Positions 1 to 64,000 of a stretch of DNA of 64,000 nucleotides are shown piece after piece. Origin of the DNA: Isoptericola halotolerans (GTDB lineage: Bacteria > Actinomycetota > Actinomycetes > Actinomycetales > Cellulomonadaceae); assembly GCF_013149785.1 (NCBI RefSeq), contig NZ_JABEZU010000001.1:1-64000 (forward strand), in the 5' to 3' direction. Made by a program: the position numbers and the translations under genes. Position 1 is the first letter of the stretch, and each line of letters begins with the position of its first letter. A model generated the notes under the pieces. That model saw nothing but the letters and a program-made list of their open reading frames with translations. It was not told the DNA's origin and ran no database searches.

Positions 1-2
1 TC

Positions 3-95
3 AAGGCGTTCTGGAACATCGCCAACTGGCGCGACGTCGCCGCCCGCCTCGAGCGCGCCCGCACCCAGACCGCCGGACTCATCGTCCCGGCCTGA
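3..95 (+). CDS. 3' end of an unidentified coding region, cut by the window edge
   Basis: An open frame enters from the left edge in frame 3 and ends at TGA 93-95. The visible 30 residues begin KAFWNIANW and end TAGLIVPA. Codon use (G/C at third positions) matches the neighbouring genes, so this looks like the true C-terminus of a real gene. Too little is visible to name a family. It converges on the symporter gene at 120-1127. Confidence 0.55.
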   Translation, partial: KAFWNIANWRDVAARLERARTQTAGLIVPA

Positions 96-119
96 GGCCT
101 CTCGTGCGGCCGGGCGGGC

Positions 120-1127
120 TCACGCCTGCCCGGCCGCCGAGCGCCGGGCGATGATCGAGCACACCACGAGCTGGAGCTGGTGGTAGATCACGATCGGCAC
201 CGCGACGAGGCCGATGGTCGCTGCGGGGAGCAGCGCGGCGACGATCGGCAGCCCGGTGGCCAGCGACTTCATGGAGCCGCACAGCAGCAGCGTGATCCTG
301 CGCTCGCGGTCCAGGCCGAGGGCGCGACCGCCCCACCAGGTCACCGCCAGCACGGCTGCCAGCAGCACGGCGCAGGCCCCGACCAGGGCCACCACCGACC
401 ACACCCCGAGTCCGCTCCACACCCCCTGGGCCGTGGCACCGCTCACCGCGGTGAGCACGATGAGCAGGATGGTCCCGCGGTCCACGAGCTGGGTGAGCCA
501 CCGCGTGCGCCGCACCCGCTCGCCCACCCACGGCTGGAGCAGCTGCCCGACGGCGAACGGCAGCAGCAGCCGCAGCAGCACCGTCTGCACGCCGCCCACG
601 CCCGCGCCGTCGAGCCCGATGCCCGCCGATCCGGACATCAGCCCCAGCACCAGCAGCGGCGTGAGCACCAGCCCGACGACGTTCGAGACCGTCGCCCCGC
701 TGATCGCACCGGCGACGTCACCGCGCGCCACCGAGGTGAACGCGATGGACGAGTTCACGGTCGACGGCAGCAGCGACAGGCACAGCAGCCCGGCGGCGAT
801 CCCCGGGCCGACCAGCGGGGTGGCGAGGAACGCCACCACCACGCCGAGCAGGGGGTAGACGACGAAGGTCGCGGCGAGCAGCCCGCCCTGGAGGCGCCAG
901 TCCCGCAACGACCGGCCGACCTCACGGGTGGGCAGGCGTGCGCCGTAGAGCAGGAACAGCAGGCTGACGGCGAGGCTGGAGGCGGTGCCGAGCACGGCCT
1001 GCACCCCGTCCGGTATCGGGACGAGCACGCCGACGAGCAGCATCGCGAGGATGGCGAGGACGAACGGGTCGACCCATCCGCGCAGGCGGCGGGGCAGCCA
1101 CGAGCGGCTGCCGGGGCGGCGGGTCAC
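120..1127 (-). CDS. Bile acid:sodium symporter family (SBF-like) membrane transporter
   Basis: This 335-residue protein is almost entirely hydrophobic, with about nine or ten predicted membrane segments after a short basic N-terminus (MTRRPGSRSW). Features typical of the SBF-like/YfeH subgroup are visible: the STVNSSIAF stretch near residue 125, GSMKSLATGLPI near residue 285, and a C-terminal IYHQLQLV helix. It should carry an organic anion or small metabolite across the cytoplasmic membrane; the substrate is unknown. The GTG start at 1125-1127 overlaps the stop of the amidase gene (GTGA), so it is the last gene of a coupled six-gene unit running 6507 to 120 and may import or export a product of that pathway. 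Family confidence is high; the role is inferred from context. Confidence 0.85.
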   Translation of the reverse strand: MTRRPGSRSWLPRRLRGWVDPFVLAILAMLLVGVLVPIPDGVQAVLGTASSLAVSLLFLLYGARLPTREVGRSLRDWRLQGGLLAATFVVYPLLGVVVAFLATPLVGPGIAAGLLCLSLLPSTVNSSIAFTSVARGDVAGAISGATVSNVVGLVLTPLLVLGLMSGSAGIGLDGAGVGGVQTVLLRLLLPFAVGQLLQPWVGERVRRTRWLTQLVDRGTILLIVLTAVSGATAQGVWSGLGVWSVVALVGACAVLLAAVLAVTWWGGRALGLDRERRITLLLCGSMKSLATGLPIVAALLPAATIGLVAVPIVIYHQLQLVVCSIIARRSAAGQA

Positions 1128-2719
1128 GAGGGCAGGTCCATCGACAGCGCCCTCGCGGCACGCACCAGGTCCAGGTCGCTGCCGGCCGCACCGATGAGCG
1201 ACACGCCCACCGACCGTCGTCGGCGGCCGTCGCCCAGCGCCAGGGCGGGCACGGACAGGGCGGGCAGACCGCCGGCCCCGGCGAGCGTCGTGAGGCGCAG
1301 GGTGGCGCTCCGGGCGGCGTCGAGCGCGCCCGGGTCGGCGGTGCGGTCCGGGGGAGGGCCGGCGGTGGTCGGCAGGACCAGCAGGTCGCCGTCGAGCAGG
1401 TCCCGCAGCCGGCGCCGGGCGTCCTCGACGACCCCGCGTGCGGCGCGCTCCTCGTCGGCGGTGACGGCGGCGGCGGCGCGGAACCGGGCGGCCACGTCCG
1501 GGCCGAGGGTGTCGCCGTGCTCGCCGACGAATGTCCCGTGCGCCCGCCAGGCCTCGGCCGCCTGGACCACCCGGAACGCCTCCTGCAGCACCGCGAGGTC
1601 ACCGACGTCGACGGCGGCGGTCGCCCACCCGGGACGCGCCGCGGCCGCCCCGGTCCAGCGCTCGAAGGCCTCGCGCACCGGGGTGTCGAGCCCGGCGACG
1701 ACGGCGGAGGGGACCAGGAGCCGGGGTGCTCGGTCGCGGGGCCGGCCGTGCTGTCCGGTGAGCGCCGCCGTCGTCCAGGCGACGACGCGCTCGAGCGTGG
1801 TGCCGTCACGGGTCAGCCAGCCGACGGTGTCGAAGGTCGGCGCCAGCGGGAGGACCCCGTCGCGAGGAACGAGCCCGTGGGTGGTGCGCAGCCCCCACAG
1901 CCCCTGGTAGGACGCAGGGACCCGGACCGAGCCGGCCGTGTCCGTGGCCAGTCCGACGTCGGCCTGGCCGAGAGCGACCGCCGCCCCCACGCCGGACGAG
2001 GAGCCTCCCGGTATCGCCAGCGGGTCGTGGACGTTGGGCGGCGTGCCGTGGTGCGGGTTGACGCCGCTGATCGAGTAGGCCAGCTCGTCCGACGTGGCGA
2101 TCCCCTGCACGACGGCGCCTCCTGCCCGCAGGCGGGCCACGGCCCAGGCGTCCTCCGTCTCGACAGGGACGGAAGCGAGCCGTGCCGGGTTGCCGGCGCC
2201 GACGCGGTGGCCCGCGACGGCGAAGACGTCCTTGACCGCGACGCGGAGCCCGGCCAGGGGGCCGGAGCCGGCCGACCCGCCGTCGTCGGAGGGCCCGACC
2301 AGGGGGTCGCCGACGACGCGCCACACGCTGCGGTCGACGGCTCGTGGGCGAGGGCTGACGTGGGCGACGGCGATCCGCCACCGCGCCCCGGCGGACGGCC
2401 GGGCCCAGAGCTGGGTCTGCAGGCCACGACCACCGTCGCGGAACGCGGAGACGGCGGTGACGAGCCAGGCGTCGTCGGTGACGCGCCGGTGCTCGACGTG
2501 CTCCAGGACCCTGGCGGGCGCTCCTCCCCGGCCGCGCCGGAACCGGGCGATCTCGTCGCTGCCGACGAGGAGCCCGGCGTCGTCCCCGCGCAGGGTGCCG
2601 GCGTCGTCGAGGAAGAAGTCGGCGAGCGCCCCGAGGTCGTCCGCAGCCAGCGCGGCCTCGTACGCCTCGACGGCCGCGGTGAGGTCGGCGGGCGGCGCGG
2701 CTGGTCCGGGCAGGGTCAT
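1124..2719 (-). CDS. AtzH-like (DUF3225) domain fused to amidase-signature hydrolase
   Basis: This 531-residue protein has two parts. Residues about 10-130 resemble the NTF2-fold AtzH/HpxZ (DUF3225) family, ending near WRIAVAHVS. Residues about 150-530 are an amidase-signature enzyme with the Ser-Ser-Lys triad: Lys163 in VAVKDVF, the GGSSSG loop at 238-243, and Ser264 in DTAGSVR. In many bacteria the DUF3225 protein is a separate gene beside an AtzE/HpxY-type amidase, so this is a fusion. It should hydrolyse an amide or ureide bond. The start ATG at 2717-2719 overlaps the stop of the acetamidase-like gene by four bases, and its own end overlaps the symporter start. The substrate is not deducible from sequence; biuret-like, oxalurate-like or other ureide compounds are candidates. 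Confidence 0.82.
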   Translation of the reverse strand: MTLPGPAAPPADLTAAVEAYEAALAADDLGALADFFLDDAGTLRGDDAGLLVGSDEIARFRRGRGGAPARVLEHVEHRRVTDDAWLVTAVSAFRDGGRGLQTQLWARPSAGARWRIAVAHVSPRPRAVDRSVWRVVGDPLVGPSDDGGSAGSGPLAGLRVAVKDVFAVAGHRVGAGNPARLASVPVETEDAWAVARLRAGGAVVQGIATSDELAYSISGVNPHHGTPPNVHDPLAIPGGSSSGVGAAVALGQADVGLATDTAGSVRVPASYQGLWGLRTTHGLVPRDGVLPLAPTFDTVGWLTRDGTTLERVVAWTTAALTGQHGRPRDRAPRLLVPSAVVAGLDTPVREAFERWTGAAAARPGWATAAVDVGDLAVLQEAFRVVQAAEAWRAHGTFVGEHGDTLGPDVAARFRAAAAVTADEERAARGVVEDARRRLRDLLDGDLLVLPTTAGPPPDRTADPGALDAARSATLRLTTLAGAGGLPALSVPALALGDGRRRRSVGVSLIGAAGSDLDLVRAARALSMDLPS

Positions 2720-3843
2720 GCGGTGGGCTCCTCGAAGTCGGCGAGACGGATCCGGGCATGGACTCCCTTGACCTGGTCCACGACCTGGGATATGTCGAAG
2801 TCCGTCGCGGCCGAGAGGTAGGCGTACGCGAGATGCTCGTCCATGCCCCATCGTGCCTGCAGCAGGTTCAGCGCGGCGCGGACGCAGTGCTGCACCGCGA
2901 CGTCGAGGTCGGGGTCCATCCCCGTCGGGACGAGGTGCTCGGCGGTGCGGACCACGGGCCCGGAGATCTCGCCGAGCAGGGCGAGCGCCTCGTCGTGGGG
3001 CACGAGGTCGAGCCGCACCGTGGACCGCAGCGAGGCCTCCATCGCGGTGAGGGCCACCTCCCCGTTCCCCTGGGCGAAGTGCGGGTCGCCGGCGTAGAAG
3101 AGTGCTCCCGGCACGGCCACCGGCAGGTAGACGGTGCTTCCGGCCGTCGTCAGGGTGATGTCGATGTTGCCCCCGTGCCGGCCCGGCGGCACCGAGTGCG
3201 GGCGCTGCCCGCCGGGGGTCGCGACGCCCAGCACGCCGAGGAACTCGGCGAGGGGGAACCGGGTGCGACGCCGGTCGGCCGGGTCCGTGGTGAGCGGCAG
3301 GACGCCCCGGGCGTGCTCGCCGTCGTCCTCCACGGGGGCGAAGACGCTGACGGCCTCTCCCTCGCGCGGGAGCTCGGCGGGCAGGGCGCCGCGGCCGTGC
3401 CGGTTGGAGATCACGCCGTAGGGGACCCGGCGCCGGTGCTCCAGGAGCCGGACGGCGAGGACGTCGCCGGGCTGTGCGCCGACGACCTCGATCGGTCCGG
3501 TCACGACGTGCGGGCCGTCGTCGTCCCCCCGAGGGGTGGCGGCGGCGATCTCCACGACGTCGGTCAGGACGTCCTGGGGGGCGACACCGTGCCGGCCGAA
3601 CCAGCGCACCGGGTCGCTGCCCTGGTCGGGGAGCATGCCCTCGTGGCTGACGGTGTCGATGGTGACGGTGGTCCCGGGGCGGACGGACAGGACCGGTGCG
3701 TCGGTCCCCGCGGGCAGCCGGCCCCACCGGACCGTACCCGGGGTCGAGGGCAGGTACTCCTCGCCGGGGACCGGGCCGGTCCCCGGTTGGAGGACGCGCG
3801 GCTGGAGGACGCGCGGTGCCCGGACTCCTGGCGGGGTCGTCAT
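2716..3843 (-). CDS. Acetamidase/formamidase family (FmdA/AmdA) hydrolase
   Basis: A 375-residue protein with the FmdA/AmdA family order: an early segment around VTIDTVSHEGMLPDQG, the PYGVISNRHGRG region, the GRHGGNIDI motif, and the FYAGDPHFAQGNGEV motif with its conserved His and Asp. The C-terminus (AYAYLSAATDFDISQV) is also typical. The family hydrolyses formamide, acetamide or related short amides to ammonia and the acid in the cytoplasm. It sits between the ABC ATPase and the amidase fusion with four-base overlaps on both sides, so it is translated with the importer. The cluster probably takes up a nitrogen compound and releases ammonia in two hydrolytic steps; the exact substrate is unknown. 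Confidence 0.88.
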   Translation of the reverse strand: MTTPPGVRAPRVLQPRVLQPGTGPVPGEEYLPSTPGTVRWGRLPAGTDAPVLSVRPGTTVTIDTVSHEGMLPDQGSDPVRWFGRHGVAPQDVLTDVVEIAAATPRGDDDGPHVVTGPIEVVGAQPGDVLAVRLLEHRRRVPYGVISNRHGRGALPAELPREGEAVSVFAPVEDDGEHARGVLPLTTDPADRRRTRFPLAEFLGVLGVATPGGQRPHSVPPGRHGGNIDITLTTAGSTVYLPVAVPGALFYAGDPHFAQGNGEVALTAMEASLRSTVRLDLVPHDEALALLGEISGPVVRTAEHLVPTGMDPDLDVAVQHCVRAALNLLQARWGMDEHLAYAYLSAATDFDISQVVDQVKGVHARIRLADFEEPTA

Positions 3844-4628
3844 GCTGCGTCCTCCTGCTCGGGCAGCGGGCTGTGGACGTGGTCGCCGATCTGCTGCGCG
3901 AGGCCCTGGAAGTCCGGCGCGGCGGTGTCCCGCCGGTCGCCGAGGTCCACCGGGACGACGGCGCTGACCTGTCCGGGCACGCCGTGCGACGCGCCGCCCG
4001 CCATGACCACCACCCGGTCGGCCAGGTAGACCGCCTCCTCGATCGAGTGGGTGACCAGCACGAGGGTCGTCCCGACCCGTCGGCGGATAGCCACGAGCTC
4101 GTCCTGCATCTGACGACGGGTCAGGGCGTCGAGGGCACCCAGGGGCTCGTCCATGAGCAGCACCGACGGGTGCAGGGCAAGGACCCGGGCGATGCCGACC
4201 CGCTGCTGCATCCCGCCGGACAGGGTGTGCGGGTAGGCGTCGACGAACCGGCCGAGGCCCACCAGCTCGGCGTGCTCGGTGGCCTGCCGCAGCGCCTCCC
4301 GGCGGTGGACCCCGCGCTCCCGCAGCCCGTAGGCGATGTTCTCGCGCACCGAGAGCCAGGGGAACAGCCCGTAGTCCTGGAACACCACGCCCCGGTCGGG
4401 GCCGGGTCCGGTCACGGGGCGGCCGTCCAGCAGGACCCGCCCCTCGGTCGGCGTCTCGAAACCGGCGACGAGACGCAGCAGGGTCGACTTCCCGCACCCG
4501 CTGGCCCCGACGACGGCGATCGCCTCGCCGGGCGAGACCTCCAGCGTGACGTCCCGCATGGCGAACGTGTCGCCTCCGTAGTGCTTGCCGAGGCCGTCGA
4601 TCGCGAGGTGTCCCGTTCCGGTGGTCAT
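3840..4628 (-). CDS. ABC importer ATPase, nitrate/sulfonate/taurine type
   Basis: A 262-residue nucleotide-binding subunit. Walker A is GASGCGKST near residue 40, the Q-loop is [10 protein letters not shown], the signature is LSGGMQQR near residue 135, and Walker B with D-loop is [11 protein letters not shown]. This is the SsuB/TauB/NrtD class that powers uptake of sulfonates, nitrate, cyanate, pyrimidine precursors and similar small compounds. It pairs with the permease at 4625-5557 and the binding lipoprotein at 5554-6507, overlapping the permease stop by four bases. The hydrolases downstream suggest a nitrogenous substrate rather than a sulfonate, since no monooxygenase is present. Confidence 0.93.
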
Positions 4629-5557
4629 CCGTCCTCCTTGAGCAGCGGTCGCCCGTGGGCGATGACACGGACCAGCAGGACGAGCAGCCGGTCGGTGGCG
4701 AAGCCGAGCAGCCCGATCACGACCATGCCGGCCACGATGAGATCGGTCTGGGCGATGACCTTGGCCTCGGTGATCATGGCGCCGAGGCCCAGGTTGATCC
4801 CCGTCATCTCCCCGACGACGAGCAGCGCCCAGGCCAGGCCGAGCGAGACCCGCAGCCCGGAGACGATGCCGGGCACGGCGGCCGGCACCACCACGGTCCA
4901 CAACCGCCGCCAGCGCGAGGTGCCGAGCATGGCGGCGGCCTCGAGCAGCCGCGGCGGCACCTGCTGCACCGCCACGACCGTGTTGACCAGCACCGGGAAG
5001 AACGCGGCGAGGAAGACCAGGAAGATCGCCTGGCTGTCGCCGATGCCGATCATGATCAGGGCCAGGGGGGCCCAGGCGGTCACCGGGATGGGCCGGACCA
5101 GGTTGAGGGTCGGTTCGAGGAGCCGCCTCAGGTGGGCCGACCGACCCATGAGGACGCCGAGCGGGATGGCGAGGGCGGCGGCCAGCACGAAGCCGGAGAC
5201 GGCGCGCACCAGGCTCGCCCAGACGTGGCGCCAGAGCTGCGCGCTGAAGGAGTCGTCGACCAGGCCGCCCACCGTGAGGTCGACCAGCCGGACGAGCACG
5301 GCTCCCGGCGTCGGCAGGGCGGCCATGCGGATCCCGCCGGGGACGTCCCAGCCCTGCGCGACGCCGGTGTGCCACAGCAGCAGGACGAGGACCGGGACGG
5401 GTAGTGCCCACAGCACCGCGCTCGCCCGGCGCCCGGCGGGACCCTGACGGCGTCGGGCCTGACCGCCTGTGCGGGGCGCGGTCGGCGAGGAAGCGGGCGG
5501 TGACGTGGTGGCGGACGGCGCGGCCTCCGTGGGCCGGGCCGAGGCGACGCCGGTCAC
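4625..5557 (-). CDS. ABC importer permease, SsuC/TauC-like
   Basis: A 310-residue permease with a Pro/Thr/Ala-rich cytoplasmic N-terminus and about six membrane helices. The binding-protein-dependent transport (BPD_transp_1) domain carries the EAA loop around LLEAAAMLGTSRWRRL near residue 205. The start is GTG at 5555-5557 (TGVASARP...), overlapping the TGA of the binding-protein gene as GTGA; a much longer upstream frame exists but only because it runs antiparallel through that gene. It forms the transmembrane channel for the cluster's importer. Confidence 0.92.
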   Translation of the reverse strand: MTGVASARPTEAAPSATTSPPASSPTAPRTGGQARRRQGPAGRRASAVLWALPVPVLVLLLWHTGVAQGWDVPGGIRMAALPTPGAVLVRLVDLTVGGLVDDSFSAQLWRHVWASLVRAVSGFVLAAALAIPLGVLMGRSAHLRRLLEPTLNLVRPIPVTAWAPLALIMIGIGDSQAIFLVFLAAFFPVLVNTVVAVQQVPPRLLEAAAMLGTSRWRRLWTVVVPAAVPGIVSGLRVSLGLAWALLVVGEMTGINLGLGAMITEAKVIAQTDLIVAGMVVIGLLGFATDRLLVLLVRVIAHGRPLLKEDG

Positions 5558-6507
5558 GGCGTCTCGGGGGCGAAGCCGTCGGCCACGACGTCGTCGACGT
5601 CCGGTGCCGCGTCGATGACGGCGAGCTTCTGCATCTCGCCGGCCAGGGCGTCCACCTGGTCGAGGTAGGTGGGGGAGAGGTCGGACCGCAGCCAGATGTT
5701 GTCCGCCGCCAGACCGAGCACCTCGGGGTCGAAGGAGAACCGGTCGGCCACGCCGGACATCCAGGTGGCGGGGTCCTCGGCCAGCGCCTCGGTGGCCGCG
5801 GCGTGGATGTCGACGACCTGCTGGACCAGCTCGGGGTCCTGCTCGGCACGGGTGGCGGTGGTGGCGAGCCCGATGTTGACCGGGCCGATCGCCGTCTCGT
5901 AGATGGAGGCGACCTCGTGCGCGCCCTCGAGCTGCGCCAGGGAGACGTTGACCTCCGCACCGGCGAACGCGTCGATGTCCCCGCGCCCGAGCGCGTCCGC
6001 CATGTCGGCGTAGCCCAGGCTCACCAGCTCGGTGTCCACGTCCGGGTCGAGACCGGCGGCCTCGAGGGTCAGCCGCAGCGCCATCTCCTGCGACGAACCG
6101 GGCACGATCCCGATCCGCGCGCCGGAGAGGTCCTCGACGGAGGTGACGGACGTCGACCCGACGAGGCCCGAGCCGCCGTCGGCCCCGGAGGCCACGAGCT
6201 GCACGTCCTTGCCCTGCGCCACGCCCGAGATGACCGTCGGCACCCCGAGGAGCGCGAAGTCCACGTCGCCGGTGAGCAGGGCGTTGAGCTCGTCGGTCGA
6301 GTTCGCCATGGGGACGACCTCGATGGTGACGCCGTCGGGGGCGTGGTCGGCGTAGACGTACGGCGCGTACAGGTGCGGCTGCCGTTGGGTGGCGATGCGG
6401 ACGACCTCGCCGTCCTCGCCCGACGCGGAGGCCTCGCCGGTGCAGGCGGCCAGGGTCGCGGTCAGGGCGACGAGAGCGACGGGCAGCAGGGTCCGGGAGG
6501 GGGTCAC
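5554..6507 (-). CDS. ABC substrate-binding lipoprotein, NMT1/SsuA-like
   Basis: A 317-residue exported lipoprotein. A short signal peptide ends in a lipobox (TLAAC, Cys22), followed by an acidic linker. The mature part has the periplasmic-binding fold of the NMT1/SsuA/TauA group, with segments such as LLTGDVDFALLG, VEDLSGARIGIVPGS and LGYADMADALGRGDIDAF. It should be tethered outside the membrane and deliver substrate to the permease. The GTG start at 6505-6507 has a GGAAGGA ribosome site upstream. It is the first gene of the six-gene unit, and its promoter region contains a palindrome (6546-6556) likely to be bound by the divergent GntR regulator. Confidence 0.9.
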   Translation of the reverse strand: MTPSRTLLPVALVALTATLAACTGEASASGEDGEVVRIATQRQPHLYAPYVYADHAPDGVTIEVVPMANSTDELNALLTGDVDFALLGVPTVISGVAQGKDVQLVASGADGGSGLVGSTSVTSVEDLSGARIGIVPGSSQEMALRLTLEAAGLDPDVDTELVSLGYADMADALGRGDIDAFAGAEVNVSLAQLEGAHEVASIYETAIGPVNIGLATTATRAEQDPELVQQVVDIHAAATEALAEDPATWMSGVADRFSFDPEVLGLAADNIWLRSDLSPTYLDQVDALAGEMQKLAVIDAAPDVDDVVADGFAPETP

Positions 6508-6545
6508 GGAGCGATCCTTCCGATGGATGCGGAGGGCGAACCAAA

Positions 6546-6556
6546 TGGTCCGACCA
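6546..6556. promoter_or_regulatory. FadR-type operator TGGTCCGACCA
   Basis: An 11-base inverted repeat TGGTC-C-GACCA lies 39 bases upstream of the binding-protein start. GntR regulators with FCD domains commonly bind TGGTnnnACCA-like sites. A partial copy (TGGTCTGA) is found at 6659-6666 nearer the regulator gene. This is probably the autoregulatory and cluster-controlling site. Confidence 0.65.
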
Positions 6557-6658
6557 AGTGACCGTCACGCTATGACGGGCTCCACGGCGAAAGATAGCCG
6601 TTCAATGACCTGGTAACGCGCATTTTACGGCCCTGGAACATGCAGATCCAATTCTTAT

Positions 6659-6677
6659 TGGTCTGATTGGTATACCT
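6659..6677. promoter_or_regulatory. Second, degenerate GntR site with an adjoining dyad
   Basis: TGGTCTGA at 6659-6666 repeats seven of eight bases of the left part of the 6546 palindrome. It abuts the dyad TGGTATACCT (6668-6677). The pair sits about 50 bases upstream of the GntR start and probably overlaps its promoter. No further proof is available from sequence. Confidence 0.4.
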
Positions 6678-6724
6678 TGAGGATGTCTGTCGGCCGAGAC
6701 CCGCCCGCCCCCAGGAGGAGCCGC

Positions 6725-7429
6725 ATGTCCACTGTCGAGAGCTCCGCGACGACCGCGAGCAGGCAACCCATCGCGGTGGCGCTCGCCGCCGAGCTCGAAC
6801 GGATGATCGCCACGGGAGAGCTCGGACCCGGGGCGCGGCTCCCGGCCGAGCGCGAGCTGGCACGTCAGCGCGGCGTCTCCCGCACCACGCTGCGCGAGGC
6901 GATGAACGCGCTCGAGGAGAAAGGGCTCGTCGAGCGGCGTCAGGGCCGGGGGACCCGGGTGGTCGACCGCCCGGACGAGGCGCGTCAGATCCTGGGGCTC
7001 CACCCGCCGGACGCCACCGAGAGCGTCACCGAGCTGCGCACCCTGGTCGAACCCTCGGTGGCGGCGCTCGCGGCGACGCGCGCCACACGGGCCAACCAGC
7101 TCCAGCTCGCCGACGTGCTGGCGCGCACCACCGCGGACCTCACGGCGCAGCAGTCGCTGGAGCGTGACACCGAGTTCCACCTGCTGCTCGCGCACGCCAC
7201 CCTCAACCCGCTGGTGACCGCCCTGCACGGCCTGATGACGGAGTGGACGCTGCCTCAGCGCCGTCTGTCGCACGCCTCTCCCGCGGGGCGGGCGCTGTCG
7301 CTGCGCGGTCATCAGGAGATCCTCGCCGCCGTCGAGGCGCACGACGCCGACGGCGCCCACGACGCGATGCGGCGCCACCTCACCGACGTCGGCGCCTCGT
7401 GGGACGCCGAGGCGCTCGGTGATCCCTGA
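6725..7429 (+). CDS. GntR-family regulator, FadR/FCD subfamily
   Basis: A 234-residue regulator. Residues about 15-85 form a winged helix-turn-helix (LPAERELARQRGVSRTTLRE), and residues about 95-225 form an all-helical FCD ligand domain with the metal-binding style residues around DTEFHLLL and GHQEI. ATG 6725 was chosen over an upstream start at 6677 because of the strong AGGAGGAG at 6712-6720. It is divergent from the importer-hydrolase cluster and very likely represses it until a pathway metabolite binds. Confidence 0.9.
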   Translation: MSTVESSATTASRQPIAVALAAELERMIATGELGPGARLPAERELARQRGVSRTTLREAMNALEEKGLVERRQGRGTRVVDRPDEARQILGLHPPDATESVTELRTLVEPSVAALAATRATRANQLQLADVLARTTADLTAQQSLERDTEFHLLLAHATLNPLVTALHGLMTEWTLPQRRLSHASPAGRALSLRGHQEILAAVEAHDADGAHDAMRRHLTDVGASWDAEALGDP

Positions 7430-7592
7430 CGGCGTGTGCACGCCGACCGGATGAGCGCTGACGAGGTGCCGGTCCTGGGCCGGGGTGCGATACGGCTCGC
7501 CTGGTCGCCACCAGCGTGTCCCGGTCGCGGTTCGCACCGGTCGTGCCGTGGGCGACGTGCATGCAGTGCGCCCAGGCGTTGACGTGCCCGCG

Positions 7593-7613
7593 TAGCGGAC
7601 ATAGTCTCCGCTA
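7593..7613. promoter_or_regulatory. TetR operator 1 (TAGCGGA-N7-TCCGCTA)
   Basis: A perfect seven-base inverted repeat with a seven-base centre lies about 46 bases upstream of the TetR start. Its right arm is part of TCTCCGCTA (7605-7613), which recurs exactly at 7632-7640, 27 bases further on. The duplication marks this as a regulator-bound promoter. Confidence 0.65.
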
Positions 7614-7622
7614 AGAACGATA

Positions 7623-7640
7623 CGGAGACACTCTCCGCTA
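7623..7640. promoter_or_regulatory. TetR operator 2 (CGGAGA-CAC-TCTCCG)
   Basis: A perfect six-base inverted repeat with a three-base centre (7623-7637), followed by CTA so that TCTCCGCTA of operator 1 is repeated. It ends about 20 bases before the TetR start, so bound protein would block transcription of the regulator and the reductase gene behind it. Confidence 0.6.
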
Positions 7641-7658
7641 GATCGGCAGAGAGACGTG

Positions 7659-8273
7659 ATGATGCAGAGAACGACGACGGACGGAGCTCGGGCCCCCCGG
7701 GCCGATGCCCAGCGCAACAGGGACCGCATCCTCGGTGCGGCAGAGCAGTACTTCTCCGAGCACGGAGTCACCGGCTCGCTCGACGCGATCGCCAAGCGGG
7801 CCGGGGTCGGGGCGGGCACCCTCTACCGGCACTTCCCGAACCGGGAGTCGTTGCTTGCCGCCCTGCTCGCCGCTCGCGACGACGCGCTGGTGGCTCGGCG
7901 CGACGACCTCCGCAGCGGATCGGTGAACGCGGCCGATGCGCTCGACGGGTGGCTCGACGCGATCACCGCGTGGGCGGGTGCGTTCGACGGGCTGCCCGAG
8001 CCGCTGCGGGCCGCGACGGCGACCAGCTCGTCCCCGCTGGCTATGACCTGCCAGGGGTTCATCACGACCACCGAGGAGTTCCTGCGAGCCGCGCAGGACG
8101 ACGGGGGCGCGCGCCGCGACGTCCGGGCCCGGGACCTCTTCCTGGCCGCTCTGGCCAGGAGCTGGGTGCGCGGTGCGGCTCTGGCCGACGACGCGTCTGC
8201 TGCCGCTCTGGCCGAACTGACCAGGAACGGGTGGGCGACGACGAGCGCCGCACGAGCCGGCGACGGCCGGTAG
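7659..8273 (+). CDS. TetR/AcrR-family transcriptional regulator
   Basis: About 204 residues. The N-terminal TetR helix-turn-helix is clear (RILGAAEQYFSEHG, then AKRAGVGAGTLYRHFPNRE at about residues 45-65). The variable C-terminal half resembles TetR proteins that control short-chain oxidoreductases. Three tandem starts are possible (GTG 7656, ATG 7659, ATG 7662); the AGAGAGA at 7647-7653 suits either ATG. Twin palindromes lie immediately upstream. The reductase gene follows after 60 bases in the same direction and is the likely target. Confidence 0.88.
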   Translation: MMQRTTTDGARAPRADAQRNRDRILGAAEQYFSEHGVTGSLDAIAKRAGVGAGTLYRHFPNRESLLAALLAARDDALVARRDDLRSGSVNAADALDGWLDAITAWAGAFDGLPEPLRAATATSSSPLAMTCQGFITTTEEFLRAAQDDGGARRDVRARDLFLAALARSWVRGAALADDASAAALAELTRNGWATTSAARAGDGR

Positions 8274-8333
8274 CGCCGACGACCTCACCCGACCGACACG
8301 ACATCGACCACCACACGAACATCAGGAGAGACC

Positions 8334-9041
8334 ATGAACCGCATCGGCATCATCGGTAGCGGAGCCATCGGCAGCGCGATCGCCCGCCTGGCCGTCGCGG
8401 CCGACCACGAAGTCCTCGTCGCGAACTCACGAGGACCGGAGTCCCTGACCGGCCTGATCGATGAGCTCGGCCCCCTCGCACGGGCCGGTGACCCTCGAGC
8501 GGCTGCGGAGTTCGGCGACATCCCGGTACTGGCCGTGCCTCTGGGCGCCTACCCGGACCTGCCCGCCGATGCCCTGGCCGGGAAGACGATCCTCTCGACG
8601 GGCAACTACTACCCCCACCGTGACGGCCGCATCGAGGCGCTCGACACCCTCGAGTACACGACGGCCGAGTACGAGCAGGCACTCCTGCCCGACTCCGTCG
8701 TCGTCAAGGCCTTCAACAACATCGTCTCCCACCACATACCCCACCTCGCCCATTCCGACCCGCGGACCGCGCTGCTGGTCGCCGGTGACGACAGCGAGGC
8801 GAAGGCACGTGTCTCCCAGATCGTGAACACCCTCGGTTTCGACGCCGTCGACGCCGGGACGCTCGCCGAGTCGTCGCTCTTCGAGCCCGAGTCCGGGGCC
8901 TACACCCCGATCTACGCCGCCGATCTCGACGGCTTCGCGAAGAGCTACCTCGACGACCCGGGTGCACCCGTCCCCGCAGCCCGCCTCCGCGAGCTGCTCG
9001 CGTCGTCGCACCGCCCGGACGTCGCCGCCCGTCGATTCTGA
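8334..9041 (+). CDS. NAD(P)-binding oxidoreductase, NADPH:F420 reductase-like family
   Basis: A 235-residue Rossmann protein. The N-terminus has the dinucleotide motif GIIGSGAIGSAI at residues 4-15, then VLVANSRGPE, where Ser-Arg suggests NADP preference. Later segments (VVKAFNNI, LLVAGDD, GFDAVDAGTLAES) match the COG2085 group of putative NADP-dependent oxidoreductases and F420 reductases. AGGAGAG at 8323-8329 precedes the ATG. It is downstream of and probably controlled by the TetR gene. The substrate and whether F420 is used are unknown. Confidence 0.8.
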   Translation: MNRIGIIGSGAIGSAIARLAVAADHEVLVANSRGPESLTGLIDELGPLARAGDPRAAAEFGDIPVLAVPLGAYPDLPADALAGKTILSTGNYYPHRDGRIEALDTLEYTTAEYEQALLPDSVVVKAFNNIVSHHIPHLAHSDPRTALLVAGDDSEAKARVSQIVNTLGFDAVDAGTLAESSLFEPESGAYTPIYAADLDGFAKSYLDDPGAPVPAARLRELLASSHRPDVAARRF

Positions 9042-9051
9042 TCACGATCAT

Positions 9052-9070
9052 GGGGGCCGAGGAGGCCCCC
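9052..9070. terminator. Short hairpin after the reductase gene
   Basis: GGGGGCC and GGCCCCC form a seven-base stem around a five-base loop, 10 bases after the reductase stop. No T-run follows. It may act with the larger hairpin downstream as a GC-type terminator. Confidence 0.45.
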
Positions 9071-9116
9071 CGCGAGCTCCCGGTCTCCGAGGTCGACGCA
9101 CCCGGCATCCCCTGAC

Positions 9117-9177
9117 CGCGAGCGTCTCTGTCCGTCAGGAATCAGCCGCTGATTCCTGACGGACAGAGACGCTCGCG
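9117..9177. terminator. Perfect 29-bp inverted repeat between convergent genes
   Basis: The arms 9117-9145 and 9149-9177 are exact reverse complements with only CCG between them. The element lies between the stops of the reductase (+) and the ThuA-like gene (-), so it can serve as a bidirectional terminator. There is no T-tract on either side. The stem is unusually long and perfect for a terminator, so another role or a recent origin is possible. Confidence 0.6.
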
Positions 9178-9191
9178 TGGGTGGGAGTCCG

Positions 9192-10349
9192 TCAGTGGCC
9201 GGCCTCGGCGACCCCCTGCTGCCACTCGATGAGGTCGTCGACCTTGTCCGCCAGCACCTGACCCGCGTCGTCGTCGCGCACCAGCGCGGCGGCGAGCTTC
9301 GCCGTCGGGCGCAGGATCCGGACGGCGCCCGCCTGGTCACCGGCGTCGGCAGCGGCCTGGGCCTGCCCGAGGCGGGTCTCCAGCTGCCGGACGGCGACCT
9401 TGTCACGCGCCGTGTCCTGCGGAAGCTCCTCGACGAGGGCGTCGACCTCGTTCCAGGTCACGCAGTCCCCGCCGCCGCTGACGGTGCCCGCGGTCCACTG
9501 GATGCCGCGCAGCACGCTGGTCAGGAAGACCGGGTCGGCCCAGGACTCCTCGACGTGACCGGCGCCCTGGTGCCAGGAGCGGCCGCCCTCGAAGTTCTGG
9601 CACCAGGCGATCGGGTGGTCGTCGCCCATCGTGCCGCCCTGGTAGGTGGACTCGTCCAGGGTCTGCAGCACGTGGACGGCGCCGCGCGGGTTGAGCGTGT
9701 AGTTGTACCACTCGTCCCAGCGCTCCCACGCCAGCGGGACGCCCTCCATCGAGGGGTGTGCGGAGTTCTCGACGCGCATGGTGGCGGTCTGCTGCTGCGG
9801 GTGGTTGGCAAACCGTGCCCCGCCGCCGATGAGCTGGGTGAACCAGCCCGAGGTGTGCATGGTGTCCGTGGCCGCGTGGATCCCGACGACGCCGCCGCCG
9901 TCGTGCACGTAGCCCTGCAGCGCGGCCAGCTCGGCGTCGTCGAGCAGGCGCGGCTGCGCGGGGTTGAGGTTGTTCGTGTTGTCGACGGGGGAGACGAAGA
10001 CGATCGAGTCGTACTGCGCCAGGTCGTCCGCGGAGGTGAACGGGGTGGTGTCCATCGTGAGGTCGGGCTGCCCCGGGGAGCCGGGGCCCCACCAGCCGCC
10101 CGAGCTGTTCGGCGGGTCCCACACGTCGACGTCGAAGCCGTGCTCGGCGCCGAGGTCGACGAGTGCGTGGGTCGTCTCGTCGATGTGGGAGTGGCGGAAC
10201 CCCAGGGTCTTGCCGACGACGAGGATGTCCTCGAGACCGTCGTCGGAGGCGGCCGTCGCCGGTGCGGCGGCGGCGACCAGGCCGAGAGTGGCGGCCGTGG
10301 CGGTGACCAGGCCGAGTGCACAACGGGTGCTGGACGTTCGGTTGCTCAT
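9192..10349 (-). CDS. Secreted ThuA-like domain protein
   Basis: A 385-residue exported protein with a Sec signal peptide ending around ATAAS (residues 30-35). The mature protein starts with a ThuA-like glutamine-amidotransferase-fold domain: ILVVGKTLGFRHSHID, a YDSIVFVSPVDNTNNL strand, the GGGVVGIHAATDT turn with its conserved His, and DEWYNYTLNPRG. The last 90 residues form a helical tail (LEDALVEELPQDTARD-like) found in actinobacterial sugar-active secreted proteins. ThuA is named for trehalose utilisation, but the biochemical role of secreted members is unsettled. It stands alone, with a good ribosome site (AGGAGCGTC) before ATG 10349. Confidence 0.85.
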   Translation of the reverse strand: MSNRTSSTRCALGLVTATAATLGLVAAAAPATAASDDGLEDILVVGKTLGFRHSHIDETTHALVDLGAEHGFDVDVWDPPNSSGGWWGPGSPGQPDLTMDTTPFTSADDLAQYDSIVFVSPVDNTNNLNPAQPRLLDDAELAALQGYVHDGGGVVGIHAATDTMHTSGWFTQLIGGGARFANHPQQQTATMRVENSAHPSMEGVPLAWERWDEWYNYTLNPRGAVHVLQTLDESTYQGGTMGDDHPIAWCQNFEGGRSWHQGAGHVEESWADPVFLTSVLRGIQWTAGTVSGGGDCVTWNEVDALVEELPQDTARDKVAVRQLETRLGQAQAAADAGDQAGAVRILRPTAKLAAALVRDDDAGQVLADKVDDLIEWQQGVAEAGH

Positions 10350-10458
10350 GACGCTCCTTCGCGCATGGGTCCATTCGTTGACCCGTTCAACTTAACCCTG
10401 CGGGCGCCGTTCTGGCTAGGAATCGACAGAAGTCGTCCATTGAGCAGCAGAAGCGGGT

Positions 10459-11220
10459 TCAGCTGATCCTGCGGCGATAGGCCGCGAGCGCCGCGACGTA
10501 GCCGACCACCAGGATGCCGACCAGCCAGGCCAGGGCGATCCAGATGTCCTGGCCGACCGGCTGCTGGTCGAACAGGGCCCGCAGGGTGTTGACGACGGAC
10601 GTGACCGGCTGGTTCTCGGCGAACCAGGCGACGGGCCCGGGCATGGTGTCGGTCGGCACGAACGCCGAGCTGATGAACGGCAGGAAGATCAGCGGGTAGC
10701 TGAAGGCGCTCGCACCGTCGACGGTCTTCGCCGAGAGCCCGGCGATGACGGCGAGCCAGGTCAGCGCCAGGGTGAACAGCGCCAGGATCCCGGCCACCGC
10801 GAACCAGGCGCCGACGGAGGCACCCGTGCGGAACCCCATGGCCAGGGCGACCCCGATGACGATCGCCACCGAGGTGAGGTTCGCGACGAGGGAGGTGAGC
10901 ACATGGCCCCAGAGCACGCTCGACCTGCCGATCGGCATGGACTGGAAGCGCTCGAAGATCCCTCCCTGCAGGTCGAGGAACAGCCGGTAGGCGGTGTACG
11001 CGATGCCCGAGGCGATCGTGATGAGCAGGATGCCGGGCAGCAGGTAGTCGACGTAGCTCTCGGAACCGGTGTCGATGGCTCCGCCGAACACGTAGACGAA
11101 CAGCAGCATGAGCGCGATCGGGGTGACCGCGGTGGTGATGATCGTGTCGGGGCTGCGGGAGATGTGACGCAGGGAGCGGCCGGTCAGGGCTCGGGTGTCG
11201 GCCAGGGCGTGGGTGGTCAT
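10459..11220 (-). CDS. ABC-2 type exporter permease, DrrB-like
   Basis: A 253-residue membrane protein with six predicted helices and the ABC-2 family features: an amphipathic N-terminal segment (LRHISRSPDTII), the LLPGILLITIASG stretch, ERFQSMPIGRSS, and the conserved FLPFISSAFVPTDTMP region before the final helices. It is the membrane half of a two-gene exporter whose ATPase ends one base into its start codon (TGATG). DrrAB-type exporters pump drugs or lipids; here the cargo is unknown. Confidence 0.9.
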   Translation of the reverse strand: MTTHALADTRALTGRSLRHISRSPDTIITTAVTPIALMLLFVYVFGGAIDTGSESYVDYLLPGILLITIASGIAYTAYRLFLDLQGGIFERFQSMPIGRSSVLWGHVLTSLVANLTSVAIVIGVALAMGFRTGASVGAWFAVAGILALFTLALTWLAVIAGLSAKTVDGASAFSYPLIFLPFISSAFVPTDTMPGPVAWFAENQPVTSVVNTLRALFDQQPVGQDIWIALAWLVGILVVGYVAALAAYRRRIS

Positions 11221-12002
11221 CAGGACTCCTTGCGGGCAGAGGTGCCGACGAGGGACAGGAAGACGTCCTCGAGGGTGGGCTGCTTCTCGACGTACTCGAC
11301 CTGGGCCGGCGGCAGGAGGGCCTCGAGCTCGGCGAGGGTCCCGTCCTGGATGATCGTGCCCTCGTGCAGGATGGCGATGCGGTCGGCGAGCTGTTCGGCC
11401 TCGTCGAGGTACTGGGTGGTCAGCAGCACGGTCGTGCCGCTCTCGGCCAGCTTCTTGACGCCCTTCCAGACGTCGATCCGGGCCTGCGGGTCCAGGCCGT
11501 TGGTGGGTTCGTCGAGGAAGACGATCGGCGGGTCGCCGACGAGGCTCATCGCGATGTCGAGGCGGCGTCGCATGCCGCCCGAGTACGTGGCGGCCCTGCG
11601 GCCGCCGGCCTCGGTGAGCGAGAACCGGGCGAGCAGCTCGTCGGCGACGGCGCCGGGATCCTTCAGGTGGCGCAGCCGGGCGACGAGGACCAGGTTCTCC
11701 CGGCCGGTGAGGATCTCGTCGACGGCCGCGAACTGGCCCGTCAGACTGATGGACTCGCGGACGGCGCCCGGTCTGGCGGCGACGTCGTGGCCGTGGACCG
11801 TCGCGGTACCCGCGTCGGCCTTCAGCAGCGTGGACAGGATCCGCACCAGCGTGGTCTTGCCGGCGCCGTTCGAGCCGAGCAGGGCGACGATGCTCCCTGC
11901 TTCGACGTCGAGGTCGACGCCGCGCAGCACCTGCAGGTCCTGGAAGGACTTCTGGATGCCCTGCACGCGGAGGGCGGGCTGGGCGGGCTGGTCGTGGGTC
12001 AT
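11220..12002 (-). CDS. ABC exporter ATPase, DrrA-like
   Basis: A 260-residue ATPase: Walker A GSNGAGKT near residue 42, the LTGQFAAVDEILTGRENL segment typical of DrrA proteins, signature YSGGMRRRLD, Walker B IVFLDEPTNGLD, and a C-terminal regulatory tail (QPTLEDVFLSLVG) also typical of the DrrA subfamily. Start ATG 12002 is preceded by AAGGAGAG. The upstream DUF4097 gene ends 28 bases away, so the two are probably co-transcribed with the permease. Confidence 0.92.
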   Translation of the reverse strand: MTHDQPAQPALRVQGIQKSFQDLQVLRGVDLDVEAGSIVALLGSNGAGKTTLVRILSTLLKADAGTATVHGHDVAARPGAVRESISLTGQFAAVDEILTGRENLVLVARLRHLKDPGAVADELLARFSLTEAGGRRAATYSGGMRRRLDIAMSLVGDPPIVFLDEPTNGLDPQARIDVWKGVKKLAESGTTVLLTTQYLDEAEQLADRIAILHEGTIIQDGTLAELEALLPPAQVEYVEKQPTLEDVFLSLVGTSARKES

Positions 12003-12030
12003 CGTCGCTCTCCTTCTTGGGTCGGTGGTC

Positions 12031-12873
12031 TCACGGCCGGCGCACGACGATGTCGCCGAAGCCGGTGCGGGCGTGGATCTCGGCCGTCGACTCGTCGTCG
12101 ACCGGGCCCTCGGTGGGCGTGAGCTGGTTGCGGACGGAGCCGTGCTCCGAGGTGACGTCGAGGTAGGCGGCGGTGCCCTCGGGCACGCCCACCTCGATCG
12201 AGCCGTAGGACGTGGCGAGCGTGACGTCCCCGGACTCGAGGGTGCCGACACGGACGTTCCCGTGGGCGCCCTTGGCCGTGAGGCTGCCGCGCACGCGGCG
12301 CACCTCGATGTCACCGTGCGCGCCGTGCACCTCCAGGCTGCCCGTCAGCACCCCGACGGCCGTGGTGCCGTTGCTCGCGCGCAGCACCCCGGTGCCGGCG
12401 ACCTGGTCGACGCGTACCGACCCGGAGCCCACCTTGACGTTCAGCGCGTCGAGGACCGTTGCCGCGGAGACCGAACCCGCGGAGACCTTCAGGTCGAGCC
12501 GCGAGACGTCGTCCAGGCGGGCGTTGCCGGCGGAGAGAGTCATGTCGACGGTGTCGAGGGTGCCCTCGGCGTAGAGCGATCCGGTCTTGCCGCGGACGGT
12601 GGAGCCGGTGGGCAGCTCGATCGTGACGTCGGCGGTCCCTGCGGCGAAGGGCAGCACGAACTGCTTCCAGGAGCCCGGGTAGGTGAGGGTGATCGCATCA
12701 CCCTGGCGTTCGACGCGCACCTCCTCCGCGGCACGCACGCTGCCGGACTTCGAGGGGTCGGTGGGCAGGACGGTGACGACGACGTCGTCACGATCGGAGG
12801 CGACGGCGTGCACCTGGGCGAAGGGCACCTCCACGACGACGGTGGCGGGGTGGGGGGCGGGGAAAGTGGGCAT
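12031..12873 (-). CDS. DUF4097 beta-strand repeat protein
   Basis: A 280-residue protein made of short beta-strand repeats rich in Gly, Val, Thr and Asp (for example LKVSAGSVSAATV, LNVKVGSGSVRVDQV, VTLATSYGSIEVG), the hallmark of DUF4097/adhesin-like solenoids. There is no signal peptide or membrane segment, so it is probably cytoplasmic. It lies between an RHH regulator and a DrrAB-type exporter on the same strand, an arrangement seen repeatedly in actinobacteria. Its function is not known. Two TGGTGTCA boxes lie in its promoter. Confidence 0.85.
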   Translation of the reverse strand: MPTFPAPHPATVVVEVPFAQVHAVASDRDDVVVTVLPTDPSKSGSVRAAEEVRVERQGDAITLTYPGSWKQFVLPFAAGTADVTIELPTGSTVRGKTGSLYAEGTLDTVDMTLSAGNARLDDVSRLDLKVSAGSVSAATVLDALNVKVGSGSVRVDQVAGTGVLRASNGTTAVGVLTGSLEVHGAHGDIEVRRVRGSLTAKGAHGNVRVGTLESGDVTLATSYGSIEVGVPEGTAAYLDVTSEHGSVRNQLTPTEGPVDDESTAEIHARTGFGDIVVRRP

Positions 12874-12889
12874 GACGGAGCTCCCAGGG

Positions 12890-12908
12890 TGGTGTCAGTC
12901 TGGTGTCA
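12890..12908. promoter_or_regulatory. Two direct TGGTGTCA boxes, one helical turn apart
   Basis: TGGTGTCA occurs at 12890-12897 and again at 12901-12908, an 11-base period, directly upstream of the DUF4097 start. The same octamer forms an inverted repeat at the RHH regulator's own promoter (13461-13479). RHH proteins bind tandem short boxes of this type on one DNA face, so this is a likely second operator. Confidence 0.65.
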
Positions 12909-12946
12909 GGGCGATGCTGGCGGACAGGGGTGTGGTGGGAAGCGGG

Positions 12947-13450
12947 TCAGCGGACCCATCCGGTGGCGCGGCTGCCGCCGCGAGACGGCCGGCCCGCCGC
13001 GGGGCGGCCGGTGGACTGCTCCAGGGCAGCGGCGACCGCTCGCACGAGCCAGGTGTTGACCGACACGCCCTCCTGGGCGGCGGCGGTCTCGGCCTGCGTC
13101 TTGAGGTGGTCCGGGAGCCGCAGGGTGGTGCGCGTCGTGGCGCCGGCGTCGGCGTCGACGACCGGCGGGGCCGTCGGTGCTGGTGCCGGTGACGTGCCGT
13201 CGGATGCCACGGGGACGTCGACGACGAACTCGGGCGACCCGGCCCGCAGCCGGATGTCCACCGAGCCCGGGGCGATCTCCGCGGAGATCTCGCCGGCCGC
13301 GTCGGAGAGCGCCTCGAGCAGCACGAGGCGTGCTGCTGAGTCGAGCGGTGCGGTGAGCCGGTCGGCGAGTTCGCGGGCCTCGTCGCTGCCGGCGGAGGCG
13401 GCGGTGCGGAGCTGCTGCTGCAGCGAGTCCACGTAACGGGTCAAGTCCAT
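12947..13450 (-). CDS. Ribbon-helix-helix (HicB-like) DNA-binding regulator
   Basis: A 167-residue protein. The N-terminal 75 residues are helical (MDLTRYVDSLQQQL...), the middle is Ala/Pro-rich, and residues about 115-150 form a ribbon-helix-helix domain (TTRTTLRLPDHLKTQAETAA, then VSVNTWLVRAVAAAL). Such proteins are often labelled HicB-family antitoxins, but no HicA-like toxin is nearby and the following genes are DUF4097 and an exporter. A repressor role for that operon is more likely. ATG 13450 is chosen over 13480, which would lie inside the operator. Confidence 0.8.
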   Translation of the reverse strand: MDLTRYVDSLQQQLRTAASAGSDEARELADRLTAPLDSAARLVLLEALSDAAGEISAEIAPGSVDIRLRAGSPEFVVDVPVASDGTSPAPAPTAPPVVDADAGATTRTTLRLPDHLKTQAETAAAQEGVSVNTWLVRAVAAALEQSTGRPAAGRPSRGGSRATGWVR

Positions 13451-13459
13451 GACTTCACT

Positions 13460-13480
13460 ATGACACCACAATGGTGTCAT
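13460..13480. promoter_or_regulatory. RHH operator: ATGACACCA-CAA-TGGTGTCAT
   Basis: A perfect nine-base inverted repeat with a three-base centre, ten bases before the RHH start. It contains the octamer TGGTGTCA found twice at 12890-12908, and a further copy on the opposite strand at 13492-13499. Confidence 0.7.
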
Positions 13481-13482
13481 TG

Positions 13483-13507
13483 CAAGAGGTGTGACACCAC
13501 CCTCTTG
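13483..13507. terminator. Dyad CAAGAGG...CCTCTTG downstream of the LacI gene
   Basis: Seven-base arms (13483-13489 and 13501-13507) enclose a further TGACACCA box (13492-13499). The element could be a weak terminator for the LacI gene, which stops at 13520, or a further RHH site. The embedded box favours the second reading. Confidence 0.4.
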
Positions 13508-13519
13508 TGCCGGCCGCGA

Positions 13520-14530
13520 TCAGGCCGAGTCGCGCCAGACGACGTCGGTGGGCAGCGTGACGCTCTCGGGGGTGCGGCCCTCGAGCTGTTCGAGCACGAG
13601 CCGCGCGGCGGCGCGGCCCATCTCGGCGGCAGGCTGGTGGACCGTGGACAGCGGGGGGTTGCACCGCAGTGCCCAGGCGCTGTCGTCGAAGCCGACGACG
13701 CCGACGTCGTCGGGGACCGTGCGGCCGGCGGACCGCAGCGCCTCGATCGCTCCGGCGGCCACGGCGTCGGAGGCGGCGAACACCCCGTCGACGTCCGGCG
13801 CGCGCCGCAGCAGCTCGGTCATGGTGCTGACCCCGGCGTGGTACGAGTACAGCGGGTCGGCGACGACGAGGTGCTCGTCGAACCGGGGCCCGAGGGCGTC
13901 GCGGAACCCGGCGAGCCGGTCGGCGCCGGAGTCGCGGTCGAGGGCGCTGGCCAGCATGCCGATGCGCCGGCGGCCGGTGTCGCGCAGTCGGGTGGTGAGC
14001 GTGCGGGCTGCGGCGCGGTTGTCGATGCCGACGTAGGGGATCGCGGGGCGGCCCTCGGGGTGCCCGACGAACGCGGCGGGCAGGCGGATCTCCTCGACGG
14101 CGTCGGCGACCTGGTCGTGCGAGCGGGCCGAGACGAGGACGGCGCCGTCGACGAACCCTCCGCGCAGGTAGCTCGAGACGCGGGCGGCGTCGTCGTCGGA
14201 GTCGACGACGAGCACCACGAGCTGGTGGTCGGCCTCGGCGACGACGGCGTTGGTGCCGAGGAGGATCCCGCCGATGTTGGGGTCCTCGAGGAACAGCTGG
14301 TGCGGTTCGTGGACGACGAACCCGATGGCCCACGTCTTGCGCATGACGAGGTTGCGGGCGGCGTTGTTGCGCACGTACCCGACCTCGGCGATGGCGGCCT
14401 CGATGCGGGCGCGGGCCTCGGCGGAGACGTAGCCGGTGCCGTTGAGCGCGCGGGACACGGTGCCGCGGGACACGCCGGCGTGGGCCGCGACGTCGTGCAC
14501 CGTCGCTCGGACGCGCCCTGGTGAGGTCAT
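13520..14530 (-). CDS. LacI-family regulator of the galactoside operon
   Basis: A 336-residue repressor. Residues 9-60 carry the LacI helix-turn-helix and hinge (TVHDVAAHAGVSRGTVSRAL, then YVRNNAARNL). The rest is the periplasmic-binding-like effector domain with VVGFDDSAWALRCNPPLSTV near residue 280. ATG 14530 is the natural start; the longer frame upstream runs through the operators. It is divergent from the GH42 gene, and two near-identical palindromes centred on CACGTG lie between them. Induction by a galactose-containing sugar is inferred. Confidence 0.9.
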   Translation of the reverse strand: MTSPGRVRATVHDVAAHAGVSRGTVSRALNGTGYVSAEARARIEAAIAEVGYVRNNAARNLVMRKTWAIGFVVHEPHQLFLEDPNIGGILLGTNAVVAEADHQLVVLVVDSDDDAARVSSYLRGGFVDGAVLVSARSHDQVADAVEEIRLPAAFVGHPEGRPAIPYVGIDNRAAARTLTTRLRDTGRRRIGMLASALDRDSGADRLAGFRDALGPRFDEHLVVADPLYSYHAGVSTMTELLRRAPDVDGVFAASDAVAAGAIEALRSAGRTVPDDVGVVGFDDSAWALRCNPPLSTVHQPAAEMGRAAARLVLEQLEGRTPESVTLPTDVVWRDSA

Positions 14531-14558
14531 GGGCACAGCGTATCCATCAGGACACGAT

Positions 14559-14577
14559 TGTGTGCACGTGTACACAC
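14559..14577. promoter_or_regulatory. LacI operator A, centred on CACGTG at 14565-14570
   Basis: TGTGTG-CACGTG-TACACA is a nearly perfect palindrome (one mismatched pair). It lies about 30 bases upstream of the LacI start and is a copy of the perfect palindrome at 14605-14622, 46 bases away centre to centre. Confidence 0.7.
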
Positions 14578-14604
14578 CGGGCGCCACATGGGGTACTCTC
14601 CCAA

Positions 14605-14622
14605 TGTGTGCACGTGCACACA
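14605..14622. promoter_or_regulatory. LacI operator B, perfect 18-bp palindrome
   Basis: TGTGTGCACGTGCACACA is a perfect palindrome 30 bases upstream of the GH42 GTG start. With operator A it brackets the divergent promoter region, so one repressor probably controls both directions. Confidence 0.75.
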
Positions 14623-14652
14623 CCCCTTCAAGGATGAGGATCGGTCGTCGAC

Positions 14653-16701
14653 GTGGACCCCAGAACGAGCCGAGGGCGGCTCCCGCTCCCGCAGCGCGGC
14701 ATCGCGTTCGGCGGTGACTACAACCCCGAGCAGTGGCCCCGCGAGACGTGGGCGGAGGACGTCCGCCTCATGCGCGAGGCCGGGGTCGACCTGGTCGCCG
14801 TCAACGTCTTCGGATGGGCCGAGATCGAGCGAGCCCCCGGCGAGTACCGCTTCGAGGACCTCGACCACGTCATGGACCTGCTGCACGAGCACGGCATCGC
14901 CGTGAACCTCGGCACCGGCACCTCGACCCCGCCCCCCTGGCTCACCACCCGGCACCCCGAGATCCTGCCCGTCACCCGTGACGGCGGCACCGTCAGCCCG
15001 GGCGGACGGCAGGCCTGGTGCCCCAGCTCGCCCGTGCTGCGCGACCACGCCGAACGCCTCGTGCGCACGGTCGCGGAGCGCTACGGCGAGCACCCCGCGC
15101 TCGCGCTGTGGCACGTGTCCAACGAGCTCGGCTGCCACAACGCGCTGTGCTACTGCGACGAGTCGGCCGCGGCGTTCCGCCGCTGGCTCGCCCAGCGGTA
15201 CGGCACCGTCGACGCGCTCAACGCGGCCTGGGGGACCAGCTTCTGGAGCCAGCGGTACGGGTCCTTCGAGGAGGTCCTGCCACCGCGGGCGACCGCCTCG
15301 CCGGAGAACCCCACCCAGGTCCTCGACTTCCGCCGCTTCAGCTCCGACGCCCTGCTCGACTGGTACCACGCCGAGGCGGCGATCCTGCGCGCGACCACCA
15401 CCACGCCGGTGACCACCAACTTCATGGTCACCGCGCACATCGCCACCCAGGACTACCGGGCCTGGGCCCCGCACATGGACGTCGTCGCGAACGATCACTA
15501 CCTCGACCACCGGCTGCCCGACCCCTGGGCCGAGCTCGCCTTCGCCGCCGACGCCACCCGCGGCCTGGCCGACGGTGCCCCGTGGATGCTCATGGAGGCC
15601 TCGCACGGAGCGGTGAACTGGCAGCCGCGCAACATCGCCAAGCGTCCGGGCGAGCTCGAGCGCATGGTCCTGACCCACGTCGCCCGCGGCGCCGACGCCG
15701 TGTGCTTCTTCCAGTGGCGGGCCTCGCGCGCCGGCGCCGAGCAGTTCCACTCCGCGCTGCTGCCGCACGCCGGCACCGAGTCCACCCAGTGGCGGGCGAC
15801 CCTGCGCCTCGGCGCCCTGCTGGACTCCCTCGACGACGTCGCGGGCAGCACCGTCACCAGCGACGTCGCGCTGCTGTTCGACTGGCAGGCCTGGTGGGCC
15901 ACCGACGCGCCCGGCCACCCCACCCAGGACGTGCGCTACCTCGACGAGGTGCACGCGATGCACGCCGCGCTCCGCCGGAGCGGAGCTGGAGTCGACGTCG
16001 TGGCGCCGGGCGCCGACCTGTCCGGCTACCGGCTCGTCGTCGTGCCCACGCTCTTCCTCGTCGCCGACGAGGCGGCCGCGGCGCTCGAGCGGTACGTGGA
16101 CGCCGGCGGGCACCTGCTGGTCACCTACTTCTCCGGGATCGTCGACGAGCACGACCACGTCCGTACCGGCGGCTACCCCGGTGCGTTCCGGGACGTGCTC
16201 GGGCTGCGCACCGACGAGTTCTTCCCGCTCGACGCCGGTCAGCGGGTCGCGCTGGACGACGGCGGCACCGGGCAGGTGTGGACCGAGCGCGTCGAGACCC
16301 GCGGCGCGACGGTCGAGAGCCGCTTCACGGACGGCCCCGTCGCCGGGCTGCCGGCCGTGACGCGGCACGAGCACGGCGCGGGCGTCGCCCGGTACGTCGC
16401 GACCCGCCTGGACACGCCGGACCGGGACGGCCTGGCGGCCCGGGCGCTCGCCGACGCAGGCGTCGAGCCGGTCCTGGCCGGCGCACCGGCGACGGTCGAC
16501 GCCGTCCGGCGTCGAGACGAGGCGTCGTCCTACCTGTTCGTCGTCAACCACGGGAGCGAACCGTTCGTCGCGCACGCGCCGGGCGTGGAGCTCCTGTCGG
16601 GCCGGACGGCGGACACGCACGAGGTGCCGGGCGGCGGCGTCGCCGTCGTCCGCGAGCAGTCGACGACGGACCGACGGTCCGGGCAGGAGGCGACAGCATG
16701 A
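14653..16701 (+). CDS. GH42 beta-galactosidase
   Basis: A 682-residue glycoside hydrolase of family 42. The TIM barrel starts around GGDYNPEQWP; the acid/base is Glu158 in HVSNELG and the nucleophile is Glu315 in LMEASHGAV. Cys123, Cys161, Cys166 and Cys168 correspond to the family's zinc cluster. The trimerisation and C-terminal beta domains follow, giving the usual family length. It releases terminal beta-galactose in the cytoplasm; there is no signal peptide. Start GTG 14653 has AGGATGAGGA upstream. It is first of a five-gene operon with ATGA/GTGA overlaps into the permeases. Confidence 0.93.
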   Translation: MDPRTSRGRLPLPQRGIAFGGDYNPEQWPRETWAEDVRLMREAGVDLVAVNVFGWAEIERAPGEYRFEDLDHVMDLLHEHGIAVNLGTGTSTPPPWLTTRHPEILPVTRDGGTVSPGGRQAWCPSSPVLRDHAERLVRTVAERYGEHPALALWHVSNELGCHNALCYCDESAAAFRRWLAQRYGTVDALNAAWGTSFWSQRYGSFEEVLPPRATASPENPTQVLDFRRFSSDALLDWYHAEAAILRATTTTPVTTNFMVTAHIATQDYRAWAPHMDVVANDHYLDHRLPDPWAELAFAADATRGLADGAPWMLMEASHGAVNWQPRNIAKRPGELERMVLTHVARGADAVCFFQWRASRAGAEQFHSALLPHAGTESTQWRATLRLGALLDSLDDVAGSTVTSDVALLFDWQAWWATDAPGHPTQDVRYLDEVHAMHAALRRSGAGVDVVAPGADLSGYRLVVVPTLFLVADEAAAALERYVDAGGHLLVTYFSGIVDEHDHVRTGGYPGAFRDVLGLRTDEFFPLDAGQRVALDDGGTGQVWTERVETRGATVESRFTDGPVAGLPAVTRHEHGAGVARYVATRLDTPDRDGLAARALADAGVEPVLAGAPATVDAVRRRDEASSYLFVVNHGSEPFVAHAPGVELLSGRTADTHEVPGGGVAVVREQSTTDRRSGQEATA

Positions 16702-17621
16702 GCACGGTCACCGCAGGCAGGCGCGCACCCCGCAGGTCGGGGTCACCACCGCGCGGACGGACGCACCACGCCGGGGCGCTGGCGATCCTCGTCGTGCCGT
16801 TCTTCGTCCTGTTCACGATGTTCTACCTGGTGCCCATCGGCTACGCGGTGTTCCGGTCGTTCCGCACCGTGGAGCGCGAGGGGACCTTCGGGCCCGCCAC
16901 GGAGGTGTTCGGCGGCCTGACCCAGTACGAGCAGGTCTTCGCCTCCGACGCCTTCTGGGCCTCCCTCGGCCGGGTGCTGCTCTTCGGCGCGGTGCAGGTG
17001 CCCGTCATGCTCGGCCTCGCGCTGGTGCTGGCCCTGCTCATCGACTCCCCGCTCGTGCGGGGCAAGAAGTTCTACCGGCTGGCGTTCTTCGCGCCGTACG
17101 CCGTGCCCGGCGTCATCGCCGCCATCATGTGGGGCTTCCTGTACTCGCCGAGCCTGTCGCCGTTCAGCGCCGTGACCAGCAGCGTGCCCCTCCTCGGCGG
17201 CGGGCTGGTGCTGTGGGCGATCGCGAACGTCGTCACGTGGGTCTACGCGGGCTACAACATGCTCATCATCTACTCCGCGCTGCAGGCCATCCCCGGGGAG
17301 ATCTACGAGGCGGCGCGCATCGACGGCGCCGGACAGCTCCGCATCGCCTGGTCGGTGAAGATCCCGCTCGTGGTGCCCGCGCTCGTGCTGACCGGGGTGT
17401 TCTCGATCATCGGCACGCTGCAGCTGCTCACCGAGCCGCAGGTGTTCCGCACGTTCACCACCTCGGTCAGCTCCACCTTCACCCCGAACCTCGTGGTGTA
17501 CACGACCTCCACGGTGCCGAACTTCAACCTGGCCGCCGCGTTCTCCGTGGTGCTGGCGCTGCTGACGTTCGTGCTGTCGTTCGTGTTCCTGCGCCTGACG
17601 CAGAGGAAGGCCTTCCAGTGA
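16698..17621 (+). CDS. Sugar ABC permease, MalF/UgpA-like
   Basis: A 307-residue permease with a basic N-terminal tail, six membrane helices and the EAA loop IYEAARIDGAGQLRIAWSVK near residue 200. The start ATG overlaps the GH42 stop (ATGA). It pairs with the MalG-like permease downstream to import an oligosaccharide. No ATPase gene is present in the operon, so a shared MsiK-type ATPase encoded elsewhere is expected, as in other actinobacteria. Confidence 0.93.
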   Translation: MSTVTAGRRAPRRSGSPPRGRTHHAGALAILVVPFFVLFTMFYLVPIGYAVFRSFRTVEREGTFGPATEVFGGLTQYEQVFASDAFWASLGRVLLFGAVQVPVMLGLALVLALLIDSPLVRGKKFYRLAFFAPYAVPGVIAAIMWGFLYSPSLSPFSAVTSSVPLLGGGLVLWAIANVVTWVYAGYNMLIIYSALQAIPGEIYEAARIDGAGQLRIAWSVKIPLVVPALVLTGVFSIIGTLQLLTEPQVFRTFTTSVSSTFTPNLVVYTTSTVPNFNLAAAFSVVLALLTFVLSFVFLRLTQRKAFQ

Positions 17622-18520
17622 GCATCCTGACGAGGACCGACGGCTACGGCCCGACGACGGCCCGCGACGGGGGCAAGGTCCGCGAGCGCCCCATGTCCCG
17701 CCTCGTGGCGTTCGTCATCATGGGTGCCTTCACCCTGTACTTCCTGGTGCCCATCTGGTGGCTGGCGGTGGCCTCCACCAAGTCGCGCGGGCAGTTCTCC
17801 TCCACGGCCGGGCTGTGGTTCGCGGACTTCCACCTGTGGGACAACCTCACGTACCTGTTCACCTACGACGGCGGCGTCTACCTGCGCTGGCTCGGCAACG
17901 CCGTGCTCTACGCCGGGGTGGGCGCGGTGCTGGGCACGCTGCTCGCGTCGATGTGCGGGTACGCCCTGGCGAAGTACGCGTTCCGTGGCCGCGACCTGCT
18001 GTTCAACATCATCCTCGGCGGGGTGCTGGTCCCGGTCACGGCGCTCGCGCTGCCGCTGTTCCTCATCTTCAGCGCCGTGGACATGACCAACACGTACTGG
18101 TCGGTGTTCCTGCCCAGCCTCGTCAGTCCGTTCGGGGTGTACCTCGCGCGGATCTACGCCGCGGCCAGCGTGCCCGACGAGCTGCTCGAGGCGGCCCGCC
18201 TGGACGGCTCGGGCGAGGTGCGCACCTTCTTCACCGTCTCGGTGCGGCTCATGGCACCGGCCCTGGTGACGATCTTCCTGTTCCAGTTCGTCACCATCTG
18301 GAACAACTTCTTCCTGCCCCTGGTGATGCTCTCGGACGACAAGCTCTACCCCGTGACGCTCGGGCTGTACGCGTGGAACTCCCAGACGAACGCCGTCCCG
18401 GAGCTGCGCACCGCCGTCATCGTCGGCGCCTTCGTCGCGATCGTCCCCCTGATCCTCGCCTTCCTGGGGCTGCAGCGCTTCTGGCGCGGCGGCCTCGCCG
18501 CCGGCGGTGTCAAGGCATGA
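17618..18520 (+). CDS. Sugar ABC permease, MalG/UgpE-like
   Basis: A 300-residue permease with six helices and the EAA loop LLEAARLDGSGEVRTF near residue 190. The C-terminal helix ends in RFWRGGLAAGGVKA, usual for actinobacterial MalG-type proteins. GTG 17618 overlaps the stop of the partner permease (GTGA). It is part of the galactoside importer. Confidence 0.93.
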   Translation: MSILTRTDGYGPTTARDGGKVRERPMSRLVAFVIMGAFTLYFLVPIWWLAVASTKSRGQFSSTAGLWFADFHLWDNLTYLFTYDGGVYLRWLGNAVLYAGVGAVLGTLLASMCGYALAKYAFRGRDLLFNIILGGVLVPVTALALPLFLIFSAVDMTNTYWSVFLPSLVSPFGVYLARIYAAASVPDELLEAARLDGSGEVRTFFTVSVRLMAPALVTIFLFQFVTIWNNFFLPLVMLSDDKLYPVTLGLYAWNSQTNAVPELRTAVIVGAFVAIVPLILAFLGLQRFWRGGLAAGGVKA

Positions 18521-18570
18521 CACCCGCCCTCCCGACCTGCTCGACCCCGCCCCGTTCAAGGAGGAACACC

Positions 18571-19908
18571 ATGCATCGCCACACTCTCGCCCGTTCGGGC
18601 GCCGCCGTCGTCGCCGGCGCCGTCCTGCTCGCCGGTTGCTCCGGCTCGTCCGACGACGGCGCCACCGAGGGCGCCGACGCCCCGGCGTGTGCGCCGTCCG
18701 AGGGGCCCGTGGAGCTGACGTACACCGGCTGGGTCCCCGGGATGGAGGACGCCGTCGCCCTGTGGAACGAGGCCAACCCCGACATCCAGGTCACCTACAA
18801 CACGGGTCCGTCCGGCAACGCCGGGACCTACCAGGACTTCTTCAACCAGCTCGAGGCCGGGCAGGCGCCGGACCTGGGCCAGATCGAGTTCGACACGCTG
18901 CCGAACTTCCGGGTGCAGGATGGTCTGGTGAACATCGCCGACTGCGAGGGCGTGCTCGAGGCCGGGGACCAGTTCGTCGACTGGACCTGGCAGCAGGTGA
19001 CGTTCGGCGAGGAGGGTTCCGTCTTCGCGATCCCGCAGGACACCGGCCCGATGGCGATGTTCTACCGGGCGGACCTCTTCGAGGAGGCCGGCATCGACGT
19101 GCCCACCACCTGGGACGAGTACGCCGACGCCGCGGCCGCCATCCGCGACGAGGGCGCCTACATCACGCACTTCCCGCGCACGGACGTCAACTGGTTCGCC
19201 GGGCTCGTGTGGCAGGCGGAGGGTCGGTGGTTCGAGAACGACGGCGAGCAGTGGACGGTGGACCTCACCGGTCCGCAGTCGACCGAGGTGGCCGACTACT
19301 GGCAGGGCCTGATCGACGAGGGCCTGGTCAAGGACACCGCCGGGTTCTCCGACGAGTGGAACAACGAGCTCAACACCGGTGAGCTGTGGACCTGGGTCAG
19401 CGCCGTGTGGGGCAGCAACTCCATCTCCTCGGGCGCCCCGGACACCGCGGGTGACTGGGCCGTCGCGCCGATGCCGCAGTGGGAGCCGGGTGCCGACGCG
19501 GCCGGCAACTGGGGCGGTTCGAGCGTCGCCGTGCTGAAGGGCACCGATCACCCGTACGAGGCGGCGCAGTTCGCCCTCTGGCTCAACACCTCCGAGGAGT
19601 CGCTGACGGCGCTCAACGAGGGTGGCGGCCTGTACCCCGCGACCACCGCGGGCCTGGAGCTCCCCGCGCTGAAGGAAGGACTGGAGTTCTACGGCGACCA
19701 GCCGATCTTCGACGTCTTCGCCGAGGCCGCTGCCGCGACGGACCCCAGCTTCACCTGGGGCCCGACGATGGCGCAGACCTACAACGACGTCGCGGACGGG
19801 TTCGGCGCGGCGCTGAGCGGTTCGGGCACCCTGCTCGAGGCCCTGCAGGCCGGTCAGGACGCCACGATCCGCACCCTGGAGTCGCAGTCCATCCCGGTGG
19901 CCGAGTGA
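18571..19908 (+). CDS. Sugar-binding lipoprotein of the galactoside ABC importer
   Basis: A 445-residue exported lipoprotein with a lipobox at residues 18-22 (LLAGC) followed by a Ser/Asp/Gly linker. The mature protein is a family 1 extracellular solute-binding protein (PVELTYTGWVPGMEDAV, YNTGPSGNAGTYQDFFNQ, GQAPDLGQIEFDTLP). Many surface Trp residues are typical of oligosaccharide binders. AAGGAGGAA precedes ATG 18571. Its stop overlaps the GH36 GTG, so the binding protein and alpha-galactosidase are translationally coupled. Confidence 0.93.
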   Translation: MHRHTLARSGAAVVAGAVLLAGCSGSSDDGATEGADAPACAPSEGPVELTYTGWVPGMEDAVALWNEANPDIQVTYNTGPSGNAGTYQDFFNQLEAGQAPDLGQIEFDTLPNFRVQDGLVNIADCEGVLEAGDQFVDWTWQQVTFGEEGSVFAIPQDTGPMAMFYRADLFEEAGIDVPTTWDEYADAAAAIRDEGAYITHFPRTDVNWFAGLVWQAEGRWFENDGEQWTVDLTGPQSTEVADYWQGLIDEGLVKDTAGFSDEWNNELNTGELWTWVSAVWGSNSISSGAPDTAGDWAVAPMPQWEPGADAAGNWGGSSVAVLKGTDHPYEAAQFALWLNTSEESLTALNEGGGLYPATTAGLELPALKEGLEFYGDQPIFDVFAEAAAATDPSFTWGPTMAQTYNDVADGFGAALSGSGTLLEALQAGQDATIRTLESQSIPVAE

Positions 19909-22028
19909 CGTCGTCGTCGGTGAACCACCTCCGTGCCGCGGGCTCGAGCCTCGTGCTCGACGCCCGCGGCACGGGCGTGCCCGTGATCGTCCACTGGGGT
20001 GCCGACCTGGGGGCGCTCGGTCCGGCCGCGCTCGGGGCGCTCGCGGACAGCCAGGTCCCTGCCGTCACGGCCAGCTCCCCGGACGTGCCGGTGCGCGCCA
20101 CGGTGCTGCCCCTCGCGGCGGACGGTTGGTCCGGTCGCTCCGGCCTCGCCGGCTGGCGCCCCACCCGGCCCGACGACGGCGCGGCGCGCCGCCCGGCGCC
20201 CCGACCGGTCCGCACGACGGCGGACGGCGACTCCCTGCAGGTCCTGCTGGTCGACCCGGCCGCCGGCCTGGAGGTCGTCGTGCGCCTGACGCTGCACGCG
20301 CAGGGCGTCCTCGAGAGCCGCACGGACGTCGCCAACACCGGCACCACGCCCTACGCCCTGGACCGCGTGACGTCCACGCTGCCGGTGCCCGCCCGCGCGA
20401 CCGAGCTGCTCGACCTGTCGGGACGCTGGGCGGGGGAGCGGCGACCGCAGCGCGCGCCCCTGCGCGACGGGCTGTGGGAGCGCGAGACCCGGCACGGGCG
20501 ACCCGGGCACGACGCCCCCTTCGCCACCGTGGTCGGCACCCCAGGTTTCGCGTTCCGTACCGGGGAGGTCTGGGCCGTCCACCACGCCTGGAGCGGCGAC
20601 ACCTCCGTGCGGGTCGAGCGACTGGCCTCCGGGCACGTCGTCGTCGGCGCGGGAGAGCTGTGGGGGTCGGGTGACGTCGTCCTCGCCCCCGGCGAGACCT
20701 ACTCCTCGCCGCGCACTCTCGCCGGCTGGTCCGACGACGGCCTCGACGGCCTCTCTGAGCGCTTCCACGCCTGGGTGCGCGACCGTCCCGGGCGTGCCGC
20801 GCGCCCGCGCCCCGTCACGCTCAACACCTGGGAGGCGGTCTACTTCGAGCACGACCTGGACCGGCTGCGGGCGCTCGCCGACGCCGCCGCCCGCGTCGGC
20901 GTCGAGCGGTTCGTGCTCGACGACGGCTGGTTCCGCGGGCGGCGCGACGACCGCCGCGGGCTGGGCGACTGGACCGTGGACGACGGCGTCTGGCCCGACG
21001 GCCTGCACCCGCTCGTGCAGCACGTGACCGGCCTGGGCATGGAGTTCGGCCTGTGGGTGGAGCCGGAGATGGTCAACGCGGACTCCGACGTCGCGCGCCG
21101 CCACCCGGACTGGGTGCTGCGGGCGACCCCGGGCCGCGACCCGCTGCCGTGGCGCCACCAGCAGGTCCTGGACCTCGCGAACCCGGACGCGTACGCCCAC
21201 GTGCGCGACGCCGTCGTCGCCCTGCTGGAGGAGTACCCGATCGGCTACCTCAAGTGGGACCAGAACCGCGACGTGCTCGACGCGCCGTCCCGCCCGCAGG
21301 TCCTCGCCACCCGGCGGCTCATGGACGAGCTGCGGGCCCGGTTCCCCGGGCTGGAGATCGAGTCGTGCTCCTCCGGCGGGGGCAAGGTCGACCTCGACGT
21401 CCTCGACCGGACGGACCGGGTGTGGGCCTCGGACACCAACGACGCCCTGGAACGGCAGGCCGTGCAGCGCTGGACGGGGCTGCTCGTGCCGCCCGAGCTG
21501 GTCGGCTCCCACGTCGGCGACGCGCGATCGCACACCACGGGTCGCACCCACGACCTGTCGCTGCGGCTCGTCACCGCGGTGTTCGGGCACAGCGGCATCG
21601 AGGCGGACCTCACTCGCATGACGGGCGGCGACCTCGAGGCCGTCACCCGGTGGGTGCGGTTCGTCCAGGAGGTCCGCCCGCTCGTCGCCACCGGCACCAC
21701 CGTGCGCGCCGACACCGACGACGACTGCTGGGTCCACGGGCTCGTCGCCCCCGACGCCCGCGAGGCGATCTTCGCCGTCGTCACCCGGGCTGCCTCCGCC
21801 GCCGCGGTCCCGGCCCCCTTGCTGTTGCCGGGCCTCGACCCGGGGACCACCTACCGGGTGGAACGCGTCGACCTGGCCGGGGCTCCGCTCGTGGTCGGCG
21901 ACGCCCCGCCGTCCTGGTGGGAGGCGGGGTCCGTCGAGCTGCCCGGCGCGGTGCTCGCCGAGGTGGGGCTGCCGCTGCCGCCGCTCGCCCCCGAGCAGGG
22001 GGTGCTGCTGCGGGCCACGCGGGTGTGA
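19905..22028 (+). CDS. GH36 alpha-galactosidase
   Basis: A 707-residue glycoside hydrolase of family 36 with the N-terminal beta-supersandwich domain, a TIM barrel and a C-terminal beta domain. Visible motifs: FVLDDGWF (337-344), nucleophile Asp452 in LKWDQNRD, the CSSGGGKVD loop, and acid/base Asp510 in WASDTND. It hydrolyses alpha-1,6-galactosides such as melibiose and raffinose in the cytoplasm. Its pairing with a beta-galactosidase and one importer suggests mixed galacto-oligosaccharides, for example from plant galactans or galactomannans. GTG 19905 overlaps the lipoprotein stop (GTGA). Confidence 0.93.
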   Translation: MTSSSVNHLRAAGSSLVLDARGTGVPVIVHWGADLGALGPAALGALADSQVPAVTASSPDVPVRATVLPLAADGWSGRSGLAGWRPTRPDDGAARRPAPRPVRTTADGDSLQVLLVDPAAGLEVVVRLTLHAQGVLESRTDVANTGTTPYALDRVTSTLPVPARATELLDLSGRWAGERRPQRAPLRDGLWERETRHGRPGHDAPFATVVGTPGFAFRTGEVWAVHHAWSGDTSVRVERLASGHVVVGAGELWGSGDVVLAPGETYSSPRTLAGWSDDGLDGLSERFHAWVRDRPGRAARPRPVTLNTWEAVYFEHDLDRLRALADAAARVGVERFVLDDGWFRGRRDDRRGLGDWTVDDGVWPDGLHPLVQHVTGLGMEFGLWVEPEMVNADSDVARRHPDWVLRATPGRDPLPWRHQQVLDLANPDAYAHVRDAVVALLEEYPIGYLKWDQNRDVLDAPSRPQVLATRRLMDELRARFPGLEIESCSSGGGKVDLDVLDRTDRVWASDTNDALERQAVQRWTGLLVPPELVGSHVGDARSHTTGRTHDLSLRLVTAVFGHSGIEADLTRMTGGDLEAVTRWVRFVQEVRPLVATGTTVRADTDDDCWVHGLVAPDAREAIFAVVTRAASAAAVPAPLLLPGLDPGTTYRVERVDLAGAPLVVGDAPPSWWEAGSVELPGAVLAEVGLPLPPLAPEQGVLLRATRV

Positions 22029-22031
22029 AGG

Positions 22032-22493
22032 TCAGGGAGTGGACAAGGGCATGTCGACGACGTCCATGTCCAGCGTCACCGCAGCGTTGGACAGCCGCTT
22101 GTCCAGCGTCAGCACGGCGGCTCGCGTGTGGTGGGCCAGGGCCAGGACGCACGCGTCCGGCATCTTGACGTGCTCGGCGTACCTCGCCAGGGACAACACT
22201 TCCTCGTGGCGATCCTCGACAGGCCTGGCGACGATGCCGACCTGCGGGCTCTCGACCAGCTCCAGCACCCGTTGCCGAGATGCGGCGGTGTACCCGCGCA
22301 GCACCTCGGCCATGTTCAGCGGATGCACGTACGCGATCACCGGACGCTGCGTGTGCGTCGTGGGGTCGATCGAGGTCACCGGGATGACGTGGTCCAGAGC
22401 CTGCTGCACCGCCTCGTGGTGGACGTGCGTGGGGTCCAGGAGGGCGATCAGGATGTTGGCGTCCGCGACGACCGGGCCGGGGATCGCCGTCAC
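22032..22493 (-). CDS. PIN-domain (VapC-like) putative toxin
   Basis: A 153-residue PIN-domain protein. The conserved acidic residues are visible: Asp in VVADANILIALLD near residue 9, Glu in NMAEVLRG, Asp in KMPDACVLALA and Asp in LTLDKRL. PIN toxins are magnesium-dependent ribonucleases, usually cleaving tRNA or rRNA. The GTG start (22491-22493) overlaps the stop of the upstream small gene as GTGA, the normal antitoxin-toxin coupling. It ends three bases from the GH36 stop, on the opposite strand. Confidence 0.85.
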   Translation of the reverse strand: MTAIPGPVVADANILIALLDPTHVHHEAVQQALDHVIPVTSIDPTTHTQRPVIAYVHPLNMAEVLRGYTAASRQRVLELVESPQVGIVARPVEDRHEEVLSLARYAEHVKMPDACVLALAHHTRAAVLTLDKRLSNAAVTLDMDVVDMPLSTP

Positions 22494-22759
22494 TCGGCCC
22501 AGTCCTGTTCCCGCACGGCGTCCAGGTAGCCCGGCCCCTGCGGCCACGGGTGCTCCTGGTGAAGCTCGGACAGCGCGCGGCGGCGCAGCTCCGCGCGAAT
22601 CCTTGGGTTCTCCAGCAGTCGGTGCTGCCCCTCCACGACCAGGCGTGTCAGGAGCTTGGACGGGGACGTCTCGTTCGGCCAGGCGGCGCGCGCGATCTCC
22701 AGTGCCTCGTGCACCGTCTCGGTCTCCGTCACCTGGTGGCGAGGGTGGGTCGTGGGCAT
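22490..22759 (-). CDS. Putative antitoxin partner of the PIN toxin
   Basis: An 89-residue charged protein coupled directly to the PIN-domain gene. The N-terminal half (HQVTETETVHEALEIARAA) could pair as beta-strand and helix, as in VapB antitoxins; the C-terminal half is rich in Arg, Glu and Trp, as expected for the toxin-wrapping tail. I cannot assign a named DNA-binding fold with confidence. The position, size and overlap make an antitoxin role likely. Confidence 0.7.
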   Translation of the reverse strand: MPTTHPRHQVTETETVHEALEIARAAWPNETSPSKLLTRLVVEGQHRLLENPRIRAELRRRALSELHQEHPWPQGPGYLDAVREQDWAE

Positions 22760-22854
22760 GCTCCTAGTGTTGCACCGTCGTCAAGAAGGTGCATCACCAC
22801 GGTCCAGCGGCGAGGTCAGCACGACTGGTGCCAGGTCAGGGCCCCGCTGTGCCG

Positions 22855-23167
22855 TCAGCTGACCAGCCCGGACTCGTACGCGGCGATGACGAGCTGCACC
22901 CGGCCACGGCACGACAGCTTGCGCAGCACCTCGGACACGTGCGACTTGACCGTCTGCTCGCCGATGAACAGCGCCTCGGCGATCTCGGCGTTGGACAGCC
23001 CGCGGGCGACGGCGCGCAGGACGTCGGTCTCGCGCGGCGTCAGCGCAGCGAGCGCCGGGGAGCTCGGTGCCGCGGGCCGGCGCCGGTGACTTCCTTGAGC
23101 AGGAACCCGCTCGCACCGGCGTGCAGCGCGTCGTAGACGTACCCGTCGAGGTCGAACGTTGTGACCG
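22855..23167 (-). pseudogene. Broken NarL/LuxR-family response regulator
   Basis: Two parts of one response regulator are in different frames. Reading leftwards, [20 protein letters not shown] plus FLLKEV (about 23085-23165) is the end of a receiver domain. Then the frame shifts and about 25 residues of the usual linker are missing. [20 protein letters not shown] (ending near 23045) begins a complete LuxR helix-turn-helix that stops at TGA 22855-22857. The receiver's N-terminal half, including the phosphorylated Asp, is absent and no partner histidine kinase is nearby. This is a decayed remnant, not a working gene. Confidence 0.8.
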
Positions 23168-23542
23168 CTACACCCTCAGCTGCGTTGAGCCCTTGGACCT
23201 CACCGAGACGCCGCGCTCCGAGCCTGACGCGCCATCCCCGGCCGCGACCGTCGAGGAACGCACCCACCGTTCCAGTTCTGCTTGGGCACCATCACGCAGA
23301 ATCAGTGCTGGAGCAGGTTGATTCGTCATGCCCCTTGATCTCGGACATCAATCAGAAGTTATCCATCACACGCGCCACCCGTTGCCGTCGAGGGAGTTCT
23401 CGACGTGTCTTCCGGACACCCCCTCGACGGCAGAGCATCCTCCTTCGAGGCCGGAGTAGCAGATTCGGCAATCGGCGTTGAACCGGTAGCCAAGCTGTCG
23501 ACCGAAGTCCAGCTGCCGAATCGATCGAAGTGCTCAGCGACG
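23168..23542. other. Gene-free stretch beside the broken regulator
   Basis: No frame here has convincing codon bias or family resemblance. G+C drops from about 23330 onward compared with the flanks. The only clear structure is the inverted repeat at 23383-23432. It looks like the edge of an acquired segment. Confidence 0.5.
23383..23432. repeat. 12-bp inverted repeat with an inner hairpin
   Basis: TGCCGTCGAGGG (23383-23394) and CCCTCGACGGCA (23421-23432) are exact reverse complements. The 26-base interval carries a second small stem, GTGTC (23405-23409) with GACAC (23415-23419). It lies about 110 bases downstream of the putative immunity gene on the minus strand and could end that transcript. 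No T-run is present. Confidence 0.5.
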
Positions 23543-24091
23543 TCAGGTCGAGCGATGCTGTTCGCGTCGAAAACGTGCTCCGACCGATTCGATCCGTTCG
23601 AGAACCGGGGTCTCGTCGCTGCCGATTCGCAGGGCGACCCAAGAAAAGTAGCGCTTGGCTTCGTGGAGGACTCCTGGGATGAACTCTTCGGGATCGACGG
23701 TCACCGATTTTTCGTGCACGCGAAAGACCGCCGATCGCCCGTGAGACTTTAGTTCGATGCCGACGGGCTGGTCGGGGAACAGGTCGCTCCCTGTTCCGGT
23801 GGCCAAGAAATCGTCAATGATCTCAACCAGCGAGTGCCAGATGCCGTACACCTCGTCCCAGAGCTCCGGCGCCATCAGTTCTTGGCCGTGATACCTCAGG
23901 TCGAGGAAACCTTCACTGCCGTATGGATTGTCCCTGAGTCTTTCGTGCCACAAGGAAACGGCGCGTTCGGGCTCGGCATCGATACTGACGAGATAGCGCT
24001 CGTGGTGCGCTGAGAAGTCCTCGAGGTCGGTGACGGTATGCGGAACCAGAATGAATGATTCGGCTGTGACGGCACGTGGCGTGTTTCCCAT
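23543..24091 (-). CDS. Putative immunity protein, no recognised family
   Basis: A 182-residue acidic cytoplasmic protein without signal peptide or membrane segments (starts MGNTPRAVTAESF). I recognise no family. It starts 11 bases after the stop of the secreted toxin-like gene, in the same direction. It shares that gene's lower G+C and differs from the GC-rich surroundings. Its place directly behind a secreted gene with a C-terminal toxin-like domain is the usual place of an immunity gene. ATG 24091 is preferred over 24106 because GAGGGAT lies just upstream of it. Confidence 0.6.
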   Translation of the reverse strand: MGNTPRAVTAESFILVPHTVTDLEDFSAHHERYLVSIDAEPERAVSLWHERLRDNPYGSEGFLDLRYHGQELMAPELWDEVYGIWHSLVEIIDDFLATGTGSDLFPDQPVGIELKSHGRSAVFRVHEKSVTVDPEEFIPGVLHEAKRYFSWVALRIGSDETPVLERIESVGARFRREQHRST

Positions 24092-24102
24092 GCTATCCCT
24101 CT

Positions 24103-25239
24103 TCAACGCGGGTAGAATTGGACGACTCGGCCCTTGTCAATTACCATCTTGTACTTGACGCCGTCGTAGGTTCCGCTGAGCGAAATGCGCTGATTTGTTC
24201 CGCGGCTCTTGAGCGTGGCCGGCCACTGCTTCATCGCGCCGTGCACGAGACTTCGAACCTGAGTGACCGACATGTTCGGGTTGAAGAACGTCTGCGTGGC
24301 CTTCGATCCCCCGGTCCAGTACTTCGGGTGGTGGCGTGTGAGAATATGCTTCATTCCGCTCTTGTCGAGCTTGAACGTGTGCGCACCAGTCTTGAAGGAG
24401 AGCGTCTTGTAGGACGAAAGTGCATTGGCGGCCCTTGAGGCGGGGGCCTTAGCGTACTTGACAGTCTTGGAACCCACCTTGATGGTCACGCTGGCGACGC
24501 GGAGAGCGACGACGATGGCGGGGATCCAGAACGGATCGGCAACCACGGGGTAGGCTGTGTCGACACCATGATCGACAACCTGGACCAACGACCCCCCGTC
24601 CAGTTCGTACCAGGTATCAATAGGCGTCCCGCTCGCGTCGATCGCCCACGGGGTCTCGAAGCGCCCGACCAGAACCTGTGCAGGTTCATCAGCGAAGACC
24701 TCGAACACGTCAACGCCACCGTCATCCGCTATCTCGGCGTGCGTACCCTCGCTGAAGGTGATGTCGTATGCAATTTCGCGCGGCGCTGCCGGGCCCCGGA
24801 TAATGGTCTCGGCGCGGAATGAGCCGTCCTCGAATGCCGCCAGCGCATGGTCAATGTCGTCACCTTCGTAGAGGATAGTGCCGTCCTCGAGGATGCCGCT
24901 CATTTGGTCCAGAGAATGGTCCACGGCTTCAAGCGTCACTACGTCGCCGCTGACGACCGCCGTCTCATCGAGAACGTGAGCGCTACCCACGCCTGTCGCT
25001 ACTTTCGTGCCAGCTTGAGCTGGCGCTGTACCGGTTGACCGGAACTGACTATCGTTAAATTCTTTAATCGCCTGTCGTGCTCGGTCGAGAACAACCTCGG
25101 CTTCGTCGGCTGATCGCTCAGTAGCGGTCGTCGAGGCAGAGGCCGTGCCGCCGATGCTCACGATGAGAGCTGTGATCACAGTGGCCGCGATCGCGGACAC
25201 CGGCCGATGCAGACTTCGTGCCGATGAGGTCGGATTCAT
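24103..25239 (-). CDS. Secreted protein with C-terminal ribonuclease-like toxin domain
   Basis: A 378-residue exported protein. A signal peptide (residues 1-36, ending TASAS) precedes a region ending in YPVVADPFW (230-238), a motif common in actinobacterial and Bacillus secreted toxins. A short hydrophobic segment (about 239-255) follows. The last 90 residues contain KHILTRHHPKYW (297-308), TQTFFNPNMSV and the terminal VIDKGRVVQFYPR. A His-rich HILxRHHPxYW motif with a C-terminal strand ending in YP resembles toxin domains with a BECR-type ribonuclease fold. That assignment is inference. The gene has lower G+C than its neighbours and is followed by a probable immunity gene. Confidence 0.7.
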   Translation of the reverse strand: MNPTSSARSLHRPVSAIAATVITALIVSIGGTASASTTATERSADEAEVVLDRARQAIKEFNDSQFRSTGTAPAQAGTKVATGVGSAHVLDETAVVSGDVVTLEAVDHSLDQMSGILEDGTILYEGDDIDHALAAFEDGSFRAETIIRGPAAPREIAYDITFSEGTHAEIADDGGVDVFEVFADEPAQVLVGRFETPWAIDASGTPIDTWYELDGGSLVQVVDHGVDTAYPVVADPFWIPAIVVALRVASVTIKVGSKTVKYAKAPASRAANALSSYKTLSFKTGAHTFKLDKSGMKHILTRHHPKYWTGGSKATQTFFNPNMSVTQVRSLVHGAMKQWPATLKSRGTNQRISLSGTYDGVKYKMVIDKGRVVQFYPR

Positions 25240-25925
25240 ACAGAGCTCCCTGTGTAGTTGACCACTGCGGGGGCCGTAGTGATCAGCCTGATCTTGATGT
25301 CTCGTCGCGACCTCCGCGGGATGCCACGCCGACCGACGTCCGAAGTCTGCTGTCGCGTGTCCGAGTTCGTGGGAAACCGGGTCATCACACACGGGATGCT
25401 GGGTTGGCAGCCGGACGGTCGGCCCGCCACGGCGTCGAACGCCGTCTCGCTCGACCACCCACGACGACGAGCTCACGTCACCGCCACGACGTCGTCATGC
25501 TCAGCCTGCATCACCTGGACCCACCTGGAGGAGTCAGGCCCTTGGTGTGCCGGGCTGCCTCGATCACCTCGAGGATCGCGGTCCAGTTGTCCCCTGCTGT
25601 GACCGGCGGAGATCGCCCGCTCGTCGGGGGGATCGCGCGGGGGAGCACGGTGTCGACACCCATTTCCTCGCTCGCCCCGAGGAGGTGCGCGGTGGTCGCG
25701 CGCATCGTCGTGGCCGTGCTGAGGACGGGGCCAGGCCGCGCTCGTCGAGCGCGGGACCGGGTCGTGGTGCGTCATGACGGTGATCATGTCGGTCCGCCAC
25801 CGCCGCCCACCACCCCCACGGGAGGGAGCCGTCCTCCCTCCCGCGGTCTCCTCGTGCGAGCCCACGGGCTCCTGGGCACGATGACGGCGCGCCGGACCTG
25901 GCGCACCGGAACGAGGGGAGCACCT
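25240..25925. other. Long intergenic stretch with a dehydrogenase remnant
   Basis: No intact gene is visible in these 686 bases. The minus strand carries fragments of an imine-reductase-like protein (25511-25705) broken by frameshifts. The rest shows no consistent coding bias. The SDR gene starts at 25926. Confidence 0.55.
25511..25705 (-). pseudogene. Frameshifted C-terminal remnant of an NAD(P)-dependent imine-reductase-like protein
   Basis: On the minus strand one frame reads TTAHLLGASEEMGVDTVLPR, another carries DERAISAGHSR, and the first frame resumes with DNWTAILEVIEAARHTKG before TGA. Joined, these match the C-terminal helical domain of NAD(P)-binding imine reductases and related 6-phosphogluconate-dehydrogenase-like proteins. 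Two compensating shifts, one in a GGGG run, break the gene. The Rossmann half is missing. Confidence 0.65.
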
Positions 25926-26726
25926 GTGGACCTGGGTATCGAAGGCCGCGTCGCGGTCGTCACCGGGGCGGACTCGGGCATCGGCCTGGCGTCCGCGCTC
26001 GAGCTGTTGCGCGAGGGCGCGCGCGTCGTCCTCACCGACACCGACGAGGCGGCGGTCCGCGCGGCGGCCGAGTCGCTGGGCGCACCGGCCGGGAGCTGGG
26101 CCGCCGTCGGCGCGGACCTCACGCGGCCCGACGACGTCGCCCACCTGGTGCGTGCCACCGAGGAGGCGTTCGGTCCGGCGGGCATCCTCGTGCACGCGGC
26201 CGGGATCCACGGGGCGCAGGGCCTGTTCCACGAGATCGACGACGACGGCTGGCTCGAGACGCTGCAGGTGGACCTGCTCGCCGCGGTGCGCACGGTGCGC
26301 GCCCTGCTGCCGGGGATGCGGGCCGCCGGGTGGGGCCGCATCGTGCTGATCTCCTCGGAGAACGGCCTGCAGCCCTACGTCGACGAGCTGCCGTACAACG
26401 CGTCGAAGGCCGCGCTGCTCAACCTGACCAAGGGCCTGTCGAAGACGTACGGCAGCGAGGGTGTCCTGGTGAACGCCGTCTCGCCCGCCTTCGTCGAGAC
26501 GCCCATGACCGACGAGATGATGGACGCCCGCGCCGCGGAGCTCGGCGTCGACCGTGACGAGGCGGTCCGCAGCTTCCTCGCCGAGGAGCGGCCGTTCATC
26601 GAGACGGACCGCCGTGGCAGGCCCGAGGAGGTCGCCGCGGTGGTCGCCCTGCTCTGCTCCGCCCGCGCGAGCTACGTCATCGGCTCGAACTACCGGGTCG
26701 ACGGCGGCTCGGTCGCCACGATCTGA
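25926..26726 (+). CDS. Short-chain dehydrogenase/reductase (SDR)
   Basis: A 266-residue classical SDR. The cofactor motif TGADSGIGLA is at residues 13-22, the HAAG motif (instead of NNAG) is near 92, and the catalytic Ser-Tyr-Lys set appears as LISSENG and YNASKAALL. LTDTDEAAV after beta-2 places an Asp that favours NAD. The C-terminus GSNYRVDGGSVATI is typical. GTG 25926 has GAGGGGA upstream. The substrate is not known. It is ten bases upstream of a flavoprotein reductase gene, so the two are probably one transcript. Confidence 0.9.
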   Translation: MDLGIEGRVAVVTGADSGIGLASALELLREGARVVLTDTDEAAVRAAAESLGAPAGSWAAVGADLTRPDDVAHLVRATEEAFGPAGILVHAAGIHGAQGLFHEIDDDGWLETLQVDLLAAVRTVRALLPGMRAAGWGRIVLISSENGLQPYVDELPYNASKAALLNLTKGLSKTYGSEGVLVNAVSPAFVETPMTDEMMDARAAELGVDRDEAVRSFLAEERPFIETDRRGRPEEVAAVVALLCSARASYVIGSNYRVDGGSVATI

Positions 26727-26736
26727 GGAGGCCTCC

Positions 26737-28011
26737 ATGGTGAACGACCACTACGACTACCTGCTGCTCGGCGCCGGGATGGCGTCCGACGCCGCCGCGC
26801 GCGGCATCCGCGAGGTCGACCCCACCGGCAGCATCGGGATCGTCGGCCGCGAGCAGACCGAGCCCGTGACACGCCCGGCGCTGTCCAAGAAGCTGTGGAC
26901 GGACCCGGACTTCACGTTCGACCAGGTGTGGACGGGGACGGCCGAGGACACCGGGGCGGACCTGCTGCTCGGCGAGACCGTCGTCGCGCTCGACACGGAC
27001 CGCCGCACGGTGAGCACGGCGTCGGGCCGGGAGATCGGCTACGGCAAAGCCCTGGTGGCCACCAGCGGCACACCCGGCTCGGCCGACGTCGACGACTCGC
27101 ACGGCACGGGCCGCGTCATCCCGTTCCGCAGCGTGCGCGACTACGAGCGGCTGCGCGGGCTCACCTCGCACGGCAGTCCGCACGTCGTGGTGGTGGGCGG
27201 CAGCTACATCGCCACCGAGCTGGCGGCCGGGCTCACCGAGACCGACGCGCAGGTGACCCTCGTGTTCACGCAGGACACTCTCCTGGACCAGATGCTGCCC
27301 GCCGACCTCGCCGGGCGTGTGGAGCTGCCGTTCCGCACCCACGGGGTGGAGCTCGTGCGCGGTACCGGGGCGACGGGAGGCGAGGTGCGGGGTCCCGACG
27401 GGCCGGTCCACCTGGCGCTCTCGTCGGGCGAGCAGGTCGAGGCCGACGTCGTCGTGCTGGGGCTGGGGATCTCGCTCGAGACCGGGTTCGCCGCCGAGGC
27501 CGGGCTGGAGACGGTCGACGACGGCGGCATCGTCGTGGACGAGCACCTGCGGTCGAGCGACCCCGCGGTATGGGCCGCCGGGGACGTGGCGCACTACCCG
27601 GACCGGGTGCTCGGTGCGCGGCGGGTCGAGCACGTGGACCACGCGACGTCGTCGGGCCGGGCGGCCGGGCGGGACATGGCAGGCGCCGACGAGCCGTACG
27701 CGCACACGCCCTTCTACTACTCGGTGCTGTTCGGCGTGCGCTACGAGGCGGTGGGCACTCTCGACGCCTCCCTCGAGATCGTCGAGGACCGCCAGGGCCC
27801 CGCCGACGACCCGCTCGCGCAGGTCGTGGCCTACTACGTCGAACCGGCCGACGACGGCACGGACGCGGTCCGGGTGCACGGCGTGCTGCTCTGGGGCGTC
27901 GACGAGGGCACCGAGGCGCCGGACGCGGCCCGCGAGGTGCTGGCGGCCGGTCCGACGGACCCGGCGTCGCTGCGCGGTCGGATCGTGCTGGGCGAGCTCG
28001 GCGAGGCCTGA
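26737..28011 (+). CDS. FAD-dependent NAD(P)H reductase (ferredoxin-reductase-like)
   Basis: A 424-residue two-dinucleotide-binding flavoprotein. The FAD motif YLLLGAGMASDAAA is at the N-terminus, the NAD(P) motif VVVGGSYIATELAAG is near residue 155, and the second FAD motif VWAAGDVAHYPD is near 280. It is followed by the C-terminal reductase dimerisation-like domain (FYYSVLFGVRYEAVG). This is the AIF/rubredoxin-reductase-like family, which passes electrons to a ferredoxin, rubredoxin or other acceptor. No ferredoxin or oxygenase gene lies beside it, so the partner is unknown. GAGGAGG precedes ATG 26737. Confidence 0.87.
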   Translation: MVNDHYDYLLLGAGMASDAAARGIREVDPTGSIGIVGREQTEPVTRPALSKKLWTDPDFTFDQVWTGTAEDTGADLLLGETVVALDTDRRTVSTASGREIGYGKALVATSGTPGSADVDDSHGTGRVIPFRSVRDYERLRGLTSHGSPHVVVVGGSYIATELAAGLTETDAQVTLVFTQDTLLDQMLPADLAGRVELPFRTHGVELVRGTGATGGEVRGPDGPVHLALSSGEQVEADVVVLGLGISLETGFAAEAGLETVDDGGIVVDEHLRSSDPAVWAAGDVAHYPDRVLGARRVEHVDHATSSGRAAGRDMAGADEPYAHTPFYYSVLFGVRYEAVGTLDASLEIVEDRQGPADDPLAQVVAYYVEPADDGTDAVRVHGVLLWGVDEGTEAPDAAREVLAAGPTDPASLRGRIVLGELGEA

Positions 28012-28054
28012 CAGCGCGTCGGCCGACCGGTCGCGTCCGTCCTACGCTCGTGCC

Positions 28055-28624
28055 ATGAGCAACGAGTGGCGGCAGGTGGTGGCCGCGCTGGCGGACGAGG
28101 ACAGGCTGCGGCTGTTCGCGCGGATCGTCGAGGGCGGCCCGGGGCGCGGTGATGCCGGTGCCCCGACGGCCGAGGTGCTGATTGTCGACGCCCTGACCGC
28201 GGACGACCGCCGCCGGCTGAGCACCCTGTGCGACGCGGGGCTCGTGTCCGTGCAGGACGGGACCCCGCGAGCGGCGCCCGGGCGGTTCCGGGAGCTCCTC
28301 ACCGCCGCCGCGTCGGCCGAGCCGGCGCCACCCTCCGGCCCGGAACGTCTCCTCACCGACGGACGGCTCCAGGGGATGCCGCGGCGCCAGCGGGACCGGC
28401 AGGAGGTCGTGCGCTACCTCGCCACGCAGGTGCTGGCGCTGCACGAGCCCGTCAGCGAGCGCACGCTGACCGACCGGCTGCGCCGGCGCACGGCCGACCC
28501 GGTCGGGCTGCGCCGCGCCCTGGTCGACGCCGGGCTCGTCACCCGCACGCGCGACGGCGCGGAGTACTGGCGCACGACGGTCACCGAGTTCGACAGCGAG
28601 TCGGACGGGGCCTCGCCGCCCTGA
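28055..28624 (+). CDS. DUF2087 domain protein
   Basis: A 189-residue protein. The N-terminal 95 residues look like an ArsR-like winged helix (ALADEDRLRLFARIVEG). Residues about 100-170 match DUF2087 (LLTDGRLQGMPRRQRDRQEV, then LALHEPVSERTLTDRL). DUF2087 proteins are presumed DNA-binding regulators, but the function is unproven. TACGCT at 28043-28048 ends six bases before the ATG, so the transcript is probably leaderless. Confidence 0.8.
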   Translation: MSNEWRQVVAALADEDRLRLFARIVEGGPGRGDAGAPTAEVLIVDALTADDRRRLSTLCDAGLVSVQDGTPRAAPGRFRELLTAAASAEPAPPSGPERLLTDGRLQGMPRRQRDRQEVVRYLATQVLALHEPVSERTLTDRLRRRTADPVGLRRALVDAGLVTRTRDGAEYWRTTVTEFDSESDGASPP

Positions 28625-28648
28625 CGCGCACGGTCACCGGCCGCACCG

Positions 28649-29032
28649 TCAGAACGGCACACCGCAGCGCAGCACCACGTTCGCGTAAGACGTCGCCTCG
28701 CCGGTGCGCACCACGAGCGCCGCGGAGGTGAGCAGCTCCTTGAGCTCGTCGTGGGGCACGAGCTCCGGGGCGAGGCCGCGCTCGTCGAGCCAGGTGCTCA
28801 CCAACGTGCCGCTGCTCTCGGTCGCGGCCACGCTGCCCTCGACGACGATCTCCTCGAGGACGGCGTCGAGCACCTGGGTGAAGCGGGGCACCCCGTGCAC
28901 GACGGCGAGGTCGACCACGGGCGCCGACGGCGGCAGGGGCAGCCCGCAGTCGGCCACGACGACGAGGTGCCCGTGGCCGAGGCGGGCGAGCCCTTCGGCC
29001 AGGGCGGGGTTGAGCACTCCGGTGCGCCTCAC
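28649..29032 (-). CDS. rbsD: D-ribose pyranase
   Basis: A 127-residue RbsD/FucU-family mutarotase. It begins MRRTGVLNPALAEGLARLGHG with the catalytic His20, and continues with VVVADCGLPLP and the C-terminal VVRTGEATSYANVVLRCGV. It speeds conversion of beta-pyranose to furanose ribose so that ribokinase can act. It is the last gene of the ribose operon; its ATG overlaps the ribokinase stop. Confidence 0.95.
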   Translation of the reverse strand: MRRTGVLNPALAEGLARLGHGHLVVVADCGLPLPPSAPVVDLAVVHGVPRFTQVLDAVLEEIVVEGSVAATESSGTLVSTWLDERGLAPELVPHDELKELLTSAALVVRTGEATSYANVVLRCGVPF

Positions 29033-30012
29033 GCGGTGACCTCGGGCAGCTCGTCCCCGAGGCCGGGGTAGGACGACTGCGCGCCGACCGACCGCACGGC
29101 GTACGCGCCCACGCGCGCCGCGAGGCGGGCGGCGGTCACGAGGTCGTCGCCGCCGGCGAGACCGTGCGCGAGCGCCCCGACGAACGCGTCGCCCGCCCCG
29201 GTCGTGTCCACGGCGTCGACGCGTGGCGTCGGCACCTGCTCCAGGAGGTCCCCGGCGCCGACGAGCGCGCCCCGCGCGCCGAGCGTCATGACGACCGACG
29301 GCACCCCGCGGGCGAGCAGTGCGGTCACGACGGCCTCGTCCGAGCCGTCCTCGGCCGCCGGAGCCGCCGCACCGTTCCCGGAGCCGTCCGCTGCGCCGAG
29401 CGCGTGCGCGACGAGCGCGGCCTCGTGCTCGTTGACCACGAGCGGGTCCGCCGCGAGGAGCACCTCGGTGTCGACGTCGATGACGGGCGCGAGGTTCACG
29501 ACGAGCCGGCCGCGGGCCGCACGCGCCGCCTCCTCGATCCCTGCGCGCGGGATCTCGCCCTGCAGCACCACGACCGCGGCACGGCCGATGACGTCGTGGT
29601 GCGCCCGGACGGCGTCGGCGTCCACCGTGGCGTTGACCCCGGGGATGACGACGATCGAGTTCTCCCCGTCGGCCGAGACGGACACGAGCGCGACGCCCGT
29701 GCGGCCCGTCCGCACGGCGAGCGCCGACAGGTCCACCCCCGCCTCCCGCAGACCCGCCAGGGCAGGCTCGGCGAACGCGTCGTCCCCGACGGCCCCGACC
29801 AGGGCGGTCGGGGAACCGAGCCGCGCGGCGGCGACGGCCTGGTTGGCCCCCTTGCCGCCGGGCAGGACGTCCAGCCTCTCACCGAGGATCGTCTCGCCCG
29901 GGGCGGGGTGCGCGGCCACACGGGCGAGGAGGTCGGCGTTCGTCGAGCCGACGACGACGACGCGGGCGTGCGGGCCGTCGTGCGGCAGGGAGGAGGGGGT
30001 GGGTGCGGTCAC
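29029..30012 (-). CDS. rbsK: Ribokinase
   Basis: A 327-residue PfkB-family kinase. The N-terminal signature VVVGSTNADLLARV, the sugar-binding GGKGANQAVAAARLG stretch near residue 45, and the C-terminal DTTGAGDAFVGALAHGLA with catalytic Asp are all present. It phosphorylates ribose to ribose 5-phosphate. The loop around residues 200-220 carries an Asp/Ser/Gly/Ala insertion. GTG 30012 overlaps the stop of the binding-protein gene (GTGA). Confidence 0.95.
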   Translation of the reverse strand: MTAPTPSSLPHDGPHARVVVVGSTNADLLARVAAHPAPGETILGERLDVLPGGKGANQAVAAARLGSPTALVGAVGDDAFAEPALAGLREAGVDLSALAVRTGRTGVALVSVSADGENSIVVIPGVNATVDADAVRAHHDVIGRAAVVVLQGEIPRAGIEEAARAARGRLVVNLAPVIDVDTEVLLAADPLVVNEHEAALVAHALGAADGSGNGAAAPAAEDGSDEAVVTALLARGVPSVVMTLGARGALVGAGDLLEQVPTPRVDAVDTTGAGDAFVGALAHGLAGGDDLVTAARLAARVGAYAVRSVGAQSSYPGLGDELPEVTA

Positions 30013-30965
30013 TGCAGGAAGTCTCCGACGTTCTCGGTGGTCACGGTCTGGACGGGCACGGGGATCTCGGCGTCGACGGCCTCGCCGGCGAGCACGCGGG
30101 ACATGACCTCGACGGCCTGGCGGCCGAGCTCGGTGGGCTGCTGGGCGATGGTCGCGACCAGGGTCCCGGCCTCCACCGCGGCGAGACCGTCGTCGGTGCC
30201 GTCGAAGCCGACGACCATGACGTCGTCACCGGCGCGGTCGCCGAGGGCCTGGAGCGCACCGAGCGCCATCTCGTCGTTCTCGGCGAAGATCCCCACGGTG
30301 TCCGGGTGCGACTGCAGCAGGTTGGTGGCGACGTCGAGCGCCTGCGCGCGGTCGAAGTTCGCGGTCTGGGTGGCGACGACCTCGATGTCGCCGAACTCGG
30401 CGATGCCGTCGGCGAAGCCCTGGCCGCGGTCGCGGCTCGCGGAGGTCCCGGCGACGCCCTGCAGGACGATCACCGTGCCCTCCTCGCCGATCGCGGCGGC
30501 GAGCGCCTCGGCCGCCTGGCGGCCGCCGGCGACGTTGTCGCTCGAGACCAGGGAGGTGATGTCGGCGCCCTCGACGGCCCGGTCGACGCCGACGACGGGC
30601 AGGTCGGTGGCGAGCGCCGGTTGCACGGCGGCACCCGCGGCGTCGGAGTCGACGGGGTTGATGACGACGCCGTCGGCGCCACCGGTGACGGCGTTGGCGA
30701 TCTGGTTGGCCTGGGTGGTGCTGTCGTTCTGCGCGTCGACGACCTCCAGGTCGACGCCGAGCTCGTCGGCAGCCGCCTGGGCACCGTCGCGCACGTCGAC
30801 GAAGAACGGGTTGTTCAGCGTCGACAGCGACAGGGTCACGCTCTGTCCGGCGGCGTCGCCGCCCTGGGGGTCGTCGCCGTCGCGTCCGCACGCGGCGGTG
30901 GTGGCGACCAGCGCGAGGCTGATCGTGACGGCGGTGGTGAGTCGTCCTCGGGTGGAGAACTTCAT
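30009..30965 (-). CDS. rbsB: Ribose-binding lipoprotein
   Basis: A 318-residue sugar-binding protein with a signal peptide and lipobox (TTAAC near residue 27). The periplasmic-binding domain starts VTLSLSTLNNPFFVDVRDGA, followed by DGVVINPVDSDAAG, GVDRAVEGADI and VVGFDGTDDGL, as in RbsB. It delivers ribose to RbsC. ATG 30965 with AAGGAG upstream is preferred over an ATG 24 bases earlier. Confidence 0.94.
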   Translation of the reverse strand: MKFSTRGRLTTAVTISLALVATTAACGRDGDDPQGGDAAGQSVTLSLSTLNNPFFVDVRDGAQAAADELGVDLEVVDAQNDSTTQANQIANAVTGGADGVVINPVDSDAAGAAVQPALATDLPVVGVDRAVEGADITSLVSSDNVAGGRQAAEALAAAIGEEGTVIVLQGVAGTSASRDRGQGFADGIAEFGDIEVVATQTANFDRAQALDVATNLLQSHPDTVGIFAENDEMALGALQALGDRAGDDVMVVGFDGTDDGLAAVEAGTLVATIAQQPTELGRQAVEVMSRVLAGEAVDAEIPVPVQTVTTENVGDFLQ

Positions 30966-31024
30966 CGTTCGCTCCTTCGTCGTGGGCACGGTGCCCGGGG
31001 TGCCTGGGGGTCAGGCGGGGATGG

Positions 31025-32014
31025 TCAGTGGCGGGTGTTCTTGCGGCGCAGCACGTCGATGCCGACGGCGACGGCGATGACGAGCCCGATGACGACCTGC
31101 TGCCAGAACGAGCTGACGTTGAGCAGGTTGAGCCCGTTGCGGATGACGGCGAGGATCAGCGCGCCGACCAGCGTGCCGGACACGCGGCCGACGCCGCCGG
31201 CGAGCGACGCGCCGCCGATGACGACGGCGGCGATGGCGTCGAGCTCGTAGCCCGCCGCGGCCTGGGGCTGGGCCGAGTTGAGCCGTCCGGCCAGCAGCAT
31301 CCCGGCGAGCGCGGCGTACACCCCGGCGAGGGCGAAGACGGTCACCAGCACCCGCTTGACCGGGATGCCGGAGAGGCGGGCCGCCTCGGCGTTGCCGCCG
31401 ACGGCGTACATGGAGCGGCCGACGACGGTGCGGTTGAGGATGAACGCGGCGACCAGCCCGGCGACGGCGAGCACGAGGATCGGCACCGGGATGCCGAACA
31501 GGGTGCCGCCCAGGAACGACACGGCGGGCGAGGTGGCGATCGGGCGGCCGTCGGACAGCACGAGGGTGAGTCCGCGGGCGACGCTGAGCATCGCCAGGGT
31601 GGCGATGAACGACGGCAGGCGACCGAAGGCGATGGCGATGCCGCTGATCGCGCCGAGCGCGGCGCCGGTGGCGAGCCCGGCCAGCAGGGACAACCCGCCG
31701 GGCAGGCCGGCCGCCGAGTACACCCAGGCGGAGGCCATCGCGCTGAGCGCCGCGACGGAGCCGACCGACAGGTCGATCCCGCCGGCGACGATCACGAACG
31801 TCATGCCGAAGGCGAGCACCGCGATCGTGGACGCCTGGATGCCGATGTTGAGCAGGTTCGGCCCGGTGAGAAAGTTCGGGGTGGCGATGAACAGTGCCAG
31901 GCACAGGGCGACGAGCCCCACGAGGGCGCCGTTGTTCGCCAGGAACGTGCCCGCCCCGGTCCGCAGCCGCGACGCCGGCGTGGGCGAGGGGGTCGATGTG
32001 GTCGGTGTGCTCAT
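31025..32014 (-). CDS. rbsC: Ribose ABC permease
   Basis: A 329-residue permease of the RbsC/AraH family with about eight to ten helices. Typical segments: FGMTFVIVAGGIDLSVGSV near residue 70, YAVGGNAEAARLSGIPVKR near 200, and GGVGRVSGTLVGALILAVI near 275. It overlaps the RbsA stop by four bases; rbsB starts 59 bases downstream. Confidence 0.95.
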   Translation of the reverse strand: MSTPTTSTPSPTPASRLRTGAGTFLANNGALVGLVALCLALFIATPNFLTGPNLLNIGIQASTIAVLAFGMTFVIVAGGIDLSVGSVAALSAMASAWVYSAAGLPGGLSLLAGLATGAALGAISGIAIAFGRLPSFIATLAMLSVARGLTLVLSDGRPIATSPAVSFLGGTLFGIPVPILVLAVAGLVAAFILNRTVVGRSMYAVGGNAEAARLSGIPVKRVLVTVFALAGVYAALAGMLLAGRLNSAQPQAAAGYELDAIAAVVIGGASLAGGVGRVSGTLVGALILAVIRNGLNLLNVSSFWQQVVIGLVIAVAVGIDVLRRKNTRH

Positions 32015-33555
32015 GCGCTCGTTCCTTCGCTGTGGTCTTCGGCGTCGCGGTCGACGTCGCGCACGGCCAGGGCCATGACGCGGTCCTCGGTGGCGTCCTC
32101 GCCCTCGAGCTCCCCGGCGACGTGCCCCCCGCTCATCACGAGGATGCGGTCGCTCATGCCGAGGACCTCGGGCAGGTCGCTGGAGACCATGACGACCGCT
32201 CCGCCGTCGGCGGTGATGGCGTTGATGAACTCGTAGATCTCGACGCGGGCCCCGACGTCGACGCCGCGGGTGGGCTCGTCGAGGAGGAGGACCTGGGACC
32301 CGGCGAGCACCCAGCGGGCGAAGACGATCTTCTGCTGGTTGCCGCCGGACAGGTCGCGTGCGGTCTGGTCGATGTCGCGCATCCGGATGCGCAACCGGTC
32401 GGCGACGTCCTGGGCGCGACGGCGCTGGCCCGGGCGGTCGACGAGCCCCAGGCGGGCCGTGGACCGCAGCGTCGCGTAGCCGATGTTCTCGTTGACCGAC
32501 GCCCCGAGCACGAGGCCCTGCGACTTGCGGTCCTCGGGGACGTGCCCGACGCCGGCGGCGATCGCGCTGCCGACGTCCTTCGCGGGCAGCGCGCCCCCGC
32601 GCACGGTGACGGTGCCGGCGTCATAGGGGTCGGCGCCCGCGACCGCCCGCAGCAGCTCGGTGCGCCCGGCCCCGACGAGCCCGGCGATGCCGAGGACCTC
32701 GCCGGCGCGCACCTGGAAGCTGATGTCGTCGACCACCCCGTGCCGCGACAGGTGCTGCACGTCGAGGAGCACCTCGTCAGGGCCGGTGTACTCGCGCCGG
32801 CGCGGGTGGTGGTCGGCGATGTCGCGTCCCACCATGTGCCGCACGAGCTCGTCCTCGTCGGTCGAGGCGGGCACCTCCGCCACGAGGGAGCCGTCGCGCA
32901 GCACGCTGACGTCGTCGCCGATCCGGGCGATCTCCTCCAGGTGGTGACTGATGAAGACCATGCCCACGCCGTCGGCCCGCAGGTCCTCGACGACGCCGAA
33001 CAGGGCGTCGATCTCCCCGTGGGTGAGCGCCGCCGTCGGCTCGTCGAGGATCAGCATGCGGGCGTCCAGGCTGAGGGCCTTGGCGATCTCCACGAGCTGC
33101 TGGCGGGCCACACCCAGCTCGCCCACGGGCTGGTCGACGTCGACGTCGAGACCGATGCGGTCGAGGGCCCGGCGGGCCGTGGTGCGCATCGCGCGCTTGT
33201 CGAGCAGGCCGGCACGCGACGGCAGCCGACCCATGAGCACGTTCTCCGCGACCGACATGGTCGGCACGAGGTTGAGCTCCTGGTGGATCGTCGCGATGCC
33301 GTGGGACTCCGCGGCGCGCACGCCGTCGAGGACGACGGGCCCGCCGTCGACCAGGATGCGTCCGCCGTCGGGCTGGTAGATGCCCGACATCATCTTGATG
33401 AGCGTGGACTTGCCGGCGCCGTTCTCGCCGAGGAGCACCTGGACGTGCCCGCGCCGGACGTGCACCGTGACGTCGTCGATGACCCGTACGGGGCCGAACG
33501 ACTTCGAGACGTTCTCCAGGGTGAGCAGCGGCGCGTCGGCCGAGGGGGTGCTCAT
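32011..33555 (-). CDS. rbsA: Ribose ABC ATPase, two-domain
   Basis: A 514-residue protein with two ATPase domains. The first has Walker A GENGAGKST near residue 40, signature LGVARQQLVEIAKA and Walker B LILDEPTAALT. The second has a degenerate Walker A (GLVGAGRTEL), signature LSGGNQQKIVFARW and LLLDEPTRGVDVGA. This pattern is normal for RbsA/MglA. It couples to RbsC. It overlaps the regulator gene stop by four bases. Confidence 0.95.
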   Translation of the reverse strand: MSTPSADAPLLTLENVSKSFGPVRVIDDVTVHVRRGHVQVLLGENGAGKSTLIKMMSGIYQPDGGRILVDGGPVVLDGVRAAESHGIATIHQELNLVPTMSVAENVLMGRLPSRAGLLDKRAMRTTARRALDRIGLDVDVDQPVGELGVARQQLVEIAKALSLDARMLILDEPTAALTHGEIDALFGVVEDLRADGVGMVFISHHLEEIARIGDDVSVLRDGSLVAEVPASTDEDELVRHMVGRDIADHHPRRREYTGPDEVLLDVQHLSRHGVVDDISFQVRAGEVLGIAGLVGAGRTELLRAVAGADPYDAGTVTVRGGALPAKDVGSAIAAGVGHVPEDRKSQGLVLGASVNENIGYATLRSTARLGLVDRPGQRRRAQDVADRLRIRMRDIDQTARDLSGGNQQKIVFARWVLAGSQVLLLDEPTRGVDVGARVEIYEFINAITADGGAVVMVSSDLPEVLGMSDRILVMSGGHVAGELEGEDATEDRVMALAVRDVDRDAEDHSEGTSA

Positions 33556-34568
33556 GAGGTCCTCCGCGGGTCGGGGGAGCCGGTCGAGCCGCGCACGACG
33601 AGGGTCGTCGGGAGGACGGCCGGGGTGACGGGCTCGTCGGCGAGCACGTCGCGGATCATCTCCACCGCCAGCGAGCCCATCCGGGCGGCGTCGTGGGCGA
33701 TGACGGTGAGGGCCGGGCTGACCAGGCGGAAGGCGTCGATGTCGTCGTAGCCGACGAGCGACAGCTCGGAGCCGATCTGCACCCCGCGGTCCTGGCAGAC
33801 CTGCAGGACGCCGAACGTCATGAGGCTGTCCGCCGCGAGGATCGCCGTCGGCGGTTCGTCCAGGCCGAGGAGGAGCTCGGCACCCTCGACGCCGCTGGCC
33901 ACCTGGAAGTCTCCCTGGTGGACGAGTCGCGGGTCGGGATCGAACCCGTGGGTGGCGACGGCGTCACGGTAGGCCTCCAGGCGCTCGCGACCGGTGGACG
34001 TCTCCTGGGGGCCGGCGACGTATCCGACCCGCCGGTGGCCCAGCTCGGCGAGGTGCCGGGCGGCGTCGGCGATGCCGGTGCGGTTGTCCGAGGTGACGCT
34101 CGGGACGTCCACGCCGTCGATGGTGCGGTCGACGAACACGACCGGCATGCCCAGGGTGAGGACCTCGCGCAGGCTGCCGCTGCCGTCGCCCTGCGGGGCG
34201 ACGATCATGCCGTCGACGCGCTGGGAGACGAGCAGGTCCAGGCAGAGGTCCTGCTGGTCGGTGCTCTCGTTGGCGTTGCACAGCAGGGTGGCCATGCCGG
34301 TGGCCAGGGCGCTCTGCTCGACGGTGTGCGCGATCTCCGCGAAGAACGGGTTGCGCACGTCGGAGACGAGCACCCCGATCGTGTTGGTGCGGGTCTTGCG
34401 CAGCGAGCGGGCCTGCGCGTTGGGGCGGAAGCCGAGCTCGCGGGCGGCGTCGTCGACGCGGCGCCGGGAGTCCGCCGAGGTGGCGGGGTGGCCGGACAGC
34501 ACGCGGGACGCCGTCGCCACCGACACCCCGGCTCGCGCCGCGACGTCGCGGATGGTCACCGACTGCAT
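33552..34568 (-). CDS. rbsR: LacI-family ribose operon repressor
   Basis: A 338-residue LacI regulator with N-terminal helix-turn-helix and hinge (TIRDVAARAGVSVATASRVL, then FRPNAQARSLR) and a ribose-type effector domain (VLVSDVRNPFFAEIAHTVEQ, GYDDIDAFRLVSPALTV). It is the first gene of rbsRACBKD, so it is likely autoregulated through the palindrome at 34609-34638. GAGGAGG precedes ATG 34568. The name follows from operon context. Confidence 0.9.
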   Translation of the reverse strand: MQSVTIRDVAARAGVSVATASRVLSGHPATSADSRRRVDDAARELGFRPNAQARSLRKTRTNTIGVLVSDVRNPFFAEIAHTVEQSALATGMATLLCNANESTDQQDLCLDLLVSQRVDGMIVAPQGDGSGSLREVLTLGMPVVFVDRTIDGVDVPSVTSDNRTGIADAARHLAELGHRRVGYVAGPQETSTGRERLEAYRDAVATHGFDPDPRLVHQGDFQVASGVEGAELLLGLDEPPTAILAADSLMTFGVLQVCQDRGVQIGSELSLVGYDDIDAFRLVSPALTVIAHDAARMGSLAVEMIRDVLADEPVTPAVLPTTLVVRGSTGSPDPRRTS

Positions 34569-34608
34569 CGCAGCCTCCTCGCTGGGTCGAACGTCGTTGG
34601 TCTGTGTC

Positions 34609-34638
34609 GTGTAACCGATTCCATGGAACCGATTACAC
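34609..34638. promoter_or_regulatory. RbsR operator with embedded direct repeat
   Basis: The outer arms GTGTAA (34609-34614) and TTACAC (34633-34638) and the core TTCCATGGAA (34619-34628) are exactly symmetric. Between them, CCGA occurs on both sides in the same orientation, so AACCGATT is also a direct repeat (34613-34620, 34627-34634). It lies 41 bases before the rbsR start. Confidence 0.75.
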
Positions 34639-34734
34639 GGAGAGTACGTCGCGAGGCAGCGGCGCGCAAGGATGCGTGACGAGGGCATCTACCCACCCTG
34701 GCGAGCTCGGGTCCAGGGATCCGGTGACGCCGGG

Positions 34735-35880
34735 CTACGGCTCCCGCGGCCAGGCCTCGACCGCCGGGACGGCAGCCGAGCACTCGGCGACCACGGCGCC
34801 GTCGTCGCCGAGAAGGGTGGCCGTGGCCGTCCAGCCCGAGACGTCCTCCGGCGTCTCGACGCTCGCCCAGGCGAGCAGCTCCGGCACCGTCCACCACAGG
34901 TCGTCGTCGGCATCGAGGTCTGGCGCGTCGTCCCACGCGCCGTGCGCGTCGTCGTGCGACGTCGCGGTCTGCGAGGAGTAGCGCCGCCCGTCGGGCGAGC
35001 GCACGGTCAGCGTGGCGTCCGCGGCATCGAGCGGACGGTTGCCGCCGTCGTCGGCCGCGAGCCCGGTCGACCAGGCGGCGACCACCTGCCACGACTCCGT
35101 GGCCAACCGGTGGATCCCGAGCCGGGACTCCCACGAGGCCGACGCGGCGCTGTCGATCATCGCCGTCGCCACGAAGTCACCGGTGCTGGTGCAGGAGGTC
35201 CCGTCGGACGACGAGTGCCAGGCGCCGCCGCTGCTCTGCGTCAGGCTCGTCGCCGCCGCGGCAGCGCACACGACGAGCGCGACGGCGCTCGTGACGATCG
35301 GTGGCCAGCGCAGGCGTGGTGCGCGGTCGTCGCGCTGACGGCGCAGCCACGCCACCCACGGGTGCGGGGCGGGCCGGGTGCTGAGCACGGCGACGGTGCC
35401 GAGCAACGAGTCCGCGAAGGTGCGGCCCTGCGGGTGCCAGGCGGCGCGCAGGTAGCCGATCATCAGGACGGCGTCGAGCAGGTGCGCGAACCATCGCAGC
35501 ACGGTCCCCGCGAACCCGATCGGTCGACCGGTCCGGTCGTCGACCACGGACACGCCCGTCACGCGCTTGCCCGGCGTCATCCCCGTGTAGGCCTGCAGCA
35601 CCGCGAGCGAGACGAGGGAGCCTGCGGTCCAGACGAAGGTCGCGGAGGCTAGGGGAGGGTCCTCGCCGCCGTCCAGCAGCGGCAGCGTCGCGAACGACGG
35701 GGCCTCGCCGGTGGCGAGCCACGCGACCGAGGCCACGAGCGCCGAGTCCAGGAGCACCGCCAGTGCACGGTGGAGCCAGCCGGCCTTCGCGTGGCCTCCG
35801 ACGAGCGGGTGCGGTCCGCTCGGCAGGTCGTCGGACGGCGGCGGGGTGGGGGGTGCGTGCGCCGGGACCGTCGTCGTCAT
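34735..35880 (-). CDS. RDD-family membrane protein with extracellular C-terminal domain
   Basis: A 381-residue protein. After a Pro-rich N-terminus, residues about 35-165 form the RDD domain, with ALAVLLDSALVASVAWLATG, the conserved YTGMTPGKRVTGVSVVDD and a RWFAHLLDAVLMIGYL helix. Another helix (about 200-220) leads to a roughly 160-residue soluble domain rich in Asp, Ser and Trp, probably outside the cell. RDD proteins are linked to transport or stress in some bacteria, but this one has no assigned role. It is monocistronic. Confidence 0.78.
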   Translation of the reverse strand: MTTTVPAHAPPTPPPSDDLPSGPHPLVGGHAKAGWLHRALAVLLDSALVASVAWLATGEAPSFATLPLLDGGEDPPLASATFVWTAGSLVSLAVLQAYTGMTPGKRVTGVSVVDDRTGRPIGFAGTVLRWFAHLLDAVLMIGYLRAAWHPQGRTFADSLLGTVAVLSTRPAPHPWVAWLRRQRDDRAPRLRWPPIVTSAVALVVCAAAAATSLTQSSGGAWHSSSDGTSCTSTGDFVATAMIDSAASASWESRLGIHRLATESWQVVAAWSTGLAADDGGNRPLDAADATLTVRSPDGRRYSSQTATSHDDAHGAWDDAPDLDADDDLWWTVPELLAWASVETPEDVSGWTATATLLGDDGAVVAECSAAVPAVEAWPREP

Positions 35881-35947
35881 GGGGGGATGGTTCCACGGAC
35901 GGCAGCGCAGGTCATGCTCTCGGCTCGGCCCGCGAGAGTCCTGATCG

Positions 35948-36532
35948 TCACGCCCGTCCGGCCGGCGCCGCGCCTCCCAGGCCGGTCACGACGGCGTGGA
36001 CCGTGGCGGCGACGAGGTCACGGTCCAGCGGCGCGTCGTCGAAGGACCGGTGCATGGGCCAGCCCTCGACGAGGGCGTCGAGGGCGCGGCAGACGTGCTC
36101 CGGGAAGTGCAGGCCCAGGCTCTCGCGGCTGCGCAGGAGCCAGGTGTGCATGGTGGAGCGCACCTCGGGGTGGTGGTTGGCGTAGGCGTACATCTCGAAG
36201 ATGAGCGTCAGCTCGCGATGTGTCGCGTAGGCCTGGCCGCAGATCAGGTCGACGACGGCGGTCTCCGCCTCCGCGGTGTCGGCCGCGTCCTCCAACATCC
36301 GGCGGTACTGGAGGGACATGGTGTCGGCGAGGCGCGCGAACGCCTGGGCCAGCAGGTCGCTCATCCCGTCGAAGTAGTAGGTCATCGAGCCCAGCGGTAC
36401 CTCGGCGGCCGCGGCGATCCGGCGGTGGGTGGTGCCGTGCACGCCGTCCCGCGCCACGACCTCCAGGGTCGCGTCGAGGATCCGGTCCTTGCGCCCCGGG
36501 TCGTTGGGCGCCTGACGACGTGTGCCGCTCAC
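35948..36532 (-). CDS. TetR-family regulator of the adjacent MFS gene
   Basis: A 194-residue TetR protein with helix-turn-helix at residues about 15-60 (RILDATLEVVARDGVHGTT, AAAEVPLGSMTYYF). GTG 36532 (SGTRRQAPND...) is preferred; an upstream ATG at 36586 would place the start inside the operator-like dyad. It is divergent from an MFS transporter 81 bases away and most likely represses it. Confidence 0.87.
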   Translation of the reverse strand: MSGTRRQAPNDPGRKDRILDATLEVVARDGVHGTTHRRIAAAAEVPLGSMTYYFDGMSDLLAQAFARLADTMSLQYRRMLEDAADTAEAETAVVDLICGQAYATHRELTLIFEMYAYANHHPEVRSTMHTWLLRSRESLGLHFPEHVCRALDALVEGWPMHRSFDDAPLDRDLVAATVHAVVTGLGGAAPAGRA

Positions 36533-36571
36533 GGCAGCCAATCTGCCAGGGTTCCGCCGTCCAACCAAGTG

Positions 36572-36585
36572 TGTACGCTTGTACA
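36572..36585. promoter_or_regulatory. TetR-type dyad TGTAC-GCTT-GTACA
   Basis: An inverted repeat with five-base arms lies in the 80-base gap between the divergent TetR and MFS genes. It is a plausible operator for both promoters. Confidence 0.5.
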
Positions 36586-36612
36586 ACCTTCGTCCTGAAC
36601 GGGAGCCCCCTT

Positions 36613-37803
36613 GTGACCGCCAGCCTCCGCGCGCGCCGGAACGCCCTGTTCGCGCTGTTCTTCCTGCCCGGGATCACCATCGCGTCCTGGGTGACGCGCA
36701 CCCCGGACATCCGTGACCTCGTCGGCGCCTCGACCGCGCAGATGGGGCTCATCCTCTTCGGTCTCTCCGCGGGCTCGATGATCGGCATCCTGTCCTCCGG
36801 GCCGCTGGTGGCACGGTGGGGCGCACGCCCGGTGATGGCGGCCGGCACGGTCTCGGTGGCGGTGGGAGCGGCCGTCATCGGCGTCGGCGCGGCACTCGGC
36901 AACGGTGCCGTCGTCGCCCTGGGCCTGGGCCTGTTCGGCTGCGGGATGGGTGGCGGCGAGGTCGCCCTCAACGTCGAGGGCGCCGAGGTCGAGCGGCTGC
37001 TGGGGCGCTCCACACTGCCCGCCCTGCACGGGTTCTTCAGTCTCGGCACCGTGGTCGGAGCCGTCGCGGGCATGGTCCTCACGGCCGTCCGGTTCCCGGT
37101 CCTCGCTCATCTCCTGGTCGTCGCCGGGGTGGTGCTGGTGACGCTCTCCGTCGCGATCCGCGACGTGCCCGCCGCCGTGGGAAGGAGCGTCGCCGAAGCT
37201 CAGGAGCACACGGGTCCGCGCCCTGCGGTGTGGAAGGACTCCCGGCTGCTGCTCGTCGGGATCATCATCCTGGCGCTCGCGATGGCGGAGGGGACGGCGA
37301 ACGACTGGCTCCCGCTCATCATGGTCGACGGCCACGGGTTCGACGCCGCCCTCGGCTCGGCCGTGTACGCGGTCTTCGCCGCGGCGATGACGGTCGGCCG
37401 GTTCCTCGGCGGAGGTCTCGTGGACCGGTTCGGCCGCGCCGCCGTGCTGGGTGCCAGCGCCGTCATCGGCGCCGTCGGTCTCGCGATGGTGAGCCTGGTC
37501 GACCACCAGTGGGTCGCGGCGGCGGCGGCGATCCTGTGGGGTCTCGGCACGTCGCTCGGGTTCCCTGTCGCTCTGTCGGCCGCCGGGGCCTCGGGTCCGA
37601 ACCCGGCGGCGCGAGTCTCCCTCGCGGCGACCATCGGCTACGTGGCGTTCCTCGTCGGGCCACCGGTGCTGGGGTTCCTCGGCGAGGCCCATGGCCTGCG
37701 GTCCGCCCTGCTGGTGGTGGTCGTCCTGCTCGTCGGGGCGGCGTTCGTGACCCCTGCTGCTCGCCCGCGCGAGGTCCGGCCGGCGGTGGCCGAGCGCGTG
37801 TGA
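36613..37803 (+). CDS. MFS transporter
   Basis: A 396-residue, twelve-helix major facilitator protein. It starts at GTG 36613 (TASLRARRNALFALFFLPG) with GGGAG upstream. The second to third helix loop has GPLVARWGARPVMAAG, equivalent to the MFS motif A. It resembles the fucose-permease-like and YbjJ-type group, whose real substrates are mostly unknown. Divergent control by the TetR gene suggests an exporter of a toxic or signalling compound, but this is inference. Confidence 0.85.
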   Translation: MTASLRARRNALFALFFLPGITIASWVTRTPDIRDLVGASTAQMGLILFGLSAGSMIGILSSGPLVARWGARPVMAAGTVSVAVGAAVIGVGAALGNGAVVALGLGLFGCGMGGGEVALNVEGAEVERLLGRSTLPALHGFFSLGTVVGAVAGMVLTAVRFPVLAHLLVVAGVVLVTLSVAIRDVPAAVGRSVAEAQEHTGPRPAVWKDSRLLLVGIIILALAMAEGTANDWLPLIMVDGHGFDAALGSAVYAVFAAAMTVGRFLGGGLVDRFGRAAVLGASAVIGAVGLAMVSLVDHQWVAAAAAILWGLGTSLGFPVALSAAGASGPNPAARVSLAATIGYVAFLVGPPVLGFLGEAHGLRSALLVVVVLLVGAAFVTPAARPREVRPAVAERV

Positions 37804-37833
37804 CGCGCTCGGCCATGCCGACCGGTGCGGGCG

Positions 37834-38907
37834 CTACGTCCGGTCCGCGTGCCGAGGTTCCGGCGCGTCGGCGGGCGTGCCGGCACCCCGCAGCGCTCGC
37901 GCCTCGGCGACGGCGTCGGCCCGCTTGGCGGCCTTCTTGTCGCTGGCACGGGTGTCGCGCGGCGGGAGCTGGATCGCCTCCTCGGCGGCGATGCCGCCCT
38001 GCAGCTCGCGGCTGCGCTCCAGCTCGGCGTCGAGCTCCGCCCCGAACAGCAGCGCGAGGTTCGTGATCCACAGCCACAGCAGGAACACGATGACACCGCC
38101 GAGGGTGCCGTACGTCGACCCGTAGCTGCCGAACTGGGTGACGTAGAACCCGAACGCGGCGGAAGCCACCACCCACACGAGGATCGCCACGGCCGCCCCG
38201 ATGCTGATCCACCGGAACTTCGGCTGCTTGACGTTGGGCGTGAGGTGGTAGAGCAGCGCGACGACGACCACCACGAGGAGCAGCGCGACCGGCCACTTGG
38301 CGATCTGCCAGACGGTGAGCGCGGTGCCGCCGAGCCCGACGGCGCTGCCCACGGCCTCGGCGACCGGTCCGGACAGCACCAGGTTGGCGACCACCAGGGC
38401 CGCGAGGACCACTGTGATGACGGTGACCACCAGCATGATCGGGCGCAGCTTCCAGAACGGGCGTCCCTCCTCGACCTCGTAGATGCGGTTCATCGCTCGG
38501 CTGAACGCGGTGACGTACCCGGAGGCCGACCACAGGGCGACCACCAGACCGAGGACGAGGGCCAGGCCCGCACCGGTCGAGCTCGCGGCGTTCTCGACGA
38601 GCGGTTCGATGATCGCCAGGGTCTCGGCGGGCAGGAAGTCCGAGACGGTGTCCGTCACCGAGTCGACCGCGGCCTCGGCGTCGGCGACGAGACCGAGGAC
38701 GGAGATCAGAGCCAGCAGCGCCGGCGCGGACGCGAGCACGGCGAAGAACGTGAGCGCGGCGGCGAGGTCGATGCACTGGTCGTCGCCGAACTCGCGGAAG
38801 GCTCCCTTGATCGCCCGCTTCCAGTGCGGCCCGTGCAGGTCGGGCGGCGAGTCGGGCGTGGAGTCACGGTGCGTCTCGCGCGTGCGCGGCTCGTCGGTGT
38901 CAGCCAT
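37834..38907 (-). CDS. YihY/BrkB-family membrane protein
   Basis: A 357-residue protein. A charged N-terminus leads to HWKRAIKGAFREFGDDQCID, the usual YihY entry, followed by six membrane helices, with SASGYVTAFSRAMNRIYEVEEGR and the YGSTYGTLGGVIVFLLWLW segment typical of the family. A 50-residue charged tail follows. The family is found in most bacteria; despite old names such as ribonuclease BN, its function is unsettled. Its upstream region is shared with the ABC-F leader. Confidence 0.88.
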   Translation of the reverse strand: MADTDEPRTRETHRDSTPDSPPDLHGPHWKRAIKGAFREFGDDQCIDLAAALTFFAVLASAPALLALISVLGLVADAEAAVDSVTDTVSDFLPAETLAIIEPLVENAASSTGAGLALVLGLVVALWSASGYVTAFSRAMNRIYEVEEGRPFWKLRPIMLVVTVITVVLAALVVANLVLSGPVAEAVGSAVGLGGTALTVWQIAKWPVALLLVVVVVALLYHLTPNVKQPKFRWISIGAAVAILVWVVASAAFGFYVTQFGSYGSTYGTLGGVIVFLLWLWITNLALLFGAELDAELERSRELQGGIAAEEAIQLPPRDTRASDKKAAKRADAVAEARALRGAGTPADAPEPRHADRT

Positions 38908-38987
38908 CGGCCCTCCAGGTGTCGTCGAGACCATCACCAGGCTCTGCGTGGAAGGCGATGCCCGCAACGCGAGCCGGGGCCGTCCAG

Positions 38988-39049
38988 AAATCCCGTGCGT
39001 CCGAGGCAAGGTGGCCGCTAGCCTCGGACGCATGGGAACACTGGTCTGA
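38988..39049 (+). promoter_or_regulatory. Probable leaderless promoter and five-codon leader peptide before the ABC-F gene
   Basis: TAGCCT at 39019-39024 resembles a -10 element; seven bases later ATG 39032 begins a tiny frame reading MGTLV and stop at 39047-39049. AAAT (38988-38991) lies just upstream of the expected -35 position, as in WhiB7-dependent promoters, though the -35 itself is poor. The leader lies about 140 bases before the ABC-F start. Leader peptides that control ABC-F genes by attenuation are known from antibiotic-resistance loci. Confidence 0.45.
38996..39032. repeat. 12-bp inverted repeat upstream of the ABC-F gene
   Basis: TGCGTCCGAGGC (38996-39007) and GCCTCGGACGCA (39021-39032) pair perfectly around a 13-base loop. 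The right arm overlaps the putative -10 and the leader-peptide start, so this is more likely a protein-binding dyad at the promoter than an RNA terminator. Confidence 0.55.
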
Positions 39050-39189
39050 GCGCACGGGACGCCGCGTCGAGCACGCTCCGCGGCGGGTCCTTCGCACGCG
39101 TGCCGCCACGGCCCGCGTGAGACGACCATCCCTCATGCCCACCTCGGCCTGCGTCCGCACGGACGCGCCCGAGGAGATCGGAGTTCCCT

Positions 39190-40851
39190 GTGCGCACCTC
39201 CGCCTGTCCCGTCCAGTACCGGCTCGACGGCGTCGTCCGTCGTTTCGCCGACCGTCTCGTCCTCGACGAGGTCGACCTCACCCTGCGACCCGGCGAACGC
39301 GCCGGCGTCGTCGGTGACAACGGCTCCGGCAAGACCACCCTGCTGCGCGTCCTCGCGGGCGACCTCACCGTCGACGCGGGGGAGCGCGTCGTCGTCGCGC
39401 CCGGCGGCGTCGCCGTCGCCCACCAGCATCTCGGCCTGCCGCCGACGGCGTCGGTCGCGACGACGATCGACCACGTCCTGGCCCCGGTGCGGGCGATCGA
39501 GCGACGGCTGGGAGAGCTCGAGGCCGCGATCGGCACCGCGGGCGCCCACCGCCGGGCCGGGCTCCTCGCGGAGTACGCCGACGTGACGGCCGAGCTCGAC
39601 GCCGTGGACGGCCGCACCGTCGACGTCCGCGTGGCCACCGGCCTCGCTGTCCTCGGCCTCGGCGGGCTCGACCGGTCGCGCCCGATCGGCACCCTCTCCG
39701 GCGGGGAGCGGCACCGCCTCGCCCTGGCGGCGGCCCTGGCCACGCCGTGCGACCTGCTGCTCCTGGACGAACCCACGAACGACCTCGACGACGGCGCGAT
39801 CGCCTGGCTGGAGGACCGCCTCGACGCACACCGCGGCACCGTCGTCGCCGTCTCGCACGACCGCGCGTTCCTCGACCGGCTCACCTCGGTGATCCTCGAG
39901 GTCGACGACGGCCGCGTGCGGCGGTACGGCGGCGGGTACGCCGGCTACCTCGCGGCGAGGTCGGCCGAGCGGCAGCGCCGCGCGGCCGAGCACGAGCACT
40001 GGCGTGCCGAGCTGGCCCGGCAACGGCGGCTGATCGGCACGCACGCGGCACGGGTCGAGGCGGTCCCACGCAAGCTGGAGCTGGACGGGTTCGGGCACGG
40101 CGCCTTCCGGGCCCGGGCTCGTGGCCACGGCTCGATGAGCCGCGTCCGGGCGGCGAAGGAGCAGGTCGCGCGCCTGGAGGCGGCGCCGGCACCGGCACCC
40201 GCCGTGCCGCTGGCGTTCCGGCCCCGCCTCGCGGTGCCCGACGACGGCGCACCTGCCGGGGCGGGCCGCCCGCCGCGCGACGAGGTCTCGTCGCACGTGG
40301 TGAGCGTCGAGGGCCTGCGGGTCGCCGGTCGCCTCAGCCTGGAGGGCTTTCGGGTGGCGCCGGGCGAGCGGGTGCTCGTCACCGGGCCGAACGGTGCGGG
40401 CAAGAGCACCCTGCTCGGTGTGGTCGCCGGCGAGGTGACGCCCGACGCCGGGACCGTGGCGGTGCACGGGCGGGTCGCCCACCTGCGGCAGGAGGACCGC
40501 GCGGGGTCGGCGGGCGTGCCGTTGCTGCTCGCCTACGCCGAGGGCCGCGACGCGTCCCTCGACGAGCTGGCCGAGGAGCTCCTGGCGACCGGCCTGTTCC
40601 GCCCGGACGACCTGGCACGCCCGACGGGGGAGCTCTCCCAGGGTCAGCGTCGCCGGCTGGAGCTCGCCCGCGCCGTCGCGCAGCCCGCCGACCTGCTGCT
40701 CCTCGACGAGCCCACCAACCATCTGGTGCCGGAGCTGGTCGAGCAGCTGGAGGAGGCCCTCGTCGACTACCCGGGCGCCGTCGTCCTCGTCACGCACGAC
40801 CGGCTGCTGCGGGCGCGCTTCCCGGGGCGCCACGTTCCGCTGGGCGGGTGA
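39190..40851 (+). CDS. ABC-F protein, putative ribosome-protection factor
   Basis: A 553-residue soluble protein with two ABC domains and no membrane segments. Domain 1 has GDNGSGKTT, LSGGERHRLALA and LLLLDEPTNDLD. After the inter-domain linker (about residues 245-340, Arg/Ala-rich), domain 2 has GPNGAGKST, LSQGQRRRLELA and LLLLDEPTNHL. ABC-F proteins act on the ribosome; several actinobacterial members protect it from macrolides, lincosamides or pleuromutilins. Whether this one does cannot be told from motifs, but its structured leader is consistent with drug-induced expression. It starts at GTG 39190. Its last 62 bases overlap the convergent MarR gene. Confidence 0.87.
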   Translation: MRTSACPVQYRLDGVVRRFADRLVLDEVDLTLRPGERAGVVGDNGSGKTTLLRVLAGDLTVDAGERVVVAPGGVAVAHQHLGLPPTASVATTIDHVLAPVRAIERRLGELEAAIGTAGAHRRAGLLAEYADVTAELDAVDGRTVDVRVATGLAVLGLGGLDRSRPIGTLSGGERHRLALAAALATPCDLLLLDEPTNDLDDGAIAWLEDRLDAHRGTVVAVSHDRAFLDRLTSVILEVDDGRVRRYGGGYAGYLAARSAERQRRAAEHEHWRAELARQRRLIGTHAARVEAVPRKLELDGFGHGAFRARARGHGSMSRVRAAKEQVARLEAAPAPAPAVPLAFRPRLAVPDDGAPAGAGRPPRDEVSSHVVSVEGLRVAGRLSLEGFRVAPGERVLVTGPNGAGKSTLLGVVAGEVTPDAGTVAVHGRVAHLRQEDRAGSAGVPLLLAYAEGRDASLDELAEELLATGLFRPDDLARPTGELSQGQRRRLELARAVAQPADLLLLDEPTNHLVPELVEQLEEALVDYPGAVVLVTHDRLLRARFPGRHVPLGG

Positions 40852-41386
40852 CGGGCTCCCGACCCGGCGACGTGCTCCTCGCGTCGAGCCCGGCCAGCAG
40901 CTTGCGCAGGATCGTGTCGAAGGCCTGGGCCTCGCCCTCGGTGAGCAGGTCGAGGAGCCGGGTCTCGTTGCGGGCGTGGTCGGTGACGGCGGCGTCGACG
41001 ACGGCGAGCCCGTCGGGGGTGAGGCCGACCAGCAGGCTCCGCCGGTCGTCGGGTGCGGAGCGTCGGGTGACGAGCCCGCGCCGCTCGAGGCGGTCGATGC
41101 GCTTGGTCATGCCGGCACGGGTGATGAGCAGGATGTCGGCGAGGTGGGACGGGCTGAGCTCGTAGGGGGCGCCCGTGCGCCGTAGCCCGGCGAGGACGTC
41201 GAACTCGCCACGGTCCAGGCCGTGGGCGGCGAACACCGCGTCCACGGCCCGGCCGCCCACGAGGTGCAGCCGGGCGAAGCGGGCCAGCGTGCCCATCGCG
41301 CGCAGGTCGAGGTCCGGACGTTCGCGCTGCCAGTGGGCGACGGCGATGTCGGCGAAGTCGGGTGTGCCGTCGGAGTGCTCGACCAT
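40790..41386 (-). CDS. MarR-family regulator
   Basis: A 198-residue MarR protein. The winged helix spans residues about 55-125 (ELSPSHLADILLITRAGMTKRIDRLERRGLV, with the wing SAPDDRRSLLVGLT). The last 25 residues form a Pro/Ala/Arg-rich tail that exists only because the gene runs into the 3' end of the ABC-F gene. It is divergent from an SRPBCC gene and separated from it by a 60-base region with AT-rich dyads, so it probably controls itself and that gene. Confidence 0.87.
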   Translation of the reverse strand: MVEHSDGTPDFADIAVAHWQRERPDLDLRAMGTLARFARLHLVGGRAVDAVFAAHGLDRGEFDVLAGLRRTGAPYELSPSHLADILLITRAGMTKRIDRLERRGLVTRRSAPDDRRSLLVGLTPDGLAVVDAAVTDHARNETRLLDLLTEGEAQAFDTILRKLLAGLDARSTSPGREPVTRPAERGAPGSAPAAAGRA

Positions 41387-41395
41387 GCCATCACG

Positions 41396-41418
41396 ATACT
41401 CCACCGGTATATAGTCAA
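41396..41418. promoter_or_regulatory. Divergent MarR/SRPBCC promoter region
   Basis: ATAC (41397-41400) and GTAT (41407-41410) form a small dyad, followed by TATAGT at 41413-41418, a good -10 for the SRPBCC gene. On the minus strand TTGACT reads through the same bases as a -35 for the MarR gene. The AT-rich patch stands out from the GC-rich flanks. Confidence 0.45.
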
Positions 41419-41446
41419 CCAGGAAACCACTTGGGAGGCTGCTCTG

Positions 41447-41902
41447 ATGAAACCTGTCCGCGTCCACACCTCGATCGACGTGGGCGTGCCTGCGGCCGTC
41501 GCGTGGGAGTACCTCAGCGTCTACGCGAACGACCTCGCCTGGCGCGCGGGCCTGGAGCAGATGACCCAGGAGCCGGCGGGACCGGTGCACGACGGCGCCC
41601 GGGTCACCGAGACCCTGCGCGTGCTCGGCCGGACCGTCGAGAGCGCGGTCGAGGTCTCCGACGTGCGCCCGGGCCGTTCGTTCCGCTGGCGGGTCGCCGA
41701 CGGCACGGCCGAGGGCAGCCGGACGGTGACGCCGACAGCGGCGGGATCGTGCCGGGTCGACGTCGTCAAGGTGGTCACCCTCTCCGGGAGCGACCGTCTC
41801 CTGCGTCCGCTGGTGAGCGTCGTGATCACGCGCACCGAGCGTCAGGACCTCCGGCGGTTGCGCCGGACGCTGGAGCGTCTCGAGGTCATCGGGGCTGCTT
41901 GA
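41447..41902 (+). CDS. SRPBCC-family (START-like) protein
   Basis: A 151-residue polyketide-cyclase/START-like fold protein: VRVHTSIDVGVPAAVAWEYL at the N-terminus, SGSDRLLRPLVSVVITRTER helix at the C-terminus, and beta strands between. It should bind a small hydrophobic ligand; its role is not known. TGGGAGG precedes ATG 41447. It is divergent from the MarR gene and probably controlled by it. Its final 17 bases overlap the convergent VOC gene. Confidence 0.78.
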   Translation: MKPVRVHTSIDVGVPAAVAWEYLSVYANDLAWRAGLEQMTQEPAGPVHDGARVTETLRVLGRTVESAVEVSDVRPGRSFRWRVADGTAEGSRTVTPTAAGSCRVDVVKVVTLSGSDRLLRPLVSVVITRTERQDLRRLRRTLERLEVIGAA

Positions 41903-42236
41903 GACCGATGACGACGCCGTGGGGATCCTTGACGTACCCGACCCGCCCTTCACCGGGCAGGTCGAGGATCTCGCCTGCCGAGGCTCCGCCGGCCGTCTCG
42001 ACGGACGCGACCGCGGCGTCGATGTCGGGTACCTCGATCCAGACGATGGTGCTCTGCGACTGGTACCGGCTGCTCATGACGGCGGCGTCGACGCCGCTGC
42101 CGTCCCCGGTGCGGGCGACGAGGTAGTCCGGGACGTGGGGAGAGGCGGTGGACTCCCAGCCGAAGGCACGGGCGTAGAAGTCCGCGGTCTTCTCGGGGGA
42201 GGTGCTGGTCAGCTCGACGTGGATGATTGTTCCCAT
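41886..42236 (-). CDS. VOC-family (glyoxalase/bleomycin-resistance fold) protein
   Basis: A 116-residue vicinal-oxygen-chelate protein (IIHVELTSTSPEKTADFYAR, YVKDPHGVVIGL). His7 and the DPHG motif near residue 107 occupy usual metal-site positions. The family includes glyoxalases, dioxygenases and antibiotic-binding proteins; sequence does not choose between them. It lies downstream of nothing in the same direction and may be monocistronic. Confidence 0.82.
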   Translation of the reverse strand: MGTIIHVELTSTSPEKTADFYARAFGWESTASPHVPDYLVARTGDGSGVDAAVMSSRYQSQSTIVWIEVPDIDAAVASVETAGGASAGEILDLPGEGRVGYVKDPHGVVIGLKQPR

Positions 42237-42282
42237 GCCCCCACGCTAGGGACGCCGGGGGTGCCGGGCTTGAAGGAATCGG

Positions 42283-43071
42283 TCAGCCTGCGGACCGTGC
42301 CATGAGACGGGCGATGCCGTCGTAGGTGTCGCGGAACGTCGTCGCCGTCATCCCTGTGAAGCGGGTGAAGTCGCGCGAGGCGTGCGACTGGTCGGCGTAC
42401 CCGGCCAGCGCCGCGAGCAGGGCCGTCGGCAGGCCACCCGCCTCCGCGAGCAGCGCGTCGGTGAAGGCTCGGTGCCGCATGACCTGGAGGTACTGCTTCG
42501 GGGACAGCCCGATCCCGCGACGGAACGCCCGGTAGAGGGTCGAGGGGGCGACGGCGAGCTCGGCGGACAGCGAACCGACGTCGACGGCGGACGGCGCGGC
42601 GTCGATCCGAGCCGTCGCCTGCGCGAGGAGCTCGTGCGAGGCGGTCCGCCGCCCGGGAAGGAACCCGTCGAGCCAGCGGTCGAGCTCAGGGGCAGGATCC
42701 TCGGCGAGGGATCCCTTGCCGGGCAACGGTCCGATCGCGTCGACCACCTGCGCCGGCTGGTCCGGAGCCCGGGGGAACAGTGCGCGGCCTCCCCAGGGCG
42801 TGAACTGGATGCCGACGTAGTGGGAGGGCCCCTCCTGCGCGATGACCATCGGCGCGGTGCCGGTCGGGAGGTAGACGTCCGCGTTCTCCCGGTCGGGCCC
42901 GTCCGCGGAGAAGCGGCGCCCCGGACGGCCCAGGCAGAACTGGACGGTGCCGCGCCCGTTCGGCACGAGCACGGCACGCAGCGGCTCTGGAGGTGCGGGG
43001 GAGACCACCGACCAGTAGTGCTCGACGAGTCCCGTGAAGCGCGACGCCGGGGCGTGGCGACGGTAGTCCAA
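42283..43071 (-). CDS. AraC-family regulator, divergent from helR
   Basis: About 262 residues. The N-terminal domain (TGLVEHYWSVVSPAPPEPLR, FTPWGGRALFP) resembles the DUF6597-type sensor region of actinobacterial AraC proteins, and the C-terminal third holds the two AraC helix-turn-helices (LSAELAVAPSTLYRAFRRGI, then LAALAGYADQSHASRDFTR). No ATG lies near the expected start; TTG 43071 with CAGGAG six bases upstream is the best choice. The promoter (TTGCCG, 17 bases, TATACC) sits at 43144-43172, and its -35 lies inside the rifamycin-associated palindrome. The regulator may therefore share rifamycin control with helR. Confidence 0.78.
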   Translation of the reverse strand: MDYRRHAPASRFTGLVEHYWSVVSPAPPEPLRAVLVPNGRGTVQFCLGRPGRRFSADGPDRENADVYLPTGTAPMVIAQEGPSHYVGIQFTPWGGRALFPRAPDQPAQVVDAIGPLPGKGSLAEDPAPELDRWLDGFLPGRRTASHELLAQATARIDAAPSAVDVGSLSAELAVAPSTLYRAFRRGIGLSPKQYLQVMRHRAFTDALLAEAGGLPTALLAALAGYADQSHASRDFTRFTGMTATTFRDTYDGIARLMARSAG

Positions 43072-43143
43072 CGCGGGCTCCTGTCCGGGCCGGGCCTGCG
43101 ACAGCGCGGCCGCCGGAGACCGTGCACCGGCTGCCCTTTCCAA

Positions 43144-43172
43144 GGTATAGCGCACGGGGGGTCTTGCGGCAA
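43144..43172 (-). promoter_or_regulatory. Promoter of the AraC gene
   Basis: On the minus strand TTGCCG (43167-43172) and TATACC (43144-43149) are separated by exactly 17 bases. The predicted transcript starts near 43137, which rules out longer versions of the AraC frame. The -35 lies within the 43157-43179 palindrome. Confidence 0.65.
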
Positions 43173-43179
43173 GACCCCC
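43157..43179. promoter_or_regulatory. Rifamycin-associated element (RAE)-like palindrome
   Basis: The arms GGGGGTCTTGC (43157-43167) and GCAAGACCCCC (43169-43179) are exact reverse complements around one central G. The core CTTGCGGCAAG matches the RAE inverted repeat known upstream of rifamycin-inactivating and helR genes in actinobacteria. It lies 62 bases before the helR-like start and inside the divergent AraC promoter. Confidence 0.8.
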
Positions 43180-43240
43180 TGCGAGGCGCAGAATCTCGAG
43201 TCTCCGCCCCTGCCGCCCCGGGGCCTCGCGACCGGAGCTG

Positions 43241-45532
43241 ATGCCCGTGACCTCCCGTTCCTCGAGCGCCTTCGCCCTGCCCGTCTCCCGTGCCGCCAAG
43301 TCCGACGACGCCCTGATCGCCGCCGACGAGCGGCACTTCGCCGCGATCGCCGCCAGCATCGCGGCGTCGACGGCGGACCTCACCGCACGTCTCGACGTCG
43401 CCCGTCGTGCCCCGGCCGGTTCCGGCCAGGCGGCCCTCGACCGCGACCAGGAGGTCCACCGGCTCACCGCGCGCCTGCGCACCCTGCGACGCTTCGGCCT
43501 GGACCTCTGCCTCGGCCGCATGGTCCCGGCCGACGGCGGTGAGCCCGTCTACGTGGGCAGGCTCGGCCTGACCGACGGCGACGGCGCGCGCCTGCTCGTC
43601 GACTGGCGCTCGCCCGCCGCCGAGCCGTTCTTCGGGGCGACGCACGCCGACCCCATGGGCCTGGCGAGCCGCCGCCGCTTCCACTGGTCCGACGGGCGGG
43701 TGAGCGACTACTGGGACGAGGTCTTCGTCACCGACGCGCTGCGGGGCGCCCACGGGACCGACGGGCTGGACCAGCACCCGGCCCTCGACGACCAGTCCGC
43801 CTTCGTCGCGAGCCTCGGCGCCGAGCGCTCGGACCGGGTGCGAGACGTCCTCGGCACCATCCAGGCCGACCAGGACGCCATCATCCGCGCCGGGTCGCAG
43901 GGCACCCTGGTGGTCGACGGCGGTCCGGGCACCGGCAAGACGGTCGTCGCCCTGCACCGCACGGCGTACCTGCTGTACTCCGACCCGCGCCTGGGCCACC
44001 GCCGTGGGGGCGTGCTGTTCGTCGGTCCGCACCGGCCGTACCTGGCCTATGTCTCCGACGTCCTGCCGAGCCTCGGGGAGGAGGGTGTGCAGACCTGCGT
44101 CCTGGCGGACCTCGTCCCGGAGGGCGCGACCGCGGCTCCCGAGCCGGACCCGCAGGTGGCGCACCTGAAGGCCGATGCCCGCCTGGTCGGTGCGATCGAG
44201 CCCGCCGTGCGGATCTCCGAGCAGCCGCCGACCGAGGGGCTGCTCGTCGAGACGCCCTCGGCGGACGTGTGGATCGGCGCCGACGACTGGGCCGAGGCGT
44301 TCGGCGCGGCCGAGCCCGGCACCCCGCACAACGACGCGCGGGACCAGGTGTGGGAGGCGCTGCTGCGGATCGGCGTCGACAAGCTGCGCGACGAGCTCGA
44401 GGCGCCCGGTGAGCTCGACGGGCCGGACGCGCTGGACGGGGCCGACGAGCACGGCGGAGCCTGGGACGAGGACGGTCGCGAGGACGAGTTCGACGCCTAC
44501 GGGCGCGCCGCCGTCGACCCGGACGCCGCCTCGCGCGAGGCGCTCGCGGGGAGCCGCGAGCTGCGGCGGGCGTTCGACCGGGCCTGGCCGCTGCTGGAGC
44601 CGGCGGACGTGGTCGCCGACCTGTGGGAGGTCCCCGCCTACCTGCGCCTGTGCGCGCCGTGGTTGGCCCCCGGGGAGGTGGCGGCGCTGCAGCGCACCGA
44701 CCCGCGGGCCTGGACCGAGGCCGACCTGCCGCTGCTGGACACCGCGTACCGCCGCGTCGGGGACCCGGACGCGGCCCGCCGTCGTCGGCGGCAGGCGGCC
44801 GCCGCCGCGACCGAGCGGGCGCGGATGGCCGACGTGGTCGACGACCTGATCGCCACCGACGACTCCGACCTGGGCGTGATGTCCATGCTGCGCGGCCAGG
44901 ACCTGCGGGCGGCGCTCGTGGACACCTCGGCGGTGCCGGCCGCCGAGCCGGACGCCCTGGCCGGGCCGTTCGCGCACGTGGTGGTCGACGAGGCGCAGGA
45001 GCTGACCGACGCGCAGTGGCAGATGCTGCTGGCCCGCTGTCCGTCGCGGAGCCTGACGGTGGTGGGGGACCGGGCGCAGGCCCGGCACGGCTTCACCGAG
45101 TCGTGGACGCACCGCCTGGGACGGGTCGGCCTGAACCGTGTCGACGTCGCCTCGCTGACGATCAACTACCGCACGCCCCGCGAGGTGATGGCCGAGGCCG
45201 AGCCGGTGATCCGGGCCGCGATCCCCGACGCGAACGTGCCGACCTCGGTGCGCTCCGCAGGACCGGTGCGGCACGGGACGACGGCGGAGCTCGACCGAGT
45301 GCTGGACGGCTGGCTCGCCGAGCACCTCGGCACGGCCTGCGTGGTCGGCGCGCCGGACGTCGCCCCGCGGGACCGGGTGCGGGTGCTGGACCCCGAGCTG
45401 GTCAAGGGCCTCGAGTTCGACCTGGTGGTGCTCGTGGAGCCGCAGCGGTTCGGCGACGGGATCGAAGGGGCCGTGGACCGCTACGTCGCGATGACCCGCG
45501 CGACGCAGCGGCTCGTGGTGCTCACGGGCTGA
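43241..45532 (+). CDS. helR: HelR-like RNA polymerase recycling helicase-family ATPase (rifamycin protection)
   Basis: A 763-residue UvrD/HelD-like ATPase. The N-terminal arm is an antiparallel coiled coil (about 15-90) followed by DWRSPAAEPFF, conserved in HelD/HelR. Walker A is GGPGTGKTVV (227-236), Walker B is VVVDEAQELTD near 580, and motif VI-like YVAMTRATQRLVVLTG is at the C-terminus. A very acidic stretch near residues 395-425 (DEDGREDEFD) resembles the loop that HelD-type proteins insert into the polymerase primary channel. HelR dislodges rifamycin-stalled RNA polymerase. The RAE-like palindrome upstream strongly supports this identity over a general UvrD helicase. Confidence 0.88.
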   Translation: MPVTSRSSSAFALPVSRAAKSDDALIAADERHFAAIAASIAASTADLTARLDVARRAPAGSGQAALDRDQEVHRLTARLRTLRRFGLDLCLGRMVPADGGEPVYVGRLGLTDGDGARLLVDWRSPAAEPFFGATHADPMGLASRRRFHWSDGRVSDYWDEVFVTDALRGAHGTDGLDQHPALDDQSAFVASLGAERSDRVRDVLGTIQADQDAIIRAGSQGTLVVDGGPGTGKTVVALHRTAYLLYSDPRLGHRRGGVLFVGPHRPYLAYVSDVLPSLGEEGVQTCVLADLVPEGATAAPEPDPQVAHLKADARLVGAIEPAVRISEQPPTEGLLVETPSADVWIGADDWAEAFGAAEPGTPHNDARDQVWEALLRIGVDKLRDELEAPGELDGPDALDGADEHGGAWDEDGREDEFDAYGRAAVDPDAASREALAGSRELRRAFDRAWPLLEPADVVADLWEVPAYLRLCAPWLAPGEVAALQRTDPRAWTEADLPLLDTAYRRVGDPDAARRRRRQAAAAATERARMADVVDDLIATDDSDLGVMSMLRGQDLRAALVDTSAVPAAEPDALAGPFAHVVVDEAQELTDAQWQMLLARCPSRSLTVVGDRAQARHGFTESWTHRLGRVGLNRVDVASLTINYRTPREVMAEAEPVIRAAIPDANVPTSVRSAGPVRHGTTAELDRVLDGWLAEHLGTACVVGAPDVAPRDRVRVLDPELVKGLEFDLVVLVEPQRFGDGIEGAVDRYVAMTRATQRLVVLTG

Positions 45533-46751
45533 GGCCGCCGACTGCCAGGGCCTCGGTGAGCACGCGCCCCTGGCAGCCGGCCGGCGGGTCGATGCCGAGC
45601 AGCGCGGCGATGGTCGGCGCGACGTCGACGTGCCGGGGGCCCGACGGCGGACGGCCCGGAGCGACGCCGGCACCCGCCAGGAGGAAGGCGACCTCGAGCT
45701 CGGTGGACGCTCCGTGCCGACCGGCCGGGCGGCGGGGTGCCCGGCCGAAGGACCAGCCGGGCTCGGGCTCGGCGACGAGCTCGCCGAGCAGCGGGCTCAT
45801 GTGCCTCGCGGCCTGCTCCTCCTTGCCGTGGACGACGCGGACCTGGGGAAGGGCCTCGATCGCCCGCCGGACCGCCCCGAGGGCCCGGGGGTCGCCGGCC
45901 GCCCGTCCCACCAGGTGCAGGCTCGCCACTCCTCCGACGACCACCACCACGTCGGTGCGCCGGCCGGGCGAATCGCCCGGACGCAGCATCTCTGCCCGGT
46001 AGCCGGCGCGGGCGATCGCCCGACGGACGGCGCGGCCGCAGCCGCGGTCGAAGGTCGTCATGCCGTGGTCGCCGAGCAGGACGAAGGCGGTGCGGTCGGT
46101 GATCCCGGCCCCCGCGACCGCGTCGACGAGGCGGCCCACCTGGGTGTCGATCTCCTGCAGGGCGGCGGGGATGCCGGGGTGCCGGTCGCCCCCGGCGTGC
46201 CCGAGCGCGTCGAGGGTGTCGCAGTACACGGCGAGCAGTCGGGGCAGGCGGCTGGTCGCGACGGGGCGGCCAGCGCTGACCACGGGCTCGCCGCGCAGCA
46301 CGGCGACCGCGTCGTCCACCCGTCGTGAGCAGTCGCCACCTGGTTGGGTGTACAGGCCGTCGGGGTCCCCGAAGGAGACCCCGTGGTCCTGCAGCACCGA
46401 CCACTGGGCCGAGAAGACGATGCCGCCCTGCTGCCGGACGGCCTCGGCGAGGGTGGGCACGGCGATCTCGCGCCGCTGGCCCTGCGCGGTGCGGGTCGAC
46501 GGGTCGTACCAGAACGCCGTGTTGCGGTGCTGCGCGGGCCAGGCGCCGGTGGCGATCGAGGTCCACGAGGGGTTGGTGATGCTCGGCAGCACCCCGGTGC
46601 CCGTGGTCAGGCTGCCGCGGCGCGCGAGAGCGTCCAGGTGCGGGGTCGGCAGGTCCTCGAGCAGGCGGAGGTAGCCGGCGTCGAACCCGTCGAGCGCCAC
46701 GAGGACGACGTGGTCGGCCGGGGGTGCGGCGTCGGGCGGCATGCTGTCCAT
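45522..46751 (-). CDS. Alkaline-phosphatase-superfamily phosphodiesterase/pyrophosphatase
   Basis: A 409-residue protein of the nucleotide pyrophosphatase/phosphodiesterase type: VVLVALDGFDAGYL with the first metal Asp, the nucleophile region ITNPSWTSIATGAWPAQH, YCDTLDALGHAGG, LLGDHGMTTFDRG and the C-terminal HVDVAPTIAALLGI. There is no signal peptide, so it is probably cytoplasmic. The substrate is unknown. The start is uncertain: ATG 46751, ATG 46742 and GTG 46778 are possible and none has a good ribosome site. Its 3' end overlaps helR by 11 bases on the opposite strand. Confidence 0.83.
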   Translation of the reverse strand: MDSMPPDAAPPADHVVLVALDGFDAGYLRLLEDLPTPHLDALARRGSLTTGTGVLPSITNPSWTSIATGAWPAQHRNTAFWYDPSTRTAQGQRREIAVPTLAEAVRQQGGIVFSAQWSVLQDHGVSFGDPDGLYTQPGGDCSRRVDDAVAVLRGEPVVSAGRPVATSRLPRLLAVYCDTLDALGHAGGDRHPGIPAALQEIDTQVGRLVDAVAGAGITDRTAFVLLGDHGMTTFDRGCGRAVRRAIARAGYRAEMLRPGDSPGRRTDVVVVVGGVASLHLVGRAAGDPRALGAVRRAIEALPQVRVVHGKEEQAARHMSPLLGELVAEPEPGWSFGRAPRRPAGRHGASTELEVAFLLAGAGVAPGRPPSGPRHVDVAPTIAALLGIDPPAGCQGRVLTEALAVGGLSP

Positions 46752-46784
46752 GGTCGCCGCAGCGGCGCTCGCCGGCACGGCGGC

Positions 46785-47195
46785 TCAGGCGGTGAGCAGC
46801 CCGATGCCGCAGGCGGCCAGCCCGGCGACCAGGAACGCCGCCCCGCCCCAGAGCAGCACGACGAACCGGTTGGGTCGGGTGCGGCCGGCGCCGACGGCGG
46901 ACAGGAAGAATCCGGCCGGCATGAGGATCGCCGCGACCAGCACCCCGGACCGGGAGAGCCACTGCCAGCCGCCGGTCAGCGAGGACGCCTCGGTGAGCAG
47001 CAGGCAGACCAGGCCGAGGATGATCAGCACCCCGGCGTGGGCGTGGCCGGCACGGAAGAACGCCTGCTGGAACGGAGTGACGGGGACGGTGCCGCTGGCG
47101 ACCTTGGTGAGGAACAAGCCGCCGCTGGCGACGGCGATGGTGGCGAGCAGGACGATGCCTGCGGTGAGACGGGCGGGATCGGACAGTTCGAGCAC
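46785..47195 (-). CDS. Four-helix membrane protein of unknown function
   Basis: A 136-residue integral membrane protein with four predicted helices. The only distinctive sequence is FFRAGHAHAGVL near residues 46-57, placing two His residues at a membrane edge, which could bind a metal or heme. I do not recognise a characterised family. A perfect palindrome (47239-47258) lies just upstream and the TetR gene is divergent, so it is a likely TetR target. The phosphodiesterase gene follows in the same direction. Confidence 0.75.
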   Translation of the reverse strand: MLELSDPARLTAGIVLLATIAVASGGLFLTKVASGTVPVTPFQQAFFRAGHAHAGVLIILGLVCLLLTEASSLTGGWQWLSRSGVLVAAILMPAGFFLSAVGAGRTRPNRFVVLLWGGAAFLVAGLAACGIGLLTA

Positions 47196-47238
47196 GGGTG
47201 CCTCCGGTGGCGGGAAGGTCGTCTGCGGTTGTTTTCTA

Positions 47239-47258
47239 ACACTGTTATCTAACAGTGT
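47239..47258. promoter_or_regulatory. TetR operator ACACTGTTA-TC-TAACAGTGT
   Basis: A perfect nine-base inverted repeat with a two-base centre, 43 bases before the membrane-protein start and 34 bases before the TetR start. Its form (AACACTGTTA-type half-sites) is typical of TetR-family operators and its location would silence both genes. Confidence 0.8.
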
Positions 47259-47292
47259 GAGGAAACTGCGCGCAAGGCCTTACGATGCCGAC

Positions 47293-47850
47293 ATGCCCCG
47301 ACCGAGAGTTCACGACGAGGCCGTTCGCCGACGTCTGCTGGAGGCTGCGTCCGCCGCCGTGGCCGAGCGCGGCGCCGCCGGGCTGTCGCTGCGTTCCGTC
47401 GCGACGGCGGCGGGCACCACCACGGCCGCCGTCTACGCGCTGTTCGGCGGTCGGGACGAGCTCGTCCAGGCGGTGGTCGACGAGGGCTTCCGCCGGTTCG
47501 CCGCCCATCTGGCCGCCGTCCGCCGCACCGACGACCCGGCGGCCGACCTCCTCACCCTGGGGCAGGCCTACCGGGCCAACGCCCGGGAGAACCCGCACTA
47601 CTACCGGGTGATGTTCGGCGCGCGTCCCGAGGGCGCACGGCCGGCCGAACCCACCTTCCAGGTCCTCGTGGCGGGCGTCGCGCGCGCCACGGGGTCGGCC
47701 CCCGAGGAGGCCGAGGTCCGGGCGGGGCGGCTCTGGGCCTACGTGCACGGCCTCGTCATGCTGGAGCTGGGCGGCTTCCTGCCCGGCGCCGCCGGCGACG
47801 ACGCCTTCACGGCCGCGCTGCGGGCGAGCCGCTCGATCATCGAGGGCTGA
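47293..47850 (+). CDS. TetR-family regulator (TetR_C_33-like)
   Basis: A 185-residue regulator with N-terminal helix-turn-helix (LLEAASAAVAERGAAGLSLR, AGTTTAAVYALFGGRDEL) and a C-terminal domain with NPHYYRVMFG near residue 100, seen in the WHG/TetR_C_33-type group. TACGAT at 47281-47286 ends six bases before ATG 47293, suggesting a leaderless transcript. The palindrome at 47239 lies immediately upstream. Confidence 0.88.
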   Translation: MPRPRVHDEAVRRRLLEAASAAVAERGAAGLSLRSVATAAGTTTAAVYALFGGRDELVQAVVDEGFRRFAAHLAAVRRTDDPAADLLTLGQAYRANARENPHYYRVMFGARPEGARPAEPTFQVLVAGVARATGSAPEEAEVRAGRLWAYVHGLVMLELGGFLPGAAGDDAFTAALRASRSIIEG

Positions 47851-47851
47851 G

Positions 47852-47869
47852 GCCGCCCTCCGGGGCGGC
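47852..47869 (+). terminator. Hairpin after the TetR gene
   Basis: GCCGCCC and GGGCGGC form a seven-base stem around TCCG, starting two bases after the TetR stop. No T-run follows. It is a likely GC-type terminator. Confidence 0.5.
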
Positions 47870-47923
47870 TCGGGGGGTCAGCGGCTCAGGCAGCCGTGCG
47901 CCGGCTGCGCTAGGTTCACGCAC

Positions 47924-48556
47924 GTGACGGACGACGGGGTCGAGGTGAGGTGGCGGTTCCGACGCCGGACGGCGCGGATCGCGGGCGTGGGTGCCGGCGT
48001 GGTCGTGCTCGTCGGGGTGTGGTGGGCGGTCTCCTCGCAGGGCGTCGTGGAGACGGGGTCGTCCAGCTGGTCGCCCGGGTATCGCGATGAATGTGCGTAC
48101 CCCGACGAGGACGTCTGGGCCCTGTACGCGGCCGACGAGGACGTCGTCGCCGTGCAGACCGTCCGGAACTCGTCGCCGTGGCCCGTCGAGGTCGTCAGCG
48201 ACCGACCCGACGTGTTCCGGTTCGGAGCGATCTATGACGAGCTGGCGATGTTCCCGTCCGTCGACGGCGTGGTGCCCCCGCCCGACGGGACGACCGACCG
48301 GGCCGTCGTGCCGGCGGGGGAGGAGATCGTGATGTGGATCGTGGAACCGTTCCCCGAGGACGGGCCGATGCCCCACGGGTCGGAAGTGCTCTCCGGTCGC
48401 CAGGGCATCGGCGGTGCCGACGTCCGGATCTGGTCGCTCGGGCTCCCTCACGACGCCCACGTCGCGTTCCATGGCTCCCTCTGGCAGAGCGGGCTCACCT
48501 CCGACTCCGCCGCCTTCCAGCGCGAGCTCGGCGAGATGTGCCTCGTCGACGAGTGA
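47924..48556 (+). CDS. Membrane-anchored protein of unknown function
   Basis: A 210-residue protein with a basic N-terminus, one membrane helix (residues about 18-38, IAGVGAGVVVLVGVWWAV) and an extracellular domain rich in Asp, Glu and Pro. Cys58 and Cys206 (YRDECAYP, GEMCLVDE) could form a disulfide. No family recognised. TAGGTT at 47911-47916 ends seven bases before GTG 47924, so the transcript is probably leaderless. Confidence 0.7.
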   Translation: MTDDGVEVRWRFRRRTARIAGVGAGVVVLVGVWWAVSSQGVVETGSSSWSPGYRDECAYPDEDVWALYAADEDVVAVQTVRNSSPWPVEVVSDRPDVFRFGAIYDELAMFPSVDGVVPPPDGTTDRAVVPAGEEIVMWIVEPFPEDGPMPHGSEVLSGRQGIGGADVRIWSLGLPHDAHVAFHGSLWQSGLTSDSAAFQRELGEMCLVDE

Positions 48557-48605
48557 CGCGGGTCCAGGTGGGTCCGACCCCGCCGCCCACGACGCGGTGC
48601 GCGAC

Positions 48606-49346
48606 CTACGGCGTCGGGGCCGGGCCGCAGCAGCCGTCGCGGCACCCGTCCGCATCGTCAACAGGGTCGGCGCCGGCCTCGGCACCGCCGTCGCCGCCCC
48701 GCAAGGCGTGCACCGGCGAGCAGCACGTGTCGCCGCGCCATGCCTCGAGGCCCTCTCGCACGGCGACGGCGGCGATGACGAGGGCGGCGAGCGGGTCGGC
48801 CCAGGTCCAGCCGAGGGTCGAGTTGAGGACGAGGCCGACGAGCAGCACGGCGGAGAGATAGGTGCACAGCAGGGTCTGCTTCGAGTCGGCGACGGCCGTC
48901 GCCGACCCCAGCTCACGGCCCGTTCGCCGCTCGAACCACGACAGGATGGGCATGGTCGCCAGGCTGACCGCCGCGAGGACGATCCCCACGGTGGAGTGGT
49001 GTGGCTCCGAGGCGCCGGCGAGGGTGCGCAGGGCGTCGACGGTGACGAACAGGGCCAGCCCGAAGAACGACACGGCGATGAGGCGGACGGCGGTGCGCTC
49101 CCGATCGCGCGGGTCGGGTGCGGCGAACTGCCAGGCCACCGCCGCGGCGGACAGCACCTCGACGAGCGAGTCGAGGCCGAAGCCGACCAGCGCCGCCGAG
49201 GAGGCGATGCGTCCCGCGGTGAGGGCGACGGCCGCCTCGACGAGGTTGTAGCTGATCGTGGCGGCGACGATCCAGCGCACCCGACGTTCCAGGACGCCGC
49301 GCCGGGCGAGGCTCAGCGGGCGGGGTCCGAGGGAGGCGGTCGTCAT
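48606..49346 (-). CDS. Cation diffusion facilitator-like metal efflux protein
   Basis: A 246-residue protein with five or six helices. LVGFGLDSLVEVLSAAAVAWQF near residue 50 has the Asp-rich metal site of cation-diffusion-type transporters, and ATAVADSKQTLLCTYLSAVL near 150 the second. The C-terminus is Cys-rich (GDTCCSP, DGCRDGCCGP), a possible cytoplasmic metal-binding tail. It should export a divalent metal. Its start overlaps the ArsR stop (ATGA), so the sensor and pump are coupled. Confidence 0.83.
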   Translation of the reverse strand: MTTASLGPRPLSLARRGVLERRVRWIVAATISYNLVEAAVALTAGRIASSAALVGFGLDSLVEVLSAAAVAWQFAAPDPRDRERTAVRLIAVSFFGLALFVTVDALRTLAGASEPHHSTVGIVLAAVSLATMPILSWFERRTGRELGSATAVADSKQTLLCTYLSAVLLVGLVLNSTLGWTWADPLAALVIAAVAVREGLEAWRGDTCCSPVHALRGGDGGAEAGADPVDDADGCRDGCCGPAPTP

Positions 49347-49675
49347 GAGCAGGTGCACCCCGTGGCGGAGCAGCAGGTGGGGTCCACGTCGACGACCAGC
49401 CGCAGCAGGTCGTCGAGCGCGGGGGCGAGGTGCGGGTCGGCGAGCCGGTACCAGGTACGCCGCCCCTCCGGGACGGCCGTGACCAGGCCGCAGCCGCGCA
49501 GGCATGACAGCTGGTTCGACATCACCTGCCGGGAGACGCCGAGGGCGTCGGCGAGGTCCGAGGGGAACGCGGGCGCTTCGCGGAGGGTCAGCAGGATGCG
49601 TGTCCGGGTCTCGTCGGACAGCGCGTAGCCGAGCCGTGCGAGGGCCGCGGTGTGCGACAGGGTGACGGTCTCCAT
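49343..49675 (-). CDS. ArsR/SmtB-family metal sensor
   Basis: A 110-residue winged-helix repressor (LGYALSDETRTRILLTLREA, LGVSRQVMSNQLSCLRGCGL, wing VPEGRRTWYRL). Cys in the recognition-helix region (LSCLRGCG) and the C-terminal DPTCCSATGCTCS are potential metal ligands, close to the CmtR/CadC arrangement for Cd/Pb or Zn. ATG 49675 is chosen because the longer frame covers the promoter. It is coupled to the efflux gene. A dyad TACA...TGTA around 49687-49702 is a candidate operator. Confidence 0.88.
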   Translation of the reverse strand: METVTLSHTAALARLGYALSDETRTRILLTLREAPAFPSDLADALGVSRQVMSNQLSCLRGCGLVTAVPEGRRTWYRLADPHLAPALDDLLRLVVDVDPTCCSATGCTCS

Positions 49676-49746
49676 GCGACGGACGATACACGAATCGCTG
49701 TACTGTCGACCGGGTTCGCGCAACGGCCGGGCCGCGGCGTGGCAGG

Positions 49747-49763
49747 ATGAGAATCCTTCTCAT
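49747..49763. promoter_or_regulatory. Zur-like box ATGAGAA-TCC-TTCTCAT
   Basis: A perfect seven-base inverted repeat with a three-base centre, 42 bases before the CobW-type GTPase. The same TGAGAA-N3-TTCTCA occurs at 59424-59438 before the zinc-independent ribosomal genes. The form agrees with actinobacterial Zur sites (TGAnAAnnnTTnTCA). Confidence 0.75.
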
Positions 49764-49804
49764 TCCGGCCCCGCGCGGGTGCTACCCGACCACGAAGGGA
49801 CCTG

Positions 49805-50824
49805 ATGCGCAGCGACCCCCGCAAGGTGCCCGTCGTCGTCCTCGCCGGACACCTGGGCGCCGGCAAGACCACCCTGCTCAACCACCTGCTGACACGGCCC
49901 GGCGCGCGCGTCGGGGTGGTCGTCAACGACTTCGGGGACATCGACGTCGACGCCGGGCTGGTCACCGGTCAGATCGACGAGCCGGCGGCGATCTCCGGCG
50001 GCTGCCTGTGCTGCCTGCCGGACGCCGGCGGCCTCGACGACGCGCTGGAGGTCCTCACCGCGCCGCGGCGCGGGCTCGACGTCGTCCTCGTCGAGGCGAG
50101 CGGGATCGCCGACCCGGTGACCCTCGCCCGGCTCGTCCGCTTCAGCGGCGTCGAGCGCGTGCGCCCCGGGGGAGTGGTCGACGTGATCGACGCCGGCGAG
50201 CACTTCGAGACCGTCGACACCGGTGCGGACCCGCCGGTCCGGCACGCGGCGGCGTCCCTCGTGGTGGTCAACAAGCTCGACCTGCTGGCACCGGACGAAC
50301 GGGAGGCCACGTTCGCCCGCATCGGCGAGCGGGTGCGCGGGCGCAACCCCCGGGCGCACGTGGTGGCGACGGACCACGGCCGGATCGACCCCGACCTGGT
50401 CTACGACGCCGCCCTGGACGAGGACCCGCCCGACCAGCTGCCGCTCGCTGCCCTGCTGCGCGAGGAGCGCACGCAGCACCATGTGCACGCCGACGCCGTC
50501 AGCGTCCCGGCACAGGGCCCGGTCAGCCCGAGCCGGCTCGTCGACCTGCTGGAGGATCCGCCCCCGGGGGTCTACCGGATGAAGGGGCACGTCGCGGTGC
50601 GCACGACCCGCGGCGTGCGCACCTACCTGGTGAACGTCGTCGGGCGGTCGGTGCACGTCGCGAGCGCGGCGGCGCCGCCCGCCGGGGAGGGTGTCGTCGC
50701 GATCGGCATGCACCTGGACACCACCGCCGTCCGGGAGCAGGTCGCGGATGCGCTGGCGACACGTGACGTCCCTGACGCCCGCGGCTTCTCCCGCCTGCAG
50801 CGTCACCGACGGCTGAGCCGCTGA
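49805..50824 (+). CDS. CobW/COG0523-family GTPase, putative zinc metallochaperone
   Basis: A 339-residue G3E GTPase. The P-loop GHLGAGKTT is at 15-23, the metal motif GGCLCC has Cys67, Cys69 and Cys70, the Walker B-like VLVEASGIADP is near 100, and NKLD near 155. A CobW C-terminal domain follows (VYRMKGHVAVRTTRG). COG0523 proteins of this kind deliver zinc to client enzymes during zinc starvation. A Zur-like palindrome 42 bases upstream supports zinc control. It is divergent from the ArsR/efflux pair, so both sides of metal balance meet here. Confidence 0.9.
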   Translation: MRSDPRKVPVVVLAGHLGAGKTTLLNHLLTRPGARVGVVVNDFGDIDVDAGLVTGQIDEPAAISGGCLCCLPDAGGLDDALEVLTAPRRGLDVVLVEASGIADPVTLARLVRFSGVERVRPGGVVDVIDAGEHFETVDTGADPPVRHAAASLVVVNKLDLLAPDEREATFARIGERVRGRNPRAHVVATDHGRIDPDLVYDAALDEDPPDQLPLAALLREERTQHHVHADAVSVPAQGPVSPSRLVDLLEDPPPGVYRMKGHVAVRTTRGVRTYLVNVVGRSVHVASAAAPPAGEGVVAIGMHLDTTAVREQVADALATRDVPDARGFSRLQRHRRLSR

Positions 50825-50885
50825 CCGACCCCTGAACCTCACGATGCTGCACCTGCTGCGCGCGTCGGGCAAGATATGACAGGTC

Positions 50886-51242
50886 GTGAAGCAGCCGCGA
50901 CCGCTCGAGCAGGCAGCGAAGGTGATCGTGAACGACCAACTGACTCATGGCGGCGTGCGTATCGACCCGTCCCGCGCCCACTGGGCGATGTGGGGCGAGG
51001 TGGACGGCGCCGTGCAGAAGCGGGTGCAGGCCGACCTGGCCGAGCACCTCCGTCGGACGGGCGAGGAGCCCCTCACGGTGGACCTCGCCGAGGTGACCTT
51101 CATCGACTCGGGGGGCCTGCGGCTTCTCTACACCGCGGCGGAGACGAAGCCGACCCCGCCGCGCCTCGTCGACGCGCCGGGCAAGGTCCTCGACCTGCTG
51201 AGGATCAGCGGGGTCGATACGATGTTCGTCCTCGACAACTGA
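50886..51242 (+). CDS. STAS-domain anti-sigma factor antagonist
   Basis: A 118-residue STAS protein. The conserved core LTVDLAEVTFIDSGGLRLLY is at about residues 63-82, with Ser75 in the DSGG loop as the expected phosphorylation site. In partner switching, the unphosphorylated form binds the anti-sigma kinase and frees sigma. GTG 50886 follows a possible TATGAC -10 (50875-50880), so the transcript may be leaderless. The RsbW-like gene begins 14 bases after its stop. Confidence 0.87.
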   Translation: MKQPRPLEQAAKVIVNDQLTHGGVRIDPSRAHWAMWGEVDGAVQKRVQADLAEHLRRTGEEPLTVDLAEVTFIDSGGLRLLYTAAETKPTPPRLVDAPGKVLDLLRISGVDTMFVLDN

Positions 51243-51256
51243 GGAGGACGAACTTG

Positions 51257-51718
51257 GTGGATCAGACGCTTCCCCAGGCGCGAGCTCCCCGAGGTTTCCG
51301 CGAGGTGCGTTCCTGGCCTCTGCTGGAGGTCGACGAGCTGGCCGTGCTCCGTGACGACCTCGGCTCCGTGATGCCGGGGCGCCCGGGCGCGAGGCTCGAG
51401 GACGTCCCGGAGTCCGTGATCCTGGTCGCCAGCGAGCTGGCGACCAACGCCCTGAGCTACGCCGGCGGACCGGCGATCGTCCGGCTGTCGGCGCGCGACG
51501 GCGAGTACCTGCTCGAGGTGGTCGACCGCGCCCCCGACCGCGTGCCCGAGCGGGTCGCCGACCGTCCCACGGGCCAGGGTGGCTTCGGCCTCCTGCTCGC
51601 GGCACGGCTCGCCGACGAGGTCGGGTGGTGCCGCACCGAGAACGCGAAGCACGTGTGGGCCCGGTTCACCGTGAGCTCCGGCGTGCACACCCGGGACCAG
51701 GCCGGCCTGGCCGTCTGA
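51257..51718 (+). CDS. RsbW-like anti-sigma factor / histidine-kinase-fold ATPase
   Basis: A 153-residue GHKL-fold protein. The N-box is ELATNALSYAG near residue 55, G1 is LEVVDRAPDRVP, and the G2 lid is GQGGFGLLLAARLADEVGW near 105. It should bind ATP and either phosphorylate the STAS partner or hold a sigma factor. GTG 51257 has GAGGAGGA at the right spacing; a TTG codon just before it is less likely. It converges, 12 bases apart, with the phytochrome-phosphatase gene. Confidence 0.87.
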   Translation: MDQTLPQARAPRGFREVRSWPLLEVDELAVLRDDLGSVMPGRPGARLEDVPESVILVASELATNALSYAGGPAIVRLSARDGEYLLEVVDRAPDRVPERVADRPTGQGGFGLLLAARLADEVGWCRTENAKHVWARFTVSSGVHTRDQAGLAV

Positions 51719-51730
51719 CCGGCCGGGCCG

Positions 51731-53983
51731 TCAGTCGCGACGCAGCACCAGCAGGGTCGCGTCGTCGTCCGAGCCCGGGTCCCGCACCAGCTCCAGGAGG
51801 CGGGCGGCCCGGGTGGTCTGCCCGGTGGTGGCGCGCAGCCGCTCCAGCGAGTCGACGATCGACTCGTCGCGGCGCTCGACCAGCCCGTCGCTGTAGAGCA
51901 CCAGGGCACCGCCGCGCTCGACGGTCGCCGACCCGGAGCGGTCGTCCCGGGTGCCGACCCCCAGCGGCGGCGCACCCAGCACCGGCACCGTCGAGGCGCC
52001 GTCGGGCCCGACGACGACGGGCGGCGGGTGGCCCGCTGTGACGTACTCGACCGCGCCCGACGCCGTGTCGACGACGGCGACGACCACCGTGGCGACCTGC
52101 CCCGGCAGGGTGGCGCGCACCAGCTGGTCGACCTGGCCGACGGCACGCACGGCGGGGCTGCCGGTGAGCATCAGGGCCCGCAGCGCGTTGCGGAGCTGGC
52201 CCATCGTGGCGGCTGCCGTCAGGCCGTGGCCGGAGACGTCGCCGACGACGAGCGCCAGCCGGTCGCCGTCCAGGGGCAGCGCGTCGTACCAGTCGCCGCC
52301 GGCCAGGCCGCCGCCGGTCGGCTCGTACAGCGCCTCCAGCGTCCAGCCGTCGATCTGCGGCAGCTCCGTCGGCAGCAGGCTCCGCTGCAGCGTGGCGGCT
52401 GCCCGGATGTCGCGACGACCGCGCAGCAGCAACCCCTCGGCGAGGTAGGAGCGCAGCGAGGTGGCGACGTCGACCTGGTCGTCCGTCCACGGTTCGCTCG
52501 TGCCGCGCACGACCTCCCGCCACCGTGCGAACGACTTGCGGGGGGAGAGCCGGACGGAGTCGCCCTCCCGGTGCGCGATCGCCTTGTTGTGGGGGTCTCC
52601 ACCCCAGTCCACGCTCCGCACGACCTCGTCGCGCAGCCAGACCGTCACGCTGCCACCGGGCACGACGAGCGCCAGGAGTCCCGCCGAGGCCGGCACGAGG
52701 CCCGCCACGTCGGGGACGTCCCGGGCGAGCCGGTGGGAGACCAGGACCTCGTCGACCTGCGCGGCGAGCGCGCGAGCGATGCGTTCGCACGTCTCGTCGT
52801 CGGGGGCGGACCCCTCACGGCCCACGCGTCCTTCCGCGACGACGAACGCGCCGTCGGCCGGGACCAGGTCGAGCAGCCCGGGCTCACCGGTCAGGGCGTC
52901 GGCGAGCGGGACGTCGTCGTCACGCGTCAGCGCGACGAGGCGGGCGAGGACGCCGTCCGACCGGCGCGACGCCGAGGCGCGGTCGTCCTCGGCCTGCGTC
53001 ACGAGCCGCCCGGACAGCGTCGATCCGAGGAACTCCGCCGCGGCGCGGGCGGCGTACGACGGCGCGTGCGGGCCGGCGTAGTGGTGGCAGGCGACGAGGC
53101 CCCACAGCCGCCCGTCACGCAGCAGGGAGATGGACATCGACGCGCGCACACCCATGTTCTGCAGGTACTCGACATGGATCGGCGAGACGCTGCGCAGCGT
53201 GCCGTAGGTGAGGTCGAGGGGCTGCGCGGTGACCGGGTCGTCGGTGGGCACGATCGGGGCGGGCACGTAGTCCACGTCCGAGATGAGCCGTATCCAGTTC
53301 TTCTCGTACAGGGCGCGCGCTTGTGGCGGGATGTCCGACGCCGGGTAGTGCAGCCCGAGGAACGGGTTGAGGTCGTCGCGGCGCGCCTCGGAGACCACCT
53401 CGCCGTTGTCCTCGGCGTCGAAGCGGTAGAGCATCACGCGGTCGAACCCGGTCAGACGGCGCACCTGTCGGACCGCGACGTCGTACAGCTCCGCGAGCGA
53501 CGCGGTGCGGTCGAGCTCGGTCAGGGCGTCCCGGACCGGCTCGAAGGTGCTGGAATAGGTCAGTCGGGGGTGGCTGGAGAACGGTTCGAGCTCGACGACC
53601 AGCACCGGGGGGCGCGCGTCGGCGGCTGTGGCCGGGACGTGGTGCAGCACCGCCTCGAAGCGTTCCACGGCGCCACGCACGGTGACCTCGAGGTCGAGGG
53701 GGTTGCGCAGCCGGGGGTCGTCGACCTGTGTCACGTGGGTGAGCACCGCCGTGGCGGCGCCGTCGCCGAGCACCTCCGCGAGGGTGGAGCCGAGGACGGC
53801 CTGCGGCTCTCGGCCGAGGACCGCGAGAGTGCTCTCGGAGCACTGGGTGACGACGCCGTCGTCCGTGCGCAGCGCCAGCAGGGCCCCCCGCGGCTGGACA
53901 CTGCCCGGGACGTGGATGGGCTCGCGGGCGCAGTTGTCCAGGTCGATGGCTTCCCCGGGGGCGAGGAAAGCGCTGTCGGCCAT
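51731..53983 (-). CDS. Bacteriophytochrome fused to a SpoIIE/PP2C phosphatase
   Basis: A 750-residue protein. Residues 1-130 are the PAS domain with the biliverdin-attaching Cys18 in NCAREPIHVPGS. Residues about 145-320 are the GAF domain with LHYPASDIPPQA (DIP 217-219) and SPIHVEYLQNMGV with His270. Residues about 325-515 are the PHY domain with the PRKSF tongue motif (481-485). Residues about 525-750 are a SpoIIE phosphatase with GGDWYD (562-567), GDVSGHG, YSDGLVE and a DDDATLL ending. There is no histidine-kinase domain. The expected role is red/far-red light control of dephosphorylation of a STAS antagonist; the STAS and RsbW-like genes are immediately adjacent. GGGAGA precedes ATG 53983. 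No heme oxygenase gene lies in the window. Confidence 0.92.
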   Translation of the reverse strand: MADSAFLAPGEAIDLDNCAREPIHVPGSVQPRGALLALRTDDGVVTQCSESTLAVLGREPQAVLGSTLAEVLGDGAATAVLTHVTQVDDPRLRNPLDLEVTVRGAVERFEAVLHHVPATAADARPPVLVVELEPFSSHPRLTYSSTFEPVRDALTELDRTASLAELYDVAVRQVRRLTGFDRVMLYRFDAEDNGEVVSEARRDDLNPFLGLHYPASDIPPQARALYEKNWIRLISDVDYVPAPIVPTDDPVTAQPLDLTYGTLRSVSPIHVEYLQNMGVRASMSISLLRDGRLWGLVACHHYAGPHAPSYAARAAAEFLGSTLSGRLVTQAEDDRASASRRSDGVLARLVALTRDDDVPLADALTGEPGLLDLVPADGAFVVAEGRVGREGSAPDDETCERIARALAAQVDEVLVSHRLARDVPDVAGLVPASAGLLALVVPGGSVTVWLRDEVVRSVDWGGDPHNKAIAHREGDSVRLSPRKSFARWREVVRGTSEPWTDDQVDVATSLRSYLAEGLLLRGRRDIRAAATLQRSLLPTELPQIDGWTLEALYEPTGGGLAGGDWYDALPLDGDRLALVVGDVSGHGLTAAATMGQLRNALRALMLTGSPAVRAVGQVDQLVRATLPGQVATVVVAVVDTASGAVEYVTAGHPPPVVVGPDGASTVPVLGAPPLGVGTRDDRSGSATVERGGALVLYSDGLVERRDESIVDSLERLRATTGQTTRAARLLELVRDPGSDDDATLLVLRRD

Positions 53984-54087
53984 AGCGTCTCCCGGTCTGG
54001 TGTGCACGATAGGGGCAGGATACGGGCGTGATGGTGACCGAGTCGCCGTCCTCGTCGTCGTGCTCGCTGTCGGGGCCCGGCCTCGGG

Positions 54088-55032
54088 CTACCTGCTCTCG
54101 ACGAGGCCGATCGGTGCGGCGCTCGCGTTGAAGGCCCCGCGAGCAGCGGGCCAGCTGTTCCCCTCGACGTGCAGCGCGGTGCGGAGGTACGCGGTGCTCA
54201 GCCGCTGGACGACGGCCACCCGCTCGGGGTCCTCGTCGGTGGTCTCGGCGACCTCGTACCCGACGATCCCGCCGAGCGCGTGCTCGGCACCGTGGAGGGT
54301 CAGGAGGTCGGTCGCCCCGGGGCTGAACCGGTAGGCGTCCGTGAACCAGTCGGGTCCGCGGCTCGACATCATGGACTGGTCCTGGTCGCCCGCGACCACG
54401 AGCGTCGGCGTGGTCAGCTCCTGGAACGAGGGGTGCATGAAGGGGAAGTTCTCCTGCGCGAACGGGTGCAGGTCGTCGCCGGCCACGCCGGTGGCGGCGA
54501 ACAGGATGCCCGCGCCGACGCGACCGTCGGACAGGTCCTCGCCGACGCGACCCGCCTCGTCGAGGATCCGCGCGCCGAGGAGCGCCTGGGCGGTCTGCCC
54601 GCCCCAGGAGTGACCGGTGGCGGCGACGCGGCTGCGGTCGACACGGCCGGCGAGCCCCGGCACGGCGGCCTCGACGGTGTCGAGCTGGTCGAGGGTGCGT
54701 GTCAGGTCCGCGATCCGTTCGGTCCAGATCGTCGGGAACACCGGGTGGTCGAACCCGAAGCCGTTCCGGCGTGAGTCCAGGTGCGTGGGCTGGATGACGA
54801 CGAACCCGCGGGAGGCCCAGAACGCCGTGAGCGGTGCGTACCCGTCGAGGTTCCACCCGTTGCCGTGGGAGAACAGCACGACGGGGAGGTTCGTGCCGGT
54901 CACCGGGGCCGAGACGCGCACCTCCAGCGGGACCGGTCGGCCGGGGGCGGTCAGCCCGACGGGAGCGACGGAGACGACCGGGGTGCCGGCCCCGACGACG
55001 TCGTCCAGCGTGCCGACGATCGATGAGCTCAT
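54088..55032 (-). CDS. Alpha/beta hydrolase, PAF-acetylhydrolase/chlorophyllase-like
   Basis: A 314-residue alpha/beta hydrolase. The oxyanion region is VVLFSHGNGWNLDGY near residue 52, the nucleophile elbow GHSWGG near 140, the acid in VVAGDQDQSM near 215 and the His in GAEHALGG near 255. It should cleave an ester. No signal peptide is visible. It is divergent from a TetR gene with a strong palindrome between them, so expression is probably regulated. Confidence 0.85.
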   Translation of the reverse strand: MSSSIVGTLDDVVGAGTPVVSVAPVGLTAPGRPVPLEVRVSAPVTGTNLPVVLFSHGNGWNLDGYAPLTAFWASRGFVVIQPTHLDSRRNGFGFDHPVFPTIWTERIADLTRTLDQLDTVEAAVPGLAGRVDRSRVAATGHSWGGQTAQALLGARILDEAGRVGEDLSDGRVGAGILFAATGVAGDDLHPFAQENFPFMHPSFQELTTPTLVVAGDQDQSMMSSRGPDWFTDAYRFSPGATDLLTLHGAEHALGGIVGYEVAETTDEDPERVAVVQRLSTAYLRTALHVEGNSWPAARGAFNASAAPIGLVESR

Positions 55033-55094
55033 GACGTTCCTTCCTGGGAGGGGTGGCGCTCTGCGATACTCGTTATCGGAGCGCTGTTCCGGTA

Positions 55095-55119
55095 CATTAC
55101 GGAACGCTGCTCCGTAATG
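55095..55119. promoter_or_regulatory. TetR operator CATTACGGA-N7-TCCGTAATG
   Basis: A perfect nine-base inverted repeat with a seven-base centre, between the divergent hydrolase and TetR genes. A related degenerate copy (TCGGAGCGCTGTTCCG) begins at about 55076. It would cover the promoters of both genes. Confidence 0.75.
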
Positions 55120-55152
55120 CAAGCACGTGCCGAGGAGCTCGAGGAGAAGCGC

Positions 55153-55749
55153 ATGGCTGAAGCCCAGGGGCAGCGCCCGCCCGGGCCGCGGTCCCCGCAG
55201 GTGGGCCGTCCACGCCGGAGTCGGCAGGCCCTGCTCGACGCCGCGGCGGAGGTCTTCGTCTCGTCCGGGGTGGACGCCCCGGTGCGGGAGATCGCGGCGC
55301 GGGCCGGCGTCGGCGTGGGGACGATCTACCGGCACTTCCCGACGCGTCCGGAGCTGGTGGTCGCGGTCTACCGTCACCAGGTCGAGGCCTGCGCGGAGGC
55401 CGGGCCGCGGCTGCTCGCGCAGTGCGCGACGCCCGAGGAGGCTCTGCGGGCCTGGGTGGAGCTGTTCGTGGAGTTCCTGGTCACCAAGCACGGGCTGGCC
55501 GACGTGCTGCGCGGAGACAGCGCCGGGTCCGACGCCCTGCACGCCTTCTTCGTCGACCGCCTGGTCCCCGTGTGCGGCTCGCTCCTCGACGCCGCGTTCG
55601 CGGAGGCGGGCACGGCTCCGCCGATCGACGCCTACAACGTGCTCAAGGGCATCGGCAACCTCTGCATCGGCGCGGAGGCCGACACCCGCTACGAGGCCGT
55701 GGGCCTCGTGCAGCTCCTCGTCACGGGCGTGCTCACCGGCAGGTCGTGA
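55153..55749 (+). CDS. TetR-family regulator of the adjacent hydrolase
   Basis: A 198-residue TetR protein with helix-turn-helix LLDAAAEVFVSSGVDAPV then AARAGVGVGTIYRHFPTRPE. ATG 55153 with GAGGAGAAG upstream is chosen; ATG 55117 would fall inside the operator. The C-terminal half has the layout of SbtR-like regulators (LADVLRGDSAGS). It is divergent from the hydrolase gene. Confidence 0.87.
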   Translation: MAEAQGQRPPGPRSPQVGRPRRSRQALLDAAAEVFVSSGVDAPVREIAARAGVGVGTIYRHFPTRPELVVAVYRHQVEACAEAGPRLLAQCATPEEALRAWVELFVEFLVTKHGLADVLRGDSAGSDALHAFFVDRLVPVCGSLLDAAFAEAGTAPPIDAYNVLKGIGNLCIGAEADTRYEAVGLVQLLVTGVLTGRS

Positions 55750-55804
55750 CGCCCCGCTCGTCCGTGCGGCTGCGTGCTCGGGCGACCCGTCCTAGCGTCG
55801 AAGG

Positions 55805-56122
55805 ATGAGCCAGAAGAACGACCGTGACCGTCGCGAGGCGGCGGGCAGCACCAGCGCGAAGATCCTCTACCGGCCCTTCGGCCTGGTGAGCTCGATCGTG
55901 GGCGGCGTCGTGGCGGGCCAGGTGTTCCGCCAGGTCTACAAGAGGGTCGCACCGGGCCACCCGGACGACCCGCCCAAGCCGCTCGAGTCCGAGTACGGCC
56001 TGAAGGAGATCCTGCTCGCCTCGCTGCTGCAGGGAGCGATCTTCTCCCTGGTCAAGGCGTTGATCGATCGTGGAGGCGCCCGGATGTTCCAGCGCTGGAC
56101 GGGGGAGTGGCCGGGCGACTGA
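55805..56122 (+). CDS. DUF4235 membrane protein
   Basis: A 105-residue protein matching DUF4235: KILYRPFGLVSSIVGGVVAG near residue 20, then a Pro-rich connector and LLASLLQGAIFSLVKALIDRGGARMF. Two membrane helices are expected. Function unknown. TAGCGT at 55793-55798 ends six bases before the ATG, although AAGG is also present. Confidence 0.85.
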   Translation: MSQKNDRDRREAAGSTSAKILYRPFGLVSSIVGGVVAGQVFRQVYKRVAPGHPDDPPKPLESEYGLKEILLASLLQGAIFSLVKALIDRGGARMFQRWTGEWPGD

Positions 56123-56169
56123 GCCGCATCCCGCCCCGGCCGTGGCGGCACCGGGATATGTTGCCCAGG

Positions 56170-57393
56170 ATGCGCCGCCCCGTCCCCTCGTCCTCCGCCC
56201 CGATCACCCAGGTCCCGGGGATGTGGTCCCTGCTGACCCTGTCCGCCCTCGGGTTCGCGGGCTATGCGCTGCTGCTGCCCGTCGCGCCGCTGTGGGCGGT
56301 GCAGGGTGGTGCCGGGTCCGGCGGAGCCGGCCTGATCAACGCCGTGCTCATGCTCGCGACCGTCGTCACCCAGACCAGCATGCCGACGGTGCTGCGACGC
56401 ATCGGCTGGCGGCCCACGATGGTCGCCGGGGTGCTGCTCCTGGGGCTGCCGTCGGCGCTGTTCGTGCTGACGGACGCGCTGCCCTGGCTGCTCGTGCTCT
56501 CCGCCGTCCGCGGCATGGGGTTCGCCGTGCTGACGGTGTGCGGGTCGAGCGCGGTGGCGGCGCTGGTCGACGGCCCGCGGCACGGGCGCGCGATCGGCGT
56601 GTACGGGCTCTCGATCGCCGTCCCCCAGCTCCTGCTGGTGCCGAGCGCCGCCTGGATCGCCGAGACCCTCGACTTCCGGGTGGTGTTCGCCCTGGGGGCG
56701 CTGCCGGCGCTCGCGGTGCCGTTCGCGGCCGTGCTCGGCCGCCGGCTCGACGGCATCGCGTCCGAGGACGCCCGGACCGCCCCTGACCCCACGGAGGACC
56801 GCCCGGCGCGCGGCCGGCTGCTGCTCGCGCTCGTGATGCCGTCGCTGGTGCTCCTCGTGGTCACGACGCCGGGTGGGGCGCTGCTGACGTTCACACCGCA
56901 GTTCGCCGGCAGCGCGACGCTCGCGATGGTCGCGCTGCTCGGTTTCACCGCGGCGACGGCCCTCTCGCGCTGGGCGGTGGGCGGCCCGGCCGACCGGTAC
57001 GGCGCCCGGGTGTTCATGGCCCCGCTGCTGGTGCTGTGCGCCGGCGGGCTGGCGCTGAGCGCGTGGGCGATCGCCGACGGCGGCACGTGGGCGGTCGGGC
57101 TCGTGGTGGGCATGACGATCGTCGGGATCTCGTACGGCAGCCTGCAGAACCTCACGCTCGTCGAGGCGTTCGCCGCCGTGCCCCGCCGCTCGCACCCGAC
57201 GGCCAGCACCGTGTGGAACATCGGGTTCGACGCCGGCACCGGGCTGGGCTCGCTGGTGGTCGGGTTCATCGCAGCGGGGGCGAGCTTCGCCGCCGGCCTG
57301 GCCACCACCGCCGTCGTCTGCGTCGTGGCGGCGGCCGCCCTGCTGGTGACGGGCCGGTTCTCGGCCGCCGGTGGCGCGGCCTCGGACCGGTAG
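56170..57393 (+). CDS. MFS transporter
   Basis: A 407-residue twelve-helix transporter. Motif A equivalents are seen after helix 2 (LRRIGWRPTMVAG) and in the second half (GGPADRYGARVFMAP). TATGTT at 56157-56162 ends seven bases before ATG 56170, which favours this start over ATG 56158 and 56107. The substrate is unknown. It converges on the methyltransferase gene with only 18 bases between. Confidence 0.84.
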   Translation: MRRPVPSSSAPITQVPGMWSLLTLSALGFAGYALLLPVAPLWAVQGGAGSGGAGLINAVLMLATVVTQTSMPTVLRRIGWRPTMVAGVLLLGLPSALFVLTDALPWLLVLSAVRGMGFAVLTVCGSSAVAALVDGPRHGRAIGVYGLSIAVPQLLLVPSAAWIAETLDFRVVFALGALPALAVPFAAVLGRRLDGIASEDARTAPDPTEDRPARGRLLLALVMPSLVLLVVTTPGGALLTFTPQFAGSATLAMVALLGFTAATALSRWAVGGPADRYGARVFMAPLLVLCAGGLALSAWAIADGGTWAVGLVVGMTIVGISYGSLQNLTLVEAFAAVPRRSHPTASTVWNIGFDAGTGLGSLVVGFIAAGASFAAGLATTAVVCVVAAAALLVTGRFSAAGGAASDR

Positions 57394-57411
57394 ACGGTCA
57401 GGGACAGGCCC

Positions 57412-58158
57412 TCAGCGGTGGGCCTCGACGAGGTGTCTCGTCGAGTGCGCGACGAAGGGTTCGCCCGCCCGCAGGCGCGCGTCGAGGTCTCGCAGGCTGC
57501 TCTCGTACCGGGCCACCGAGAAGTCGGGGACCCACCACACGCACTTGCGCAGGACCCAGACCACCGCCCCGACGTCGAAGAGCTCCACCCGGCACCGGGT
57601 CGTCCGCACCCGATCGACGGTCAGGCCGGCTGCTTCCGCGGCGGCGGCCTCCCGCCGGGGGTCGCGCTCGCTGCGCTCCGCCGTCAGGGGCCCGACGAAG
57701 TGCTCGATGAGCTCGAACGCCGACGCCGGGCCGACGTGCTGGGCGAGGTACCGACCGCCCGGCGCGAGCACCCGGCGGATCTCCTCCCAGTCCGGCCGGA
57801 CCGGGTGCCGTGACGTCACCAGCTCGAACGACCCCTCCGCGAAGGGCAGTGCGCTGCTGTCCGCCTGGACCACCCGGACGCCTCGCGGGCCGAGCACCTC
57901 GCGGGCACGTCGGACGTTCGGCGGCCAGCTCTCGGTCACCACCATGCCGGCCGGGAGGACGGGCGCCTCGGCGACGACCTCGCCGCCGCCGGTGTCGACG
58001 TCGAGCGCGGAGCCCACCTGCCCCAGACGGTCGGCCAGCAGCCGCGCGTAGCCCCAGGGCGGCCGCTCCTCGGTGGCCCGTCCGTCGAGCCATCCGAAAC
58101 CCCAGCCGCTGACGTCGGCGACCTCGGCCTCGCTCACCAGCTCCTCGAACGGTCTCAT
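57412..58158 (-). CDS. Class I SAM-dependent methyltransferase
   Basis: A 248-residue methyltransferase. Motif I is degenerate but recognisable (SALDVDTGGGEVVAEA near residue 50), followed by the acidic end of strand 2, VVQADSSALPF (motif II/III) and EEIRRVLAPGGRYLAQHV. The substrate is unknown; the group includes proteins annotated near rRNA guanine methylases. ATG 58158 is the natural start. It is probably monocistronic. Confidence 0.82.
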   Translation of the reverse strand: MRPFEELVSEAEVADVSGWGFGWLDGRATEERPPWGYARLLADRLGQVGSALDVDTGGGEVVAEAPVLPAGMVVTESWPPNVRRAREVLGPRGVRVVQADSSALPFAEGSFELVTSRHPVRPDWEEIRRVLAPGGRYLAQHVGPASAFELIEHFVGPLTAERSERDPRREAAAAEAAGLTVDRVRTTRCRVELFDVGAVVWVLRKCVWWVPDFSVARYESSLRDLDARLRAGEPFVAHSTRHLVEAHR

Positions 58159-58219
58159 GAGGGCGACGCTACGCAGGGAACCGGCGGGAGTCCTCCTCAT
58201 ACCGGTCCCTGCGGCCACC

Positions 58220-59368
58220 TCACAGGGCGCGCGCGCCGAGCCAGGGCTCGAGGACGTCCTCGCTGCCGAGCCAGCGCAGGCCGCCGTCGCCGACCTCCTC
58301 TCCGGTGGCGAGCGCCTCGCCGAACGCGTCGAGGATCCGGTCGCGGATCATCCGGGACTCGTCCGGGTCGCCAGCGCCGACGACGAGGATGCGCGTGACG
58401 GGTGGCCGGTTGCCGGCGACCTCCTGCCAGGTGCCGAGGTCGGCGACGCACAGGGCGCCGCCGGCGCCGTCCCACAGGCAGACGGAGTCCGGGCGGTCGG
58501 GGACGTGGAACACGCCGCGGCTGCGGACGGGGCCGGTGCCCAGGTGCTCGATCTGCTCCAGGAGGCGCTCGGGGTGGAAGGGGCGGCGGGACTTCAGCAG
58601 CAGGCTCCAGCTGCGGTCCTGCGGGTCCTTCGCCGCCTGGCGTCCGCCGCGGGCACCGAGCGGGTGGGCCCGGCCCTCGGCGGCGACGGTGTCGTGGCTG
58701 CGGGCGGCGAGCTGGGCGACGTCGAGCTCGTGCAGGCCGTCGATGCGCTGGCTGTCGCCGGCGCGCAGGCGGTCGACCAGCCCGGCGCCGGTGGGGTCGT
58801 CGCCCGTGGTGACGACCACGTCGACCTGCTCGAGCTGGGCGGCGAGCGCCTCCCCGAGCGGGCGCTCGTCGTCGTCGGTCAGGGCGAGGCCGCGCTCGTC
58901 GACGAGGTCGTTGCCGAGGAGGTCGGACTCCACCCGGTCGAGGTCGACGACGGCGGTCGTGGCGGTGAAGCGCACCGACTCCAGGACCTCGCCGTGGGCG
59001 GTGTACGTGGCCAGCGCGCGCGCGACGGGCAGCGGTTCGGCCGTGACCGGCAGGGCGAGGACCAGGTCCGTCCAGCGACCGGTCTCGGCGAGCCGGGCGA
59101 GGGTGGGCACGGCGTCCTCGCGGACGCTGCAGGACACGCAGGCGTGCTCCAGCTCCACGGTCACGTCCTCGACCACGCCGGTCGAGTCGACGACCACGCG
59201 ACGCAGCGCGCCGTCGTCGGGCAGCAGGTCGTGACGGACGACGACGGCGCCCGGCGACGTGAGCGTGAGGCTCGCGGCGGTGGTGTCGCGCAGGACGGGG
59301 TCGGTGCTGACGAGCACGCTGAGCGCGGGCAGGTGGGCGTTCGCGGGCTGGTCCGGTCGGGAATGCAC
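58220..59368 (-). CDS. CobW-family protein resembling the ribosome-hibernation recruiter MRF
   Basis: A 382-residue protein. The C-terminal third is a clear CobW_C domain (LLKSRRPFHPERLLEQIEHL, SVCLWDGAGGALCVADLG). The N-terminal domain keeps the metal-motif region as ELEHACVSCSVRED but I see no Walker A P-loop where one should be (residues 15-30). This matches the mycobacterial protein MRF, encoded with zinc-independent ribosomal proteins, which recruits the hibernation factor to ribosomes during zinc starvation. Here it is divergent from exactly such an operon and shares its Zur-like sites. GTG 59368 has GAGGAGG upstream. Confidence 0.78.
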   Translation of the reverse strand: MHSRPDQPANAHLPALSVLVSTDPVLRDTTAASLTLTSPGAVVVRHDLLPDDGALRRVVVDSTGVVEDVTVELEHACVSCSVREDAVPTLARLAETGRWTDLVLALPVTAEPLPVARALATYTAHGEVLESVRFTATTAVVDLDRVESDLLGNDLVDERGLALTDDDERPLGEALAAQLEQVDVVVTTGDDPTGAGLVDRLRAGDSQRIDGLHELDVAQLAARSHDTVAAEGRAHPLGARGGRQAAKDPQDRSWSLLLKSRRPFHPERLLEQIEHLGTGPVRSRGVFHVPDRPDSVCLWDGAGGALCVADLGTWQEVAGNRPPVTRILVVGAGDPDESRMIRDRILDAFGEALATGEEVGDGGLRWLGSEDVLEPWLGARAL

Positions 59369-59382
59369 AGCGCCTCCTCGTG

Positions 59383-59400
59383 TTGAGAATGATAATCGTC
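59383..59400. promoter_or_regulatory. Zur-like box proximal to the MRF-like gene
   Basis: TTGAGAATGATAATCGTC fits TGAnAATGATnnTC, the classic Zur half-site pair, with an imperfect right arm. It lies 14 bases before the MRF-like GTG on the minus strand and 42 bases from the perfect box at 59424. Confidence 0.65.
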
Positions 59401-59423
59401 TCTGGCACACTCTAGCCCCTAGA

Positions 59424-59438
59424 TGAGAAGTGTTCTCA
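59424..59438. promoter_or_regulatory. Zur-like box TGAGAA-GTG-TTCTCA
   Basis: A perfect palindrome of six-base arms 42 bases upstream of the L28 gene. It is the same motif as at 49747-49763. Two sites in this divergent region would shut off the MRF-like gene and the ribosomal operon when zinc is sufficient. Confidence 0.78.
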
Positions 59439-59480
59439 AAGCGCCGCCCTGTCGCAGGACGTCGCGCCGGAAAGGAAGCC

Positions 59481-59717
59481 ATGTCCGCCCGCTGTCAGGT
59501 GCTCGGCACCGTCCCGGGGTTCGGCCACTCGATCTCGCACTCGCACGTGCGGACCAAGCGGCGGTTCAACCCCAACATCCAGAAGAAGCGCTACTGGGTC
59601 CCGTCCCTCGGTCGCACCGTCACCCTGCGCGTGAGCGCCAAGGGCATCAAGACGATCGACCGTGACGGCATCGACGTCGTCGTCGCTCGGATCCTGGCAC
59701 GAGGGGAGAAGGTCTGA
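59481..59717 (+). CDS. rpmB: 50S ribosomal protein L28, zinc-independent paralogue
   Basis: A 78-residue L28: [20 protein letters not shown], then [20 protein letters not shown]. Only one Cys is present, so the zinc ribbon (two CxxC pairs) of the C+ form is absent. It is the first of six C-minus ribosomal genes. AAAGGAAG precedes ATG 59481. Its stop overlaps the next start (TGATG). Confidence 0.95.
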
Positions 59718-59884
59718 TGGCATCCAAGGCTGACCTGCGTCCGATCATCAAGCTGCGCTCCACCGCGGGCACCGGCTTCACCTACGTGACGCGCAAGAAC
59801 CGCCGCAACAGCCCCGACCGGCTGACGCTGCGCAAGTACGACCCGGTCGTGCGCAAGCACGTCGAGTTCAAGGAGACCCGCTGA
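59717..59884 (+). CDS. rpmG: 50S ribosomal protein L33, zinc-independent paralogue
   Basis: A 55-residue L33 beginning [20 protein letters not shown] and ending HVEFKETR. It contains [20 protein letters not shown], where the zinc-binding Cys pairs of the C+ form are replaced. The start overlaps the L28 stop and the end overlaps the S14 start (TGATG), so translation is coupled. Confidence 0.95.
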
Positions 59885-60189
59885 TGGCCAAGAAGTCGAA
59901 GATCGCCGCGAACGAGCGCCGCCGTGAGGTCGTCGCCCGGTACGCCGAGCGTCGGGCCGAGCTGAAGCGGGTCATCGCGTCGCCGTCGTCCACCCACGAG
60001 GAGCGCGCCGGCGCCGTCCTGGAGCTGCAGCGCCAGCCCCGCGACGCCAGCGCCACCCGGGTGCGCAACCGCGACGCCGCCGACGGCCGCCCCCGCGGCT
60101 ACGTCGGCAAGTTCGGGCTCTCCCGCATCCGGATGCGCCAGATGGCGCACCGCGGCGAGCTGCCCGGCGTGACGAAGTCGAGCTGGTGA
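59884..60189 (+). CDS. rpsN: 30S ribosomal protein S14, zinc-independent paralogue
   Basis: A 101-residue long-form S14 ([40 protein letters not shown], ending GVTKSSW). It has no Cys; the short zinc-binding form has two CxxC pairs. It replaces the zinc form during zinc starvation. Coupled to L33. Confidence 0.95.
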
Positions 60190-60196
60190 GGAGATC

Positions 60197-60523
60197 ATGA
60201 AGAAGGACATCCACCCGACCTACGGGCCGGTCGTGTTCCGTGACAACAGTGCCGGGTTCGCGTTCCTGACGCGTTCCACGTTGGCCGGCGAGACCCACTC
60301 CGGGCCCGGCCGCCCCACGCGCACCGTCGAGTGGGAGGACGGCAACACCTACCCGGTGATCGACGTCGACATCTCGAGCGCGAGCCACCCCTTCTGGACC
60401 GGCGCCGCGCGCGTCGTGGACACCGCGGGTCGCGTCGAGAAGTTCCGCCGCCGCTACGGGGCCGGTTCTGCCGCCGGTGCCGGTGCCGGTGCCGGTGCCG
60501 CTGCGAGCGGGGGAGCGCGATGA
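60197..60523 (+). CDS. rpmE2: 50S ribosomal protein L31 type B
   Basis: A 108-residue L31B ([20 protein letters not shown], then [32 protein letters not shown]). It lacks the CxxC of type A L31. The last 25 residues are an unusual Gly/Ala tail encoded by tandem GCCGGT units. The gene overlaps the L36 start by four bases (ATGA). Confidence 0.95.
60473..60499 (+). repeat. Tandem GCCGGT hexamers inside rpmE2
   Basis: Four perfect GCCGGT units (60473-60496) plus a partial fifth encode alternating Ala-Gly in the L31B tail. The unit is a multiple of three, so copy-number change would lengthen or shorten the tail without a frameshift. Confidence 0.8.
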
Positions 60524-60642
60524 AGGTTCGTGCCTCCCTGCGGTCGCTGAAGGACAAGCCGGGCGCCAAGGTCGTCCGGCGTCGCGGCAAGACCTACGTC
60601 ATCAACAAGCAGAACCCGCGCTGGAAGGCGCGCCAAGGCTGA
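60520..60642 (+). CDS. rpmJ: 50S ribosomal protein L36, zinc-independent paralogue
   Basis: A 40-residue L36 ([19 protein letters not shown], then [15 protein letters not shown]). It has no Cys or His zinc ligands, unlike the C+ form, which carries CxxC and CxxxH. ATG 60520 overlaps the L31B stop. Confidence 0.94.
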
Positions 60643-60651
60643 GGAGCAACC

Positions 60652-60819
60652 ATGGCAGTCCCCAAGCGGAAGATGTCCCGCTCGCGCACCCGCAGCCGGC
60701 GCGCGCAGTGGAAGGCCGTCGAGCCGGCCCTCGTGCCGGTCACGGTCGGCGGCGAGACCGTCCAGGTCCCGCCGCGGCTGGCCCGCGCGGTGCGCGAGGG
60801 TCGCATCGACGTCCGCTGA
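60652..60819 (+). CDS. rpmF: 50S ribosomal protein L32, zinc-independent paralogue
   Basis: A 55-residue L32 ([20 protein letters not shown], ending REGRIDVR). The zinc-binding Cys pairs of C+ L32 are absent. GAGGAGC lies before ATG 60652, nine bases after L36. It is the last gene of the operon; a strong hairpin follows. Confidence 0.94.
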
Positions 60820-60832
60820 CGACCGGCATCCC

Positions 60833-60864
60833 GACGGCCCCCTGACACCGGTCAGGGGGCCGTC
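60833..60864 (+). terminator. Terminator of the ribosomal operon
   Basis: GACGGCCCCCTGAC (60833-60846) and GTCAGGGGGCCGTC (60851-60864) form a perfect 14-base stem with an ACCG loop, 13 bases after the L32 stop. There is no T-run, as is common in GC-rich actinobacteria. Confidence 0.75.
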
Positions 60865-60872
60865 GTCGTGTC

Positions 60873-61280
60873 GTCGCCGTCGACCCGGCCGCCGCCTACG
60901 CCCTCTTCGTCAGAGAACTCGGCACGTGGTGGCCGCTCGAGAGATTCAGCTGCTTCGGGGCCGGAGGCTCGGTCCGGCACGACGGCGACCGCCTCCTCGA
61001 GACCGGCCCCGACGGGCAGGCCGCCGTCTGGGGAACGATCGTCCAGCGCGACGAGCCACGCTCGCTCGCCTTCACCTGGCACCCGGGGCGCGCCCCCGAA
61101 GACGCCACCCGGGTTACCGTGACGTTCGAGCCGGCCGAGGACGACGCCGCCACCCTGGTCCCGCTCGAGCACTCCGGGTGGGAGGCGTACCCCGATCCCA
61201 CGGCTGCTCGCGCCGACGACGCCGACGGCTGGGCCGACGTGCTCGGCAGGTACGCGCGGGCCACCGACGGCGAGGGCTGA
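60873..61280 (+). pseudogene. 5'-truncated SRPBCC/AHSA1-like gene
   Basis: A frame ending at TGA 61278-61280 encodes about 135 residues of a START-like fold (VDPAAAYALFVRELGTWWPL, AVWGTIVQRDEP, LAFTWHPGRAP, VTFEPAEDD, LEHSGWEAYPDP). It has no start codon: the same frame runs back into the terminator stem and a stop at 60843. The N-terminal strand and ribosome site are missing. It is most likely a remnant joined to the end of the ribosomal operon by deletion. Confidence 0.65.
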
Positions 61281-61343
61281 GCACGTCGCACGTCGCACCG
61301 CGTACGTCGCCCGGCGCATGTGCCGCCGCCGACGGCTCCGTGC

Positions 61344-62015
61344 TCAGGTCTCGCCCTCGAAGAGGCCGCCGTCCAGCAACCAGTGGTAGCGCAGGCGCAG
61401 GGCGCGCTCGGTGCTGGCCAGGAGGGCGGCCATGAAGAGCCCGACGTTGAGCCACGCGGGGAGCTGGATCGGTGAGGTGAACGTGCCCACGTGCTCGGCG
61501 ACCGGAGGGATCCGCGTGATCTCCTCCGCGATCTGCGGGAGGCCGAGGACGAGGGCGACGAGGAGGACGGCGAGGGATACGGCGCCGAGGGCCTGGTCTG
61601 CGGCAGGGTGGTCCCGCTCCAGGCGCGCGCGACGGCCCTCCGCGGAGGCCGGGTCCGGCACGAGCTGCCGTTCCGTCCCGTCGTCGGCGACGTAGTGGCA
61701 GCGTCGCAGACCGTATCCGCTCGCCGCCACCTCCACGGTGCCGCCGGGCACGGGGAACGCCGCCGGCAGCTTGGACGACGCGTGGTGGTGGCCGTCCCGG
61801 TAGAGGTGCGCGAGGACCTCACCGTTCGAGTCCCCCCAGAGCTTGACGTCGACCGACCAGGTGTGCAACTGACCGCCCTCGCCGTCGAGATGAAGGTGCA
61901 GCAGGGCGCGGGAGAACGGCTGCCACCACCGGAAGCGTGGGAGCGGATGCCCGGCCCCGGGCTTGACCTTGCGTGCGGCACGCCGCCGCCGTCCGTCCGA
62001 GAACACACAGGCCAC
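61344..62015 (-). CDS. Membrane protein of unknown function
   Basis: A 223-residue protein. The first 135 residues are soluble with several His and Trp residues (RFRWWQPFSRALLHLHLDGE, LYRDGHHHASSKLP). Two membrane helices follow (about 143-163 and 183-205), ending in a short basic tail with RLRYHWLLDGGLFEGET. I recognise no family. GTG 62015 is the annotated start; the ribosome site is not convincing, so the N-terminus is uncertain. Confidence 0.6.
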   Translation of the reverse strand: MACVFSDGRRRRAARKVKPGAGHPLPRFRWWQPFSRALLHLHLDGEGGQLHTWSVDVKLWGDSNGEVLAHLYRDGHHHASSKLPAAFPVPGGTVEVAASGYGLRRCHYVADDGTERQLVPDPASAEGRRARLERDHPAADQALGAVSLAVLLVALVLGLPQIAEEITRIPPVAEHVGTFTSPIQLPAWLNVGLFMAALLASTERALRLRYHWLLDGGLFEGET

Positions 62016-62081
62016 CGTAGCGACCCGCGACCCGTCGTGCGCGGCACTCGATCAGGCCTTCGGGCTGCTGCAGTTCACCAG

Positions 62082-62612
62082 CTACAGGCTGCTGAAGATC
62101 CAGGTGGACGGCGCGTCGTATCCCGTGAGCCCACCCGGCTGGTTGCACGCCCCCAGGTCGAGCGACGCGAACGTGACCACCTGCGTGAGCGTCGAGCCCG
62201 CAAGCGCCCCGCTGGTGATCGGCCCAGTGACGGTCAGCACGTAGGTGCCGTTGACCGTCGTCGAGGTCGAGAACCACGACCAGGCGCTCGTGACGGTCGA
62301 GCCTCCGTTCCAGAAGATGGTCTGTGTCCCGCTTCCTCCGCCGAACAGCGTGGTGCGCGACTTCGTGACCTCGCCGCTGTAGTCCGCGGTGAACGACGTG
62401 AGCGTCGGGTGGGTCAGGCTCACGCAGGACGCTTGGTCGTGGCCCGTGACCTCCAGGGTCTGGACGACGTTCGTGACTCCGGGGTCGTACGTGCCGACCG
62501 AGTCGCCGACGCAGTTGACCACGGTCAGACTCGCTGCGGCTGGTGGCGCCGCGAGCAGGCCGGCGGCGGCCAGGAGTGCCGTGCTGGCGATGGCGTAGAG
62601 GTACCTCTTCAT
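62082..62612 (-). CDS. Small secreted protein of unknown function
   Basis: A 176-residue protein with a Sec signal peptide (residues 1-28, MKRYLYAIASTALLAAAG, cleavage near AAAS). The mature part is rich in Thr, Ser, Gly and Val, with four Cys (NCVGDS, ASCVSL, GACNQP and the region between) and is probably a beta-sandwich. No family recognised. Similar small secreted beta proteins are frequent in actinobacteria. Confidence 0.72.
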   Translation of the reverse strand: MKRYLYAIASTALLAAAGLLAAPPAAASLTVVNCVGDSVGTYDPGVTNVVQTLEVTGHDQASCVSLTHPTLTSFTADYSGEVTKSRTTLFGGGSGTQTIFWNGGSTVTSAWSWFSTSTTVNGTYVLTVTGPITSGALAGSTLTQVVTFASLDLGACNQPGGLTGYDAPSTWIFSSL

Positions 62613-62746
62613 GGCTCACTCCCCAGGTGGCGAGCCGGCCCCGGTCGACACCGAGATGATGGCCCCGACTCGCCCATCCTCGGAGCGTCAGCCCGATCGC
62701 GCAGCCATGCAGTTCCCAGCATCAGGGGTCGCCGGTGCGTGCCTGC

Positions 62747-63427
62747 CTAGCCCGAGAAGACCGCCGCCAGCGCGCTGCCGTCCAGGTCGGCGAGGAGCTC
62801 GGCGACATCGGTGTAGGTCTCGACGGCACCGGCCTCGGTGAGCTCGTGCGCACCGACCCCGCCGCTGAGGACGCCGACGCACGGCACGCCGGCCCGCTCG
62901 GCGGCGACGGCGTCCCACACCGAGTCCCCCAGGAAGACGGCCTGCGAGGCCTCGACACCTGCGGCCTCGAGCGCCACCTGCACGAGCTCGGGTTCCGGCT
63001 TGGACTCCTCGACGTCCTGCGCCGACGTCACGGCGTGCAGCAGGTCGTCCACGTCGAGCACCTCGCGCAGGCGTTCGAGCATCTCGGGGGACGCCGACGT
63101 CGCGAGCACCGGTCGCGCACCTCGTTCGCTGATGGTGCGCACGAGCTCTCGTGCGCCGTCGAACGCTCGCAGCAGGTGGGCGGACTCCGCCGCGTGCCGG
63201 GAGTGGTGCTCCTTGACCTGCTCCGCCGTCTCGTCCGACAGCTCCGCGCCGCTGAGCTCCGCCACGCGGGTCACCAGCTGTGGCCCGGCCATGCCGAGGG
63301 TCCGGTGCACGCGCCAGGCGTCGATCTCGATCCCGACGTCGCGAAAGGCGTGGACCCACGCGTCGACCTGCATGTAGTTCGAGTCGACCAGCGTCCCGTC
63401 GACGTCCAGCAGCACCGCGCCCGTCAT
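62747..63427 (-). CDS. HAD-superfamily hydrolase, phosphatase-like
   Basis: A 226-residue HAD hydrolase. Motif I is LLDVDGTLVDSN near residue 6 (nucleophile Asp8), motif II is VLATSAS near 107, motif III Lys is in ESKPEPELV near 145, and motif IV is AVFLGDSVWDAVAAERAG near 165. The helical cap spans about 18-90. It resembles PGMB/Gph-like phosphatases; the substrate is unknown. Confidence 0.88.
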   Translation of the reverse strand: MTGAVLLDVDGTLVDSNYMQVDAWVHAFRDVGIEIDAWRVHRTLGMAGPQLVTRVAELSGAELSDETAEQVKEHHSRHAAESAHLLRAFDGARELVRTISERGARPVLATSASPEMLERLREVLDVDDLLHAVTSAQDVEESKPEPELVQVALEAAGVEASQAVFLGDSVWDAVAAERAGVPCVGVLSGGVGAHELTEAGAVETYTDVAELLADLDGSALAAVFSG

Positions 63428-63515
63428 GCGGGCCGCCGGTGCGGGGACACGGTCTGTGCGTCAGGAGTCATCTGTCGATCCTGCGGGCAGAGCCGCTATC
63501 CCGCCACCTCGGCGC

Positions 63516-63995
63516 TCAGGCGGGAGCGGCCGGGCCCAGGTGGTGCTCCAGCACCTCGAGAGGACCCTCGTCCGGCGTCGGAGGCTCGAAGGCGTCGAGG
63601 TAGCGCAGCGCGGTCTCGCGGGTGACCAGCACGTCGTCGGGCCCGGAGCCGGTACGGCGGGCGAGGCGCTCGAGGACGACCTCGCGCGGCGCAGGCAGGT
63701 AGATCGTCACCGGGACCACTCCGAGGGGGCGCAGCAGGTCCCGGTACTCGTCGCGCATGGCGCGCGACCAGAACGACAGGTCGACGACGATGTCGCATCC
63801 TGCTCTCACGAGGTCCACGCACTCGCGCTGCAGCTCCGCCTTCAGCCGGTCGGTGACGTCGTCGGGCAGGGGGTGATCCCGGAAGCCCTCGCGCCAGGCG
63901 GCGACGTCGAGGGACAGGCGTGCCCAGCCCTGGGCCTCCAGTGCGCGGGCGCGCGTGGACTTGCCGAACCCGGCGGGACCGCACAGCAGGAACAC
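63516..63995 (-). CDS. P-loop kinase-like ATPase, probably running past the window edge
   Basis: At least 159 residues. A P-loop GPAGFGKST is at the N-terminus, followed by LSLDVAAWREGF, VVDLSFWSRAMRDEYRD near residue 70 and a RLARRTGSGPDDVLV lid-like segment. It resembles the AAA_33 group of small-molecule kinases. GTG 63995 is possible, but the open frame continues to the last base and a few more residues before the P-loop are usual, so the true start may lie outside the window. Confidence 0.75.
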   Translation of the reverse strand: MFLLCGPAGFGKSTRARALEAQGWARLSLDVAAWREGFRDHPLPDDVTDRLKAELQRECVDLVRAGCDIVVDLSFWSRAMRDEYRDLLRPLGVVPVTIYLPAPREVVLERLARRTGSGPDDVLVTRETALRYLDAFEPPTPDEGPLEVLEHHLGPAAPA

Positions 63996-64000
63996 CCGGC

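Follow-up and report, generated by a model that had tools for sequence, protein, structure and literature searches.

The window analysed here, a stretch of 64,000 nucleotides from Isoptericola halotolerans (contig NZ_JABEZU010000001.1 of a 3.97 Mb genome in 6 contigs), carries three adjoining genes that the first-pass annotation took for the three parts of a partner switch. The largest, on the reverse strand (51731..53983), codes for a bacteriophytochrome-PPM phosphatase of 750 residues, in which Pfam PAS_2 (18-134), GAF (163-312), PHY (349-517) and SpoIIE (572-749) all exceed their cut-offs, SpoIIE doing so with 134.6 bits against 25. The bacteriophytochrome hallmarks first claimed for this protein are all there, the biliverdin/pocket residues being Cys18, Asp217-Ile218-Pro219, His270 and a PRKSF tongue at 481-485, and a SpoIIE/PP2C domain does occupy the position of a histidine kinase, with the six aspartates of PPM metal binding (564, 567, 582, 699, 740 and 741). 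All six are kept throughout an alignment of 112 rows, which repeats some genomes. The top PDB match of the sensory half is the Stigmatella bacteriophytochrome (E 4.9e-110), and the phosphatase half matches Rv1364c (3ke6, E 2.8e-31) and also SpoIIE. With NCBIfam BphP equivalog NF041576, a model of 622 positions, the protein reaches 352.9 bits against a cut-off of 1040, over residues 11-514, i.e. the sensory part; it is thus not an equivalog of that family, though the sensory module is present. No other PHY protein turned up in the source genome. An AlphaFold model (mean pLDDT 86.0, pTM 0.64, the tongue region 469-488 lying below 50) joins PHY to the phosphatase by a single helix, 501-536, which is probably the link between sensor and phosphatase. 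Among the 96 of the 112 rows where both motifs were found, tongue motif and catalytic GGD motif lie 81 residues apart in 94 and 80 in two; a cruder spacing, measured from a Trp, comes to 63 residues in 91 of 106 rows, to 60 in 13 and to 62 in 2. Because linker length is nearly fixed, these proteins are candidates for light-controlled phosphatases.

Two short genes on the forward strand converge on this one. The STAS frame (50886..51242) gives 118 residues from a GTG at 50886, and the start is probably instead the GTG at 50928, with a product of 104 residues, since the starts of its relatives read MKDDKNHGGVRID or MDDKLIHGGVRID. The RsbW/SpoIIAB-like GHKL kinase (51257..51718) probably starts from the GTG at 51257, where a GGAGG overlaps the STAS stop. 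Its frame ends at 51718 and that of the phosphatase at 51731, which confirms the convergence within 12 bases reported at first. The STAS product obtains 41.2 bits with Pfam STAS_2 (cut-off 29.2), is also above the cut-off of Pfam STAS, and counts SpoIIAA and RsbV among its PDB profile matches; it stays under the NCBIfam cut-offs of TIGR00377 (35.7 against 53.45 bits) and TIGR02886 (23 against 114.75). Ser75 (118-residue numbering), the probable phospho-acceptor, is kept in 24 of 24 rows. The kinase product obtains 35.5 bits with HATPase_c_2, for a cut-off of 27.4, and Glu52 and Asn56 of its N-box are invariant in 25 rows. Its sequence profile matched no PDB chain, and a fold search of the PDB with its model (pLDDT 85.3) returns SpoIIAB, SigF-anti-sigma and RsbW structures as the best. 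All 32 loci examined retain both the STAS Asp-Ser and the kinase E-x-x-x-N box.

Relatives of the phytochrome are found at E <= 1e-60 in 46 of 297 genomes of the order, some of them through the sensory part only, and in 55 of the 121 genomes of the window's GTDB family. Neighbourhoods were scored with profiles derived from the STAS, kinase, phosphatase and sensory parts of the window itself. Within the family this was done for 53 genomes with a PHY-PP2C protein, 49 having an intact pocket, three a pocketless protein and one only a truncated form; two more were set aside, G253, where extra sequence separates PHY from PP2C, and G364, where the frame is broken (a heme oxygenase is present in both, a STAS match close to the gene in neither). 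STAS and kinase genes both lie within 2.5 kb of the PHY-PP2C gene in 39 of the 53. The arrangement is convergent in 33 and takes two other orders in six, one of which, in two genomes, places everything on one strand with STAS and kinase upstream; in the remaining 14 at least one of the two genes is not nearby. For intact-pocket proteins alone, the count with the pair is 33 of 49. Over 97 loci overall, 29 have the convergent pair, 15 have both genes within 2.5 kb in other orders (a part of these resting on weak profile matches, such as STAS in L114 at E about 1e-4), 11 have one gene and 42 have none, most of the loci outside the family being without the pair nearby. The 97 are what is left of 112 rows once two truncated at the end of a contig are removed, along with 13 taken for actual or probable repeats without a check of every one (L084-L092, L095, L103, L109 and L115; seven with the convergent pair, six without).

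When the genes of 41 trio loci, with 12 labels for 11 genera, are clustered out to 9 kb, kinase and phosphatase recur under all 12 labels and STAS under 11, the commonest further families reaching six each. The two best of these, considered as a fourth conserved neighbour that might be the target, were discarded as generic (a LacI-type regulator and an ABC ATPase, judging from sequence starts). Around the window gene, comparison with 38 other loci finds little in common: a block at 58.2-60.8 kb shared with L046, a transporter gene with L068, and one gene at 33% identity with L047 and L048. A co-directional alpha/beta hydrolase (54088-55032) was entertained as an RsbQ-like helper and dropped, its frame having no match at E 1e-12 in those 38 loci. 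By these neighbourhood counts the trio persists in changing surroundings, without being universal. Of the 55 genomes of the family in which the phytochrome has a match, 50 also contain a kinase relative, against 7 of the 66 others. Distances between sequence pairs rise together for the three proteins (correlation r from 0.80 to 0.93, with no correction for shared descent). That STAS and kinase are mere neighbours, the phosphatase acting on another protein altogether, would fit the 14 of 53 family genomes that lack a nearby pair and the pairs that can stand alone, as in G172 and G368; this reading is nonetheless improbable when three gene orders in the family, and more outside it, unite the same three genes while other neighbours vary. 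The counts thus support, at the level of gene content and order, three genes behaving as one unit, in partnership rather than mere adjacency. The initial reading of a partner switch holds in this respect, with the trio together across genera, its flanks changing, the Asp-Ser and N-box kept in 32 of 32 loci, and the kinase fold close to that of SpoIIAB and RsbW. The source genome has eight other SpoIIE-type matches, five other STAS matches and further kinases, so that cross-talk is possible.

A phytochrome of this kind would require biliverdin, and the first-pass annotation saw no heme oxygenase in the window. This holds for the window only: the genome search that it proposed finds one, at 200.6 bits, on another contig. 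Judging from sequence starts, the genes around it look like heme uptake genes. Among the 121 family genomes, a heme oxygenase is present in all 49 with an intact protein, in one of the four with pocketless proteins only and in 37 of the 66 with no phytochrome match; in view of these 37 it is not confined to phytochrome bearers. Fisher tests on these counts give p values of 5e-9 and 2e-4, which are indicative only, related genomes having been counted as independent. The heme oxygenase and phytochrome matches of G330 and G314 are convergent and lie within about 40 and 150 bases of each other. Red/far-red light as the input, as first put forward, is thus supported indirectly, by an intact pocket and by the heme oxygenase of every intact-protein genome in the family.

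Not all relatives have kept the means to see light. In a quick tree built from residue 335 onward, a single clade with SH-aLRT 100 unites seven proteins and lies within a set of intact ones that have the convergent pair. Three of them are full length and without the chromophore Cys; His270 is replaced in two, DIP is altered in two, and their tongues end RASE, RSSQ or RGSD. The four others are 448-488 residues long; PAS, GAF and tongue are gone from them, and a remnant of PHY is left with the phosphatase. All seven retain the phosphatase aspartates, and six have a convergent kinase and STAS beside them, the seventh being a further copy in G299. Second truncated copies occur in G299 (L228, with no pair nearby) and in G312, both of which have an additional intact protein, without the pair. 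The genomes of this group that lack heme oxygenase, G172, G298 and G308, sit on separate branches of the clade in the gene tree. In G172 and G368 the sole PHY-PP2C match is pocketless and located elsewhere than the region resembling the window. That region keeps STAS and kinase with no phosphatase gene adjoining, and matches neither 51680-55760, where the phytochrome-phosphatase lies, nor 46.8-50.9 kb. Since other congeners carry the trio, the simplest reading is that both genomes lost the photoreceptor gene; gain of the gene in the window's lineage is the possible converse, and the region is fluid, as the unmatched 46.8-50.9 kb stretch attests.

Such relatives, which dropped the pocket and retained the switch, lend some colour to the idea that the sensory module of the window protein, as perhaps that of the pocketless clade, reads a cue other than light, redox or a metabolite for example. 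A bacteriophytochrome has reportedly been converted from light to redox sensing, and a literature search, thin in subscription journals, found no paper on it. For the window protein itself a non-light cue would be surprising: the pocket residues that were checked are intact, and the source genome has its heme oxygenase.

At the other end of the switch, the original proposal was that the phosphatase could release a sigma factor, and it reported no sigma gene in the window. The latter is correct, as none of the 18 sigma region-2 matches of the source genome falls within the window. The former is not supported for the SigB/F/G type: none of the 121 family genomes, source genome included, exceeds the TIGR02980 cut-off of 234.35, which is the model's own and is used here without a check on an actinobacterial SigF. 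In the source genome the best match reaches 130.7 bits against that value, a long one in a gene of 533 residues (L083:6394-7995) that looks, from its length and N-terminus, like the primary sigma factor, and the only other has 20.7 bits. An ECF-type sigma gene in L190 was considered as a target and not adopted, because a PP2C-HATPase switch gene of its own adjoins it.

It could be argued that the switch is as described, the kinase being an anti-sigma factor and the output a sigma factor all the same, an ECF-like one for instance. The kinase model does resemble the sigma-binding SpoIIAB and UsfX, the source genome offers its 18 region-2 matches, and several trio genomes have, among the matches listed, a second to a fourth TIGR02980 match far below cut-off, up to four in genus g8. 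Against this, no genome passes the SigB/F/G cut-off (with the reserve just made on it), the matches nearest to it among those listed (213-221 bits) belong to three genomes without a phytochrome match, and at none of 41 loci is the trio followed by a sigma gene. A sigma output is accordingly unlikely, if less so than a non-light cue or a chance neighbourhood. A SigB-type ending of the switch is itself unlikely on sequence grounds, and another sigma factor, or a protein that is not a sigma factor, is possible as target.

Taken together, the evidence favours a switch gated by red/far-red light and made of STAS protein, kinase and phosphatase, to which we would give a probability of roughly 0.7 from the sequences compared here; its final target is probably not a SigB/F/G-type sigma factor. 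In such a switch heme oxygenase would supply biliverdin, which would bind Cys18. Light would alter the PHY dimer, a change that helix 501-536 would relay to the phosphatase dimer and its metal site, and in one light state the phosphatase would remove the phosphate from Ser75 of the STAS protein. Unphosphorylated STAS would then bind the kinase and pull it off its target; in the other light state the kinase would phosphorylate STAS and again hold the target. A bolder version, for which the odds are a little short of even, adds to this red/far-red switch, with its target other than a SigB-type sigma factor, a lineage that sheds the light input stepwise, from an intact protein to a full-length pocketless one and then to one from which PAS, GAF and tongue have been deleted, the grouping of phosphatase, kinase and STAS persisting. 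If true, this would be a natural series leading from a photoreceptor to a light-independent switch.

If the light-gated switch exists as proposed, red/far-red light drives a phosphatase-kinase-STAS switch in many actinobacteria, and phytochromes have an output, with its partners named, distinct from histidine kinases and cyclic-di-GMP enzymes. The absence of a SigB-type sigma factor raises the question of what such switches control in these bacteria, and the pocketless relatives make a ready comparison set for the passage of the signal from phytochrome to phosphatase.

The fusion of a phytochrome to a SpoIIE/PPM phosphatase is in itself already known, phytochromes with this output being one of several effector classes in the accessible text of PMC9587094. 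The architecture of that class is the same as that of the 750-residue protein; by contrast, partner genes, pocketless relatives and a link with heme oxygenase are not given in that text. A search of the literature, with poor coverage of subscription papers, found no description of STAS/RsbW partners or of pocketless relatives for this fusion. New here are the conserved trio and the finding that it co-occurs with heme oxygenase, together with the pocketless clade and the lack of a SigB-type sigma factor. Among better known switches, RsbU and RsbP of Bacillus subtilis, with RsbV and RsbW, likewise place a PPM phosphatase behind a helical linker, together with a STAS antagonist and a GHKL kinase; they differ by their sensors and by their target, SigB (PMC12143880, from the portion available), whereas no SigB-type sigma factor is above cut-off here. 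In that same portion, coiled-coil linkers are proposed to pass varied sensor signals to PPM phosphatases by ordering the dimer, and phytochromes do not appear. Rv1364c of Mycobacterium tuberculosis (3ke6) is the closest solved relative of the phosphatase domain, and its RsbW domain is matched by the kinase model; it is a single fused chain with a PAS sensor (PMC12143880, same portion), unlike the three genes and the phytochrome sensor found here. Finally, the photocobilin SasPcob is, like our protein, an actinobacterial bilin photoreceptor, and an interaction with STAS, SpoIIE and PP2C proteins has been proposed for it, but it is a globin-type receptor of B12 and bilin, without a covalent Cys and with no phosphatase fusion given in the part of the paper available (PMC10979010).

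In two genomes whose only match to the phytochrome-phosphatase is pocketless (a relative of this protein without a chromophore pocket), the counterpart of the window's region can be identified on either side, with the STAS and RsbW-like kinase genes retained (L219 in G172 and L220 in G368). The phytochrome-phosphatase, hydrolase and TetR genes are all absent from this window-like region in both genomes. The hydrolase in question, an alpha/beta hydrolase with the Chlorophyllase and PAF-AH families over cut-off (54088-55032, minus strand), shares its strand with the phytochrome gene and lies 104 bases upstream of it; no match to it was found in the 38 other loci compared. With genes named from sequence starts, comparison of L062 and L193 places sugar-catabolism genes next to the pocketless trio of G172; the corresponding genes of the window's own genome are accompanied by a lone RsbW-like gene, with no phytochrome-phosphatase beside them.

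A fusion of a different kind is found in G253, where a 1094-residue frame (L266:6070-9354) has both a PHY and a PP2C match, about 570 bases of other sequence separating the two matches. The window's own genome also encodes a 779-residue GAF-PP2C-HATPase protein (L190:3998-7380, contig C4). The gene directly after it codes for a sigma factor that has a SnoaL-like domain as well as regions 2 and 4, and the two look like a separate switch and sigma pair. A PAS-PP2C-HATPase gene flanked by two STAS genes (L191:4936-8655, contig C1 of the same genome) is a further partner-switch cluster.

Within the window, a CobW-family gene lies at 49805-50824, and small genes further along, at 58220-60189, have the look of ribosomal proteins, a combination that we take to resemble a zinc-starvation gene set.
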